This document shows positions 1 through 64,000 of a stretch of DNA of 64,000 bases, piece by piece. A program made the translations under genes and the position numbers. How positions within the stretch are numbered: position 1 is the first letter of the stretch; each line of letters starts with the position of its first letter. Source of the DNA: an uncultured Sulfurovum sp. (GTDB lineage: Bacteria > Campylobacterota > Campylobacteria > Campylobacterales > Sulfurovaceae); NCBI GenBank assembly GCA_913055205.1, contig CAJXJN010000008.1:1-64000 (forward strand), in the 5' to 3' direction. The notes beneath the pieces are model-generated. The model was not told the origin of the DNA, did no database searches, and worked only from the letters and a program-made list of their open reading frames with translations.

Positions 1-136
1 ATTTATTTTTTTAATTAAAATATCATAAAAAACTTATATTGAAATTATAATGCTAATTACATATTGTAATCTAACTATTTATTCAAGGAACAATATAGGT
101 ATTTCAGCCTTAAAATCCAGTATTAACAGCATATCT

Positions 137-180
137 AAAGTGTCCGTTAAGTAGAAGAATAGGGCATTAACAGACACTTT
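137..180. repeat. 14-bp inverted repeat (1 mismatch), arms 137-150 and 167-180, upstream of integrase relic
   Basis: AAAGTGTCCGTTAA ... TTAACAGACACTTT with 16-bp spacer. Confidence 0.7.
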
Positions 181-206
181 GTTCTTTTTAAATTCGGAGG
201 TATATG

Positions 207-614
207 ATGCAACAGCCTAAGAAAAAATTACTGGATATTGTCAGAGATAAAATTCGTTTCAAACACTATAGCATATCAACCGAGAGAACCTATATCCATT
301 GAATCAAACACTATATTTTCTACCACAACAAAAAATATCCCATAGAGATGGCAAAACCAGAAATAGAACAATTTTTAACCTATCTTATAGTAGAAAAAAA
401 GGTATCTCCTACTACACAAGATCAGGCATTTGCAGCAATACTGTTTTTGTACAAAGAAGTGTTGGGTATCGACCCCGGAAGCATATGCCCTGAAAGAAAT
501 GCCCTTGGGGTAAAGGAGTTTCTGGGGCATAAATCTGTAGAAACAACTATGGTCTATACCCATGTGGCGGCAGAGATGAATAAGGGCAGGGTAGTCAGTC
601 CTTTAGATATGTAA
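207..614 (+). pseudogene. integron-type tyrosine recombinase (IntI/XerC-like) relic: internal deletion plus in-frame TGA
   Basis: One frame reads MQQPKKKLLDIVRDKIRFKHYSISTERTYIH*IKHYIFYHNKKYPIEMAKPEIEQFLTYLIVEKKVS...LGIDP then jumps to ...LGHKSVETTMVYTHV...SPLDM; the catalytic core between is missing. Confidence 0.85.
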
Positions 615-695
615 TTGATTTGGGTAGTAATTTATAGGGCGATATTAAACCTATTTCGATAAAATAGTACCCAAATAATATAAACAAGGTAGAAA

Positions 696-1178
696 ATGAA
701 AATAGTAGTTATTCAAGGTCCAAACCTAAATATGCTGGGAATCAGAGAACAAAATGTCTATGGTCCAATGAAATTGGAGGATATCCATGCCCAAATGAAA
801 GCATTTGCAGATAAAAACAAACTTGAGATCGAATTTTTTCAAAGTAACTTAGAGGGTGAGATCGTTGATCGTATCCAGGAGTGTATCGGTGATGCGGATG
901 GTATCATCATTAACCCGGCAGCATATACGCATACTTCTATTGCGATCCGCGATGCTATCGCTGCAGTTCAACTTCCAACACTTGAAGTACACCTTTCAAA
1001 CATTCACCAAAGAGAAGAGTTTAGACATAAGTCACTTACAGCACCTGTATGTGCAGGACAGATCGTAGGTATGGGACCATTTGGTTACCACTTGGCAATG
1101 GTTGGTATGACACAGATACTTTCTGAAGTTGCAGCGATGAAGCAGGCACAACAACAAGCTCAAGCAAAACAAAAATAA
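696..1178 (+). CDS. aroQ: 3-dehydroquinate dehydratase type II
   Basis: [23 protein letters not shown]; type II DHQase motifs. Confidence 0.95.
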
Positions 1179-1250
1179 CTTTATACTTCTTCTCTCCTCC
1201 GAGAGGAGGTCTATATACTCATTTCTTATCAAACTATAAAAAGGTTATCT

Positions 1251-2270
1251 ATGAACTACATGCTCAAAGATGAAAATGCTATGTATTATGAATGTGGATA
1301 TAGTTGTGATAATGCACTTTATCTCTCTTTAGGCTCTGAAGCTTTTTTCATCACTGACAGTCGTTACACTATTGAGGCGCAGAAGGGTGTCAATGGTGCA
1401 AAGGTGGTGATAGACGGTGACCTTTACGGATGCGCTGTAAAGTTACTTAAAAAAGCCAAAGTCAAAAAAGTTGTTTTTGATCCTAAAGAGTGGTCGGTAG
1501 CAGGATTTGAGAAAATAACTTCACAATGCAAAATTACTTTTAAACCAGAGTTGGACTTTTCCCATAAAAAGCGTATTATCAAAAGTGATGAAGAGTTGAA
1601 GATATTAGCCAAGGCAGTTAAATTGGGAGCAAAAGCTTTTAATGCATTGGCTAAAGAATTTAACAAAAATGGTTTTGGAGAGAATGAGTATACCTTAACA
1701 TATACTGCAAAATCTGTTTTGGGTGGTTTTGGAAAGTATGCGTTAAGTTTTGACCCTATCGTTGCGGTGAATGCAAATGCAGCAAAACCCCATGCTATGC
1801 CTACGAAAAAGAAACTGAAAAAGGGCGACCTTTTACTTGTAGATGCAGGATTAAAATACAAACGTTACTGTTCGGACCGTACACGTACGGTAGAGGCCGG
1901 AAAAGATTTTACATTTAAAACTAAGCAAACGTTTAAACGTAAAAAGATACAAAAAGCCTATGATACCGTGCTAAAAGCGCATGATAATGCCATTGCCAAA
2001 GCCCGTTCGGGTATGAAAGCGAAAAAGATAGATGCATTTACACGTGATATCATTACCAAAGCAGGGTTTGGAGAGTATTATGTACACTCTACAGGACACG
2101 GTGTAGGGTTGGACATCCATGAAATGCCATACATTTCGAGCAGATCAGATACGATCATCGAAGATGGGATGGTCTACACCATTGAGCCGGGTATTTACAT
2201 ACCGGATGAATTTGGCATACGTATTGAAGATATGGTAGCCATGATAGATGGAAAAGCAGTAGTCCTATAA
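1251..2270 (+). CDS. pepQ: M24 family Xaa-Pro peptidase
   Basis: LLVDAGLKYKRYCSDRTRT, HSTGHGVGLDIHE, EPGIYIP metal-site motifs. Confidence 0.9.
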   Translation: MNYMLKDENAMYYECGYSCDNALYLSLGSEAFFITDSRYTIEAQKGVNGAKVVIDGDLYGCAVKLLKKAKVKKVVFDPKEWSVAGFEKITSQCKITFKPELDFSHKKRIIKSDEELKILAKAVKLGAKAFNALAKEFNKNGFGENEYTLTYTAKSVLGGFGKYALSFDPIVAVNANAAKPHAMPTKKKLKKGDLLLVDAGLKYKRYCSDRTRTVEAGKDFTFKTKQTFKRKKIQKAYDTVLKAHDNAIAKARSGMKAKKIDAFTRDIITKAGFGEYYVHSTGHGVGLDIHEMPYISSRSDTIIEDGMVYTIEPGIYIPDEFGIRIEDMVAMIDGKAVVL

Positions 2271-2278
2271 GTAATGTT

Positions 2279-2764
2279 ATGATAAAGAAGAAGATAGATG
2301 CCAAGAACAGCTTGATAAAGACACACTTTTTCCCTACAATATCATCAAGTAAGGGTGGACACAAAGCACTGCTTGGCATTGGTGGGAATATCGGTGATGT
2401 CGTACGTCGTTTTGAACATCTTTTTTGGTATTTCAAACGCTCTGCTTTTGTACATGTTATAGAGACAGCGCCGATATTAAAAAATCCTCCTTTTGGTTAT
2501 ACCCGGCAGGAAGATTTTTATAACTCTTTGATGCTTGTAGAGACAGACCTGACACCAGAGGCATTACTTCGGTATGTTTTACGTGTGGAGAAGGTCTTTG
2601 GACGTAAACGTCTTTTTAAAGATGGACCAAGAACATTAGATATAGATATAATATTTTATGAAAATGTAAAGATGGAAACAAAGCACTTGAGCCTTCCTCA
2701 TCCCGGATGGATGAAAAGAAATTCAGTACTTATCCCACTTTCACATATGAAAGGTCATATATGA
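2279..2764 (+). CDS. folK: 2-amino-4-hydroxy-6-hydroxymethyldihydropteridine pyrophosphokinase
   Basis: GIGGNIGD; RTLDIDIIFY motif. Confidence 0.9.
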   Translation: MIKKKIDAKNSLIKTHFFPTISSSKGGHKALLGIGGNIGDVVRRFEHLFWYFKRSAFVHVIETAPILKNPPFGYTRQEDFYNSLMLVETDLTPEALLRYVLRVEKVFGRKRLFKDGPRTLDIDIIFYENVKMETKHLSLPHPGWMKRNSVLIPLSHMKGHI

Positions 2765-3849
2765 TTAACGAAACATTTGTAGCTTCAGATCCTAAAAGTG
2801 CTTATGAACAGGCAGTCCAAAAGTATGGTGATGATGACATATCTCTTGTCTCTGCAAAACAGTTAAAATATGAAGACGGGGCATTACGGTCCGAAGTAGT
2901 CATTGCTGTGCCAAAAGCACTCTTTATGGAAAAATCTTTTGGGGCTCTCTCTATGGATGAAAGCAGCCGTAACGAAGAGGAAACATTACTCGAAGAGATA
3001 GGTGAACTTAAAACGCAATTGGCACAGATGAAAGATGGTTTGCTGTTACAAGAGGAGTTTGGTAGTACCATAGAAGAGGTTAAAAGCCTTTTTATGAAGA
3101 AAGGTATTTCAGAGCGTTGGCTGGATGATGTTTTTACAACACTTATCGGTTCAGCTGTGCTGGAAGATGCCTCACTCTTAGTCTCTTATCTGCTTGAAGA
3201 GATAGATGAAGTACTTCAAATAAAAGAGGAAGACTTGTCGATGTCTAAAGTGATGATGCTTGTAGGTCCTACGGGGGTCGGCAAGACGACAACCATTGCT
3301 AAACTTGCTGCACGTTATGCCTACTTGCTGAACAGACCCTACAAAGTAGCATTGCTAAACCTTGACAGTTACAAAGTGGGTGCTATAGAGCAGCTTGCAT
3401 ATTACGCAGATATTATGCAGATAGAGCATATCTCTGTTTCTTCAACAGAAGAATTTAGAAAGAAATTGGAAGAGTTGGAAGAATATGATATCATTCTTGT
3501 AGATACAGCAGGTATGTCACCGTATGATACGCAGAAGTTTATTAAAACAGTAGAGTTTGTCAACTCTGATATCCAAAGAAATATTGAGGTTAATCTTGTT
3601 CTCTCTGCAACGGTAAAGTATGAAGATATGGAAGATATTTATAAAAATTTTTCTTTTTTAAATCTTGATTCTGTTATTATCAGTAAATTTGATGAGACCA
3701 AGCATCTGGGAACACTTCTGAATTTTATGTTGCTTTACAAATTGCCTATGAGTTATTTCTCGGTAGGACAAGAGGTGCCGGATGATCTTTTGCTTGCAAA
3801 GAAGGAGTATCTTTTAGAACGTTTTATCGGTGATATGGATGAGGACTGA
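2761..3849 (+). CDS. flhF: SRP-type GTPase FlhF
   Basis: MMLVGPTGVGKTTTIAKLAARY, LNLDSYKVGAIEQL, DTAGMSP, SKFDETKHLG; ATGA overlap with folK. Confidence 0.9.
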   Translation: MINETFVASDPKSAYEQAVQKYGDDDISLVSAKQLKYEDGALRSEVVIAVPKALFMEKSFGALSMDESSRNEEETLLEEIGELKTQLAQMKDGLLLQEEFGSTIEEVKSLFMKKGISERWLDDVFTTLIGSAVLEDASLLVSYLLEEIDEVLQIKEEDLSMSKVMMLVGPTGVGKTTTIAKLAARYAYLLNRPYKVALLNLDSYKVGAIEQLAYYADIMQIEHISVSSTEEFRKKLEELEEYDIILVDTAGMSPYDTQKFIKTVEFVNSDIQRNIEVNLVLSATVKYEDMEDIYKNFSFLNLDSVIISKFDETKHLGTLLNFMLLYKLPMSYFSVGQEVPDDLLLAKKEYLLERFIGDMDED

Positions 3850-4309
3850 TACACAAGCATTTCATTTAGAAAAAATGATGCAGAAACATAAACTTTATCC
3901 TGAATATGAGTTGGCACTTCTTCCCATCCAAGTGAAAAGAAATGCCTTGAAGAACCTTGCTCCCGGAGACCTGTTTCTTTTAGGACTGGATAGTCTGGAA
4001 ATGATACTTCTGGAAGAGAGAAATATTTTGGCAAATGTCCTGCTGGATGAGAGTGGAAATAGTAGTAAGGTAAAAATTATAGATTGCAACAGATATGCGA
4101 TAAAACAGCCCAATAGTAAAAAATATCAAATAGTAATATTTTCTTTTGGAATGCTTCAAAGCAGAAAATTGGAAGCGGGTTGCAAAATAGAAATATCACA
4201 GTTGGATCTGCAAGAAGTTTCAGTTCATGCAGATGGGAAAAATATAGCAAAAGGCTTTTTAGTCAACGTAGATGATGAGATAGCTGTACAGATAGATAAG
4301 GTAATATAA
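3839..4309 (+). CDS. SPOA-like (FliN/FliM C-terminal-type) protein, flagellar-switch remnant candidate
   Basis: C-terminus EVSVHADGKNIAKGFLVNVDDEIAVQIDKVI aligns by eye with the FliN SPOA pattern (VxVxxNGxxIAxGxVVVVxxxxGVRIxxI). Confidence 0.5.
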   Translation: MRTDTQAFHLEKMMQKHKLYPEYELALLPIQVKRNALKNLAPGDLFLLGLDSLEMILLEERNILANVLLDESGNSSKVKIIDCNRYAIKQPNSKKYQIVIFSFGMLQSRKLEAGCKIEISQLDLQEVSVHADGKNIAKGFLVNVDDEIAVQIDKVI

Positions 4310-5329
4310 ATGAAGAAAAAAGTATTGGTAGGAATGAGTGGTGGGGTCGACTCCACAGTAACAGCGATCTTGCTCCAAAAAGAGGGATATGAGGTCGAGG
4401 GTGTGTATATGAAGCTTCATCAGAAAAAAGGCTATCATGAAGAGAACTTTGCCAAAGTTAAACGCGTAGGGAATTACCTGGGGATCAAAGTACATTTTCA
4501 TGATTTGAGTGAAGCGTTTGACAAAGAGGTGTATAATTACTTTGTGGAGAGCTACAAAGCGGGACTTACCCCTAACCCCTGTGTCATCTGTAACCGTACC
4601 ATCAAGTTTGGAAAGATGATAGAGTTTGCTGACAGTTTAGGCATCGAAAAGGTAGCTACAGGACATTATCTTAATTGTGATGGTAAGTATATTTATGCTG
4701 CTGAAGACCCCAGTAAAGATCAGAGTTATTTTCTTTGTGAAGTAAGAAAAGAGGTTTTACCAAGACTGCTTTTCCCGTTGGGCGGATGGATAAAAGATGA
4801 TGTTAAAGCCTATGCCGCAAACATAGAAGTACTCAAAGACTTTGCTACACAAAAAGAGAGTTCTGAGATCTGCTTTGTGGAAAACACGTATGATGAAGTA
4901 CTTGCCGAACATATGAACATAGATATACCGGGTGAAACAGTAGACACGGAAGGTAATGTCGTAGGTACACACAAAGGCTACATGCACTACACTATCGGTA
5001 AGCGTAGAGGATTTTTTGTTAACGGTGCCCATGACCCTCACTTTGTAGTTGCCATCAAGGCAGAAGAAAATCAGATAGTCGTAGGGACAAGAGAAAAACT
5101 GGAAGTGAACGTGTTTGAAGTGAAGCAGATCAACCTTTTTGAAGATCTGACTGATTTTAGATGTAATGTTAAAGTACGCTACAGAACCCATGCCGTACCT
5201 TGCCACGTTGTCATAGAAGGTGACAGAGCCAAAGTCACCCTGGATGAACCGGTCTTCGGATTGGCTCACGGGCAGATCGCTGCGTTTTATGATGGAGACA
5301 GGTTGCTTGGAGGCGGGGTGATCTGCTAG
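4310..5329 (+). CDS. mnmA: tRNA-specific 2-thiouridylase MnmA
   Basis: [28 protein letters not shown] motifs. Confidence 0.95.
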
Positions 5330-5356
5330 AGATCACCAATCTCTTTTCCATGCTTT

Positions 5357-5538
5357 GAGACTGTGAAAGAACTAGGTACCTCGGAAGTGAAGGCTTCAGC
5401 CTCACCCAAATATTTGCATACTTTTAGGTTATTTTGACAGAAAAAGCAATTTTAGGAAAAAAAGCTTTTTGGTGGGACTGCACCTAAAGGTATGCACTTC
5501 GATAAAGTCTCCACTTCCATGGGTTCTTTCACAGTCTC
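5357..5538. repeat. REP/BIME-like palindromic element, copy 1 (REP arms 5383-5405 and 5472-5518; outer 16-bp TIR)
   Basis: GAGACTGTGAAAGAAC...GTTCTTTCACAGTCTC ends; GGAAGTGAAGGCTTCAGCCTCAC arm; inverted homologue at 16056-16236. Confidence 0.85.
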
Positions 5539-5583
5539 TTTGTGTGGGAATGGATATATCCATACAACATACAAGAATAAATT

Positions 5584-7068
5584 TTATTGATGTATCGGAG
5601 CAGCGATCATCCTACTCGCCATCGATACCGGATATCCACGCTCCTCAGATAAAGTCTCTGCAAGTTTCTGTATCTCACTCTCTTTGAGGTTCAACAGTGT
5701 CTCAAAAACCCTTTTCCCTTGCACCGATGGATCCAAATAACCTAACCCTGTTAACTTCTTGATGATCTCATCGATCGCATCTAATACAGAAGAGGCTTTC
5801 ACCACTTCACATCTGGCGTAACGATCGCCCACAAAAGAGACATCTGCTGCACGCAGATCAGGGTCAATACCTGGGATCTGTTGAGCACCGTAGAGAGGTT
5901 TTGAGGCAACTTGAGCATTTTTGAAGGCAGGGACGAACTGGGCGACATGGTCGATGGCAGATAGGGTACGTTGGGTGATGAGGGAGGGATCCCATGATCT
6001 TTCCAGCTTCTCTACAAACTTTTTTGGCAGTTGTGGTTGTGCACTCTGTTTTTAGCTTGCGGACAGACCCTCTTCAAAGAGGGTGATCGACTTTGTCATA
6101 CCGTGAAGTTGGAAATAGCCACCCGGATAGGGTGTGAACTGTGCCATGCCTCTTGGAGTGCCTCGCTCTCCGTGGAAGATCACCTCCGGCCACATGGTTT
6201 TTGAGTGATCCCACTTGGTCACATAGGCAGCTTTGAACTCTACCATCCGCTCTTGTTTAAAACCTAGAGCATCATCTAACATCCCGCTTCTAAATCCTGC
6301 AGCATTCACCAGATAATCAAACTCGGCCTGCTGCTCCTTTTGACCTTTTTGCTGATAGGTCACGATCCAGCCGGATTCATCGGTTTTGGCAGTGATATCT
6401 GTAACGGTACAGTTAAGTAATACTTTGCAATTGGCAATTTTTTCCAAAGCAAGAGAAATACCGGAAGCCATACGAAAGATGTTCAAACCATACTCTTGCA
6501 CCATAATGAGAGGAAACTTGACCTTATCCAGATCGATATGTTTGACCACAGGGATCATCCAGTCATCAAGCTGGGCAGGGTGCTCAACGTATGGCTGTTT
6601 TTGCAGTGCCTCTACTTGCTTGCGGTCGTACAGCTTGAAATAGTCGTTACACTCACCCAGTACCTTATTGTGTGGATCGGACGCTATCAAAGAGGTATAC
6701 TCAGACTGTAGTGTACGTAAACGCGGCAGCAGATCTTTTGGTTCTCCGCTGTCCTCTGTCGGTACAGCTATCACTGTTGGTCTGTAGTCAACTGCGAAAG
6801 GGTAGAAACGTAAAAGATCGATAGATTGTTTGAGCAGGGTAATGCACTGCTCATCGGAGATCTCACGGTAGAGATTACCTCCTGCATGAAGATGGCACAT
6901 GGGTGGCCCATTGACCAGACTCGTTCCCTTTTCGAACAACGTAACATCCAGACCGAACTCACCCAAACAGAGTGCCGCCGAAGCACCGGCGATACCTCCG
7001 CCTACAACGGCTATTTTGGCTTTTTTCAATGCTTCATTACGCTTGTTTGTTACCATGGGTTCCCTCAT
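5584..7068 (-). pseudogene. FAD-dependent oxidoreductase interrupted by single in-frame TAA at 6052-6054
   Basis: AKIAVVGGGIAGASAALCLGEFG; reading continues in frame across the TAA (KQSAQPQLPKKFVEKLERSWDPSLITQRTLSAIDHVAQFVPAFKNAQVASKPLYGAQQIPGIDPDLRAADVSFVGDRYARCEV...) to 5584. Confidence 0.8.
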
Positions 7069-7754
7069 TGCACTTTGATATCAAGTGTTGTGAGAATATC
7101 GGCAAAATCATCGATCACGACATCAGGATCGTAATGACAGATATCCTCGCCATAGTTATAGCCGTAGGTCACACCGATGCTTTGCATAGCTGCCGCATTG
7201 GCAGCTAAGATATCGTTTTTGGAATCACCTACCATGAGACACTGATCCACGCTTACATTAAGTGTTTGACATACATGAAGCAGTGGTAGAGGATCAGGTT
7301 TTTTCCTGGCTAGACTATCACCACCTAAACAGAGTTCAAAGAGCCCATGAAGTTTTAAACCCTTTAAGATAGGTTCAACGAAATTAAAGGGTTTGTTAGT
7401 GATGATCGCCAAACGGTATCCTCTCTCTTTTAAAGTATGCAGTGTTTCGGGGACACGAGGATAGGTTACTGTTGATCGGCAAAGATTTTGAGCATAGAAG
7501 TCCAGGAAGATAGCAAGTGCACTTTCAAACAGAGTAGGATCAAGGTTTTCATCGATCTCTCGTTTCCCGGACAGCGCTCGTTTGACTAGTGTCTGAGCAC
7601 CATTTCCTACCCAAAATCTGATCGTATCTTCACTGAACGTGGTACGATCCAATTGTTGAAGCATATAGTTAACTGAACGTGTCAGATCAGGTACACTGTC
7701 GATGAGCGTACCGTCAAGATCAAATAGAATAAACTCTTTATTGTTCAATTTCAA
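7065..7754 (-). CDS. gph: HAD-family phosphoglycolate phosphatase
   Basis: FDLDGTLIDSVPDL; MVGDSKNDILAANAA. Confidence 0.9.
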   Translation of the reverse strand: MKLNNKEFILFDLDGTLIDSVPDLTRSVNYMLQQLDRTTFSEDTIRFWVGNGAQTLVKRALSGKREIDENLDPTLFESALAIFLDFYAQNLCRSTVTYPRVPETLHTLKERGYRLAIITNKPFNFVEPILKGLKLHGLFELCLGGDSLARKKPDPLPLLHVCQTLNVSVDQCLMVGDSKNDILAANAAAMQSIGVTYGYNYGEDICHYDPDVVIDDFADILTTLDIKVQ

Positions 7755-7957
7755 ATGTAAAACCTTAGTATTTTTATGGCTGACATCTTACTATATTTTT
7801 GGCTAAAAAAGCTGTGTTTTTTTTCTATGTAATTCCATACTGTTCCCTGTAAGCCTTATAAATAATATTATATTATCCAGTAAAATAAAATATGATATAA
7901 TATACTTATATATTCTCTAAAAACAGGAGTCTGGTAAAACCCTTTGAAAGGAATAGA

Positions 7958-8380
7958 ATGAAAACAGTAATGATACTTGCAATACTCATTTGTAACTTGA
8001 TGGCAATCACGGCTCAAGATGCTGCACAGATACTTGGTGCAGAAATGAACTTGAATACTGCATTTAAAAAAGCAAAGGATGAGAATAAAAAAATGGTACT
8101 TTTGGTAGTTGTAAAAGACCATTGCAATTGGTGTAAAATGATGATACATGATACATTAAAAGATGCAGCCATACAGGAAAATCTGACGAATATGGTAACA
8201 GTTGTAGTAGATATCAATGGAAAACTGCCGGATGAGTTTAAAGCTACAATAACACCGGCAGTATTCTTCATTGATCCTAAGAGTAAAAAGAGTGTATGGG
8301 AAAATGTTGGGTATGTGAAAAAAGGCAGTTTTCTTATAGATATTATATCTGCAAATGAAATGATTGAGCTTCAAGAGTAA
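7958..8380 (+). CDS. periplasmic thioredoxin-fold protein
   Basis: signal peptide; DHCNWCKMM CxxC motif. Confidence 0.75.
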   Translation: MKTVMILAILICNLMAITAQDAAQILGAEMNLNTAFKKAKDENKKMVLLVVVKDHCNWCKMMIHDTLKDAAIQENLTNMVTVVVDINGKLPDEFKATITPAVFFIDPKSKKSVWENVGYVKKGSFLIDIISANEMIELQE

Positions 8381-8423
8381 AATCAAACTATACAAAAAGA
8401 GTCTCTAACAAACGGAGGGGGAG

Positions 8424-8981
8424 TTATTTATTAGCTTTCTCTTCTTTCTTTGCTGCCTTCTTTGCTGCCTTCTTTGCTTTTCTTTCCCGTCTCTCTTTCT
8501 CCTGCTGATATTTTTCCCTCTTCACTGAGTTGATCCATAGCCGATTGATTACAAAATAGATGATGCTTGAGACTACGATAGAGTAGAAAGCTGTTCCAAC
8601 ATAGAGAGGAATAAAGATATCATCCATATGTTGGGTAAACCAATCAAGAGTCAGTTCTATATTATCAATGCCTTCACGACCTAAGATGAGGTTTCCTGTA
8701 AGGTACTCCATATAGTACATAGGCGGCATGGTAAAAGGATTGCTTAACCAGACCATAGAGATAGCAACGGGGACATTAAATCGTACAAACGGGGTTGTTG
8801 CCATCACGGCCAGCATTTGCATAGGCATTGGAATGAAGCCCCAAAAAAGCCCTATCCATACACCTCTTGATATCGTACGTCTATTAACTGATAAGTAGCC
8901 TCTAGGCAGATTATATTTTTCTAAAAAAGCATTTACCTTACTTTCACTGGATGGCTTTTTTTTGAAGATTCTTCGTATCAT
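8424..8981 (-). CDS. DUF2062-type membrane protein
   Basis: SRGVWIGLFWGFIPMPMQMLAV...NPFTMPPMYY motif; Lys/Ala-rich tail. Confidence 0.75.
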   Translation of the reverse strand: MIRRIFKKKPSSESKVNAFLEKYNLPRGYLSVNRRTISRGVWIGLFWGFIPMPMQMLAVMATTPFVRFNVPVAISMVWLSNPFTMPPMYYMEYLTGNLILGREGIDNIELTLDWFTQHMDDIFIPLYVGTAFYSIVVSSIIYFVINRLWINSVKREKYQQEKERRERKAKKAAKKAAKKEEKANK

Positions 8982-9152
8982 TTAAATCCGTGCATTTAGA
9001 ATTATAGAACTCTTTAAAGACCTAAGGGTATTCAGAGGGTTCTGATTGCATAAGTGTAGTATCCATGAGCTTTAAATCCCCTTTGAGGTCCCCTTAATCA
9101 ATATTTGAGTAAAATACGCGTAATAAAATATAGACACAAAGGTACACTTCCC

Positions 9153-10088
9153 ATGAGCGGATATATGATTTTTTCTGGAACATCAAACCCTGAACTTGCT
9201 GAAGAGATAGCAACTTACCTCGAAATGCCACTTTCAAAGGCCAATATAAATCGTTTTTCAGATGGTGAGATCTCTGTGCAGATCGCTGAGAGCGTACGTG
9301 GTAAAGATGTATTTATTATCCAACCTACCTCTGCACCTGCCAATGCAAACTTGATGGAACTACTCATTATGACGGATGCACTTAAACGTTCATCTGCAAA
9401 CTCTATTACTGCAGTAGTGCCATACTACGGATATGCAAGACAAGACAGAAAAGCGGCTCCCAGAGTGCCTATCACAGCAAAACTTGTAGCAAACCTTATG
9501 GAGACAGCGGGTATCACACGTATGGTAACTGTGGACCTACATGCTTCTCAAATACAAGGTTTCTTTGACATTCCTGTAGATAACCTTTACGGTGCTATTT
9601 TGTTTATGGATTATATCAAAGCGAAAAACTTTAAAAATCCAGTGATCGCTTCTCCAGACATCGGTGGTGTTGCAAGAGCTAGATATTTTGCAAGTAAATT
9701 AGGTTTAGATATGGTTATCGTCGATAAAAGACGTGAAAAAGCAAATGAATCTGAAGTGATGAATGTTATCGGTGATGTAGCAGGAAAAGATATTATTCTC
9801 ATTGATGATATGGTAGATACAGCAGGTACCATGGTGAAAAGTGCAGCAGCACTTAAAAAACTTGGGGCAAACTCGGTAATGGCGTGCTGTACACACCCTG
9901 TACTTTCCGGTCCGGCATATGAGCGCATCGAAGAGGGTGAGCTTGATGAGCTTGTTGTGGCAAATACGATCCCTATGACTAAGCAGTCCAGTAAGATAAA
10001 GATGCTTTCAACAGCTTCTATGCTTGGTGAAGTCATTAGACGTGTTCACAACAATGAGAGTGTGAACTCTCTTTTTGAAACGAATTGA
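9153..10088 (+). CDS. prs: ribose-phosphate pyrophosphokinase
   Basis: FSGTSNPELAEEIA; DLHASQIQGFFDIPVDNL; ILIDDMVDTAGT. Confidence 0.95.
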   Translation: MSGYMIFSGTSNPELAEEIATYLEMPLSKANINRFSDGEISVQIAESVRGKDVFIIQPTSAPANANLMELLIMTDALKRSSANSITAVVPYYGYARQDRKAAPRVPITAKLVANLMETAGITRMVTVDLHASQIQGFFDIPVDNLYGAILFMDYIKAKNFKNPVIASPDIGGVARARYFASKLGLDMVIVDKRREKANESEVMNVIGDVAGKDIILIDDMVDTAGTMVKSAAALKKLGANSVMACCTHPVLSGPAYERIEEGELDELVVANTIPMTKQSSKIKMLSTASMLGEVIRRVHNNESVNSLFETN

Positions 10089-10167
10089 TGTAAGGTAGGC
10101 ACCTTGAAGAGACTTCTTTCATGGCGCATTCCTGCCTACAAAATAGAGCATCATTATTTTTTAAATC

Positions 10168-10185
10168 GTGGGTAGGAATACCCAC
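10168..10185 (+). other. 7-bp perfect hairpin between prs and lepA
   Basis: GTGGGTA GGAA TACCCAC. Confidence 0.6.
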
Positions 10186-10204
10186 ACTATAATAAGGAAC
10201 AACA

Positions 10205-12016
10205 TTGGCTAAAGCAGTACCACAGGCAAACATACGTAACTTCTCCATCATCGCACACATCGACCATGGAAAGTCTACACTTGCAGACCGTATCATACAA
10301 GAGTGTGGAGCGGTGTCTGACAGACAAATGTCCTCACAAGTGATGGACACGATGGATATCGAAAAAGAGCGCGGTATCACCATTAAAGCTCAGTCTGTAC
10401 GTTTGGACTACGTCAAAGACGGGGAACACTATATCCTTAATCTCATAGACACTCCGGGACATGTGGATTTCTCTTATGAAGTGAGCCGTTCTTTAGCCTC
10501 TTCCGATGGTGCACTACTTATCGTAGATGCGGCACAAGGGGTTGAAGCTCAAACGATCGCAAACGTATACATTGCTATAGAAAACGACTTGGAATTACTC
10601 CCTGTAGTAAACAAGATCGACCTTCCTGCTGCTGATCCGGACAGAGTATTGACAGAACTTGAAGAGGCTATCGGTATCGATGCAACAGAGCATAATCTTG
10701 TCTCTGCAAAGACAGGTGTAGGTGTAGCAGAACTCATAGAATCTATTGTTGAGCGTGTTCCTGCCCCTCAAGGTGATGAGAATGCACCACTCAAAGCACT
10801 GATCTATGACTCCTGGTTTGATAATTATTTGGGAGCACTTGCTCTGGTACGTGTTTTTGACGGAAGTATTAAAAAAGGACAGATGGTTAAAGTGATGGGA
10901 ACGAAAGATGAGCATCAGGTGCTTAATCTTATGTACCCGAATCCTATTGCTCCGATCAAGACTGAAGAGATCAGAACAGGTGAGATAGGCATCGTAGTCA
11001 TGGGGCTTAAAACGGTTGATGCGCTGCAAGTAGGGGATACCGTCACTGATTCAAAGAATCCGACAGCAGAAGCCATTGGTGGGTTTGAACCTGCCAAACC
11101 GTTCGTATTTGCAGGTATTTACCCTATAGAGACAGATAAGTTTGAAGACTTGCGTGATGCCCTGAACAAACTCAAGCTCAATGACTCCTCTTTGAGTTTT
11201 GAGCCGGAGAGTTCTATGGCACTGGGTTCCGGGTTTAGAACAGGTTTCCTGGGCATGTTGCACATGGAAGTGGTGAAGGAGCGTTTGGAGCGTGAGTTCA
11301 ACTTGGAACTTATCGCTACTGCTCCTACCGTTGTCTATAAAGTCAAACAGACGAACGGTGAAGAGCTGGAGATACAAAATCCAAGTGAACTCCCGGAACC
11401 ACAGAAGATAGACACCATCTATGAGCCGTATGTAAAAGCGACCATATTAACACCGCAGGAGTTTGTAGGCAACCTCATTAAGTTGCTTAACGACCGTCGT
11501 GGTATCCAGATAAAGATGGATTACCTGAACGAAACGCGTGTACTCATGGAGTATGATATTCCTATGAATGAGATCGTAATGGATTTTTACGACAAGTTGA
11601 AGTCTATTACCAAAGGGTATGCGAGTTTTGATTATGAGCCTATAGGCTTTAGAGAGGGTAACCTTGTCAAGCTTGATATCCGTGTGGCTGGTGAAGTGGT
11701 CGATTCACTCTCTATCATTGTTCCGGAAGAGAAGGCGCGTACAAGAGGTCTTGCCTTTGTTGCACAGCTTAAAGAGCTTATCCCCAGACAACTTTTTGAA
11801 GTGGCTATCCAGGCGAGTATCGGAAATAATGTTATTGCACGTTCCAACGTGAAGTCGATGGGGAAAAACGTGACTGCCAAATGTTACGGTGGTGACATTA
11901 CACGTAAAAGAAAGCTTTTAGAGAAACAAAAAGCAGGGAAGAAGCGTATGAAGTCCATCGGTAAAGTGGAAGTACCTCAAGAGGCATTTATGGCTGTTTT
12001 GAAGTTGGACAGTTAA
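10205..12016 (+). CDS. lepA: elongation factor 4 (LepA), TTG start
   Basis: [38 protein letters not shown]. Confidence 0.95.
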
Positions 12017-12469
12017 ATGGAGATGGGCTGGGCAATACACCTGCATCTTCTTGCAGCTATCTCATGGATAGGCGGGTCCATCTTTATGTTCGCACTTGGT
12101 ATAAGTATGCGGGACAAGAAGGCACAAAAAGCGGTCTATCCCCATATAGGTCCTATTTTCGGTTACTTCGAAGTTGTGGCATTAATGTTCCTGCTTGCTA
12201 CAGGTTCCTATATGATCACAGATTACGGACTGATAGAACTTCTTTTTACGGATTACCACTCAGAGGTGATCGATGCTTTGCGTACAAAGTTATGGATCGT
12301 ACTGGCACTTCTTATCGTGACTGTGATCCACTTCATTATAGCCCTTAAAACAAATAACAAAGAGCGTACACCTATGCAGAATCTCATTTCCCGGGCTTCT
12401 TCAATGCTGATCTTCTTTTTGAATCTTTTTGTATTGCATTATGCAATGGTGATAAGGGATATACTTTAA
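12017..12469 (+). CDS. multi-pass membrane protein (CopD-like)
   Basis: four hydrophobic segments; HLHLLAAISWIGGSIFM. Confidence 0.55.
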   Translation: MEMGWAIHLHLLAAISWIGGSIFMFALGISMRDKKAQKAVYPHIGPIFGYFEVVALMFLLATGSYMITDYGLIELLFTDYHSEVIDALRTKLWIVLALLIVTVIHFIIALKTNNKERTPMQNLISRASSMLIFFLNLFVLHYAMVIRDIL

Positions 12470-12520
12470 CGGTTGAACTCAGTGGCAGCTGTGAATCTAC
12501 CGTTTAATTTTCTTGTCAGC

Positions 12521-13108
12521 TTATAAATAACCACAAAGCTGTTGCACATAGCAGGGTGCCAAATAAGAGCCCTTGCGTTCTTTGTGTATTTTTTTAGACA
12601 CGAACAAAGCAAGAGAATTTCCGCCAATGATCCAGATCATGCTGGTTGTTAAAGTCAATGCTACAAGTGCGAATGTTAATATAAATATTTGTATATACCC
12701 ATCGGTTTCAGGTGTATAGAACTGTGAAAACATTATGGTTGGTATCAGTAAATACTTGGCATTGAGTATTTCAACGATCACACCATCTTTAAAGGTAAGT
12801 GGAGTGAAAGTTTCTTCTACTGTGTTGGACATTCTAAAAAATTTGAAAGCAAGATACAGTAGAAATGCAATACCTATATATTTTATCGTGTTTATTATCT
12901 GCGGATACGTTGAAATAAGAAAATCAAGACCAAAGCCAACAGCCAACGTTTGAAATATACTTGTAATATTTGTTCCTAACCAAAATGGAACAGTTCCTTT
13001 AACTCCAAAAGAACTACCGGAAGCAGCATATAAAATATTTGCCGGACCGGGGCTTATAACTATCGGCAGCAAAGTCATAAACCATAAAAATATAAATTCA
13101 GTATTCAT
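12521..13108 (-). pseudogene. LysE/RhtB-family transporter with C-terminal frameshift
   Basis: LPIVISPGPANILYAASG; the expected C-terminus FGTLLCATALWLFIS is in an alternate frame after an A7 run. Confidence 0.7.
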
Positions 13109-13146
13109 TTATTTCCTTTCAACATAATGACTGAAGTGGGGGACGG

Positions 13147-13198
13147 GGACAAAATGTTCCTCTATTTTCCGGTTTCCGGTAATAGAGGATATCTGTCC
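13147..13198. terminator. imperfect palindrome, probable merA terminator
   Basis: GGACA-N7-CCTCTATT-tt-CCGG-ttt-CCGG-t-AATAGAGG-N5-TGTCC. Confidence 0.5.
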
Positions 13199-13245
13199 TG
13201 CTATTTTATCATTTAAACACTTATTGGATGAACCTGTGACTCTAA

Positions 13246-14886
13246 TTACGTGGCACAACAACTTAACTCGGAAACATCTTTGTCAAAGGCAATGGCTGCC
13301 AATTTTATACCTTCACTTAGTGTTAAATAGGGATGTAAGAGATCTTTTAACTCTTCTATGGTGATACCCGAACGAATCATTACGGCCAGTTCCATCAACA
13401 GCTCTGAACCTTCTGGTGCAACAATTCGTGCTCCTATTAAAGTATTCTCTTTTTTGTTACGGATCAACTTTATAAAACCTCTGGTATCATTCGCGGCAAT
13501 GGAGCGTGGAACATGATTTAACGGTAACACGGCAGTGTCAACATCCAGCCCTTTCTCTTTTGCCTGTGATTCATCCATGCCAAGCCCTGCAACTTGCGGG
13601 TCGGTAAAAATAACCCAGGGTAAAATGCTATAATCCGTTGCCTGTACTTTAGAAGAAAAAGCATTGTTGACAGCGGTTTTTCCCTCATAGGCGGCCGTAT
13701 AGACAAACATATTGGAGCCTGTGACATCCCCTGCTGCATAGATGCTTTTCATAGACGTTTGTAAAAACGCATTAACTGCAATACCACCATTTTTTTCTAA
13801 AGCAATACCCGACTCTTCTAAACCCATGTTCTCGGTATTTGCTTTTCTTCCTGTTGCAATAATCAGTTTTTGGGCACTAAACTCATGCGCTGCACCATCA
13901 ACAATGGAGCGAACAATCACTTGTCCATTTTCTTCTAGTACCTGTTGAATCGCATTACCTGTGATGATATCGATACCCTCATCTGTAAGATGTCTGCTAA
14001 GTTCATTGGAAATATCGGGAAGTTCATGAGATAAAATATGGTCAGAACGCTGTAATATAGTTACTTTTGATCCTAATCTGGAGAATATCTGTGCTATCTC
14101 TAAAGCAACACAGCTACCGCCTAAAACAATCATAGACTCTGGTAAAGTCTCCAACTCAAAGACCTCTTCATTACTCAAATATGAAATTTTATCTATACCC
14201 GGTATCGGGGTTACTAATGGTCTTGCACCTGTTGCAATCAATATATGGCTTCCCTCAATTATCTGTCCATTAGCCTCTACACTGTTGGCTGATATGACTT
14301 TCGCTCGAGCATTAATAAGTTCAAAATTCGGCATATCTTTTATGATATTTATATATTTTTGTTCTCGAAGTTCATGTACAAGTTGGCGTTTTTCATTCAT
14401 CAATGCTTTAAAGTCAACGACACTCGCCTTAGAGTCTATTCCGGAGAAAGGGTTATTGTTTGCTTTGAAAACACTCTCGGCGGCTCTCATTAAATTTTTT
14501 GAGGGAATGCAACCTACATTGACGCAGGTTCCTCCTATGGGTAGACCATCATTGATCATGGTGATTTTAATACCTAGCCCATGGGCCTGGATCGTAGCTG
14601 CAAAGGCGGCAGAACCTCCTCCTATAATAATTAAATGTCTACTCTCCTGCTTTTCTTGGGCATACACTTTATAAGCGCTAACCTTATAATGCCCTATCTG
14701 GTTAATTGTGCTGATGATCTGTTGTTCATTGGTCATTGTTTCATCAAAAGTCACAAATGCTTTCTCACTCTTATGATCTACAGAAACCACACTGACACCA
14801 TCTATAGCTAAGCTTTTTTCAATGGTTCCCGCACAACCTTCACATGTCATACCGGATATAGTATATTCATATGTTTTCATGATCAA
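13246..14886 (-). CDS. merA: mercuric reductase with N-terminal HMA domain
   Basis: GMTCEGCAGTIE HMA; GGTCVNVGCIPSK redox site; C-terminal ELSCCAT vicinal Cys. Confidence 0.93.
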   Translation of the reverse strand: MIMKTYEYTISGMTCEGCAGTIEKSLAIDGVSVVSVDHKSEKAFVTFDETMTNEQQIISTINQIGHYKVSAYKVYAQEKQESRHLIIIGGGSAAFAATIQAHGLGIKITMINDGLPIGGTCVNVGCIPSKNLMRAAESVFKANNNPFSGIDSKASVVDFKALMNEKRQLVHELREQKYINIIKDMPNFELINARAKVISANSVEANGQIIEGSHILIATGARPLVTPIPGIDKISYLSNEEVFELETLPESMIVLGGSCVALEIAQIFSRLGSKVTILQRSDHILSHELPDISNELSRHLTDEGIDIITGNAIQQVLEENGQVIVRSIVDGAAHEFSAQKLIIATGRKANTENMGLEESGIALEKNGGIAVNAFLQTSMKSIYAAGDVTGSNMFVYTAAYEGKTAVNNAFSSKVQATDYSILPWVIFTDPQVAGLGMDESQAKEKGLDVDTAVLPLNHVPRSIAANDTRGFIKLIRNKKENTLIGARIVAPEGSELLMELAVMIRSGITIEELKDLLHPYLTLSEGIKLAAIAFDKDVSELSCCAT

Positions 14887-14898
14887 GCCTTTTGTTGA

Positions 14899-15639
14899 TT
14901 ATTTACATTTTCCCGTACTGCATTTACCTGTTCCGCACTTGCCACCGCTGCATTTTGAAGCTTTATTACTTTTGGATGCTTTAGATAGATCGATTTTATG
15001 TGCTGTGACTTCAATACCATGCACTTTATGTTTGCCACTGTCATCTTCATAACTAACGGGTCTATATCCTGTTGCTGCAATTGCTTTCATAATGGTTTTA
15101 ATATCAGTTCTTGTTTTATCAAACTCAATGATGGCATGTTTATCTTGTATGGATGCTTTGATGCTTATCACACCATCTACTTCACCGGCAACTTTTTCAA
15201 CCGTAGCCGCACAAGCTTTACACGTCATACCCTCAATATTTACAATACTTTTGAATACATTGGCTTTATCTGCTACTACAACTTTTGGTTTATTATTTGT
15301 GATCAATGCATCTCCCCAATAAGGAAAAGAGAGTATCACTGCTGCAAAAACAGTTACCAATGCCAAAAATGATGTCGTATGCCAAAATGAGACCTTAGCA
15401 TTTTCATCCGGACCACAAGGACACTTGATATCCTCTCTTTTAGGTTTTAGTTTATCCCACCAGCTATATGCCAATATGCTTACCGTAAAAGTTATCAAAT
15501 ATGGACGAAGCGGTTCCAGCCACGAAAAAGTTGAAGCTATGCCTGTTGATCCTGCCAATACAGCTAAAACAGGTGTAATACAACATAAAGAGGCTCCAAA
15601 TACTGCTAAGATACCGCTTATTACTTTTTGATCTATCAT
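14899..15639 (-). CDS. merT: MerT-MerP-type fusion mercuric transporter with Cys/Gly/Lys-rich tail
   Basis: GASLCCITPVLAVLAG TM region, then GMTCKACAATVEKVAGEVDGV HMA, tail KCSGGKCGTGKCSTGKCK. Confidence 0.85.
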   Translation of the reverse strand: MIDQKVISGILAVFGASLCCITPVLAVLAGSTGIASTFSWLEPLRPYLITFTVSILAYSWWDKLKPKREDIKCPCGPDENAKVSFWHTTSFLALVTVFAAVILSFPYWGDALITNNKPKVVVADKANVFKSIVNIEGMTCKACAATVEKVAGEVDGVISIKASIQDKHAIIEFDKTRTDIKTIMKAIAATGYRPVSYEDDSGKHKVHGIEVTAHKIDLSKASKSNKASKCSGGKCGTGKCSTGKCK

Positions 15640-15725
15640 GATGCACCCTTCAATAATGTTTTGAAATCTCTCTTTTTACTCTCGTCCCCAAGTTCCAGCC
15701 CGGGGATGCATACTTGACCCTTGCA

Positions 15726-16005
15726 TCACCAAAACCTCTCTATTTCATGTAGTCCTTGGATACTTTCATAGTCTTTAGCAGAATGATATCTCCAGTGTAG
15801 AACTTCCTCTATTTTACCCTCTTTTTACAGGGTTCTCATGTATATATTGTATCTTATTGATCATCTTGATCATCATAGTATCTGTTTACATCAGCTGAGG
15901 ATGAAATCCTTCTTCCCATATCTGATAAGAGGTATACTCTTTATGTGCTTTTTTGTAGAAAGCAAACTGCTCTAGTTGGGTGCAGTGTATCATTTTTTCT
16001 GTCAT
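15726..16005 (-). pseudogene. REP-associated tyrosine transposase (RAYT, Y1_Tnp/IS200-like) C-terminal relic
   Basis: minus strand: MTEKMIHCTQLEQFAFYKKAHKEYTSYQIWEEGFHPQLM*TDTMMIKMINKIQYIHENPVKRG (frameshift) IEEVLHWRYHSAKDYESIQGLHEIERFW*. Confidence 0.85.
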
Positions 16006-16055
16006 GATGGATTTTCTCTGAGTAGTGTTACTCCCGAATGTGTCCCTGGGCAGGA

Positions 16056-16236
16056 GAGACTGTGAAAGAACCTATGGAAGTGGAGACTTCAGTCCCACCA
16101 AAAAGCTTTTTTGCCTAAAAAAGTTTGTATTTAATGGAAAATATTGCTTTTTCTGTCAAAATAACCTAAAAATATGCAAATATTTGGGTGAGGCTGAAGC
16201 CTTCACTTCCGGGGTACCTAGTTCTTTCACAGTCTC
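16056..16236. repeat. REP/BIME-like palindromic element, copy 2 (arms 16076-16098 and 16188-16210), inverted relative to copy 1
   Basis: GAGACTGTGAAAGAAC...GTTCTTTCACAGTCTC; arms GGAAGTGGAGACTTCAGTCCCAC and revcomp GGAAGTGAAGGCTTCAGCCTCAC. Confidence 0.88.
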
Positions 16237-16332
16237 AGGAGAGACGTAATGAGGAATGACAGTACAGCAGACAGTGAGACAGATATAGGTCAAAAAGAAG
16301 CCAATATAACATATTAGCAAGCCTTAAAAGAG

Positions 16333-16338
16333 TATAAT
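16333..16338 (+). promoter_or_regulatory. candidate -10 element for the metY region
   Basis: TATAAT; a second TATAAT at 16477-16482. Confidence 0.4.
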
Positions 16339-16514
16339 TTCAAAAATCACAAAAGATAAGACTATGGCCCTCGTAGATCTTTTCGGTAATGTCAAAAAAA
16401 TTTCTGTAAATTTTTCATCGGCAACTTTATACTGTTCAAAATTATCCCAAGAAAGTAACTCCAAGCAAGCACAAGCTATAATTTACCTAATATAACCAAA
16501 TAAGGAATAGTAAT

Positions 16515-17774
16515 ATGCACGAACAAACACTAGCCATCCATGCAGGATATGACAAAGATGCTATGGGGACTATGGCTGTACCTATTTACCAGACCACCGC
16601 GTATGAGTTTAGAGATACGGAACATGCGGCAAATCTTTTTGCACTGAAAGAACTGGGGAATATCTATACACGGTTGATGAACCCGACTACAGATGTTTTT
16701 GAAAAACGTTTTGCTGCACTTGAAGGCGGAGCAGCTGCCATAGGGACTGCTTCCGGTATGGCGGCCATCTTTTATGCTATTGCCAATGTAGCTGAGGCTG
16801 GAGACAACATCATTGTAGCAAAACAGGTGTATGGCGGAACAACAACACTTACTGGGCATACCATTAAACGTTTTGGTATAGAGACACGTTATTTTGATGT
16901 GCGTAATCCTGGCGAGATAGAAGCTTTGGTAGATGAAAAAACCAAAATTATCCTTTTTGAGAGCATTACAAATCCAAGTATTGATGTTGCTGATTTTGAT
17001 GCTATCGTAGCCATTGCTGACAAACACAACATTTTGACTTGTGTAGATAATACTGTAGCTACACCGATATTGTGTAAGCCGCTAGAGTATGGATGTGACC
17101 TGACTGTACACTCTGCAAGTAAATACACAACAGGTCAGGGGCTTGCCATTGGTGGTGTGATTGTTGAGCGTGAGAACTTGGTAGAGAAGATCAAGGGTAA
17201 TGCACGGTATGCACACTTTAATGAACCGGATGAGAGTTACCATGGGCTAGTCTACAGTGACTTGCCATTACCGCTCTTTACGCTTAGGGTAAGACTTGCA
17301 TTGTTGCGTGATCTGGGCGCGGCACCCAGTCCGTTCAACTCATGGTTGTATATCCAGGGACTTGAGACTTTACCACTGCGCATGAAACAACACTCTAGTT
17401 CAGCGTTAGCTATAGCAGAGTTTTTGGAAGCACATCCAAAAGTAGGGAAAGTCAACTATCCCGGACTTAAGTCAGATACAAATTATGAGTTGGGTCAAAA
17501 ATACTTTAAAGGTGGACACAGTGGGCTTCTCTCTTTTGAGGTTAAGGATAAAGAGACGGCACAGAAGATAGCAGACAGTACTGAGATATTTTCTTTGGTA
17601 GTAAATATTGGTGACAGTAAGTCTATTATTACGCATCCGGCAAGCACGACACATCAGCAACTGTCAGCTCAAGAGCTTATTGATGCGGGTGTTCCTGGAG
17701 GACTTGTAAGATTAAGTGTAGGGTTGGAAGATACGCAAGATTTGATAGATGATTTGACACAAGCCTTAGGGTAA
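16515..17774 (+). CDS. metY: O-acetylhomoserine sulfhydrylase
   Basis: PLP Cys/Met metabolism family; HSASKYTTGQGLAIGG. Confidence 0.92.
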   Translation: MHEQTLAIHAGYDKDAMGTMAVPIYQTTAYEFRDTEHAANLFALKELGNIYTRLMNPTTDVFEKRFAALEGGAAAIGTASGMAAIFYAIANVAEAGDNIIVAKQVYGGTTTLTGHTIKRFGIETRYFDVRNPGEIEALVDEKTKIILFESITNPSIDVADFDAIVAIADKHNILTCVDNTVATPILCKPLEYGCDLTVHSASKYTTGQGLAIGGVIVERENLVEKIKGNARYAHFNEPDESYHGLVYSDLPLPLFTLRVRLALLRDLGAAPSPFNSWLYIQGLETLPLRMKQHSSSALAIAEFLEAHPKVGKVNYPGLKSDTNYELGQKYFKGGHSGLLSFEVKDKETAQKIADSTEIFSLVVNIGDSKSIITHPASTTHQQLSAQELIDAGVPGGLVRLSVGLEDTQDLIDDLTQALG

Positions 17775-17824
17775 GTGCAAATAGGGTAAAATAACGAAAT
17801 TAATTCCAAGCACAAAAGCAGTTC

Positions 17825-18919
17825 ATGAAAATCAAAACAAAAACAGCACATTTCAGTAGTCCTCTTTACTTAGAGAGTGGGCGTATCCTGGAACCGTATG
17901 AAATCACTTATGAGACATACGGGGAACTAAATGAAGATAAATCTAATGTTATTTTAGTGTGTCATGCCCTTAGCGGTTCCCATCATGCAGCAGGTGTGTA
18001 TGAAGGTGAACAGAAAGCTGGCTGGTGGGACGGACTCATCGGTGATAATAAAGCCATTGATACGACTAAATATTTTGTTGTCTGCAGCAATGTTGTAGGT
18101 TCTTGTTTTGGTACGACGGGCCCTATGAGTAATAACTATCCCTCAGAAGAGCCTTTTCGTTTAAAATTTCCTGTTGTGACCATAAAAGATATGATAAGAG
18201 CTCAGATGCACTTACTTTCACAATTGGGTATCTATCATGTACGTGCTATAGTCGGTGGTTCTATGGGTGGAATGCAGGCACTGCAGTTTGCAGTGGATTA
18301 TCCTAATTTTGCGGATGATATCATATCTCTTGCTGCTACCTATGCGACAAGGCCATGGACGATAGCCTTTAACAAGGTTGCCGTAGAGGCTATAAGAAGG
18401 GATCCGCGATTTAAACATGGAAATTATGAGAAAGATGCTTTTAAAGAAGAAGGGTTGGATGGTTTAGCTATCGGACGTATCGCCGGACATATCTCTTATC
18501 TTTCTCCTGATTCTATGGATAACAAATTTGGACGTAACTATGTCAGTAATGATGGTTTATTTGAACTCTTTGGACGTTATGAAGTTGAGAGATATATGGA
18601 ATACAATACCAATAATTTTTCACGTATTTTTGATCCACTCTCTTACCTCTATATAGTAAAAGCGATCAACACGTTTAATTTAAGTCGTGGATATGATTCA
18701 TTACATGATGCTGTTTTACGGATCAAGGCAAATGTTCATTTGATCAGTTTTTCATCTGATTATCTGTTTTTCCCTTCAGAGATGGAACACATCGCTAATA
18801 TGATGAAGCGAAACGGACAGGCACATACATATCTTGAAGTTGAAAGTAATTATGGACATGATGCATTTTTAGTAGAATTAGAAAAATTTGAAGAGAATAT
18901 AAAAGAGGTATTACAATGA
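17825..18919 (+). CDS. metX: homoserine O-acetyltransferase
   Basis: VGGSMGGMQALQ nucleophile elbow; SNNYPSEEPFR. Confidence 0.93.
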   Translation: MKIKTKTAHFSSPLYLESGRILEPYEITYETYGELNEDKSNVILVCHALSGSHHAAGVYEGEQKAGWWDGLIGDNKAIDTTKYFVVCSNVVGSCFGTTGPMSNNYPSEEPFRLKFPVVTIKDMIRAQMHLLSQLGIYHVRAIVGGSMGGMQALQFAVDYPNFADDIISLAATYATRPWTIAFNKVAVEAIRRDPRFKHGNYEKDAFKEEGLDGLAIGRIAGHISYLSPDSMDNKFGRNYVSNDGLFELFGRYEVERYMEYNTNNFSRIFDPLSYLYIVKAINTFNLSRGYDSLHDAVLRIKANVHLISFSSDYLFFPSEMEHIANMMKRNGQAHTYLEVESNYGHDAFLVELEKFEENIKEVLQ

Positions 18920-18999
18920 AATTTCCTGAGTTGATAAATGAAGTTTTAGTGAGAGAAATTAAAACAGGACTTTGCTCTGTTTTAAGGAGAAGTATATAA
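18916..18999 (+). CDS. candidate 27-aa small ORF coupled to metX and xseB
   Basis: MKFPELINEVLVREIKTGLCSVLRRSI; ATGA overlap with metX stop, TAATG overlap with xseB start. Confidence 0.35.
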   Translation: MKFPELINEVLVREIKTGLCSVLRRSI

Positions 19000-19202
19000 T
19001 GGCAACCTTTGAAGAGAAATTAGAACATTCAAAAGAGCTTTTGGAAAAGTTGATGAATCCGGAGATCACACTTGAAGAGTCTGTGAAGCTTTATGAGGAA
19101 GGTCTTAAAAATATTAAAGAGGCTCAAAAACTCATAGAAGAAGCTAAAATGAAAATCACTGTCATAGAACAATCAAATCAAAATGTAGGTGATGAAGGAT
19201 GA
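18999..19202 (+). CDS. xseB: exodeoxyribonuclease VII small subunit
   Basis: FEEKLEHSKELLEKLMNPEITLEESVKLYEEG. Confidence 0.9.
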   Translation: MATFEEKLEHSKELLEKLMNPEITLEESVKLYEEGLKNIKEAQKLIEEAKMKITVIEQSNQNVGDEG

Positions 19203-20011
19203 GTAAAAAACTGGTCGTAGCCGCATTACAACTACCGACCTTGGGTATGAATGCGACACGACTGGAGTTCTATTTGAAAAAAGCACATGAAAGAGGAGCA
19301 GATGTAATACTTCTTGGTGAGTATGTACTGAATCACTTTTTTAAAGAGTTTGCAAGCATGGCACCAAGTATGGTTAAAGCACAAACCAAAAAACATTTGG
19401 AACTTCTTAAAAATCTTGCTATCAAATATGATATTGTTTTTGTTTCTCCTATTATAGTAACGAAAAAAGATGGGTATCATAAAACAATTGTGAAGATCAC
19501 ATCTAAAAATACACGTTATTATGAACAGCAGATACTGCTTCCTTATAGACATTGGGATGAGAAGAAGTTTTTTTCCAATCCGATCAGACCGCTTAAAGAT
19601 CCTATGACATTTAATCTGAATGGATTTAAGATCATGGTAATGGCAGGATTTGAGCTGCACTTTGATCCTTTTTGGCAGAGTGTGACGAAGAAAAAAGTAG
19701 ATTTGGTACTTCTTCCTACAGCGTCAACGTTTGGCTCACATAACAGATGGCGTGAAATTATAAAAACTAAAGCCTTTTTACATGGCTGTTTTGTCCTTCG
19801 TGCCAACCGTTTGGGGGAGTATAGTGATGATGAGGTTAAGTGGAAATTCTATGGTGATACAATGTTAGTATCTCCCGAAGGTGAAGTAGAGATGATGCTT
19901 GAAGATAAAGAGTCCATGCTTATTGAAGTAATTGATAAAGCAGAAATTTTGGAACACCGAAAAGTATGGGCATTTGAGAAAGAGTTAAAAATCAGAGAGG
20001 ATTTAATATGA
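19199..20011 (+). CDS. carbon-nitrogen hydrolase family protein
   Basis: nitrilase-superfamily pattern with LLGEYVLN. Confidence 0.8.
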   Translation: MSKKLVVAALQLPTLGMNATRLEFYLKKAHERGADVILLGEYVLNHFFKEFASMAPSMVKAQTKKHLELLKNLAIKYDIVFVSPIIVTKKDGYHKTIVKITSKNTRYYEQQILLPYRHWDEKKFFSNPIRPLKDPMTFNLNGFKIMVMAGFELHFDPFWQSVTKKKVDLVLLPTASTFGSHNRWREIIKTKAFLHGCFVLRANRLGEYSDDEVKWKFYGDTMLVSPEGEVEMMLEDKESMLIEVIDKAEILEHRKVWAFEKELKIREDLI

Positions 20012-20682
20012 CACCGGAAGAGTATTTTAACAGACAGATTCAATTATGGGGTGGAGAGGCACAGAAGGCTCTTCAAACTAAGAGAATAGCTATTATTGGT
20101 TCAGGCGGCCTTGGATCTACTTTGGCCCAAGCCTTGGGTACGAGTGGTATAGGTGAGATACATATAGTAGACTTTGATACAGTCTCTATACACAATATTC
20201 ACAGACAGATTGCGTTTACGCTTGAAGATGAAGGGCAAAATAAAGCCAAAGCTGTAGCCAAGCTTATAGAGTCCAAAAATCCTTTTGTCAAAGCAGTGGC
20301 ATTTGATATGGATTTTAAAGCATTTAAAGAGAAGGGAAACATGTATGATCTCATCTTGGATGCAACAGACAATCTTCCTGTACGCGGAGATATAGACAAG
20401 TATGCAAAAGAGACAAAGATACCTTGGATTTATGCCAGCGTAGAAGAGTTCAACGGACAGGTTTGTTTTTTTGAAGAATCGAACTTTCAAGTCTTTAACA
20501 TCTCTGATCATAAACCGGGGGGGATCGCTGCACCTATCGTGATGCATATAGGTTCTCTTCAGGCAAATTTGGCACTTCGTTATTTGGTAGGAGAGCCAGT
20601 AGTTAAAGATAAACTTTATTATCTCTATTTTAATGATGAAGGTGAACTTGTTACCCAAAAATTTGGAATGCCAAAAGCCTAA
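20008..20682 (+). CDS. ThiF/MoeB/HesA E1-like adenylyltransferase
   Basis: IGSGGLGSTLAQALGTSGIGEIHIVDFDTV...RQ; DATDN. Confidence 0.88.
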   Translation: MTPEEYFNRQIQLWGGEAQKALQTKRIAIIGSGGLGSTLAQALGTSGIGEIHIVDFDTVSIHNIHRQIAFTLEDEGQNKAKAVAKLIESKNPFVKAVAFDMDFKAFKEKGNMYDLILDATDNLPVRGDIDKYAKETKIPWIYASVEEFNGQVCFFEESNFQVFNISDHKPGGIAAPIVMHIGSLQANLALRYLVGEPVVKDKLYYLYFNDEGELVTQKFGMPKA

Positions 20683-20720
20683 TAGTGTTACAATTATAGA
20701 AATAATATAAAGGGTATAGT

Positions 20721-21056
20721 ATGAAATTAAAAGTATTACTTTTTTCAGTGATGGTTTTGTTTTTTGCCGGATGTACACAAGAGACTCAAAACTCTCTTAG
20801 TCGTTCAATTCAGAACTGGACAGGAACTAATGGTGTACTTGATGTGTATGCCGGTGATAAATTAGTACATAGGTTTATTAAAATAGATAAACTTTCAACA
20901 GCTTATGGTACGAATGACAGCAAACTTAGACCGTATCGTTATGGTTATGGATATGATGATGTAAACTTTAATGGTAAAAAAGATGCGGGAGAGAAGAAAG
21001 TATATTTTGAATTTTCTGATTACTCAACATCATATATATTTTATGAAAGAAATTAA
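20721..21056 (+). CDS. small lipoprotein
   Basis: LFFAGCTQ lipobox. Confidence 0.6.
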   Translation: MKLKVLLFSVMVLFFAGCTQETQNSLSRSIQNWTGTNGVLDVYAGDKLVHRFIKIDKLSTAYGTNDSKLRPYRYGYGYDDVNFNGKKDAGEKKVYFEFSDYSTSYIFYERN

Positions 21057-21161
21057 AAGAGTCATATGACTCTTCCTCATCAGAGGTAAAACTTCAGTGA
21101 CTGAATATAGTATGGACTTTGTTCATAATATATGGGAATTTATTAATAGGAGAACAGGTAA

Positions 21162-21551
21162 ATGAAATTTATTTCAACAAAAGAAGCACCACAAGCCATA
21201 GGACCATATTCACAAGCAGTTGAAGCAAATGGCTTCATTTATACATCAGGGCAGATCGGACTTGATGAAAAAGGTGTCATGGTAGCAGGAGATGTAGAAA
21301 ATCAAACACATCAAGTGATGAAAAACCTCTTTTATGTACTTGAAGCAGCCGGAGCACACTTTAATGATGTGATTAAAACAACGATTTTTTTGGCAGATAT
21401 GAATGATTTTGACAAGGTCAATAAAATTTATGCACATTATTTTGGTACGCACAAACCAGTGAGAAGTACAGTAGCAGTAAAAACATTGCCTAAAAATGCT
21501 CTGGTTGAGATAGATTGTATCGCACTTGCAGGAGTTGATTACACTTTTTAA
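21162..21551 (+). CDS. ridA: RidA family enamine/imine deaminase
   Basis: APQAIGPYSQAVEANGFIYTSGQIG. Confidence 0.92.
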   Translation: MKFISTKEAPQAIGPYSQAVEANGFIYTSGQIGLDEKGVMVAGDVENQTHQVMKNLFYVLEAAGAHFNDVIKTTIFLADMNDFDKVNKIYAHYFGTHKPVRSTVAVKTLPKNALVEIDCIALAGVDYTF

Positions 21552-21606
21552 TAGTGAAAGTATCAAATAAGTTCTTAGTTTAAAAAAAAATTAAAACAAC
21601 TTTGGG

Positions 21607-21612
21607 TATAAT
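21607..21612 (+). promoter_or_regulatory. -10 element of the rplU promoter
   Basis: TTTGGGTATAATCACGAA upstream of rplU; same context precedes pyrH (TTTTGGGTATAATCGCGAA). Confidence 0.65.
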
Positions 21613-21649
21613 CACGAACTTTTTAAAAAACGATAGTAAAGGGTTTGCA

Positions 21650-21955
21650 ATGTACGCAATCATTAAAGCAAGTGGGCAACAATTCAAAGTTCAAGAGGGT
21701 GATATCATCTGTTTTGACAATATGAGTCTTGAGCCTAAAAGTGCTGTAGAATTCAAAGAAGTTTTAGCACTAGACAACGGTGAATTAACTGTAGGTACTC
21801 CATTCGTAGAGGGTGCTGTAGTTAAAGGAGAAGTGATCAATGAAGGTAGAGATAAAAAAGTTATCATCTACAAGAAAAGAAGAAGAAAAGATTCAAAACT
21901 TAAAAGAGGTTTCAGAAGAGACTTTACAAGAGTTAGAATTACTAAAATAGCATAA
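21650..21955 (+). CDS. rplU: 50S ribosomal protein L21
   Basis: [18 protein letters not shown]. Confidence 0.95.
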
Positions 21956-21964
21956 GGAGCTCAG

Positions 21965-22219
21965 ATGGCACACAAGAAAGGTCAAGGATCTACTCAGAAT
22001 AACCGTGATTCAGCTGGACGTCGTTTAGGCGTTAAGAAATTTGGTGGTGAAGCAGTTATCCCAGGTAACATTATCGTTAGACAAAGAGGAACAAAAGTTC
22101 ATCCAGGTAATGGTGTAGGTATGGGTAAAGATCATACTATTTTTGCACTTGTTGAAGGTGTAGTTAAATTTGAAAACAGAACTGCTAGTCAGAAAAAAGT
22201 TTCAGTAATACCTGCATAA
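21965..22219 (+). CDS. rpmA: 50S ribosomal protein L27
   Basis: [29 protein letters not shown]. Confidence 0.97.
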
Positions 22220-22225
22220 TCCATC

Positions 22226-22250
22226 TAAGTCCGAGTTATTCTCGGACTTA
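22226..22250 (+). terminator. rho-independent terminator of rplU-rpmA
   Basis: TAAGTCCGAG TTATT CTCGGACTTA TTTCT. Confidence 0.85.
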
Positions 22251-22277
22251 TTTCTCTAATATTTTAGCTTACTTTCA

Positions 22278-22646
22278 TTATTCATTTTCATCAATGATCA
22301 ATAAATTTTTACATTTGTTACGTCCTAAAAACCAACCATTGTTATAATCTTTATCATTCTTAAAAAGCTGATGTGATTTTTTGTAGTTACCTTTAGCAGT
22401 GGTACATCCGTCTTTGATACCTTTTTGGTACGAATCACTCAGATTTACCCCAAAATAGATATTGCTATGATAGTAACCACCTTTCTCTAAGGGTATCTCT
22501 TTGGGAGTACAGGCATTAAATAGAAAGAGTGAACTTGTTAACGATAATACTGTTATAGGTTTAAAATAGTGCATGAACTTATTTCCTTCCTTTGTTTTGA
22601 TAGGAAAATTATAGCGATAATTTCGCGAATTTAGATATAATTTCAT
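22278..22646 (-). CDS. lipoprotein of unknown function
   Basis: LFLFNACTPKE lipobox from internal Met; GYYHSNIYFGVNLSDSYQKGIKDGC. Confidence 0.65.
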   Translation of the reverse strand: MKLYLNSRNYRYNFPIKTKEGNKFMHYFKPITVLSLTSSLFLFNACTPKEIPLEKGGYYHSNIYFGVNLSDSYQKGIKDGCTTAKGNYKKSHQLFKNDKDYNNGWFLGRNKCKNLLIIDENE

Positions 22647-22703
22647 AATTCATTTATTATCATCATATAAGATGATATTTTTTATAAATATAAAGGTTTA
22701 TAT

Positions 22704-23819
22704 ATGTTTGTAGATAGCGTAGAACTTACGATCAGCTCAGGTAAAGGCGGTGCGGGTGCCATCTCTTTTTGGACAGAGAAATTTGTCGTCAAAGGTGGTC
22801 CGGATGGTGGAGATGGCGGTCGTGGCGGCTCTGTTTTTTTTAAAGTAGACAACAACACAGATACACTCTCTGCACTTCGTGGCCGCAGGGTCATCAAAGC
22901 TGAAAATGGTCGTCCGGGTGAAGGTCGTAAATGTTATGGTCGAAAAGGCCAGGATACTATTATTACTGTGCCTCCGGGTACACAAGTAATAGATATGGAG
23001 ACAGGTGAAGAGCTTTTAGACCTTGTCACCGAAGGTGAAGTAGTGAAGTTTCTTGAAGGTGGTAAAGGTGGACTTGGCAACATGCACTTTAAGAGTTCGA
23101 GTAACCAAAGACCAACTTATGCACAACCTGGACTTCCAGGGATTACCAAACAGGTAAGACTTGAGATGAAACTCATCGCTGATGTGGGTCTTGTGGGTTA
23201 CCCAAATGTAGGAAAGTCAACACTTATCTCTACACTTTCAAATGCAAGACCACAAGTGGCAAACTATGAGTTTACCACACTTACGCCAAAGTTGGGTGTG
23301 GTACATATAGGGGACTATGATTCATTTATGATGGCAGATATTCCAGGTATTATTGAAGGTGCAAGTGATGGCAGGGGGTTAGGGTTAGAGTTCTTAAAAC
23401 ATATTGAAAGAACAAAAACGCTGCTTCTTATGATAGATGCAGCCAATTACAGAGAGATGAAGTATCAGTATGAGACGCTTTTAGTGGAGTTGCAGCGTTA
23501 CTCTGAAACTTTGGCGACAAGAAAACATGCTATTGCCATCACAAAGATAGATTCACTCTCACAAGATGAAGTCAATGAACTCACAAAGACTTTCTTGTCA
23601 GACATCGGTTTAGAAGCAAATGATACTTTGAACCGATATAAAGCAGACAGCAATTATATAAGTTATGGATTTAAGACAGATTTTGGTGTGGCGTTACCGC
23701 AAGAGAAGCCACTCTTTGTGCTTCCTATCTCTTCTGTGGCACACTTGAATACAGAAGCGTTACGTTATGCTTTAGGAGATTTTGTGAAAAATGTTAAAGA
23801 AGAAGAAAAAGAGGCATAG
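22704..23819 (+). CDS. obgE: GTPase ObgE
   Basis: Gly-rich Obg fold; [17 protein letters not shown]. Confidence 0.96.
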
Positions 23820-23830
23820 GAGAGGTTAGG

Positions 23831-24589
23831 ATGCAACGTATCGTTATCAAGGTCGGCTCTCATGTCTTAACGGAAAAAGGGGCTATAGCAAAGAGACGTA
23901 TGTTGGCACTGGTACAGCTTATAGCTGAACTTAAAGCACATCAGTATGAAGTGATCTTGGTAAGTTCAGGTGCTGTTGCAGCAGGTTCTACACAACTTCC
24001 TTTAGACAGAGCCTCTGTTGCCAACAGGCAAGCTCTTGCTGCGATAGGCCAACCACTTTTGCTTAAAATGTATCAAGAGAAATTTGCAAAATTCGGTCTG
24101 CTTTGTTCACAAGTACTTTTAAGTGCAGATGTCTTTGAATCTACAGAGCATATACAACATGCAAAAGTAGCCATAGATACGCTTTTAGAAAACAATGTAG
24201 TGCCTATTATCAATGAAAATGACACTGTGAGTATCGAGGAGTTGGTCTTTGGAGACAATGACAGACTCTCTGCACATGTTGCACACCATTTTGATGCTGA
24301 GTTACTAGTTATTCTTTCAGATATCGATGCTTTATATGATAAGGATCCCAATCGGTATCATGATGCAAAACGCAGAGCAGTCGTAACGACTATTTCAGAT
24401 GAAGAGCTCAATGCGGAGCATACGCCCAATAATGAATTTGCTACAGGTGGTATAGTAACAAAATTGCAATCTGCAGATTTTCTCATGAAGCACGGCAGAG
24501 CAATGTTTCTGGCAAGCGGATTTGACCTGAGTGATGTAAAGTCTCTTCTTATAGATGGTAAACATGTGGGTGGAACACTCTTTCAATAA
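23831..24589 (+). CDS. proB: glutamate 5-kinase
   Basis: [29 protein letters not shown]. Confidence 0.94.
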
Positions 24590-24643
24590 TAGCGATAAGT
24601 GCCTTGCTTATATAGAACAAGAAAATATTTATAGGTGATATAG

Positions 24644-25555
24644 ATGAAAAGAATAGTTTACATGGGAACACCCCATTATGCACGAGAGATACTAAATACC
24701 CTCATAGAAGCAGAGGATATGGATCTCTCTTTGGTACTTACACAACCGGATCGTCCGGTAGGGCGAAAGAAAGTTTTGACTCCTCCTCCTGTAAAAGTTT
24801 TGGCAGAGGAACATGGTATTGAGGTTTTACAGCCAAATCGTCTTAGTGATGAGGGGATTGAAGAGGCTATAAAGTCTGCCAATCCGGACTTCATTATCGT
24901 GGCAGCATTTGGGCAACTTCTGCCTAAGAGTATATTGGATATTGCACCATGTATCAATCTGCATGCTTCTTTGCTCCCTCAATATCGTGGTGCTTCACCA
25001 GTGCAGCAATCTTTACTGAATGGCGATGAAAAAACCGGTGTGACCTCTATGCTAATGGAAGAGGGACTGGATACCGGGGATATACTTGAAAAAGTAGAAT
25101 TTGTCATTCCAAAAGATATGAGACTACATGCTTTAATGCAGCAACTCACAGATGACGCATGCAGTTTAACACTGAGTACGATTCGCAATTATAAGAGTAT
25201 TATCCCTGAGAAACAGGATGAAAAGCAGGCAACACTTTGCAAAAAAATCAAAAAGAGTGACGGTGAGATCAATTTTGAAGATGCAAGAGTGATCTATAAT
25301 AAATATAGGGCATTTGAAGGATGGCCGGGGATCTTTGCTTCTAATGGTACAAAATTTGATGGACTCTCTTTGGTCGATACAGAAAATCAAAACAATGCTT
25401 GTGAAATACTTGCATTTGAAGATGAAAGTATCGTTGTCGGATGTAGCAGGGGTGCTTTAAAAATAGAGAGACTTCAGCCTGCTTCTAAAAAAGCGATGTC
25501 AGCCAAAGCATACTGTGTTGGAAGGGGGATGAAAGTTGGAGATACTCTCATTTAA
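24644..25555 (+). CDS. fmt: methionyl-tRNA formyltransferase
   Basis: KRIVYMGTPHYAREIL; INLHASLLPQYRGASPVQ. Confidence 0.95.
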   Translation: MKRIVYMGTPHYAREILNTLIEAEDMDLSLVLTQPDRPVGRKKVLTPPPVKVLAEEHGIEVLQPNRLSDEGIEEAIKSANPDFIIVAAFGQLLPKSILDIAPCINLHASLLPQYRGASPVQQSLLNGDEKTGVTSMLMEEGLDTGDILEKVEFVIPKDMRLHALMQQLTDDACSLTLSTIRNYKSIIPEKQDEKQATLCKKIKKSDGEINFEDARVIYNKYRAFEGWPGIFASNGTKFDGLSLVDTENQNNACEILAFEDESIVVGCSRGALKIERLQPASKKAMSAKAYCVGRGMKVGDTLI

Positions 25556-26171
25556 GTCTCTTCCTTCTACGCAGAAATATCTGATGGAAAAATTGAAAGA
25601 GAAGAAACTTGATGCTCCTGTTGCTGTTCTTTCGTTGGAACAGAGTTCCGGAATCGGCAGTCGTGACAATAGCTGGTCAGGCGGAGAAGGAAATTTCTTT
25701 GCTTCCATCGCAATAGAGTTGGAAATGCTTCCTGAGGATCTTCCTCTCTCCTCGGCTTCGATCTATTTCTCGTTTATTATGAAAAAAACACTTGAATCAC
25801 TGGGTGAAAATGTCTGGTTAAAATGGCCAAATGATTTTTATTTGAACGATGATAAAGTGGGAGGAACCATTACACAAAAAATAAATGATATTTTGGTGTG
25901 TGGTATTGGGATAAATTTAAAAAATTCACAAAATGGTTATAGAGCCTTGCAGTGCGATATTACACCCAAAATATTACTGGAAAATTACCTCATAGCACTT
26001 CAGGAATTTCCAAAATGGAAGCAGATTTTTAGTGAGTATGAGGTAGAATTTGAATTGAGCAGAAAGTTTTCAGTTCATATTGAAAACTATCAAAAGAGCC
26101 TTCTGGACGCCAGTTTATGCAGGGATGGTTCTTTAATTATAGAAGGGGAAAGAGTGTATAGTTTACGATGA
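25536..26171 (+). CDS. birA: biotin--[acetyl-CoA-carboxylase] ligase
   Basis: WLKWPNDFYLNDDKVGGTI; fmt overlap. Confidence 0.85.
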   Translation: MEILSFKSLPSTQKYLMEKLKEKKLDAPVAVLSLEQSSGIGSRDNSWSGGEGNFFASIAIELEMLPEDLPLSSASIYFSFIMKKTLESLGENVWLKWPNDFYLNDDKVGGTITQKINDILVCGIGINLKNSQNGYRALQCDITPKILLENYLIALQEFPKWKQIFSEYEVEFELSRKFSVHIENYQKSLLDASLCRDGSLIIEGERVYSLR

Positions 26172-26953
26172 GTGAAGTCATAAGTATAGCCAACCAGAAG
26201 GGTGGCGTAGGAAAAACAACAACAGCAGTAAACTTAGCAGCTTCTTTGGCTGAAAGAGGTAAAAAAGTACTTCTTTTGGATATTGATCCTCAGTCTAATG
26301 CAACAACCAGTTTAGGGTTCAACAGAAGTGATTATGAATTCAATATTTACCATGTGCTTATAGGAACTAAAAAGCTCTCTGAAGTGGTACTCAAAACAGG
26401 CATAAAAAACCTTAGCCTTGCACCTTCCAACATAGGTCTTGTAGGGATAGAAAAAGAGTTTTACAATCCTAAAAAGAAAAATAGAGAATTGATTCTTAAA
26501 GAGAAGATCAAAGAGGTCTCTAAAAAATTTGATTTTATCATCATTGATTCACCTCCGGCATTGGGACCTATTACCATAAATGCTTTAAGTGCTTCAGATT
26601 CTGTGATTATTCCTATCCAATGTGAATTTTTTGCACTGGAAGGTCTTGCACAGTTACTCAATACGGTCAGTCTTTTAAAAAAGACGATTAATCCGAAACT
26701 CAAGATCAAAGGTTTTTTACCTACGATGTACTCTGGACAAAATAATCTCTCGAAACAAGTGCTTGCAGATTTAAGTCATCATTTTAAAGATAAACTCTTT
26801 CATCTTAAAAAAGCTAAAGAGTGTATTGTTGTACCACGTAATGTAAAGATAGCGGAAAGTCCAAGTTTCGGTAAACCAGTAACTCATTATGCAACGAGTT
26901 CTAAAGGTTCAATTGCCTATAGAGATCTAGCAACAGTGATAGCAAGAGGTTAA
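26168..26953 (+). CDS. parA: chromosome partitioning ATPase ParA/Soj
   Basis: IANQKGGVGKTTTAVNLAASL. Confidence 0.95.
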   Translation: MSEVISIANQKGGVGKTTTAVNLAASLAERGKKVLLLDIDPQSNATTSLGFNRSDYEFNIYHVLIGTKKLSEVVLKTGIKNLSLAPSNIGLVGIEKEFYNPKKKNRELILKEKIKEVSKKFDFIIIDSPPALGPITINALSASDSVIIPIQCEFFALEGLAQLLNTVSLLKKTINPKLKIKGFLPTMYSGQNNLSKQVLADLSHHFKDKLFHLKKAKECIVVPRNVKIAESPSFGKPVTHYATSSKGSIAYRDLATVIARG

Positions 26954-26956
26954 AAG

Positions 26957-27826
26957 ATGGCGTTAGGCAGAGGACTGGGAGATATCCTTTCTGAAGTAGA
27001 AGAGGCATACGAAAAAGATTTAAGCAATATTGACAGTTTTGAACTTGAAGCACGGGGAGCCCGTGTTGAAGAGCTTCGTGTTGACAGTATTACTCCAAAC
27101 CCATTTCAGCCTCGTAAACATTTTGATGAGAAAGCACTTCAGGAGTTAAGTGATTCGGTTAGAGAACATGGATTACTCCAACCTATTGTAGTGATAGAAA
27201 AAGAAGACGGTTATCTTCTTATAGCAGGCGAACGTCGTTTAAGAGCACATAAACTTGCAAAAATTACAACGATCAAAGCAATTATTGCTGATGTAGATAT
27301 AGATGAAGTAAGGCTTCGTGAACTTGCACTTATTGAAAATATCCAAAGAGAAAATCTTAATGCGATCGAGTTGGCAAACTCTTATGCAGAGTTGATCGAA
27401 GTACACAAGATCACTCATGATGAGCTCTCTTCTATTGTACATAAAAGTCGTTCCCAGATTACTAATACAATGCGTCTTTTAACTCTTTCCGGCTATGCAC
27501 AGGAACAAGTAGTTTCCGGTAAGATTTCTCAGGGACATGCAAAGATACTGGTTGGACTTGATGAAAAGAAACAAAAAGTGATTATTGATAGTATCATTGG
27601 ACAAAAACTTTCTGTACGTGATGCGGAAAAGATGGTGAAAAATCATAAAGAAAATACCCAACCTTCAAGATCCGCTAAAACAAATAAAAACCCAGTTGAA
27701 AAATATGCAAAAGAATTGGAAGCGTTATTACCTTTTAAGCATAAAATTAAAGCAAAAAGTATTGAGATAATCTTAACTAATGAGAAAGATATTGAAAACT
27801 TTTTAACATTCCTCAAAAAACCCTAA
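26957..27826 (+). CDS. parB: chromosome partitioning protein ParB/Spo0J
   Basis: NPFQPRKHFDEKALQELSDSVREHGLLQPI; GERRLRAHK. Confidence 0.95.
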   Translation: MALGRGLGDILSEVEEAYEKDLSNIDSFELEARGARVEELRVDSITPNPFQPRKHFDEKALQELSDSVREHGLLQPIVVIEKEDGYLLIAGERRLRAHKLAKITTIKAIIADVDIDEVRLRELALIENIQRENLNAIELANSYAELIEVHKITHDELSSIVHKSRSQITNTMRLLTLSGYAQEQVVSGKISQGHAKILVGLDEKKQKVIIDSIIGQKLSVRDAEKMVKNHKENTQPSRSAKTNKNPVEKYAKELEALLPFKHKIKAKSIEIILTNEKDIENFLTFLKKP

Positions 27827-27888
27827 ATTTTAACCAACATCTCATCTCCAAAATGATAAAATAATGCGAAATTACACGAGGAGTTTTA

Positions 27889-28311
27889 ATGCTTGACATA
27901 CATTTACCATTGATGTTGTTCGTCTTAGCTTTGTTTCTAACCCTTCTTGTTCTTTTAAATAATATGCTATTTCAGCCATTGGTGAAATTCATGGATGATA
28001 GAGATAACTCTATAGCAAAAGATTTAAAAGCAGCAAAAAGTCTTAGTGGTAACAGCGATGAACTCAATGCCAAGGCAGATGAAAATATTAGTAATGCTAA
28101 AAATGAAGCTGCTGCAATCAGACAGAAAGCAATCGATGAAGAAAAAACATTGGCTGCAAGTAAAGTTGAAACAAAACAAAATGAGTTAGATAAAGAGTAT
28201 GAAAACTTTGTAGAGAAGTTAGCTGCTGATAAAGAGAACCTTAAAAATTCTCTCCTTTCTCAAATGCCTCTATTCAAAGAGAGCCTAAAAGCTAAGTTTA
28301 GCAAACTATAA
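27889..28311 (+). CDS. atpF': F0F1 ATP synthase subunit b'
   Basis: single TM plus coiled coil, first of two b-type genes. Confidence 0.85.
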   Translation: MLDIHLPLMLFVLALFLTLLVLLNNMLFQPLVKFMDDRDNSIAKDLKAAKSLSGNSDELNAKADENISNAKNEAAAIRQKAIDEEKTLAASKVETKQNELDKEYENFVEKLAADKENLKNSLLSQMPLFKESLKAKFSKL

Positions 28312-28324
28312 GGAGAGGATGAAT

Positions 28325-28870
28325 ATGAAGAAATTAGCACTATTCGCTTTGCTGATGGTACCTGCTATCCTTTTGGCTAGTGGTGGTCATGGTGAAGAGA
28401 GTCGTTATCTTGCACAAACGGGTAGAGAGACAGACTTTTGGCCGAGAGTAGTTAACTTTACTATTTTTGCTGCACTGCTGTATTATTTGATTGCCAACCC
28501 AATCAAAAACTTTTTTAAAGATAGAAAAGAAGGTATAGCTGCACAGCTTAGAGAGATAGAAGAGAAGCTTCAAGCTGCAAAAGATGAGAAAAAAGAAGCA
28601 CAGGCTCGTTTGGATGAAAGCAATAAAAAAGCAGAGCAGATTGTTGAAGATGCGAAAAAAGAAGCAATACTTTTAGCACAAAAGATCAGTGAAGCAAATG
28701 AAAATGAGTTAGCTCTTATGGAAAAACAATTTGAAGAAAAAATGATTTTAGAAGAGAGAAAATCTGCCAGAGAGGCGATTGATGAAATCTTGAGTGAAAA
28801 TATCACTAATGATGACATTATGCTTGATGAAGCTAAAGTTGTTGACATTATCTCTAAGAAGGTGGCATAG
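28325..28870 (+). CDS. atpF: F0F1 ATP synthase subunit b
   Basis: TM plus KEAIAAQLREIEEKL-type coiled coil. Confidence 0.9.
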   Translation: MKKLALFALLMVPAILLASGGHGEESRYLAQTGRETDFWPRVVNFTIFAALLYYLIANPIKNFFKDRKEGIAAQLREIEEKLQAAKDEKKEAQARLDESNKKAEQIVEDAKKEAILLAQKISEANENELALMEKQFEEKMILEERKSAREAIDEILSENITNDDIMLDEAKVVDIISKKVA

Positions 28871-29398
28871 ATGGAAGAGTTGATCGCTAAAAGATATGCA
28901 AAAGCACTTTCATCGGTGAGTAAAGATATTAAGAGTATCGCTGAAGTACTTAATGTTCTGACAGAAGCTATCAGTGCGGAAGAGGTAAAATCAGTTTTAA
29001 TCTCTCCTATCGTTGCAAGTGAAAAAAAGACAGAGATGATCCTGTCTACACTTGGGGATAAGGCAGACAGTACATTGGTTAATTTTATCAAGATCCTAGG
29101 TGAGAACAAGAGACTTGATTTGATTCCTGCTATTGCTAAAGTACTTAATGCAGATTTGCAAAAAGAGTCTAATCAATACGAAGGTGTATTGAAGAGTAAA
29201 GAGACACTTGATAAAGATGAATTAAGCAAGCTTGAAAAGACACTTAAAAAATATACAGGTTCCAAGATTAAATTGAGACAAGAAAAAACGGATCTTGACG
29301 GGTTACGTGTTTCAGTTGATGATTTGGGTATTGAGGTTAACTTCTCTAAGCAGAGAGTTAAGGAACAACTAATTGATTTCATTAAGAAATCTTTATAG
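28871..29398 (+). CDS. atpH: F0F1 ATP synthase subunit delta
   Basis: MEELIAKRYAKALSS; position. Confidence 0.9.
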   Translation: MEELIAKRYAKALSSVSKDIKSIAEVLNVLTEAISAEEVKSVLISPIVASEKKTEMILSTLGDKADSTLVNFIKILGENKRLDLIPAIAKVLNADLQKESNQYEGVLKSKETLDKDELSKLEKTLKKYTGSKIKLRQEKTDLDGLRVSVDDLGIEVNFSKQRVKEQLIDFIKKSL

Positions 29399-29421
29399 TT
29401 ATCTAAAAGAAAGGAGTATCA

Positions 29422-30936
29422 GTGGCAGTTAAATTGCAAGCAGATGAGATAAGTTCAATCATCAAAGAAAGAATCGAGAATTTTGAGATTGATGTTGACA
29501 TCAATGAAATAGGAAAAGTAGTAGGTATCGCAGACGGTATTTCAACAGTATATGGTCTTAACAATGTTATGGCAGGAGAAGTTGTAGAGTTTGATAATGG
29601 TGCTAAAGGACTAGTATTGAACCTTGAAGAGGCAAACGTAGGTGTTGTTGTTCTTGGTACAAGTGCTGGTATTAAAGAAGGCATGAGCGTTAAGAGAGTT
29701 GGAGAACTTCTTAAAACACCAGTCGGCGATGCACTGATGGGTAGAGTTGTTAACCCACTTGGTGAAGCTATTGACGGTAAAGGTGCGATTGAAACATCAG
29801 AGCACAGATTTATTGAAGAAAAAGCACCAGGGATCATGGCTAGAAAATCAGTTCATGAGCCACTTCAAACAGGTATCAAAGCGATTGATGCACTTGTACC
29901 GGTTGGTAGAGGTCAAAGAGAGCTTATCATTGGTGATAGACAAACTGGTAAAACAACATTGGCTATCGATACAATCATCAACCAAAAAGGTCAAGATGTT
30001 GTATGTATCTACGTTGCGATCGGTCAAAAACAATCAACAGTAGCTGCTACAGTGAAAAAACTTGAAGAGCATGGTGCAATGGATTATACGATCATTGTAA
30101 CTGCCGGTGCAGCTGACTCTTCAGCGTTACAATTCCTTGCTCCATATGCTGGTGTAACAATGGCTGAGTACTTCAGAGACAATGGTAGACATGCAGTTAT
30201 CTTCTATGATGACCTTTCTAAACATGCGGTTGCATACAGAGAGATGTCACTTATCCTTAGAAGACCTCCAGGTAGAGAGGCATACCCAGGTGATGTTTTC
30301 TATCTTCACTCAAGACTTCTTGAAAGAGCTGCAAAACTTTCAGATGAATTAGGTGCCGGTTCAATTACCGCATTCCCTATCATTGAAACTCAAGCAGGTG
30401 ATGTTGCGGCGTATATTCCAACAAACGTTATCTCTATTACGGATGGTCAGATCTTCCTTGAAACAGACTTGTTCAACTCTGGTATCAGACCGGCGATCAA
30501 CGTAGGTCTTTCAGTTTCACGTGTTGGTGGTGCTGCTCAGATCAAAGCAACAAAACAGGTTTCCGGAACACTTAGACTTGACCTGGCTTCATTTAGAGAG
30601 CTTCAGGCATTTGCACAATTCGCATCTGACCTTGATGACTATACCAGAGGTCAACTTGAGCGTGGGCAAAGAATGGTAGAAGTGCTTAAGCAAGGACCTT
30701 ACTCTCCGGTACCTATTGAGAAACAAGTTGTTATTATCTTTGCTGGTGCAAATGGATACCTTGATGACATTCCTGCAAGTTCTGTAACAAAATTTGAAGC
30801 AGACCTTATGCCATTTATGGAAGCAAAATATGCAAATATTTTAGAGAATATCAGAAATGAGAAAAAAATCTCTGATGATACAGAGGCAGAATTACGTAAA
30901 GCTATCGAAGATTTTAAAGCTTCATTTGCTGGATAA
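29422..30936 (+). CDS. atpA: F0F1 ATP synthase subunit alpha
   Basis: [43 protein letters not shown]. Confidence 0.98.
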
Positions 30937-30948
30937 GAAAGGCTTAGA

Positions 30949-33254
<2,306 letters not shown>

Positions 33255-33269
33255 TCTTAAAGGATAATT

Positions 33270-33656
33270 ATGGAACTTATGAAGCTAGAAATAGTCACAC
33301 CGAACGGTGTGATCTTTGATGCTGAAGTAAAACAAGTAACACTACCGGGTAGTGAAGGTGAATTTGGTGTTTTACCAAAACATGCTACTTTGGTATCATT
33401 GCTTGATACAGGGGTTATCGTTATCGACAAAGCTGACGGGAGTGAAGTAGCAGTTGCTATTAATTCCGGTTATGTAAAAGTTGATGAAGAAAAAACAACT
33501 TGTATCGTTGATGGTGCAGTTGCTCTTTCCGGTGACGACAGCGATCTTGCTAAAGCACTTGAAGCAGCAAAAGAATTACTTAAAAGTACGGAAGCCTCTA
33601 GTACAGCTATCGCATCTGCGGTTAGTAAAGTAGAGCAAATCGGAAAGTCTCTCTAA
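33270..33656 (+). CDS. atpC: F0F1 ATP synthase subunit epsilon
   Basis: LEIVTPNGVIFDAEVKQVTLPGSEGEFGVLPKHA. Confidence 0.95.
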   Translation: MELMKLEIVTPNGVIFDAEVKQVTLPGSEGEFGVLPKHATLVSLLDTGVIVIDKADGSEVAVAINSGYVKVDEEKTTCIVDGAVALSGDDSDLAKALEAAKELLKSTEASSTAIASAVSKVEQIGKSL

Positions 33657-33657
33657 A

Positions 33658-34236
33658 TTGAGCTCTCTTTTAGATTATTTCACAGACAGCAGTGCAATTA
33701 CTATTTTTGTGCTGCTTCTACTCTCTATTTATTTTATTGCAACATTTTGGGTATTTTTTGATAGGTTTTATATCCTGAATTCACGTATCACTTCTGAAGC
33801 AAAATCACTTAAAGCACTTTATACAGGTCAGTCAAAATCAGTGGCTAGTACTTCACTTATTTTTACTTATCTGAGCCGTGTCAATACCCCAAACAAAGCA
33901 ATACTCGAAGCGGCATCCTCTGATGCTATCCGTGTTTCTACCAAAGGCTTAACCTGGCTTTCCATTATTGCATCTACTTCTCCGTTTATCGGCCTTTTCG
34001 GTACGGTTATAGGGATACTTGAAACATTCTCTAAATTGGGGACACAGTCCAGTACTTCTTTAAATGTTGTGGCTCCTGCTATCTCTGAAGCCCTTGTTGC
34101 CACCGCAGCGGGTATTGCAGTCGCGATCTTTGCCTATACTTTTCATTTGATCCTGAAGCGTAAAGCATATGAACTCTCTTCACTTCTCTCTTCTCAGTCT
34201 GAAGTGATACTCTCTCAGGTCAATGAGGAGTTATAA
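33658..34236 (+). CDS. tolQ: TolQ/ExbB-type proton channel protein
   Basis: LFGTVIGILETF; AISEALVATAAGIAVAIFA. Confidence 0.9.
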   Translation: MSSLLDYFTDSSAITIFVLLLLSIYFIATFWVFFDRFYILNSRITSEAKSLKALYTGQSKSVASTSLIFTYLSRVNTPNKAILEAASSDAIRVSTKGLTWLSIIASTSPFIGLFGTVIGILETFSKLGTQSSTSLNVVAPAISEALVATAAGIAVAIFAYTFHLILKRKAYELSSLLSSQSEVILSQVNEEL

Positions 34237-34623
34237 ATGTTCTCTTGGGATGACAGTCCGGATCTGAACATTACGCCTCTGGTGGATGTGATGCTGGTAC
34301 TGATGGCTATTTTGATGATCACTGCTCCTACGATTACTTTTCAGGAACAGATTGAACTACCTCAAGGTTCTAAAACTGTTAAGGTTACAAAACCGAAAAC
34401 ACTTACGATCCGAATGGATAAGAACCAAAAGATATACCTTAATAAAGATACTTATACATTAGATACTTTTGCAGATGACTTTGTCAATCAGTCTGTGAAG
34501 TTTGATAAAAATTCTGAAGTTTATATCCGTGCAGATGAACGGCTTAAATATAAGGATGTGATGTACTTACTTAAGAGTGTCAAAGCGGCTGGTTTTGAAA
34601 AGGTGTCACTTATAACATTATGA
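34237..34623 (+). CDS. tolR: TolR/ExbD-type protein
   Basis: DLNITPLVDVMLVLMAILMITAP. Confidence 0.92.
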   Translation: MFSWDDSPDLNITPLVDVMLVLMAILMITAPTITFQEQIELPQGSKTVKVTKPKTLTIRMDKNQKIYLNKDTYTLDTFADDFVNQSVKFDKNSEVYIRADERLKYKDVMYLLKSVKAAGFEKVSLITL

Positions 34624-35435
34624 TGGATAAGTCTCCTAAATTCGTCTGGGGTGTCTTGGCTTTTGGTATCTACTTTGCTATTGTAGGGTTACTCATTTTC
34701 TATTTTAATACTCGTGACGATAAAAAGAGTCTGCGTTATGTAAAAAAAGATGAGCATCGTATACAGGTGGCACTCTCTACGCCCAAAAAACCTAAAAATA
34801 AAAAAGCTATAAATCCTAAACCTAAAGTAAAACCAAAGCTCAAACCAAAGCCCAAACCCAAACCCAAACCGAAGCCTAAAAAAGAGATAAAAAAGAAAGT
34901 AATCAAAAAGAGAGTGATTAAAGAGAAGGTTGTCAAAGAGTCTAAGAAGGTTATTAAGAAAAAAGATGAAAATCTTACAAAACCTAAAAAGAAGGCTTTA
35001 GATCTTTTTGCAAATATAAAAACATCCAAAAAGAAAAATCTTATCACGGTGAGTGATAAACCTGTAAAGTCAACACCGAAAAACAATCTTATAAAAGTGA
35101 CGGATAAACCTATGAGTGCAAGTGAACGTATCAGTTCTTCACTCAAAGTACAAAAGAACAGTGACAGTGGTGTGGAAAATGCTTATTTGGCAAAAGTACA
35201 AAGTATGCTGGAAGATTGGCCTGCCCAGAGTGAATATGCAGGTGAGAAAGTAAAAGTTTTATTACTTATAGACCCCACTGGATCATTTGAGTTTAAACTT
35301 AAGACTGCTTCAAACAATGAAAATTTCAATTCCGGATTGATAGCGTATTTGGAACAACTACAAATGATAGGTTTTGGTCCTCATAAGGGTAATAGGACTT
35401 ATGAATTTGAAGCAGAGTTTATTGCGAAAGAGTAG
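34620..35435 (+). CDS. TonB/TolA-like protein with Lys-Pro repeat
   Basis: N-terminal TM; KPKVKPKLKPKPKPKPKPKPKKE; TonB-C-like C-terminus. Confidence 0.8.
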   Translation: MMDKSPKFVWGVLAFGIYFAIVGLLIFYFNTRDDKKSLRYVKKDEHRIQVALSTPKKPKNKKAINPKPKVKPKLKPKPKPKPKPKPKKEIKKKVIKKRVIKEKVVKESKKVIKKKDENLTKPKKKALDLFANIKTSKKKNLITVSDKPVKSTPKNNLIKVTDKPMSASERISSSLKVQKNSDSGVENAYLAKVQSMLEDWPAQSEYAGEKVKVLLLIDPTGSFEFKLKTASNNENFNSGLIAYLEQLQMIGFGPHKGNRTYEFEAEFIAKE

Positions 35436-35975
35436 GGTGACAAGATGTATGAAATATACTCCTTCCGGAATACCAGTGAATCAAGCTTTAGTCTATCGTT
35501 AGGAATTGATCTATATAATATATTTGCTGATCCATCTTATTTTCTTAAAACAATAGATTTAGAATAGAACATCCAGGGCGTAGACCTGGACAGTATCTCC
35601 TTTTTCTATGTGGGTACATCATGCACTTTAAACTTTAGCGTCAGATAGTAACTCACTACTTTTCATTGTTTCATGCAAAAAAATATGCCCCAAGGTTAAT
35701 CCCCAACTTCATAATACCTATTGTCATAAGTTCAAAGCATCCGCATATCCTCAGCAAAGAATACTGATTCTTCTGGTTCACAGCCTCTCCCGATACTAAC
35801 CCATACTTCAATTCAATAAGCTAAACACTCCCAATACTTAATTGTTATGTATATATATTTTTTCAACAAGGATGTTAGGAATGAGAGTGAATCGTTTTAA
35901 AATGAAAGTATAAAAAGCCAAAACTAAACATAGAACTGTTATCGTATAGATATTACGTTTCGTAAGGAGTATAAA

Positions 35976-36365
35976 ATGAAACAAATAACTGCATGCATAG
36001 TATCTATGCTTCTCTTGGCAGTTTTTTCTTTACCTGTCAGTGCCATACCGCCCGAACAGATGAAGCAGATACTCAATATGACTCAAAATAACTGGGTGAG
36101 TTTCCGTGACTATAATGGGAAGCAGTGGATCTATTTTACGCATTTGGAGGCCTATACCTGCGGTATAAAAGAAGTACATTACAGTATCAATTCAGATAAA
36201 CTGGATAAAGTATGGGAACTTCAGTCCTGTGATCCCAAGAATCCTATGGCTGTGACCAAAGATATTATCTATCTGACTATGCCGCTGGGTACTGCTAAGT
36301 CCATAGCTGTGCAAGTGACATTTACTGATGGTACGAAGAGTAAGATAGTTCGTAAAAGACCCTAG
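35976..36365 (+). CDS. secreted protein of unknown function
   Basis: signal peptide MKQITACIVSMLLLAVFSLPVSA; two Cys (CGIK...LQSC). Confidence 0.6.
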   Translation: MKQITACIVSMLLLAVFSLPVSAIPPEQMKQILNMTQNNWVSFRDYNGKQWIYFTHLEAYTCGIKEVHYSINSDKLDKVWELQSCDPKNPMAVTKDIIYLTMPLGTAKSIAVQVTFTDGTKSKIVRKRP

Positions 36366-36529
36366 TAAAAGATTGCAGACATATACCCGACTGCGAGTTA
36401 CTGTTCCCACTTGCATTTGCAGAAGTACGATAGTCGAGTAGTTTAGATGAGAGTTTTAGGTGTTTGGCTACGGGTATCATGGCTTGAATACTGCTGCTTT
36501 CCGTGTAGCAGATATTGTGCTCTCACAGC

Positions 36530-36545
36530 ATCCCTTTAAAGGGAT
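36530..36545. other. perfect 16-bp palindrome between convergent genes
   Basis: ATCCCTTTAAAGGGAT. Confidence 0.7.
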
Positions 36546-36563
36546 AAGTATTCAATAAGTGCA

Positions 36564-37118
36564 TTACTTTTCTTGGTGTTTTTTTACTGTATAGGTAGAG
36601 ATCTCCGGGTGAAGAGAGAGACAGTCCATAGGTAAATTGGCTTTATGACATAAGCTGGAGAAAAAATCATCAAAATTCGGTAACTGTTCCCAAACTTGAG
36701 GTAAATACGTAGCCTGTCTGCCATCATATTTGAGTACGACACCGTCTTGAAAAGGAACTATTTTACTTTTCAGATCTTTTATATCACTATACTCTAATAT
36801 TTTGGGTTCAGAAAGGATAGAAACTTCGACATTGATATGATTGAGCTCTTCACGGGTCAGTGGTGTAAATCTCGGATCATGTAAAGCAGCAGACTGGGCA
36901 TTTGAAATAATATCTTGATAAAGCGGACGGTAAGACTGGAGTGAACCTATACATCCGCGAAGCTGCTTATTTGGCTTTGTGTTAATGGTAACAAATGCAG
37001 CACCGTTTTTCTGAAGTTCAGGATAGTCTTTTAATGCCTGTTCCAAATCAAAATCTTCAGGTTGATTCAATGCTTCCAAAATAGCTGTTTTAGCTAAAGC
37101 AATGATAATATCGTTCAT
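36564..37118 (-). CDS. AMMECR1-domain protein
   Basis: LRGCIGSLQSYRPLYQDIISNAQSAALHDPRFTPLTREEL. Confidence 0.9.
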   Translation of the reverse strand: MNDIIIALAKTAILEALNQPEDFDLEQALKDYPELQKNGAAFVTINTKPNKQLRGCIGSLQSYRPLYQDIISNAQSAALHDPRFTPLTREELNHINVEVSILSEPKILEYSDIKDLKSKIVPFQDGVVLKYDGRQATYLPQVWEQLPNFDDFFSSLCHKANLPMDCLSLHPEISTYTVKKHQEK

Positions 37119-37281
37119 GTATTACTCCTCTTATGAATTTTAGTTAGTAATGTGCTTCTTTCCGGAAAGAAAAGATTAGCTTCTGTCTCTTATTTTAGCA
37201 TAAAGTAAAAAAGAGAATTGATATTAATTAATGGAGATTTCAACTCAGCCTTGATACAATGCATATAAAAAACAAGGAACT

Positions 37282-38523
37282 ATGTTGAAATATTTTTTAC
37301 TTTTATTAGTATCCATAAATCTCTTTGCAGTTGATGCTACACTGACGATAGAAAAAGATGTAGAACAGCGTTCTCGTATAGCTTTAGTAGATGGATCTGC
37401 TGTATCCAATGATAAAATTTTCAATATTTTACTTTCAGATCTTAAGATCTCCGGACATTTTTTACCAGATAGTACAGTGCACAAAGGGGCTATTTCCTCA
37501 AATTTTATTGTACCTGCACTGAAAAACCAAGAGTACGTACTTAAATATGCACTCAGCCAAAAAAGCGGTACAAAGCTTTTAATACGTCTATTAAAAGCGT
37601 CTGACGGTACTCAGATTTTGAAAAAAAGTTATGCTATACCTACGACGAGTAAAATGCCTTTTTTAGCACATAAAGCCATTTCTGATATCAACAATGTTTT
37701 AAAATATCCGGATATTAGCTGGATTAACCGTTATGTAGTATTTTCACGTTATACTACACCAAGACACAGTGAAATACTTCTGGCTGACTATACTTTTAAC
37801 TATCAAAAAGTTATCATAAGGGGCGGACTGAATCTTTTCCCTAAATGGGCAGATAAAAACCAAAAAAGTTTTTACTATACCTCTTATGGAAAATTGATAC
37901 CAACATTATATAAAATTAATATTTATACGGGAGCAAAAGAGAAGATCACAACTTCTGAAGGGATGCTAGTCTGTTCAGATGTGAATAAGAATGGTTCAAA
38001 ACTTTTACTTACTATGGCACCGGAGGGACAGGCTGATATTTATGAACTTGACCTTGCAACAAAAATTAAAACGAGAGTTACCAAATTTAGCGGTATTGAT
38101 GTAAATGGTAAATATGTAGATGATGAGAGTCGCATAGTTTTTGTCTCTAACAGACTTGGGTATGCAAATATCTTCAAAAAGTCTATTCACTCTGCAGCTG
38201 TTTCTCAAGTGGTTTACCATGGACGGAATAACAATGCCTGTGATGCACATGGAAATCAAATAGTCTACTCCAGTAGAGAGAGTAAGAATACTTTTGGTAA
38301 TAATACATTCAATCTTTATTTGACCTCTTTAAATGGTTCAGGTACACGCCCTCTGACCACGACAGGAACCAATCAGTTTCCAAGATTTTCTCCGGATGGG
38401 TCTGTGATTTTATTTATCAAGCATAGAGGTAATAGTTCTTCGATAGGCTATATTAATCTTGGAAGTCATCAAAGTTTACTTTTCCCACTAGGTGGGCGAA
38501 AAGTCCAATCAATTGATTGGTAA
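37282..38523 (+). CDS. tolB: Tol-Pal system beta-propeller TolB
   Basis: NQFPRFSPDGSVILFI repeats; gene order with pal. Confidence 0.9.
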   Translation: MLKYFLLLLVSINLFAVDATLTIEKDVEQRSRIALVDGSAVSNDKIFNILLSDLKISGHFLPDSTVHKGAISSNFIVPALKNQEYVLKYALSQKSGTKLLIRLLKASDGTQILKKSYAIPTTSKMPFLAHKAISDINNVLKYPDISWINRYVVFSRYTTPRHSEILLADYTFNYQKVIIRGGLNLFPKWADKNQKSFYYTSYGKLIPTLYKINIYTGAKEKITTSEGMLVCSDVNKNGSKLLLTMAPEGQADIYELDLATKIKTRVTKFSGIDVNGKYVDDESRIVFVSNRLGYANIFKKSIHSAAVSQVVYHGRNNNACDAHGNQIVYSSRESKNTFGNNTFNLYLTSLNGSGTRPLTTTGTNQFPRFSPDGSVILFIKHRGNSSSIGYINLGSHQSLLFPLGGRKVQSIDW

Positions 38524-38545
38524 TTTATTATACGAAGGATTACAT

Positions 38546-39094
38546 ATGATTAAAACAATACTAATAACAACAGCAACATTTTCACTGTTTTTCTTGACTG
38601 GATGTGGACAGACTGCACCAGGTCTTGATGGAAACAATGTAGGTAAAAACAATATTTCAGATGCAACACAAATAGCAGGTGAAACAGTTACAATAGATGA
38701 AAACCAGTATGGTAACGAGACAATTGGCAGCGGTACAGCAGGGAAATATAATAGCAGTAGCGATGGTTTCCGAAGTATCTATTTTGAATTTGGGGATTAC
38801 AGTATCTCTTCGGCCATGGAAAATTATGTTGCTTCCAATGCAAATGTAGTGAACAGTGCAGGTGCTTCACAGATAAAGATAGAAGGTAACTGTGATGAGT
38901 TCGGTACGGATGAATATAATTATGCATTGGGACTTAAAAGAGCCAAAGCGGTTAAAGATGCTATTGCTGCACAAGGTGTTGATACAAGCAAGGTGGTTAT
39001 CGTAAGTTTTGGTGAGAGCAACCCTGTATGTAGCAATCCAACAGATGAATGTTATGCCCAGAATAGAAGAGTGGATCTTCGTTTAGCGAAGTAG
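38546..39094 (+). CDS. pal: peptidoglycan-associated lipoprotein
   Basis: FLTGCGQ lipobox; OmpA motif IEGNCDEFGTDEYNYALGLKRA. Confidence 0.95.
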   Translation: MIKTILITTATFSLFFLTGCGQTAPGLDGNNVGKNNISDATQIAGETVTIDENQYGNETIGSGTAGKYNSSSDGFRSIYFEFGDYSISSAMENYVASNANVVNSAGASQIKIEGNCDEFGTDEYNYALGLKRAKAVKDAIAAQGVDTSKVVIVSFGESNPVCSNPTDECYAQNRRVDLRLAK

Positions 39095-39101
39095 TATAGT
39101 G

Positions 39102-39917
39102 ATGAACACAAAGTATCTACGTAATCTATGCTTGTTTTTTGTGTTAAACAGCACAGTAGTTCTTGCAGAACCATCTGTATACGGTTTTAATAACTTAAAC
39201 AGTGGTTCTACTCAAGGATCGACACCTTCTGAGAGGATGATCGTACAAAATAGAAAAAACATAGCTTTGCTCAAACAAAAGATTGCAGAACAAAATGAGA
39301 GGATCGATGGCTTGACCTCTATTATAGAAGGGCTTAGTGCTACACTAAGTGAGTTAAAAGGAAGTGCCAGTAGCACTTCTTCTATGGGAAGAGGAAATGA
39401 TAATACGGCACTGCTTAAAGAACTAGGTAGAATGATCGATAAGATCAATGATAACTATGTAAGCAGGGCAGAACTTCAAAAGGCCTTGAAGATAAAAGAT
39501 AAACATACGCCTGTTACAAAAGGAAAAACAACATCTGGAGAGTCATTAGAGGGAAGACCTGCTTCTAAACTCTATAGTGAAGGGGTGAGACTCTTTGTGA
39601 AGAAACGTTATAATGAAGCCAGGAAGCGGTTTATGATCACTGATACAAAGGGGTATAAACCAGCTGCTTCAAATTACTATCTTGGAGAGATAGCATACTA
39701 TACTAAGAAGTATGAAGATGCGATATTCTACTTTAAAAAGAGTGCCGGGCTGTATGACAAGGCAAGTTACATGGATGTACTATTGCTACATACAGCGATC
39801 TCTTTGGAAAAAAATGGTGATAAAACACAAGCAAAAGCTTTTTATGAAAATATTATAGAGAATTATCAAAATAAAAAAAGTGCGAAGATCGCAAAAAAGA
39901 AATTAAAGAAATTATAG
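39102..39917 (+). CDS. cpoB: Tol-Pal system CpoB/YbgF-like TPR protein
   Basis: signal peptide, coiled coil, TPR-like YSEGVRLFVKKRYNEARKRF. Confidence 0.85.
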   Translation: MNTKYLRNLCLFFVLNSTVVLAEPSVYGFNNLNSGSTQGSTPSERMIVQNRKNIALLKQKIAEQNERIDGLTSIIEGLSATLSELKGSASSTSSMGRGNDNTALLKELGRMIDKINDNYVSRAELQKALKIKDKHTPVTKGKTTSGESLEGRPASKLYSEGVRLFVKKRYNEARKRFMITDTKGYKPAASNYYLGEIAYYTKKYEDAIFYFKKSAGLYDKASYMDVLLLHTAISLEKNGDKTQAKAFYENIIENYQNKKSAKIAKKKLKKL

Positions 39918-40511
39918 ATGCAACACATAAAATTCACTTTTATGATAGTGATTTTTTTGACAGGTATGATATGGGCCGAAGAAGAGGTAGATAAGCCTGT
40001 ACGTAAGTTGACCCATGAACTTATTCCTGTCTCTAAAACAGTTTTTAAAGTAGTGAATTTAAAAACAGGGAAAGAGAGAACGGTAGACCTTACGGGAAAA
40101 AATTTCATCGTTGTCTCAGTTAGAGAAAAAGGCAGTGATGGACGTTTTTATGCTGTCGACAGTGATGGAACAGTATGGTGGAGTGGGGCAGTTACTTCCG
40201 GTGCACCAGAGTTTAGAAGCCCATCAGGTGTTTTTCCTATCATCCAGAAAAAGCGTTATCATATGTCAACAGTATATCCAGATGAGTCGGGTGTGAACAA
40301 TATGGACTATATGATGAAATTTACCCGTTATGGTCATGCTTTGCATAAAGGAAGTGTAGACTGGATGTCTCATGGGTGCATCCATATAGACCCAAAGGAT
40401 GTTCCTGTTATTTATAAGTGGACAAATTATAAAACAAAAGTGGTTATCACAAGACATTCCTATATGCCTTTTGCGAAAGAGGATTTGAGAAAGATCTATC
40501 TGGACAAATAA
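39918..40511 (+). CDS. L,D-transpeptidase (YkuD-type) family protein
   Basis: signal peptide; HKGSVDWMSHGCIHIDPKD (SHGCIH). Confidence 0.85.
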   Translation: MQHIKFTFMIVIFLTGMIWAEEEVDKPVRKLTHELIPVSKTVFKVVNLKTGKERTVDLTGKNFIVVSVREKGSDGRFYAVDSDGTVWWSGAVTSGAPEFRSPSGVFPIIQKKRYHMSTVYPDESGVNNMDYMMKFTRYGHALHKGSVDWMSHGCIHIDPKDVPVIYKWTNYKTKVVITRHSYMPFAKEDLRKIYLDK

Positions 40512-40515
40512 ATTT

Positions 40516-41274
40516 TTATAACTCTTTTGCTCTCGTATATGCCTCTTCTATGGCATTGATACAGGCAGCTCTGACATTGCCATCTTCCAAAGCTGCATAA
40601 CCTGCTGCCGTTGTTCCTCCCGGACTCATGACCCCATCTTTAAGTAAGGCAGGATGTATCTCTTGGATAAGTTTTCCAAATCCGCTAAACAGACCTCTCA
40701 TAGCAGCCATTGCATCTTCTCTTTTGAGACCTTGTTTAACTGCACCATCAGCCAATGCCTCTGCGATGAGAGCCAAATAAGCCGGACCGGAACCGGCAAG
40801 AGCAGTAGCGATATCTATCTCTTTTTCACTCTCTAACCATAAGGTATCACCCACGGCACCTAGAAGAACTTCAGCTTCTTTTCTAAAATTATGGTCACCG
40901 GTCAGTGTCGTCATGGATGCTCCTGCACTTGCTGCAAGATTTGGCATAGTTCTTACTACAGCTTTGGTTTTAAGATGTTTTTTGAGCTTTTCTATTGTAG
41001 TCCCTGCCAAAACAGAAAACACTACTCTGGCTTTTCCTTTTAATTTTTTACCGACCTCTTCTACATTGGCAGGTTTCACACAGAAAAGTATGGTTTTCTC
41101 TGTTATATCAAAATCATCGAGAAGATATTTATCGACCTTTACACCAAGATGATCTTCAAATTGATCCAGTTTCTCCAGGTTCCTTCCTACGACTTCGATG
41201 TTGTATTTATCTTTGAGACCTTTGGCAATGCTAAGTCCCATATTGCCGTTTCCTATAAATGTGATGGTTTGCAT
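40516..41274 (-). CDS. proC: pyrroline-5-carboxylate reductase
   Basis: MQTITFIGNGNMGLSIAKGL; VMSPGGTTAAGYAALE. Confidence 0.95.
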   Translation of the reverse strand: MQTITFIGNGNMGLSIAKGLKDKYNIEVVGRNLEKLDQFEDHLGVKVDKYLLDDFDITEKTILFCVKPANVEEVGKKLKGKARVVFSVLAGTTIEKLKKHLKTKAVVRTMPNLAASAGASMTTLTGDHNFRKEAEVLLGAVGDTLWLESEKEIDIATALAGSGPAYLALIAEALADGAVKQGLKREDAMAAMRGLFSGFGKLIQEIHPALLKDGVMSPGGTTAAGYAALEDGNVRAACINAIEEAYTRAKEL

Positions 41275-41444
41275 ATCTATCCTTATTGATATCTTCTCGT
41301 ATAGTATGAATAAAGTCCATATCATACTCAGTCACCAAAGCTTCACCTTTAGTGAGAAGTATCTTTGAATTAATTGATAGGATTATAACATTATTAGTAT
41401 TTATTTGTTAAAATAGCTTCAATTATTGATGAGGAATAAAACAT

Positions 41445-42677
41445 ATGGAAGCATTTTTACAGGAAGCCAAAGCATCAAGCAGGGTACTCTCTACTTTGAG
41501 TGGGGCTGAGAAAAATAGAATTTTAAAAGAGATGGCAGAGGCATTGAGAGCCAATACACAAGAGATACTCAAAGCCAACGCACTGGATATGCAAGATGCG
41601 GAGATAAACAATCTTACTCCTGCGCTGAAAGACAGACTCCTTTTGGATGAAGAACGCGTGGACGGTATGGCGGTTGCCATAGAAGAGATAGCAGCATTGA
41701 AAGAACCGGTAGGGCGCATACTTGATGGTTGGGTGACTGAAGATGGACTCAAGATAGAAAAAGTTTCTGTGCCTATAGGTGTTATAGGCATCATCTATGA
41801 GTCACGTCCGAATGTCACGTCAGATACAGCAGCACTCTCTTTTAAATCTGCCAATGTCTGTGTACTCAAAGGCGGGAAAGAGGCACAAAACTCTAATGAA
41901 GCCATTGCTAAAGTATTGCAGGGGGTATTGAAGAAAAATAGTTTACCCGAGGCACTTATCTCACTTATCCCGGATGCGTCACGTGAAGGTGTGGCGAAGC
42001 TCATTAAGATGGATAAGTATGTTGATCTTATCGTACCGCGTGGAGGAGAAGGGCTTATCCGTTATGTGAGTGAAAATGCAACTGTACCAGTGGTGAAGCA
42101 TGATAAAGGACAGTGTCATACCTATATAGATGAAGATGCCAATGTAGAGAATGCCATCGCTATCGCATTGAATGCAAAAGTGCAAAGACCAGGGGTATGT
42201 AACTCCATGGAGACACTGCTTGTAGATGCTGCCATCGCGGATGAAGTACTGCCACAACTTAAAGTGGTTTTTGATGAAGCCCATACCCAGCTTAAAGGGT
42301 GTGAGATCACACAAAAAAGCATTGAGGTGGCTCCTGCCACAGAAGAGGACTTTGACACGGAGTATTTGGCAAATATCTTAAACATTAGAGTTGTAGAAGG
42401 TGTAGAAGGTGCCATAGAGCATATCGTCAGGTATGGTTCGGGTCATTCGGAAGCTATCATCACAGAGAACATCACCACAGCAGAAGCCTTTTTGAATGGC
42501 GTAGATGCAGCGGCTGTCTATGTCAATGCCTCCACCCGCTTTACCGATGGCGGAGCTTTTGGATTTGGTGCAGAAGTTGGCATCAGTACCAACAAGCTTC
42601 ATGCACGTGGACCGATGGGGATAGAAGGACTGACAACGTACAAATTTAAAATTTACGGTTCAGGACAGATAAGATAA
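41445..42677 (+). CDS. proA: gamma-glutamyl phosphate reductase
   Basis: GVIGIIYESRPNVTSDTAAL; VQRPGVCNSMETLLV. Confidence 0.96.
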   Translation: MEAFLQEAKASSRVLSTLSGAEKNRILKEMAEALRANTQEILKANALDMQDAEINNLTPALKDRLLLDEERVDGMAVAIEEIAALKEPVGRILDGWVTEDGLKIEKVSVPIGVIGIIYESRPNVTSDTAALSFKSANVCVLKGGKEAQNSNEAIAKVLQGVLKKNSLPEALISLIPDASREGVAKLIKMDKYVDLIVPRGGEGLIRYVSENATVPVVKHDKGQCHTYIDEDANVENAIAIALNAKVQRPGVCNSMETLLVDAAIADEVLPQLKVVFDEAHTQLKGCEITQKSIEVAPATEEDFDTEYLANILNIRVVEGVEGAIEHIVRYGSGHSEAIITENITTAEAFLNGVDAAAVYVNASTRFTDGGAFGFGAEVGISTNKLHARGPMGIEGLTTYKFKIYGSGQIR

Positions 42678-42748
42678 AAATGATCTTTCATAAGCATCAC
42701 TAAAGTTTGCTTAGCTAAAATACCACAAATTTAATATATAGGAACATT

Positions 42749-43276
42749 ATGACAATTACAAATGAAAATTGCGTTGTAGCAATCGAATACGAAGTAAAAG
42801 AAGCGGGTACAACAGAAGTTGTAGATACAAATAAAGGTGCAGAGCCACTAGAGTTCATCACAGGAAAAGGTCACATCATCCCTGGTCTTGAAAATGCCCT
42901 TACCGGTATGGCTAAAGGTGAAAGCGGAGATATCATGGTCAAAGCTGCAGATGCATACGGTGAAGTAAATCCGGAAGCGATGCAAACACTGCCGATCGAG
43001 CAATTCGAAGGTGTTGATCTTAAAGAAGGTATGACACTTTACGGTCAAGGTGAACATGGAGAAACTGTACAGGTAACAGTAACTTCTTTTGACGATAAAG
43101 AAGTAAAGATAGACTTTAACCATCCATTGGCTGGTAAAGACCTTATGTTCTCAGTAACTGTTCTTGATGCAAGAGAGGCTACAGCAGATGAAGCTGCTTC
43201 CGGTCAAGTTGGTGGTGCACAAGGTGGGAGTTGTGGTTCTCACGGAGAAGGTGGAGGATGTGGCTGCAGTCATTAA
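42749..43276 (+). CDS. slyD: FKBP-type peptidyl-prolyl isomerase SlyD-like with Gly/Cys/His tail
   Basis: FITGKGHIIPGLENALTGMAKGE; tail GGSCGSHGEGGGCGCSH. Confidence 0.93.
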   Translation: MTITNENCVVAIEYEVKEAGTTEVVDTNKGAEPLEFITGKGHIIPGLENALTGMAKGESGDIMVKAADAYGEVNPEAMQTLPIEQFEGVDLKEGMTLYGQGEHGETVQVTVTSFDDKEVKIDFNHPLAGKDLMFSVTVLDAREATADEAASGQVGGAQGGSCGSHGEGGGCGCSH

Positions 43277-43291
43277 GCTTTCTTACTTCAA

Positions 43292-43320
43292 AGGTCAAAC
43301 AGTTTAATACTGTTTGACCT
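43292..43320 (+). terminator. rho-independent terminator downstream of slyD
   Basis: AGGTCAAACAGT TTAAT ACTGTTTGACCT GTTTT; perfect 12-bp stem. Confidence 0.88.
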
Positions 43321-43489
43321 GTTTTCGCCTCATTTATACCTAATCTCTTTTTCACTTAAAAAACATAAATCTTATAGTAATTTACAATTTATATTTTGTA
43401 TATTTTGTATATTTTTTTATTTATTATATTTTTCTCTTATTTTTGCTATCATAAGTAAGAGAAGAATATAGGATAAATGGGGGAAAAGA

Positions 43490-44836
43490 ATGAAAGGGAT
43501 AGAAGATTTTTTTGATATTAATATGGTATTAATGGCTCTGTTTTCCTCGTTGGAGACAATAAGAGATGAAAAGAAAATTGAACTTATTTATGATATAGAT
43601 GCAACTGTACCAAAGGAATTAAAGGGTAATGCTGAAGCATTATCTCATCTTCTTACACAAATACTCCTCTTTGTTTTTCAAAATACTAACCAAAAAGAGA
43701 TCGTATTGTATCTTTTAGCTCCTAAAGATTTTTTATATGAGGAAACAATATCTTTTGAGATCAGAGAAACCGATCTTAGTAAAGAAAAGGTAACAAGTTT
43801 TCTGGAAACCCAATTAAACAAAAATCTTGAACTGCTTGATGGAAAGATTATAATTAAGGATGAAAATCCTTCAGATATACATGTTAATATACCATTTAAA
43901 CTAAATAAATTGGGGGATAGACGTTATTATAGATTACCTGACATGGCAATGTTGGGTAAAAAAGTTTTATTGATCTGTAAGAGCCAGAAGGTAGCAAAAA
44001 GTATCCAAAAAATGTTTAAATACTTTCTTTATAATGTGGATGTAGGAGTTGATGAATATAAGAGACGGGGAAGTAATCTAACCCAGTATGATATATTTAT
44101 CATAGAGGATAAGCTTACTACCGAAGAGATTGAAAAGTTAGTTGAAAAAGTACAAAAAGATACGCCTTTGAAATATGTAATACTTGAGGATTCAAATTAT
44201 GATACAGAGAGTATAAATAAGCATATAGTGTCCACCTATTTAATAAAACCTGTCATTCCAGAGAGTATATTTGAATTGATCATATTACTTTTTGAGCATG
44301 ATGTGAAAGATAGAAGTATAAAATCTGAAGAGAATAAAACCATTGTTAATATGGAAAACTATATTAATGAAGCTTTTAAAAAAGAAAAAGAATATTTTAG
44401 AGAAAAGAGTGAAGAGCATAAAATAAATCACAATAACTTGAAAAAGAGTGATCTTCATAGTATAAAACACGAAAAAAAAGAGATTGAAACCGTTATCCTA
44501 GATACTAAAGTAGGAGAGCAGAATACAAAAAAAGTGGGTCTGTCATATGCAAAAGAATTAAAGAAGTTTTTAGATAGTTTTGATCATTCAGATGTATATT
44601 TTAGACAAATAGTGAATGAAAAAGCAATATGGCAAATTAAAGAATTTTGTATAGAATTGGAAAAAAAAGCAAAGACCATAGGTGCTCATAGCATGTTGAA
44701 TCTTACTGATCAGATCACTCTTCTTCTTATATATAACAAACTGGATACACTTCCTGTATATGTTGGAAAATATCATATAGAACTGGAAAAACTTATTAGA
44801 GAGATCAATCGTTATCTAAATTCCTTGAAAATATAG
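43490..44836 (+). CDS. signalling protein with degenerate HATPase, pseudo-receiver and Hpt-like regions
   Basis: QILLFVFQNT N-box-like; YDIFIIEDKL...LIKPV receiver-like; C-terminal helical AKTIGAHSMLNLTDQ Hpt-like. Confidence 0.5.
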   Translation: MKGIEDFFDINMVLMALFSSLETIRDEKKIELIYDIDATVPKELKGNAEALSHLLTQILLFVFQNTNQKEIVLYLLAPKDFLYEETISFEIRETDLSKEKVTSFLETQLNKNLELLDGKIIIKDENPSDIHVNIPFKLNKLGDRRYYRLPDMAMLGKKVLLICKSQKVAKSIQKMFKYFLYNVDVGVDEYKRRGSNLTQYDIFIIEDKLTTEEIEKLVEKVQKDTPLKYVILEDSNYDTESINKHIVSTYLIKPVIPESIFELIILLFEHDVKDRSIKSEENKTIVNMENYINEAFKKEKEYFREKSEEHKINHNNLKKSDLHSIKHEKKEIETVILDTKVGEQNTKKVGLSYAKELKKFLDSFDHSDVYFRQIVNEKAIWQIKEFCIELEKKAKTIGAHSMLNLTDQITLLLIYNKLDTLPVYVGKYHIELEKLIREINRYLNSLKI

Positions 44837-44927
44837 TTTTATAGGCTATCCCTCTTTTTAATTTGTGTTACTATCGTATCATAATTTAAAGATGGTAAAA
44901 TACGTTAATTTCAATTAAGGATAACGT

Positions 44928-45869
44928 ATGTCAATCAAATGTGCATTTTTATTTCCAGGACAAGGTTCACAAGCTGTAGGGATGGGGCAAGATTTTTTCA
45001 ACAACTCTGATGTAGCTAAACAAATGGTAGCAGATGCTGCTGAAAGAACAGGTATAGACTTTGAAGGTCTTCTTTTTACGGAAAATGATGATTTGGAAAA
45101 AACAGAGTTTACACAGCCTGCTATCTTACTTGTATCTGCCATAGCACATAAATTGTTTGAAGATGAAATGCCTATTAAACCTGTGTATGCATTGGGACAC
45201 TCTTTAGGTGAATTTTCTGCACTGGTTTCTGTAGGTGCCATAAATGCCATAGATGCAGTAGAATTGGTAAATCTTCGTGGTAAACTCATGGCTGAAGCAT
45301 GTGCAGGCCAAGATGTAGGAATGATGGTCTCTTTAGGGCTTGAAGATGAGGTAGTAGAAGAGATATGTAACGCACAAAGGGAAGCTGGTATGAAAGTATG
45401 GCCGGTAAACTACAATGCAGTAGGTCAGATAGTCATTGCAGGGATCAAACCGGACCTTGAAAAGCTTGAACCTGTCTTGAAAGAAGCAAAAGCGAGAAGG
45501 GTGATGTTACTTAACATGTCGGTAGCAAGTCACTGTCCTCTGCTTGAGAGTGCTGTTGTACCTTTGGCTGAGAAACTCACAGAAGTGCTAAAAGATGAGT
45601 TTACTGCACCTGTAGTGTCAAATGTAACAGCCCAAAAATACAGTACAAAAGAAGAGGCATTGGATCTGCTTCCTAAGCAGTTGGTCTCTCCTGTACTCTA
45701 TAAACACTCTATCGCTAATTTTGATGATGAGGTAGATTGTTATGTGGAATTCGGACATGGCGGTGTACTGAAAGGGCTTAACCGTAAAGCAACGAAAAAA
45801 CCTCACTTTGTAGTTTCAGATATGGCATCATTGGCAACTGCTATTGAAGAGATCACTAAACTGGGTTAA
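44928..45869 (+). CDS. fabD: malonyl CoA-ACP transacylase
   Basis: FPGQGSQAVGMG; ALGHSLGEFSALV. Confidence 0.96.
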   Translation: MSIKCAFLFPGQGSQAVGMGQDFFNNSDVAKQMVADAAERTGIDFEGLLFTENDDLEKTEFTQPAILLVSAIAHKLFEDEMPIKPVYALGHSLGEFSALVSVGAINAIDAVELVNLRGKLMAEACAGQDVGMMVSLGLEDEVVEEICNAQREAGMKVWPVNYNAVGQIVIAGIKPDLEKLEPVLKEAKARRVMLLNMSVASHCPLLESAVVPLAEKLTEVLKDEFTAPVVSNVTAQKYSTKEEALDLLPKQLVSPVLYKHSIANFDDEVDCYVEFGHGGVLKGLNRKATKKPHFVVSDMASLATAIEEITKLG

Positions 45870-46573
45870 TGATGAGTTCTAAAATAGCGATCATGGGTGC
45901 AATGCCCGAAGAGATAGAACCGATTATCAATAAATTGGAAAACCTTAAAGAGACAGCGTATGCTGCAAATAAGTATTATGAAGGTACTTATCATGGTAAA
46001 GAGGTTGTTGTAGCCTATTCGAAAATAGGAAAAGTTTTTGCTACATTGACGGCTACGATACTCATAGAAAAATTTGGCTGTGATAAACTCCTTTTCTCTG
46101 GTGTAGCAGGTGCGATCTCTGATGAACTGAAGATCGGTGATCTTATCATCGCAGATGGTTTGTGTCAGCATGACTTGGACATTACGGCTTTTGGTCATGC
46201 TCATGGATATGTGCCGGAGGGCGAAGTGTGTGTTCCTTCCGATGAGGAGCTTAGAGAAGTGGCTAAAAAAGTCGCTGAGAGCAAAGGCTTGACACTTAAA
46301 GAAGGTATTATCGCTACAGGTGACCAGTTTGTGGCAGATACTCAGCGTAAAGAGTGGATAAGTAAGACTTTTAATGCAGATGCATTGGAAATGGAGGGTG
46401 CTGCTGTTGCTGTAGTCTGTTCAGCTTTGAATGTACCGTTCTTCATTTTACGTGCTATCTCTGACAGTGCAGATATGGATGCAGGATTTGATTTTGATGC
46501 TTTCCTGGAAAGCTCAGCGAAGATATCTGCTGATTTCATTTTGAGTATGGTGGATGCGATTGAGTACAAATAA
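45869..46573 (+). CDS. mtn: 5'-methylthioadenosine/S-adenosylhomocysteine nucleosidase
   Basis: IAIMGAMPEEIEPI; FSGVAGAIS; ALEMEGAAVAVVC; RAISDSAD. Confidence 0.95.
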   Translation: MMSSKIAIMGAMPEEIEPIINKLENLKETAYAANKYYEGTYHGKEVVVAYSKIGKVFATLTATILIEKFGCDKLLFSGVAGAISDELKIGDLIIADGLCQHDLDITAFGHAHGYVPEGEVCVPSDEELREVAKKVAESKGLTLKEGIIATGDQFVADTQRKEWISKTFNADALEMEGAAVAVVCSALNVPFFILRAISDSADMDAGFDFDAFLESSAKISADFILSMVDAIEYK

Positions 46574-46601
46574 CCGAAGAGAAGCCTCTAAAAGCATCCC
46601 T

Positions 46602-47366
46602 ATGAGTAAGAAGCTGCTTAAGTTGGTGGGCAAGACCAATGCCGAGTTCAGGCTCATAGGTGAGGGCGATAAAGTACTTGTAGGACTGAGTGGAGGAAAA
46701 GATTCACTGGCTTTGGTGCATGCACTTAAACACATACAGCGTCATGCCCCTTTTGAATTTGAGTTTGAAGCCTGTACCATTAAATATGGGATGCCGGATG
46801 AACATTATGAGTTCCTTTCCAAACATTGTGAAGAGTATGGCATTAAACATACCGTGTATGATACGAATATCTTTGAGATCTCACATGATACCATAAGAGA
46901 GAACTCCTCTTTTTGTTCCTATTTTTCACGTATGAGAAGAGGGGCCTTATATACTTTTGCCGAGCAGGGCGGATTTACCAAAGTTGCACTGGGACATCAC
47001 TTTGATGATACAGTAGAGAGTTTCTTTATGAATATGTTCTACAATGGAACCATGCGAGCTTTGGCACCTATCTACAAAACAGGCAGAGGGTTTCACCTTA
47101 TACGCCCGCTTATACAGGCAAGAGAGTCACAGCTGCGTGCCTTTGCCGAAGAGAACAACTTGCAAGTTATAGGGGATGAAGCATGCCCGGCTATGCTTAA
47201 AGATGTCAAAATGCCTCATGCAAGAGCCTCTACCAAAGAGTGGCTGGCAGGGCTTGAAAAAGAGAATAAAGATATTTTTAAAATGTTCAAAGCTTCATTC
47301 AAGCATATCCATGATGACACCTTTTTAGACCCAACACGCTGGAACAGGGATGATATAGAGAGATGA
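46602..47366 (+). CDS. ttcA: TtcA-family tRNA 2-thiocytidine synthetase-like PP-loop protein
   Basis: VGLSGGKDSLALVHALKH; FCSYFSRMRRG (second Cys of CxxC replaced). Confidence 0.85.
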   Translation: MSKKLLKLVGKTNAEFRLIGEGDKVLVGLSGGKDSLALVHALKHIQRHAPFEFEFEACTIKYGMPDEHYEFLSKHCEEYGIKHTVYDTNIFEISHDTIRENSSFCSYFSRMRRGALYTFAEQGGFTKVALGHHFDDTVESFFMNMFYNGTMRALAPIYKTGRGFHLIRPLIQARESQLRAFAEENNLQVIGDEACPAMLKDVKMPHARASTKEWLAGLEKENKDIFKMFKASFKHIHDDTFLDPTRWNRDDIER

Positions 47367-47471
47367 ATAATCTCTGGTAGGTCGGGATAGTGTTTTTACT
47401 TTTGTTTTAGATAGGGCTTTGGGCTAGGAAATCATAGCATGGGTGGTGAATTCTAAAGCAAAGGGTGTGAA

Positions 47472-47579
47472 ATGGAAACAATGGTTTCTGTTTTGGCACT
47501 TGTGGTATCTGTACTAAAGATCATTTTGATGTGGTTAAATTATAGAAGTTGTAAGAAAAGCCGAAAGAACACAGATTGA
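47472..47579 (+). CDS. candidate 35-aa single-TM small protein (type I toxin-like)
   Basis: METMVSVLALVVSVLKIILMWLNYRSCKKSRKNTD; AAAGG upstream of ATG; basic C-terminus. Confidence 0.4.
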   Translation: METMVSVLALVVSVLKIILMWLNYRSCKKSRKNTD

Positions 47580-47586
47580 GAAATCT

Positions 47587-47624
47587 CACAAGGTTTAGAG
47601 AGTTGCACCTCTCTAAACCTTGTG
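47587..47624. other. perfect 16-bp-stem hairpin immediately downstream of the small ORF
   Basis: CACAAGGTTTAGAGAG TTGCAC CTCTCTAAACCTTGTG. Confidence 0.9.
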
Positions 47625-47695
47625 TGTACCCTTTGCATAATTTTACAAAAATAAGCTTTAATGAAAATAAAACCTTTTATTCTTTCTTGCTCTTA

Positions 47696-47798
47696 GGAAG
47701 TGGAGACTTCAGTCCCGCTAAAAGTTCGAACTATTATCAAATTATGCAAAACTTCTTATCATTTATGATTGTGAAGTGGGACTGAAGTCTCCACTTCC
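47696..47798. repeat. REP/BIME-like palindromic element, copy 3 (short form, no outer TIR)
   Basis: GGAAGTGGAGACTTCAGTCCC ... GGGACTGAAGTCTCCACTTCC, perfect 21-bp inverted arms. Confidence 0.88.
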
Positions 47799-47812
47799 GA
47801 GAAAAAAATGGA

Positions 47813-47818
47813 TATAAT
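47813..47818 (+). promoter_or_regulatory. candidate -10 element for rluD
   Basis: ATGGATATAATTCGC just upstream of the rluD start. Confidence 0.5.
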
Positions 47819-47841
47819 TCGCAAAACAAAAAGAGAAGCGT

Positions 47842-48795
47842 ATGAATAAATTTACAGTACAAACTGCAGGTCGCATAGACAAAATCCTAGCAACGGAACT
47901 AGATGTAAGCCGCAACCAGGTAGAGAAGCTTGTAAAAGACGGGCTGGTCTCTGTGAATGGTAAGACCATCACAAAAACCAGCTTCAAAGTAACAGAGGGT
48001 GATGAGGTCTCTTATGAGTTCAAAGAAGCAGAGAAACGTGAGCCTGTAGAGATAGACTTTGATGTGGAGATACTTTATGAAGATGAGTATCTCCTTGTTG
48101 TCAATAAACCTTCCGGTTTAGTGGTACATCCTGCACCTTCGGTCAAAGAGCCTACACTGGTGGACTGGTTGGTGAAAAAGGGTATCTCTCTTTCTACTGT
48201 TTCAGGTGAAGAGCGTCACGGTATCGTCCATCGCATAGACAAAGAGACTACTGGGGCATTGGTGATAGCCAAAGACAACAAAGTACATGAAGCTCTCAGC
48301 GAACAGCTGCAGGACAAGAGTATGGGACGCTACTACCTTGCACTTATAGACCACCCTTTAAAAGAGGATGTCATCGTAGATAAACCTATAGGGAGAAACC
48401 CTAAAAACAGGCTGAAGATGGATGTTGTAGCTCATGGCAAACCTGCCAAAACAGCCTTTAAAAAGCTTTTGACCTCTGCGTATGGTGTGGAGCTGATAGC
48501 AGCAAAACTCTTTACCGGGAGAACCCATCAGATACGTGTGCATTTGAACACTTTGGGACGTCATATTTTGGGTGATGATTTATATGGCTTTAAGAGCAAA
48601 AGAGATAAAATAGCACGAGTTAATCTGCATGCATATTTATTATATTTAATACACCCTATTACCGGTGAGAAAATGGAGTTTACCGCACCACTTTTTGATG
48701 ATATGAAACGGTATTTATCTAAATATTTTGATCAAGGTGAAATCGATGAGAAAATTAATCCTCTTACTCTGGGCACTCTTTTTACTAACTTTTAA
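47842..48795 (+). CDS. rluD: RluD-family 23S rRNA pseudouridine synthase
   Basis: S4 domain; HGIVHRIDKETTGALVIAK. Confidence 0.94.
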   Translation: MNKFTVQTAGRIDKILATELDVSRNQVEKLVKDGLVSVNGKTITKTSFKVTEGDEVSYEFKEAEKREPVEIDFDVEILYEDEYLLVVNKPSGLVVHPAPSVKEPTLVDWLVKKGISLSTVSGEERHGIVHRIDKETTGALVIAKDNKVHEALSEQLQDKSMGRYYLALIDHPLKEDVIVDKPIGRNPKNRLKMDVVAHGKPAKTAFKKLLTSAYGVELIAAKLFTGRTHQIRVHLNTLGRHILGDDLYGFKSKRDKIARVNLHAYLLYLIHPITGEKMEFTAPLFDDMKRYLSKYFDQGEIDEKINPLTLGTLFTNF

Positions 48796-49420
48796 TGGAT
48801 GTGGTGGTATTAAAGGGCTTTTTGTTTATAAAACAGATCCAACACTAAAGACTATTACTCAAGTAAGAGCACTGCCAATGATGAGCTCTGTAGGTTTTGA
48901 GTGGAAAAAGATAGAAGATAATCGTGTACATGGCATTAATATATATAGAGGTTCTCCTCATGATAGATTCGGTACAGATCAAGGGTTTAAACGTATTGGT
49001 TCCATAGGTAACCGTTATGGAACACATTTTGTCGATACGCATGTCAAACCAAATACTACGTATCTCTATACCTTTACGACTTTTTCTTTCGGAAAAGAGT
49101 CTAAACATGGTGCAGTGATAAAAGTAAAAACACGTCCGACTTTTGATGCTGTCTCTTTTTTGCAAGCGTATAAAGTAGCACCCGGTGTAGTGAAACTCTT
49201 GTGGAAACCCCACCCAAGCGAAAGGATCAATGCTTATATCATTGAAAGATCTGTCAATGGCGGTGAATGGAAATATATGGCTCAGGCAGAGGGCCAGTTG
49301 ATGGCTGAGTACATTGATACTTTCGTAAGAGCAGGGAATACCTATGCTTATCGTATCATTGCAAAAAGCTATGACGGTATCAGAGCCAAAGCAAGTCAAG
49401 TTACATATATATCATTATAA
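48746..49420 (+). CDS. fibronectin type III-like lipoprotein
   Basis: LLTFNGCGG lipobox; FN3-like repeats (TYLYTFTTFS..., TYAYRIIAKSYDG). Confidence 0.75.
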   Translation: MRKLILLLWALFLLTFNGCGGIKGLFVYKTDPTLKTITQVRALPMMSSVGFEWKKIEDNRVHGINIYRGSPHDRFGTDQGFKRIGSIGNRYGTHFVDTHVKPNTTYLYTFTTFSFGKESKHGAVIKVKTRPTFDAVSFLQAYKVAPGVVKLLWKPHPSERINAYIIERSVNGGEWKYMAQAEGQLMAEYIDTFVRAGNTYAYRIIAKSYDGIRAKASQVTYISL

Positions 49421-49432
49421 AGAGGATAGTCA

Positions 49433-50602
49433 ATGCCACATTTAAAAGTTACCCCCTTTGATACTTCTGCCATAGAACAACAACTTCCAGCAAGTAAAAT
49501 ACTTACCTTTCGTGCAACAGCTTTGAAAGGAGATGATGAACTTTTGGGTGTTGAGCATGGCGGTGAAGAGTTCCTGCTTCAGATCAAACCGGATGAAAAA
49601 GCAACACTGATCAAATATGATAAAGTTACAAGACCGCTTAAAGTGAATCTTCTCAAAGAAGCATTGGATAAAGTTTCCAAAGAATTAGATCTTGAGATAC
49701 AAAGTTCCAATATTGCACTGTCCAATACAAAACCTGCACTCTCATCAGAATATTTTAAAAAGATAGAAGATTTTGAAAACATGACATATCCCAAAGAGAA
49801 GATATCTGTCGAGGTAGGTTTTGGTTCAGGGCGGCACTTGCTTCATCAGGCACAGAAAAATCCGGATACACTTTTTATAGGTTTGGAGATACATACACCT
49901 TCTGCCCAACAAGTGCTCAGGCAGATAGAATTGCTGGGACTTGATAATATTTGGGTAGTGAACTATGATGCAAGACTTTTTTTGGAGATGTTGCCTTCAA
50001 ATTCCTGTGAGCAGATATTCGTACACTTTCCTGTCCCTTGGGATAAAAAACCTCATAGACGGGTTATCAGTCCAAGTTTTCTTGATGAGTCAATGCGTGT
50101 GCTTAGAAAGGGTGGCCGTTTGGAATTGCGTACAGACAGTGATAAGTACTTTTGGTATGCCTTGGAGACTTTCTTTGCCGTACCAAAAGTAGAGGTGGAA
50201 GTACGTAAGAATGAAGCTTTGGAGGTCACCAGTAAGTATGAGGCAAGATGGAGAAGACAAGAGAAAGATATCTATGATGTTTATGTGAAATGTAGAAAAA
50301 ATTCTGAACCTAAGGAATTGCATATAGATTTTAACTTTAATATTGTAAAGTATAAAAAAGGTTTAGAGAAGAAGTTGCCTCAAAAAGCAATGGTCCTGGA
50401 TGGATACTTTGTACACTTTGAACGTATCTACAAAATCGGGGAAGAAAAACTTCTTATTAAGTGTGCATTTGGAAGTTTTGACAGACCCGAACATAAATAT
50501 ATTTTATTAGAAGAAAACAGCTGCAGGTACTTTGTCTCACCGCCAGTGAAGACAACAGTCAACTATGAAGCACATAAAAAAATAGTGGAACTTCTCCATT
50601 AA
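49433..50602 (+). CDS. trmB: tRNA (guanine-N7)-methyltransferase
   Basis: VEVGFGSGRHLLHQAQKNPDTLFIGLEIH; HFPVPWDKKPHRRV. Confidence 0.92.
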   Translation: MPHLKVTPFDTSAIEQQLPASKILTFRATALKGDDELLGVEHGGEEFLLQIKPDEKATLIKYDKVTRPLKVNLLKEALDKVSKELDLEIQSSNIALSNTKPALSSEYFKKIEDFENMTYPKEKISVEVGFGSGRHLLHQAQKNPDTLFIGLEIHTPSAQQVLRQIELLGLDNIWVVNYDARLFLEMLPSNSCEQIFVHFPVPWDKKPHRRVISPSFLDESMRVLRKGGRLELRTDSDKYFWYALETFFAVPKVEVEVRKNEALEVTSKYEARWRRQEKDIYDVYVKCRKNSEPKELHIDFNFNIVKYKKGLEKKLPQKAMVLDGYFVHFERIYKIGEEKLLIKCAFGSFDRPEHKYILLEENSCRYFVSPPVKTTVNYEAHKKIVELLH

Positions 50603-50613
50603 AGGGAATATCG

Positions 50614-51288
50614 ATGTCTAATGTAATTACCGCTTCACATCTTACACTTGCGTATGACAATGGTGCAAAAGAGATCATCAAAGATGCAAGTTTCAGTATC
50701 AAAAAAGGGGAGTTCGTTTTTATCACAGGACCTAGCGGTTCTGGTAAATCGACACTCCTTAAAGCACTTTTCGGGCAGCTCAAGCCTACAGGAGGGAATC
50801 TTATAGTAGGTGGATTGGATTTAGCCAATATTCGTCAAAGTAAACTTCAAGAACTTAGAACACATATGGGGATTATTTTTCAAGATTATAAACTTGTGAA
50901 TGAATGGACAGTAGCCAAAAATGTTGTTTTGCCTTTAATGATAGCAGGGTATTCTGTAGATGTACAAAATACACAGGCTCATAGACTTCTTAAGCATGTC
51001 AAGCTTGCTGAACATGCTGATAAATTCCCGCTTGAATTAAGTGGTGGGGAGCAACAGCGTGTAGGTGTAGCAAGAGCGTTAGCCAAAAATCCGGTAGTAA
51101 TACTGGCAGATGAGCCTACCGGTAACCTGGATGACTACTCATCAAACGTGATCTGGGATTTGATGGAAAATGCATGTCAACAACTAGAGACAACGGTTCT
51201 GGTAGTGACACATAAAATTCCAACAATCTTCTCTCTGCCGTATAGACATTTCATTATAGAGAGTAAGGGTGTATATGAAGTTCATTAA
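50614..51288 (+). CDS. ftsE: cell division ATP-binding protein FtsE
   Basis: [31 protein letters not shown]; adjacent ftsX. Confidence 0.93.
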
Positions 51289-52090
51289 AAACCATCTTAT
51301 GTTTATTCTTCCGCTTATGGCGATACTTTTAGGTGTAGAGTTCTACCTTGTATTTGACAGGACCACGGATTCTTATGAAAAAGGTCTTAAAGAGGGATAT
51401 TCTATGCTTGTGGTTACTAAAAAACCTATGGAACTTTCAGCATTTAAAGCACTCAATAAACATATCAGTACAAGTCAAAAGATACAAAGAGAGAATATTG
51501 TTTCAGAGATAGCTAAAGGAATGAGTCAAAGCAGTAGTAAAGAAATACTTTCTTCATTACCTTACTTTTATAACGTGGGATTGGACTCCTACTTGCATAC
51601 CTCTGCCTTGGAAAAGATCAAAACAGATCTTGAGATGGATTCAAATATCAAAAAAGTAGAAACCTTTGGCAGCAGCTATAGTTCATCGTACAGACTTTTC
51701 TCTTTTATCAAGTTTACTTTAAAATTGTTTATCGGCTTTATAGCGGTAGTCAGTCTTTTTCTCATCATTAAGCAGATGGAGATATGGAAATATACACATA
51801 GAGAGCGTATGCAAGTCATGGAGATATTTGGTGCTCCATTGATATTAAGATCGGGTGTACTTTTTAAAGCGGCGATAGTGGATGCCTTTTTTGCAACTAT
51901 TTTAACCAGTGTGGTTTTTCTATATGTGAAATTTCAATGGGCAGCCAATAGTGGTATAGATATTATGATGCAAAATCAAGAAGCGCTTTTCAGACTTACC
52001 GATATAGCTATTCTTTTAGGCTCTGCATTACTTATTGTGATCATTTCAGTATATACTGTTGTGTTTTCAAACAAGGGAGTTCAGGAGTGA
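51269..52090 (+). CDS. ftsX: cell division protein FtsX
   Basis: four TM topology, overlap with ftsE. Confidence 0.85.
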   Translation: MYMKFIKNHLMFILPLMAILLGVEFYLVFDRTTDSYEKGLKEGYSMLVVTKKPMELSAFKALNKHISTSQKIQRENIVSEIAKGMSQSSSKEILSSLPYFYNVGLDSYLHTSALEKIKTDLEMDSNIKKVETFGSSYSSSYRLFSFIKFTLKLFIGFIAVVSLFLIIKQMEIWKYTHRERMQVMEIFGAPLILRSGVLFKAAIVDAFFATILTSVVFLYVKFQWAANSGIDIMMQNQEALFRLTDIAILLGSALLIVIISVYTVVFSNKGVQE

Positions 52091-53466
52091 AATCCTTCAT
52101 CTTATACTGTTTTGTAGTGATAGGTTTACTCCAAGGTGCCTCAACGACATCCAAGATAAAAAATTCCAAAAAAGATCTTTCTGCCACAACTTCTGCAAAA
52201 AAACATGCAAGCAGAAGGCTAAGTAAGATAGCAAAAGATATTCAGGCGGCAGAAAAAGATATTGCCTATCTTGAGAAAAAGATAGATGAACTGGGCCGTG
52301 ATCAGAATAAAACAGAAGAAGAGTACAAAGCACTTAAGAGAGAATTGAAAAAATCAAAAGAGGATTTTATAAAAACAAGTAAAGCATTAGAGCAGAAGCA
52401 TAAAGCATTCATCTCTTTGCTTTCTGAGCAGTTTTCTGTTGTTTTTGCTATGGAACAAGCCCATGAACCAACACGAAAATCCATTATGTCTCAAGAAGTC
52501 TACAAAGCATATAAGAAACATAATGCAAAAGTATTGGCAGCATTAAGATCAGAGATTTCAGCATTGAAAAAACGTAAAAAAAATAAACTCTATCTGCGTA
52601 ATAAAACCCAAAATGAGATCAAGAGGATCATAAAAAAAAGAGAAGTATATGCAGCAAAAAAATTAGCAAAAAAGAAATTGCTGAAAAAACTTGCCGAAGA
52701 TGAAGAAAAGTATAATGCCAAGTTGGTAAAAATTGTAGATAAACAGAACTCACTTCGTGCTACTCTGGCTAAACTGAATATTTTGCGTGCACAGGAAGTG
52801 GAAGAAGCTCGTAAACGTGCAGCGGCAAGAAAAGAGGCAATGCGTCTTGAAAAAGAACGAAAGAGACGTATTCGGAGGGAAAAGGCTTTGGCACGTGCAA
52901 AAGCTAAAAAAGCCAAAGAGGCGCTTAGGTTGGCAAAAACCAAAGAAGCAAAAAAAGCAGCCAGACTGGCAGCAAAAAAAGCAGAAGAAGAAGTTAAACA
53001 AGTACAAAAAAGAGCATATAGAGAGAGTGAAAAAGTAAGAAAAATAAACTCTTCATACCAAAAATCAAAAGTCTATGCCTACAAAGGCGGGAAAACTATT
53101 TCGCCTATCCCCGGTGCACGGCTCATAAAAAAGTTTGGTACCTATATGGATCCTATTTATAAGATTAAGATCTTTAATGAGTCTATTACACTGAAAGCAC
53201 CCTCACGTAATGCAAAAGTACAAAATATTCTCAATGGCAAGGTAGTTTTTGCAGGGAAAAGCAGTATGTTGGGTAAGGTTGTTGTAGTCGCACACAGTGG
53301 TAAGATCCATACAGTATATGCAGGGCTTTCCAAAATTGCACCCAATATAAGAACAGGTCGTAAGATAAAAAAAGGGTATGTGATAGGAAAAGTAAGCAGT
53401 AAATTAATGTTCCAGGCTACAAAAAACTCAAAACATATCAATCCGTTGAAATTGATACGAATTTAA
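52087..53466 (+). CDS. envC: EnvC-like M23 peptidase-domain protein with long coiled coil
   Basis: signal peptide; Lys/Ala coiled coil; LytM region GKVVFAGKSSMLGKVVVVAHSGKIHTVYAGLSKI; ftsEX linkage. Confidence 0.88.
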   Translation: MKSFILYCFVVIGLLQGASTTSKIKNSKKDLSATTSAKKHASRRLSKIAKDIQAAEKDIAYLEKKIDELGRDQNKTEEEYKALKRELKKSKEDFIKTSKALEQKHKAFISLLSEQFSVVFAMEQAHEPTRKSIMSQEVYKAYKKHNAKVLAALRSEISALKKRKKNKLYLRNKTQNEIKRIIKKREVYAAKKLAKKKLLKKLAEDEEKYNAKLVKIVDKQNSLRATLAKLNILRAQEVEEARKRAAARKEAMRLEKERKRRIRREKALARAKAKKAKEALRLAKTKEAKKAARLAAKKAEEEVKQVQKRAYRESEKVRKINSSYQKSKVYAYKGGKTISPIPGARLIKKFGTYMDPIYKIKIFNESITLKAPSRNAKVQNILNGKVVFAGKSSMLGKVVVVAHSGKIHTVYAGLSKIAPNIRTGRKIKKGYVIGKVSSKLMFQATKNSKHINPLKLIRI

Positions 53467-53564
53467 ACTTTAGGGGCAAACTTTAGAACTTTTAGGTGGT
53501 GACTATCCCCTTTTCTTTTAAATCACTTCTTCTTTAGAAGTTTCGCAGGAGGAGAAAACATATC

Positions 53565-54635
53565 TTAAGGAAGTGCTTCCTGGGTATAAGCAATGGCTGC
53601 TTCTTCTGACTTATATGGTTTTAATGTTTTATTTGCACGTATATCTTCTACCCAATTTGGGTTTAATAATAAAGATTTGGCACTGAGTATTATATCTGCA
53701 TCCTCTAATGCCTTTTTGGCACTCTCATGATCATATATACTTCCGCATATCATGATGGGAAGTTCTGTAGCTTCCCGAGTCAACTGTGCCATATTTTTAT
53801 CGGTGCCAAAAGCCTTTTTGTCATATGCATAAGTAGAGACTGAAATAGCATCAATAGGTTCATTTGATAAGTATTTGATTATATTCTGGTATTCTTCTTT
53901 TGAACCCAAAAGTGAGATTTTCATGTCGGCAACACCCCAATCAGAAATCCTGAACGTCAACAGCCGATCATCGGGAATTACCTTCTTTACAGCGTGAATA
54001 ACTTCATGAGCAAAGCGGTAACGATTCTCTATGGAATTACCGTAGATATCGGTACGTTGATTGGAATAGGGTGATAAAAACTGACTGATAAGGTAGCCAT
54101 GTGCACCATGAATCTCAACTCCATCAAAACCTGCTTCAATCGCACCTTTGGCAGTTTCTACGAATCCTGTGATGACATGGTCGATATCAAACTGGCTCAT
54201 GGCCTTTGGCACAGGGTAGAGGAAACCTGTCATGGCATTTTTATCCTTTACTGTAATTGGGCTGGGTGCTATAGTCCTGTTTGCAGGATTTACTTCGGGC
54301 CATGCTATACGTCCACAGTGAAATATTTGCATAATAGCTATAGCTCCTTCTTTCTGGATCTCCTGGACAACGGGTTTCCATGCATCTATTTGTGCCTGGT
54401 TCAATATTCTTGCTTGTCCCGGATAGCCTTGAGCACTTTCATAGTCAGTAACAATTGCTTCAGTATAGATGATAGAGACCTCATTTTTTGCCCGTAGAAC
54501 AAGGAAATCGAACACATCCTGCCGAGGTATGGAACTATCCGATGATGACATTCTTGTCATGGGTGTCAAACCAATACGGTTTTTCAGTTTGAAACCTTTT
54601 AGATTAAAAGGGGTAAAGAGTTTTTTGCTTTTCAT
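53565..54635 (-). CDS. NADH:flavin oxidoreductase (old yellow enzyme family)
   Basis: LKNRIGLTPMTRMSSSD; GFDGVEIHGAHGYLISQFLSPYSNQRTD. Confidence 0.93.
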   Translation of the reverse strand: MKSKKLFTPFNLKGFKLKNRIGLTPMTRMSSSDSSIPRQDVFDFLVLRAKNEVSIIYTEAIVTDYESAQGYPGQARILNQAQIDAWKPVVQEIQKEGAIAIMQIFHCGRIAWPEVNPANRTIAPSPITVKDKNAMTGFLYPVPKAMSQFDIDHVITGFVETAKGAIEAGFDGVEIHGAHGYLISQFLSPYSNQRTDIYGNSIENRYRFAHEVIHAVKKVIPDDRLLTFRISDWGVADMKISLLGSKEEYQNIIKYLSNEPIDAISVSTYAYDKKAFGTDKNMAQLTREATELPIMICGSIYDHESAKKALEDADIILSAKSLLLNPNWVEDIRANKTLKPYKSEEAAIAYTQEALP

Positions 54636-54819
54636 AATTAACCTCCTTAGGGATAGGTATAATTTATTATATATAGTTTTTATTTAAAATAATATATGAT
54701 TATGTGTGACAGTGAATAGCTGGCTGAAATGAAGATAAAGATCTAATTTTAGCTTTTTCACATGAGAAGAAACAGAACAATAAAACAAGAAGTAATCTGT
54801 AGACAAGTAACTGGTTTAA

Positions 54820-55581
<762 letters not shown>

Positions 55582-55621
55582 ATACAATAATTAAAATAAC
55601 TATATTGATTAAGGAATAAAT

Positions 55622-55828
55622 ATGAGAACAGAACAATTCGCTGCAAAAGCACTTGAAAAAGTAGATTTCGATAAATACCTTTTAGCAAATGCTGTAGGTA
55701 AAAGAGCTGAAGCGATTGCAAATGGTGAAGAACCATTGTTGGATATAGATACGGCAGAGATGAAATATACCGATATTGCACTTCAAGAGATCGCTGAAGG
55801 TAAAATTATTGTAAGCCTAGAAGGCTAA
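55622..55828 (+). CDS. rpoZ: RNA polymerase subunit omega
   Basis: FDKYLLANAVGKRAEAIANGEEPL; between pyrH and spoT. Confidence 0.88.
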   Translation: MRTEQFAAKALEKVDFDKYLLANAVGKRAEAIANGEEPLLDIDTAEMKYTDIALQEIAEGKIIVSLEG

Positions 55829-55834
55829 AACATC

Positions 55835-57988
55835 TTGGACGCTTTTCTCACTAAAGCTAAAGAGATACATACGATAGAAGAGGCAAAAGCCTTTCTATGG
55901 GATCAGATTCCCTCTCCTCTCCCCACAACAATAAAAGCCCTTGAAGTTGCACTAACCGCACATAACGGTCAAAAACGAAAAAGCGGTGAACCCTATATTG
56001 TCCATCCTATTTTAGTAGCAGCGATCACGGCAGCTTTCTCGAATGATGAGACCATGGTGCAGGCTGCACTGCTTCATGATGTGGTAGAAGATACCAGTTT
56101 TGAGATTGAAGATATGGAACGGGAATTCGGTGACGATGTTGCCCATATGGTCGAGGGCTTGACCAAGATCGTTGAGATACGTGATGAAGAGTTGGCACCT
56201 TCAGGCTCAGATGAGAGACTGATCAACTCGGCACTTAGCTTTCGAAAGATGCTTATAGCCTCTATTAAAGACATTCGTGTATTGGTCATTAAACTGTGTG
56301 ACAGGCTGCATAACATGCTAACCCTTGATGCACTAAGTCCAGACAAACAAAAACGTATTGCTGAAGAGACTCTGGTCGTATATGCACCTATTGCCCATAG
56401 ACTTGGTATCTCACGTTTGAAAAATAATTTGGAAGATCTGAGTTTTTATTATATCTATCCGGAAGATTACAAAGTGATCGATACGTATATCAAAAGCAAT
56501 GCTCAAAATCTACAGTTCAAACTCAATGCATTTATACAAAAAGTAAAAGCCGCTATGGTAAAAGATGGCTTTAATGAGGATACATTCGAGGTGATCGGCA
56601 GAGTAAAGCACTATTACTCCATTTATCTTAAAATGCATCGAAAAGGTGTAAGCATCGAGGAGGTATTAGACCTTCTTGCTGTTCGTATCATTGTCCAAAA
56701 CCCTATAGACTGTTATAGGGTTTTAGGATTGATGCACTTAGGGTTTACTCCGCTGATCTCACGATTTAAAGACTATATCGCTGTACCTAAAGAAAACGGA
56801 TATAAAACCATACACACTACACTCTTTAATGAAGAGGGTATCGTTGAAGCACAAATAAGAACTATACAAATGCATAGACTTGCTGAGTATGGTGTTGCAG
56901 CACACTGGAAGTATAAAGATGGTAGCGATGGCGTAAATTTAGAGTGGTTGGAGAGTTTGCATTACCAAAGCGAATCGGTTGAAGAGTTTTATGAACTGGC
57001 AAAAAGTGATCTCTTTTCCGAAGATATCACAGTGTTCTCTCCCAAAGGGGACTACTATACATTGCCAAAAGGTTCGGTTGCACTCGATTTTGCATATGCA
57101 GTCCATTCCCAGGTTGGCGCAAGAGCAGCAGGTGCATTGGTGAATAAACACAGATCATCACTTTTAACGATATTGAAAAATGGAGACATTGTCAAGATCC
57201 TGAAAGATGAAGTGCCGCGTCTGCATTGCTCATGGCTGGATGCAGTGAAGACATCCAAAGCACAGGACGGTATAAGAAGCCATTGCCGTGCAAGAATAAA
57301 AGAGTCAGATACACTGAGTGCATATAATATTCTGGCAACACTTTTTGTACAAAAAAGTGCTGCAATGAAAGAGTTGATAGAGAAAATGGAATTGAAAGAT
57401 TCCATATACAAGTTACCTGTACAGCTTTCTTATTATAAAGAGACCATACATAAAGTGGCTGATTATATGGGGACCAGAGAGGTACGTTTTTGGGAATTTC
57501 TTAAAAAAGGGTATAAAAAGCCTCGACTTAAAGAGATAGAACACTTTAAGTTCTTTACTAATAAGCCTTTGGATGGTGTAGAATTTGATTACTGTTGTCA
57601 TCCCAAAGTAGGTGATCAGATCGTTGCATTTTATAAGGACAGTAAAGCTATTATACACCATAAATTATGCAAGAAAGCCTATGAGAAGATTTTGGCAGAA
57701 GAACAGATGATCTATGTAAGTTGGAGTACTTCAAAACTTTCACGGTATCGTTTAACGATCAGTCTGCAAAACCAAAAAGGTATACTTGCCGACCTGTTGA
57801 CAAAACTCTCCGATCTGAACTTGAATGTGATCAGTATAGAGCTGGGTATTCAAAGTTCTGAGAGTGCGGAGTATTGTCAAATAGAAGTAGAGAGCAGGGA
57901 AGCGAAAAAAAGTCTGCTTTCAGAGAAAATTTCACAAAAGTTCAAACTGATAGAGATGATCAGCTTGGATGATGCATATAACAAATAG
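55835..57988 (+). CDS. spoT: bifunctional (p)ppGpp synthetase/hydrolase
   Basis: HPILVAAITAA; LLHDVVEDT; HD, RSD, TGS, ACT regions. Confidence 0.94.
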   Translation: MDAFLTKAKEIHTIEEAKAFLWDQIPSPLPTTIKALEVALTAHNGQKRKSGEPYIVHPILVAAITAAFSNDETMVQAALLHDVVEDTSFEIEDMEREFGDDVAHMVEGLTKIVEIRDEELAPSGSDERLINSALSFRKMLIASIKDIRVLVIKLCDRLHNMLTLDALSPDKQKRIAEETLVVYAPIAHRLGISRLKNNLEDLSFYYIYPEDYKVIDTYIKSNAQNLQFKLNAFIQKVKAAMVKDGFNEDTFEVIGRVKHYYSIYLKMHRKGVSIEEVLDLLAVRIIVQNPIDCYRVLGLMHLGFTPLISRFKDYIAVPKENGYKTIHTTLFNEEGIVEAQIRTIQMHRLAEYGVAAHWKYKDGSDGVNLEWLESLHYQSESVEEFYELAKSDLFSEDITVFSPKGDYYTLPKGSVALDFAYAVHSQVGARAAGALVNKHRSSLLTILKNGDIVKILKDEVPRLHCSWLDAVKTSKAQDGIRSHCRARIKESDTLSAYNILATLFVQKSAAMKELIEKMELKDSIYKLPVQLSYYKETIHKVADYMGTREVRFWEFLKKGYKKPRLKEIEHFKFFTNKPLDGVEFDYCCHPKVGDQIVAFYKDSKAIIHHKLCKKAYEKILAEEQMIYVSWSTSKLSRYRLTISLQNQKGILADLLTKLSDLNLNVISIELGIQSSESAEYCQIEVESREAKKSLLSEKISQKFKLIEMISLDDAYNK

Positions 57989-58002
57989 TAGGGGGATGAT
58001 AA

Positions 58003-59205
58003 ATGGCAGTAAAAAAAGCGTTAGAAGAGATAAGTAGAGGCACAGCCGAAGTCATAGATATGGAACGTATTGAGAAATTGGTTTCAAAATATTATGAGGA
58101 TGGCACGACCTATACCGTTAAAGCAGGGTTTGATCCTACCGGTGCAGATCTGCACCTTGGGCATACTGTACTTCTTCAAAAACTAAGAGCCTTTCAAAAT
58201 CATGGAGGGCGTATACAGCTTCTTATCGGTGATTTTACAGCAATGATCGGTGACCCTACGGGAAAGAGTGAGACGAGAAAAATCCTTGACAGAGGGACGA
58301 TCCTGGCCAATGCACAAACCTATCAGGACCAGGTCTTTAATATACTCGATGAGAGTAAAACAGAGGTGGTATTCAACTCTACATGGCTTGAAGCTCTGGG
58401 AGCCTCGGGTATGGTATCTTTGACAACGACTTTTAATGTGGCACGTATGCTTGAACGTGATGATTTTGAAAAACGCTATAAAAGTGGACATAGTATTTCT
58501 ATTTCCGAATTCATTTATCCGTTGCTTCAAGGGTATGATTCGGTAGAACTTCAAAGTGACATTGAGATCGGCGGTACAGATCAGAAGTTCAACTTACTCA
58601 TGGGAAGACATCTTCAACGTGCCTATGAAATAGGTAAAGAGCAGGCAGTACTTATGATGCCTATCTTAGAAGGGCTTGACGGGGTTCAAAAGATGAGTAA
58701 ATCTTTGAACAACTATATTGGTATCACTGAAGAGCCTAAAGACATTTATGCAAAAACACTCTCTGTTTCAGATGAGTTGATGTGGCGTTATTATGAGCTT
58801 CTGAGTGAAAAATCACTTGAAGAGATCGCTACGATGAAAGAGGAAGTGAAAAATGGTACACTTCATCCTAAAGTAGCCAAAGAAAACCTGGCTCTTGAAC
58901 TTGTTACAAGATTCTATAATGAAGAGTTAGCTACACTAGCTAAAGCAGAATTTGATAATGTATTTAAATCAAACCAGCTTCCTTCAGATATGAATGAAAT
59001 AGAAGTAGAAGAGGGTATCTGGATTTGTAAAGCTTTAGTCGATGCGGGTATAGAACCTTCAACATCTCAAGCAAGAAGAGATATCAAACAAGGTGCAGTA
59101 AGAGTGGATCAGGAGAAGATCAGTGATGAAAAACTGAACCTTGATTCTGGAGAGTATATCCTACAAGTAGGAAAAAGAAAATTTGCAAAAGTGAAGGTGG
59201 GGTAA
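58003..59205 (+). CDS. tyrS: tyrosyl-tRNA synthetase
   Basis: GFDPTGADLHLGHTV; KMSKSLNNYIG. Confidence 0.96.
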   Translation: MAVKKALEEISRGTAEVIDMERIEKLVSKYYEDGTTYTVKAGFDPTGADLHLGHTVLLQKLRAFQNHGGRIQLLIGDFTAMIGDPTGKSETRKILDRGTILANAQTYQDQVFNILDESKTEVVFNSTWLEALGASGMVSLTTTFNVARMLERDDFEKRYKSGHSISISEFIYPLLQGYDSVELQSDIEIGGTDQKFNLLMGRHLQRAYEIGKEQAVLMMPILEGLDGVQKMSKSLNNYIGITEEPKDIYAKTLSVSDELMWRYYELLSEKSLEEIATMKEEVKNGTLHPKVAKENLALELVTRFYNEELATLAKAEFDNVFKSNQLPSDMNEIEVEEGIWICKALVDAGIEPSTSQARRDIKQGAVRVDQEKISDEKLNLDSGEYILQVGKRKFAKVKVG

Positions 59206-60314
59206 TGGCATTTAAATCTTTTAAAATCGGAAAATATACTATTGATAAGCCTATCATTCAAGGTGGTATGGGCGTTGGTATCTCTTGGGATCAGTTGGCA
59301 GGCAATGTTTCAAAAGAGGGTGGACTTGGTGTTATCTCTGCTGTAGGTACAGGTGTATATAAAAAGAGAAAATACCTTGATGGAAAAGAGATGGTAGGTA
59401 AAGAGCATAGACCTCTTGAAGCGATCAATTTTTACTCTTATCCGGCACTTAAAAAGATCTTTGACAATGCCAGAGAGATATGCGGTGACAAACCCTTGGC
59501 GGCCAATGTACTGTATGCGCAGAGTGAATATGACCGTGTAGTTCAGGATGCCTGTAAAGCTGGTGCGAATATTATCATTACTGGAGCAGGTCTGCCGTTG
59601 ACCATGCCTGAAGCAGCAAAAGATTATCCTGATGTTGCGTTGGTACCTATCGTTTCTACGGCTAAGGCATTGAGAATTTTATGTCGTCGTTGGAAAAAAA
59701 CACATAACAGGCTTCCGGATGCAGTGATCGTTGAGGGACCACTTAGTGGAGGACACCAAGGCTTTAAATATGATGAGTGTTTTTTAGCGGAGAACCAACT
59801 TGAAGAAATTTTACCTCCTGTAGTGGAAGAGGCGAAGAACTGGGGATCTATGCCTATTATCGCGGCAGGTGGTGTATGGGATCATGATGATATTGTAAAA
59901 ATGATGGAACTTGGCGCTGATGCAGTACAGATGGGGACACGTTTCATCGGTACGGTAGAGTGTGATGCAAGTCAAACTTTTAAAGAGGTGATCATAGACG
60001 CCAAAGAAGAAGATATCAAACTTTTCAAGTCACCTGTAGGTTATCCTGCACGCGGAGTAAAAACAAAGTTACATGAAAGCATAGAAAAAGGTACAGCACC
60101 TAAAGTGGCATGTATTTCAAATTGTGTTACCCCATGTCACCGCGGAGAGGAAGCAAAAATAGTGGGGTACTGTATTGCCGACAGACTTACTGATGCCTAT
60201 GACGGTCTTGTTGATACAGGACTCTTTTTTACAGGTGCAAACGGCTACCGTCTCAATGAGATCATCTCAGTCAAAGAGCTTATGCATAAGCTAATGGAAG
60301 GAGAAGATAAATAA
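59205..60314 (+). CDS. nitronate monooxygenase / FabK-like flavoprotein
   Basis: PIIQGGMGVGISWDQLAGNVS; PLSGGHQG. Confidence 0.9.
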   Translation: MAFKSFKIGKYTIDKPIIQGGMGVGISWDQLAGNVSKEGGLGVISAVGTGVYKKRKYLDGKEMVGKEHRPLEAINFYSYPALKKIFDNAREICGDKPLAANVLYAQSEYDRVVQDACKAGANIIITGAGLPLTMPEAAKDYPDVALVPIVSTAKALRILCRRWKKTHNRLPDAVIVEGPLSGGHQGFKYDECFLAENQLEEILPPVVEEAKNWGSMPIIAAGGVWDHDDIVKMMELGADAVQMGTRFIGTVECDASQTFKEVIIDAKEEDIKLFKSPVGYPARGVKTKLHESIEKGTAPKVACISNCVTPCHRGEEAKIVGYCIADRLTDAYDGLVDTGLFFTGANGYRLNEIISVKELMHKLMEGEDK

Positions 60315-60315
60315 A

Positions 60316-61515
60316 GTGAAATTTCTTAAGATATTTCTTTTATTTATTCTCAGTACAACATCCCTTTTTTCTTCTGTAGTACTTTTAGAAAAGATAGAAT
60401 TAAAAAAGGGTGAACTACGATTACAATTTAACCGGTCGTATGATAAAAAGAAGATCAGACATTTTGCTCTGATCAAACCCTACAGGGAAGTGTTCGATAT
60501 TAAAAATACACGTTTGGCGAACAGACAGGTAGGCAAGAATCTTAAAAGTTCCCATTGCAGATCACTTAGAGTCTCACAATATAAAAAAAATGTGGTCAGA
60601 GTGGTGATCGAAACAGACAAGTCTTATGCCTGTACTCCCTACAGACCTCTATTCTCCCATAAATACTATCATATACCTTTACCGAAGTTTACAGCCCGTA
60701 AAATACAGAAGCAGGTAAAAAAACCGTATAAAAAGTTGAAAAAAAAAGCAAAGAAACAGAAAAAAAAGAAAGCATACCTCACCTCTTCAGCTGCGGCAAG
60801 TGCAACAAGATATCATAAAAATGAACTCATAGTCATAGATGCCGGACACGGGGGGTATGATACAGGTGCGATAGCCGCTGGCAAGAGAGAGAAAGACCTT
60901 GTACTTCAAATTGCAAAAAAACTCGAAAAACAACTTAAAAGACGGGGTTACTCGGTCTATATGACACGAAAGCGGGACCGTTTTTTAAAACTTCCCCAGC
61001 GTACGCGTATTGCTGATAAAAAAGATGCTAAAGTATTTATTTCCATACATGCAAACTCTGTACCCAAAAGAAAGAGAAACAAAGTACATGGAGTGGAGAC
61101 GTTTTTTTTACAGACAACAAGAGATGCAAAATCCCAACGTATTGCAGCAAGAGAGAACAGAGCAGTACTTAAGGGGGCCGGAAGCAAGTTAAGTAAACAG
61201 GTGATCATAGATTCCGTACTGAACGGACCAAAGATCGTGCAGTCCAATAAATTGGCAATAGATGTACAAAGAGGAATGATGACCAATTTACGCAGTCACT
61301 ACAGAGGGGTCAAAGACGGTGGAGTAAGATCTGCCCCGTTTTGGGTTCTTGTAGGTGCAAGCCGTCCATCTATACTGGTTGAAGTAGGTTATATTTCAAA
61401 TCCTAAAGAGAGAAAAAGACTTTTTACAGCAAAATATCAGGAACTTATTGCCAAAGGTATTGCCGGGGGTATTAACAGGTATCTGACCAATAGAAAAAAA
61501 GAGATAGATTTTTAG
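60316..61515 (+). CDS. N-acetylmuramoyl-L-alanine amidase (Amidase_3) with N-terminal AMIN-like domain
   Basis: VIDAGHGGYDTGAIAAGKREKDLVL; ISIHANSVPKRKRNKVHGVETFFL. Confidence 0.93.
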   Translation: MKFLKIFLLFILSTTSLFSSVVLLEKIELKKGELRLQFNRSYDKKKIRHFALIKPYREVFDIKNTRLANRQVGKNLKSSHCRSLRVSQYKKNVVRVVIETDKSYACTPYRPLFSHKYYHIPLPKFTARKIQKQVKKPYKKLKKKAKKQKKKKAYLTSSAAASATRYHKNELIVIDAGHGGYDTGAIAAGKREKDLVLQIAKKLEKQLKRRGYSVYMTRKRDRFLKLPQRTRIADKKDAKVFISIHANSVPKRKRNKVHGVETFFLQTTRDAKSQRIAARENRAVLKGAGSKLSKQVIIDSVLNGPKIVQSNKLAIDVQRGMMTNLRSHYRGVKDGGVRSAPFWVLVGASRPSILVEVGYISNPKERKRLFTAKYQELIAKGIAGGINRYLTNRKKEIDF

Positions 61516-61531
61516 CTGTGAGGATAAGAGG

Positions 61532-62305
61532 ATGAGAAGTATAAAAAAGATATTAGCGGGATTCTCAGTATTACTTCTGCTTGTGGGCTGTGTCGGTCCT
61601 GACAGGTCTGACACTCTTATCGTGATCGATGCGGGACATGGAGGATATGACTGTGGTGCTTTGTGTGAAGGCCAACAGGAGAAAGACCTTGTTCTGCAGA
61701 TCAGCAGAAAGCTTCAAAAAGAATTTAAAAGAAAAGGCTATAGGGTATATCTTACCAGAGGAAATGACAAATTTTTAAAACTGGAAGAACGTACACGTAT
61801 CGCCGATCATAAAGATGCTAAAGTATTTATTTCCATACATGCAAATGCGATCGCTGATCAAAGTCGTTTTAATGTTGTAGAAGGGATAGAAACGTATTTC
61901 CTTCAAAAAACAAGAGATGCCAGATCACAGCGTATTGCAGCAAGAGAGAATGAAGCAGTTTTGCAGGGAACAGACCAGTTGAGCAGAGATGTTATTATAG
62001 ATGCTGTACTGAATGGACCTAAAATAGTACAATCCCATAAACTTGCCATTGATGTACAAAATAATATGATTAAACAAGTAAAAAGCCGTTATGGGGATGT
62101 TGCAAACGGTGGTGTCAGACCGGCTCCCTTCTATATATTGGTAGGAGCAAGCCGTCCTTCCATACTTGTAGAAGTAGGATATATTACAAATTCCAAAGAG
62201 AGAACCAGACTGTTTACATCGGATTATCAGGAACGTATTGCCAAGGGCATAGTGAATGGAGTAGACAGATATTTTGACAATCGTAAAAGAGAGATGGGAT
62301 TTTGA
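61532..62305 (+). CDS. N-acetylmuramoyl-L-alanine amidase, lipoprotein paralogue
   Basis: LLLVGCVGPD lipobox; VIDAGHGGYDCGALCEGQQEKDLVL. Confidence 0.92.
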   Translation: MRSIKKILAGFSVLLLLVGCVGPDRSDTLIVIDAGHGGYDCGALCEGQQEKDLVLQISRKLQKEFKRKGYRVYLTRGNDKFLKLEERTRIADHKDAKVFISIHANAIADQSRFNVVEGIETYFLQKTRDARSQRIAARENEAVLQGTDQLSRDVIIDAVLNGPKIVQSHKLAIDVQNNMIKQVKSRYGDVANGGVRPAPFYILVGASRPSILVEVGYITNSKERTRLFTSDYQERIAKGIVNGVDRYFDNRKREMGF

Positions 62306-62349
62306 TTTAATATGATGATGTTGAAGCAAAGCTCCAACATCTGCGCTAA

Positions 62350-62368
62350 CGCTGAGTTTTCCTCAGCG
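62350..62368. terminator. hairpin, possible bidirectional terminator between amidase and ppa
   Basis: CGCTGAG TTTTC CTCAGCG. Confidence 0.55.
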
Positions 62369-62403
62369 GAAGGCTTACGTAACATGTTACGTATACTTTA
62401 TTA

Positions 62404-62922
62404 CTATTTATAATTCTTAATAGCTTTCTCTAGGATATCAGTTGCTGCTTTTTTGTCTTTAAACCCTGCTACTTTTACCCATTTGTTCGGCTCAAGTATT
62501 TTATAGGTCTCAAAGAAGTTCTTAATGCGGTTGAGTGTATGCCCAGGAAGATCAGCAATATCATTGATGTCCGCATATGTCGGATCGATCTTTGTTGTAG
62601 GAACAGCAAGAAGTTTTTCGTCCCCGCCACTCTCATCTTCAGTCATAAGTACACCTATGAGTCTGCATTTGATGTATGAACCTGCCTGAAGAGGATAGTC
62701 GCAAAGTACAAGAATATCTGCCGGGTCACCGTCATCTGAAAGTGTATTGGCTACAAAACCGTAGTTTGCCGGGTAGTGCATAGAGGAGTAAAGGACTCTG
62801 TCCACTTCAACAGCACCTGAATCTTTGTCTATTTCATATTTGATATTTGAATTAAGTGGTACTTCAATGATCGCTTTGACAGCATCGGGGTTTTCACCAT
62901 GTCCGATCTTGGTAATATCCAT
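62404..62922 (-). CDS. ppa: inorganic pyrophosphatase
   Basis: VIEVPLNSNIKYEIDKDSG; DDGDPADILVL. Confidence 0.96.
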   Translation of the reverse strand: MDITKIGHGENPDAVKAIIEVPLNSNIKYEIDKDSGAVEVDRVLYSSMHYPANYGFVANTLSDDGDPADILVLCDYPLQAGSYIKCRLIGVLMTEDESGGDEKLLAVPTTKIDPTYADINDIADLPGHTLNRIKNFFETYKILEPNKWVKVAGFKDKKAATDILEKAIKNYK

Positions 62923-63052
62923 TTGAATTCTCCTAAGGGACTTTAGTGTTGTCCTATATTAAATTTTTAAGATAGTATCATAAAAATCATAAATAGTTCA
63001 TCAAATCATGGTACTATTTAAATGATATTATTTTTAAATAAAGGAAAATGTT

Positions 63053-63565
63053 ATGAGGAAGATCATCTTAGGCTTTTTATTGGTAGCAGGAAGCAGCATA
63101 GCTGTTGAATTGGGCAAGGTACCCAGTGTAGTTCTCTTAGACGGCAAGAATGGAGGTAAAACAGATGGATCAGCATGGAGTTCCAAAATGCTAAAAGGCA
63201 AAGTACATATACTCTTTTATGTAGATCCGGATAAAAGAGATCTGAATGAGCCTTTGTCCAAAGCGTTGAAAAAGCGTCATTTCAATAGAAAGAAATATGC
63301 ATCTGTTGCTGTTATAAATCTGGCTTCCACATGGTTACCCAATGTTATTTTGGAATCTAAGTTAAAATCCAAACAAAAAGAGTTCCCTGATACGGTCTAT
63401 GTAAAAGACAAGAAGAGGCTGCTGGTCAGTAAATGGAAATTGGCAGATGACAATTCTGACATTTTGGTTTTTGACAAAAAAGGAAAGCTGATCTATAAGA
63501 AGTTCGGAAAGCTTTCGGACAAAGAGATCAAAAGTCTTCTTGCATTAATTGAAAAACAATTATAG
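63053..63565 (+). CDS. YtfJ-like thioredoxin-fold periplasmic protein
   Basis: signal peptide; KVHILFYVDPDKRDLNEPLSKALK. Confidence 0.7.
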   Translation: MRKIILGFLLVAGSSIAVELGKVPSVVLLDGKNGGKTDGSAWSSKMLKGKVHILFYVDPDKRDLNEPLSKALKKRHFNRKKYASVAVINLASTWLPNVILESKLKSKQKEFPDTVYVKDKKRLLVSKWKLADDNSDILVFDKKGKLIYKKFGKLSDKEIKSLLALIEKQL

Positions 63566-64000
63566 ATGATTTTTTTTGAACCATAAATAATAAAATGCTG
63601 TCAAGATAAAGCCGAATCCTAACAGTATAGTAATAGTTTGCAGCGGCATTCCCCATTTGGCAGCATAACCGATAAAGAGTGCAGTGGTTACATTGGAGAG
63701 CATAAAGAACATGTCATTGTAGGAGATGATCCTTCCCATATACTCCTTTTCAGTCTCTTCCTGGATAAGGAGGTAAGTATATGACCAGAGTGTGGTAGTG
63801 AAAAAACCTGCGATAAAGAGAGAGATCAGTGAAATATAAAAATCAAACTGAAGAAGGGCCCAAAGAATGATCCCAAGACCTTGCAGGAGGAAGAAATAGT
63901 GCAAGGTATTTTTGTGTACCAGTTTAGAAATGAAAAATGGACCGGTCATAAGGGCAAGAGCTCTTATAGCATTTATCCATCCGATGGCTAAAGGTACTGC
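63560..64000 (-). CDS. MFS transporter, truncated by the window edge
   Basis: TM-rich; frame stays open beyond 63949 to 64000 (AVPLAIGWINAIRALALMTGPFF). Confidence 0.75.
   Translation of the reverse strand, partial: AVPLAIGWINAIRALALMTGPFFISKLVHKNTLHYFFLLQGLGIILWALLQFDFYISLISLFIAGFFTTTLWSYTYLLIQEETEKEYMGRIISYNDMFFMLSNVTTALFIGYAAKWGMPLQTITILLGFGFILTAFYYLWFKKNHL

Follow-up and report, generated by a model that had tools for sequence, protein, structure and literature searches.

The segment at 47696-47798, which carries two inverted, bulged hairpins, raises the question of what kind of element such hairpins belong to and which enzyme moves them. A preliminary description of this DNA had read them, together with similar pairs at two further loci, as REP/BIME elements mobilised by RAYT transposases. 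We followed this proposal through the whole 64-kb stretch of DNA (the window) and, by pattern searches and protein searches, through the source genome (G000; Sulfurovum lineage, a draft of 1,660,459 bases in 47 contigs with 86% completeness) and its relatives.

Hairpin arms in the window and in the genome

Five intact arms were found in the window, all at the positions given in Table 1, compared with 0.00 expected from shuffled sequences. The preliminary description had spoken of six arms of two types and listed five. All five were confirmed, and the sixth proved to be a type 1 arm on the minus strand whose loop is split by 24 nt (5472-5518). A partly palindromic insertion of about 24 nt in the arm loop was observed in two species (window 5472-5518; L113 on C20 of G000; L147 on C90 of G001) and amounts to a palindrome within a palindrome. 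Among the three window loci, 47696-47798 alone consists of a free inverted pair (REPIN). It sits in the gap between tandem genes, one of which ends at 47366 and the next of which starts at 47842. A REPIN of equal length (103 bp) with a related spacer lies at C4:379-481 of G000, and no terminal inverted repeat (TIR) was found at either of the two. Immediately 5' of the GGA tag (window 47689-47695) we noted a CTCTTC/CTCTTA-like sequence, which recurs on one arm of the pair in several species and is a candidate cleavage context. Upstream of the REPIN, at 47588-47623, a strong perfect hairpin (ACAAGGTTTAGAGAG/CTCTCTAAACCTTGT) probably terminates the gene that ends at 47366.

Table 1. Hairpin arms, REPINs and terminal repeats of the window
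Feature	Position	Strand	Remarks
TIR element with long-spacer REPIN core	16056..16236		181 bp; 16-nt TIRs GAGACTGTGAAAGAAC; IS1182-type MITE
Left TIR of 16056-16236	16056..16071	+	
Right TIR of 16056-16236	16221..16236	-	
TIR element, second copy	5357..5538		182 bp; opposite orientation; spacer deletion and one-arm insertion
Left TIR of 5357-5538	5357..5372	+	
Right TIR of 5357-5538	5523..5538	-	
Free-standing REPIN	47696..47798		103 bp; two inverted arms, 57-nt spacer
REP arm type 1	47696..47718	+	GGAA GTGG-A-GACT-TC-AGTC-CCGC, G-U wobble
REP arm type 1	47776..47798	-	Pattern match
REP arm type 1 inside MITE	16076..16098	+	Pattern match
REP arm type 2 inside MITE	16188..16210	-	Pattern match
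REP arm type 2 inside MITE	5383..5405	+	Pattern match
REP arm type 1, loop interrupted by 24 nt	5472..5518	-	Insert partly palindromic; absent from the preliminary description's list

The excess of copies, the intergenic bias and the inverted pairing anticipated in the preliminary description were all borne out genome-wide. At up to three mismatches, 37 arms were detected in G000 against none with the reversed pattern. Only two of the 37 overlapped an open reading frame of at least 100 aa, compared with a coding fraction of 0.857 for the same stretches (binomial P ~1e-27, which is indicative only, the arms not being independent). Inverted pairs measured about 100-135 bp. REPs usually exceed 100 copies per genome, a number that, being 'usual', is not strictly defining (PMC2817692); the 37 arms of this 86% complete draft fall below it. 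Among 60 related genomes, 14 contained the arm, all but one of the same genus and with at most 30 arms each, and the distribution inside this one genus was patchy.

To the two-type contrast the preliminary description had attached a claim of compensatory change and hence of selection for structure. Within the window, this comparison counts as one event, because every type 2 arm shares one TIR element with a type 1 arm; type 2 arms occur in G000 only inside this element. We thus rejected the contrast as independent covariation within G000, where it reflects a single MITE family. Support for selected structure came from other copies and species. Among 26 distinct arms from G000 and related genomes, 99.5% of the pair cells of the stem (4+1+4, with a 2-nt loop) were paired, and six of the eight stem pairs changed on both sides (27 cells in total), so that covariation was kept when more copies were aligned. 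With the partner slid, pairing dropped to 20-41%, and shuffled and slid controls were far lower on both the pairing and the both-side-change measures. These 26 arms were gathered by sequence patterns in which pairing was not enforced, with some added by structure from beside RAYT genes; the collection favours consensus-like arms, and its structure-found members also favour paired ones. The hairpins are a real small-repeat family of Sulfurovum bacteria. GTGG at arm positions 5-8 was considered as a canonical tag and rejected, since it forms the stem with the 3' CCAC and covaries with it (GTGA/TCAC, ACGA/TCGT).

The candidate partner enzyme and the GGA tag

Five Y1_Tnp matches were found in G000. 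The candidate partner is a Y1 HUH transposase of 174 aa encoded at C40:503-1027, on another contig than the window, with an inverted arm pair on either side (C40:382-481 and 1031-1130) and a degenerate arm beyond the second (C40:1138-1160). The protein matched Pfam Y1_Tnp over the cut-off and reached 67.6 bits with the NCBIfam model REP_Tyr_transpos (NF047646), below the curated cut-off of 80, while its match to the IS200/IS605 model NF033573 was weak (28.7 bits). A PDB sequence search returned no chain at E 0.001. The AlphaFold model (pLDDT 90.7) matched best the structure 4er8, the E. coli RAYT with a REP hairpin, followed by IS200/IS605 transposases. Both the HUH (H94, H96) and the Tyr (Y150, Y152) columns were invariant in 11 orthologues, and the nearest proteins came from MAGs named Sulfurovum, Nitratifractor and Campylobacteraceae. 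The preliminary description had predicted a RAYT, and one is indeed present, with arms on both sides and a predicted structure nearest 4er8; judged by its sequence context, the C40 transposase is probably the cognate enzyme of the arms. Orthologues occurred in nine of the 60 related genomes, seven of them arm-positive (Fisher p = 2.5e-4, uncorrected for phylogeny), and seven arm-positive genomes, all incomplete (58-86%), yielded no orthologue. Across the class Campylobacteria, 11 of 298 genomes from six genera carried one, each as a single gene copy.

A second RAYT of G000 (C33:88-621, L017; 177 aa) is more canonical and lies over the NF047646 cut-off with 103 bits. It adjoins a TIR element on one side and TTCCCAAGC/GCTTGGGAA palindromes on the far side. 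Given these other palindromes, its ownership of the arms was not supported; the outer target palindromes described below may belong to it.

The GTAG tag is held to be the mark by which REP and enzyme recognise each other and by which the cut site is chosen. We scanned 20 RAYT loci of the class Campylobacteria, irrespective of any tag, for hairpins with an 8-bp stem and a T[TC] loop within 400 bp. Of the 61 hairpins obtained, 59 carried GGA directly 5' of the stem, and no GT[AG]G tetranucleotide was present at the hairpin foot of the arms. Since nearly all hairpins near RAYTs carry GGA, we did not class the arms as GTAG REPs. The stems beside the RAYT genes varied by species, from GTGG-A-GACT (G000) through GTGG-A-GAGT (G017), ACGA-T-GGCT (G019) and CCGG-A-GACT (Sulfurovum bin10034) to GCTTGAAC (G046), GTGAGGTT (G288) and GTGCGACT (G173); the one-base bulge was restricted to a Sulfurovum-type subgroup, the other stems being perfect. 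Under these strict criteria, GGA hairpins were found beside 15 of the 20 loci and not beside the RAYTs of G012, G036, G031, G370 and G376. G012 and G036 possess variant GGAG/GGAA palindromes of slightly different geometry, G376 has a weaker GGAG candidate, and the RAYT gene of G031 is broken by a stop. At the RAYT on C16 of G019 (L074), REP units tagged GGAC and GGAT alternate every 65 bp in a tandem array that extends to either side of the gene.

It is thus very probable that the arms form a RAYT/REP system (REPtron) with the non-canonical tag GGA[A/G/C/T], and, judging from their sequence and surroundings, the hairpins probably owe their movement to a partner enzyme akin to REP transposases. 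The REP/BIME reading of the preliminary description therefore holds for the identity of the system; it needs amendment for the tag, which is not GT[AG]G, and for two of the three loci, which lie within a MITE.

REPINs enclosed by IS1182-type terminal repeats

The segments 5357-5538 and 16056-16236 represent one element in opposite orientations (97% for arms I1-I3). Each has perfect 16-nt terminal repeats (GAGACTGTGAAAGAAC) at its ends and holds one type 1 and one type 2 arm. Further copies were located on C13, C20 and C33 of G000. Copies also lie at the ends of many contigs, which fits a repeat at which the assembly is interrupted. The TIR was matched at 16/16 positions on a 1,751-bp element of a sister species (G001:C12:5803-7553) and at 15/16 on a 1,843-bp element of another relative (G042:C34:599-2441). 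Both elements contain split transposase ORFs of the IS1182 family, whose best family model was NF033551; the ORF fragments scored 236 (G001) and 200 (G042) bits, below the whole-protein cut-off of 270 bits. The flanks of the G042 element (L141) are inverted copies of each other over ~40 nt, as if it had inserted at the exact centre of a long palindrome. Searches of G000, a genome that is incomplete and breaks at these repeats, gave no IS1182 transposase. IS256, considered for a likeness to GAGACTGTG, was rejected as the source of the outer TIRs, as the only IS256-type gene of G000 (C4:56599) lacks such ends; IS1182 is preferred.

At 16056-16236, the putative target duplication (TSD) is identical at 7/8 positions (GCAGGAGA at 16050-16057, TCAGGAGA at 16235-16242). 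Five of 17 TIR elements, 16056-16236 among them, exhibited an 8-bp duplication (8/8 or 7/8) at the centre of a palindrome, for example C33:11415 with TACACC-TCAGGAGA on both sides, and one more showed 6/8. Several of the 17 had none, and at 5357-5538 it is absent or unclear. The flanks proved palindromic about the insertion point, with a best arm match of at least 10/12 in 8 of the 17 elements versus 0.3% of shuffled flanks, and a mean match of 8.7 versus 6.9 for swapped flanks. No standalone copy of this outer target palindrome was found within the window. A further dispersed palindrome, similar to CACCGCTAGGTG/CACCTAGCGGTG, was noticed near several TIR elements (L116, L107, L110).

Because both of their REPINs sit inside the IS1182-type MITE, the loci 5357-5538 and 16056-16236 were probably spread by a DDE transposase and not by a RAYT. 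Over its spacer, the REPIN in the core of the MITE can be aligned with the free long-spacer REPINs of C14, C5 and C17, which suggests that the REPIN came first and the TIR enclosure later.

Comparable nesting recurred in other species. All 15 short TIR-TIR elements among the fetched loci (117-288 bp, eight species of the Sulfurovum lineage) held REP-like palindromes, of the GGAA type in G000, G001, G021, G033 and G065, of the GTAG type in G023 (L127) and G031 (L163), and of the CGTC type in G094 (L160) and G065 (L166). In 11 of the 15, the internal inverted-repeat score lay above all 200 shuffles; the remaining cores are interrupted or locally palindromic. Many of the short elements are situated mid-way in a further palindrome class. 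Three loci (L051, L055, L066) had been fetched via arms and most via the TIR alone, so the pattern is not only a matter of ascertainment. A tentative idea, which we regard as rather unlikely, is that IS1182-type transposases seek out palindromes and assemble MITEs around REPINs on account of the REPIN structure.

Known systems, alternatives and proposed working

As in described RAYT/REP systems (TnpAREP, REPtrons, REPINs; PMC2817692, PMC3116915, PMC6006769, PMC8266576), a Y1 HUH gene lies between inverted pairs of short hairpins, which are also scattered over intergenic regions, and the resemblance extends to a strand-specific 5' tag, a stem bulge, stems that vary with the enzyme and 4er8 as the nearest solved structure. 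Unlike those systems, the family described here has the tag GGA[A/G/C/T] instead of GT[AG]G, an 8-bp stem and a 2-nt T[TC] loop. Published REP classes comprise GT[AG]G tags, CnGA in class 3 and 'atypical' structures in class 2.6 (PMC6006769). The motifs of our enzyme (NHIH, W[AS]xDY[FY]D and YEYIKYNA) had no exact match among the subclasses in Table 1 of that paper; on the W motif, the nearest is class 3, for which the tag is given as CnGA. GGAA appears neither in the main text of PMC6006769 and PMC3733652 nor in PMC2817692. For Sulfurovum NBC37-1, both GTAG- and CGTC-tagged palindromes are listed, and REPs lodged in other palindromes have been described (PMC3733652). Our arms are likewise dispersed and tagged, but carry neither of these tags. 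IS1272, a member of the IS1182 family, has palindromic targets and is reported to replace the target palindrome without TSD (PMC5678879). The window elements share with this family the palindrome insertion and, with transposons of relatives, the 16-nt TIRs; they differ in being miniature and gene-less with a REPIN core and, unlike IS1272, in having the target centre duplicated over 8 bp in some copies.

Three other explanations have to be weighed against a REPtron. As TIR elements contain two of the three loci in the window and the majority of the near-identical copies of G000, all copies, including 47696-47798, might be IS1182-type MITEs or their remnants with a coincidental RAYT neighbourhood. 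This is extremely unlikely, given that RAYT orthologues of many species have free pairs beside them, among these species G017, G024 and G019, in which no exact TIR was found, that stems differ with the RAYT beside a constant tag, and that 47696-47798 and C4:379-481 are devoid of TIRs. An unrecognised insertion sequence of the IS200/IS605 type, or a passenger with IS605 ends, would also combine a Y1 transposase with bulged hairpins of subterminal type, and the protein does match NF033573, albeit weakly (28.7 bits). However, the RAYT model NF047646 fits far better (67.6 bits), the class survey found a single gene copy per genome instead of many identical IS copies, and the arms are dispersed in pairs without the gene; we therefore consider this origin highly improbable. 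Finally, hairpins that are intergenic, covary in their stems, tolerate a G-U wobble and, as long inverted pairs, fold stably could be kept chiefly as RNA elements, be it terminators or stabilisers of mRNA 3' ends, and not as mobile DNA. An RNA hairpin has no need of a tag, yet GGA is kept beside species-specific stems, and the presence of the arms is patchy inside one genus. As the main explanation, an RNA role is very improbable, although the hairpins may serve as RNA elements in a secondary role.

For the REPtron, we propose the following working. In single-stranded DNA, the inverted pair would fold, and the enzyme would bind the hairpin through single-strand features (the TT/TC loop and the bulged base) and the 5' GGA[N] tag. 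Its HUH/Tyr site would then nick at a dinucleotide set by pairing with tag bases 3-4. Applied to these tags, the guide model of TnpAREP (PMC8266576) would assign TT to GGAA, CT to GGAG, GT to GGAC and AT to GGAT. The REPIN would subsequently be copied or moved elsewhere as a single strand, 47696-47798 being presumably one such free REPIN. Those with long spacers at 5357-5538 and 16056-16236 would have acquired 16-bp terminal repeats of the IS1182 type on either side and thereafter spread as a MITE, inserting in the middle of palindromes of a further class, in some copies with an 8-bp target duplication. The movement of TIR-enclosed REPINs into palindromes would be the work of one or more IS1182-type enzymes, now absent or unassembled in G000. 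For either enzyme, we infer both cleavage and movement.

A tag whose GGA is constant across a bacterial class, next to a stem that is free to change, lets the guide-sequence model, which predicts a separate cleavage dinucleotide for each GGA[N] tag, be tested on a natural variant. It also means that families escape a REP search that relies on GT[AG]G. If IS1182-type transposases do build MITEs around REPINs for their structure, the REPIN would be a ready-made stem bringing both TIRs together, and two unrelated machineries, an HUH enzyme acting on single strands and a DDE enzyme acting on double strands, would both be able to read one 180-bp element. The nesting of REPIN in MITE in palindrome offers a case in which the sharing of one element by two transposition systems can be tested.
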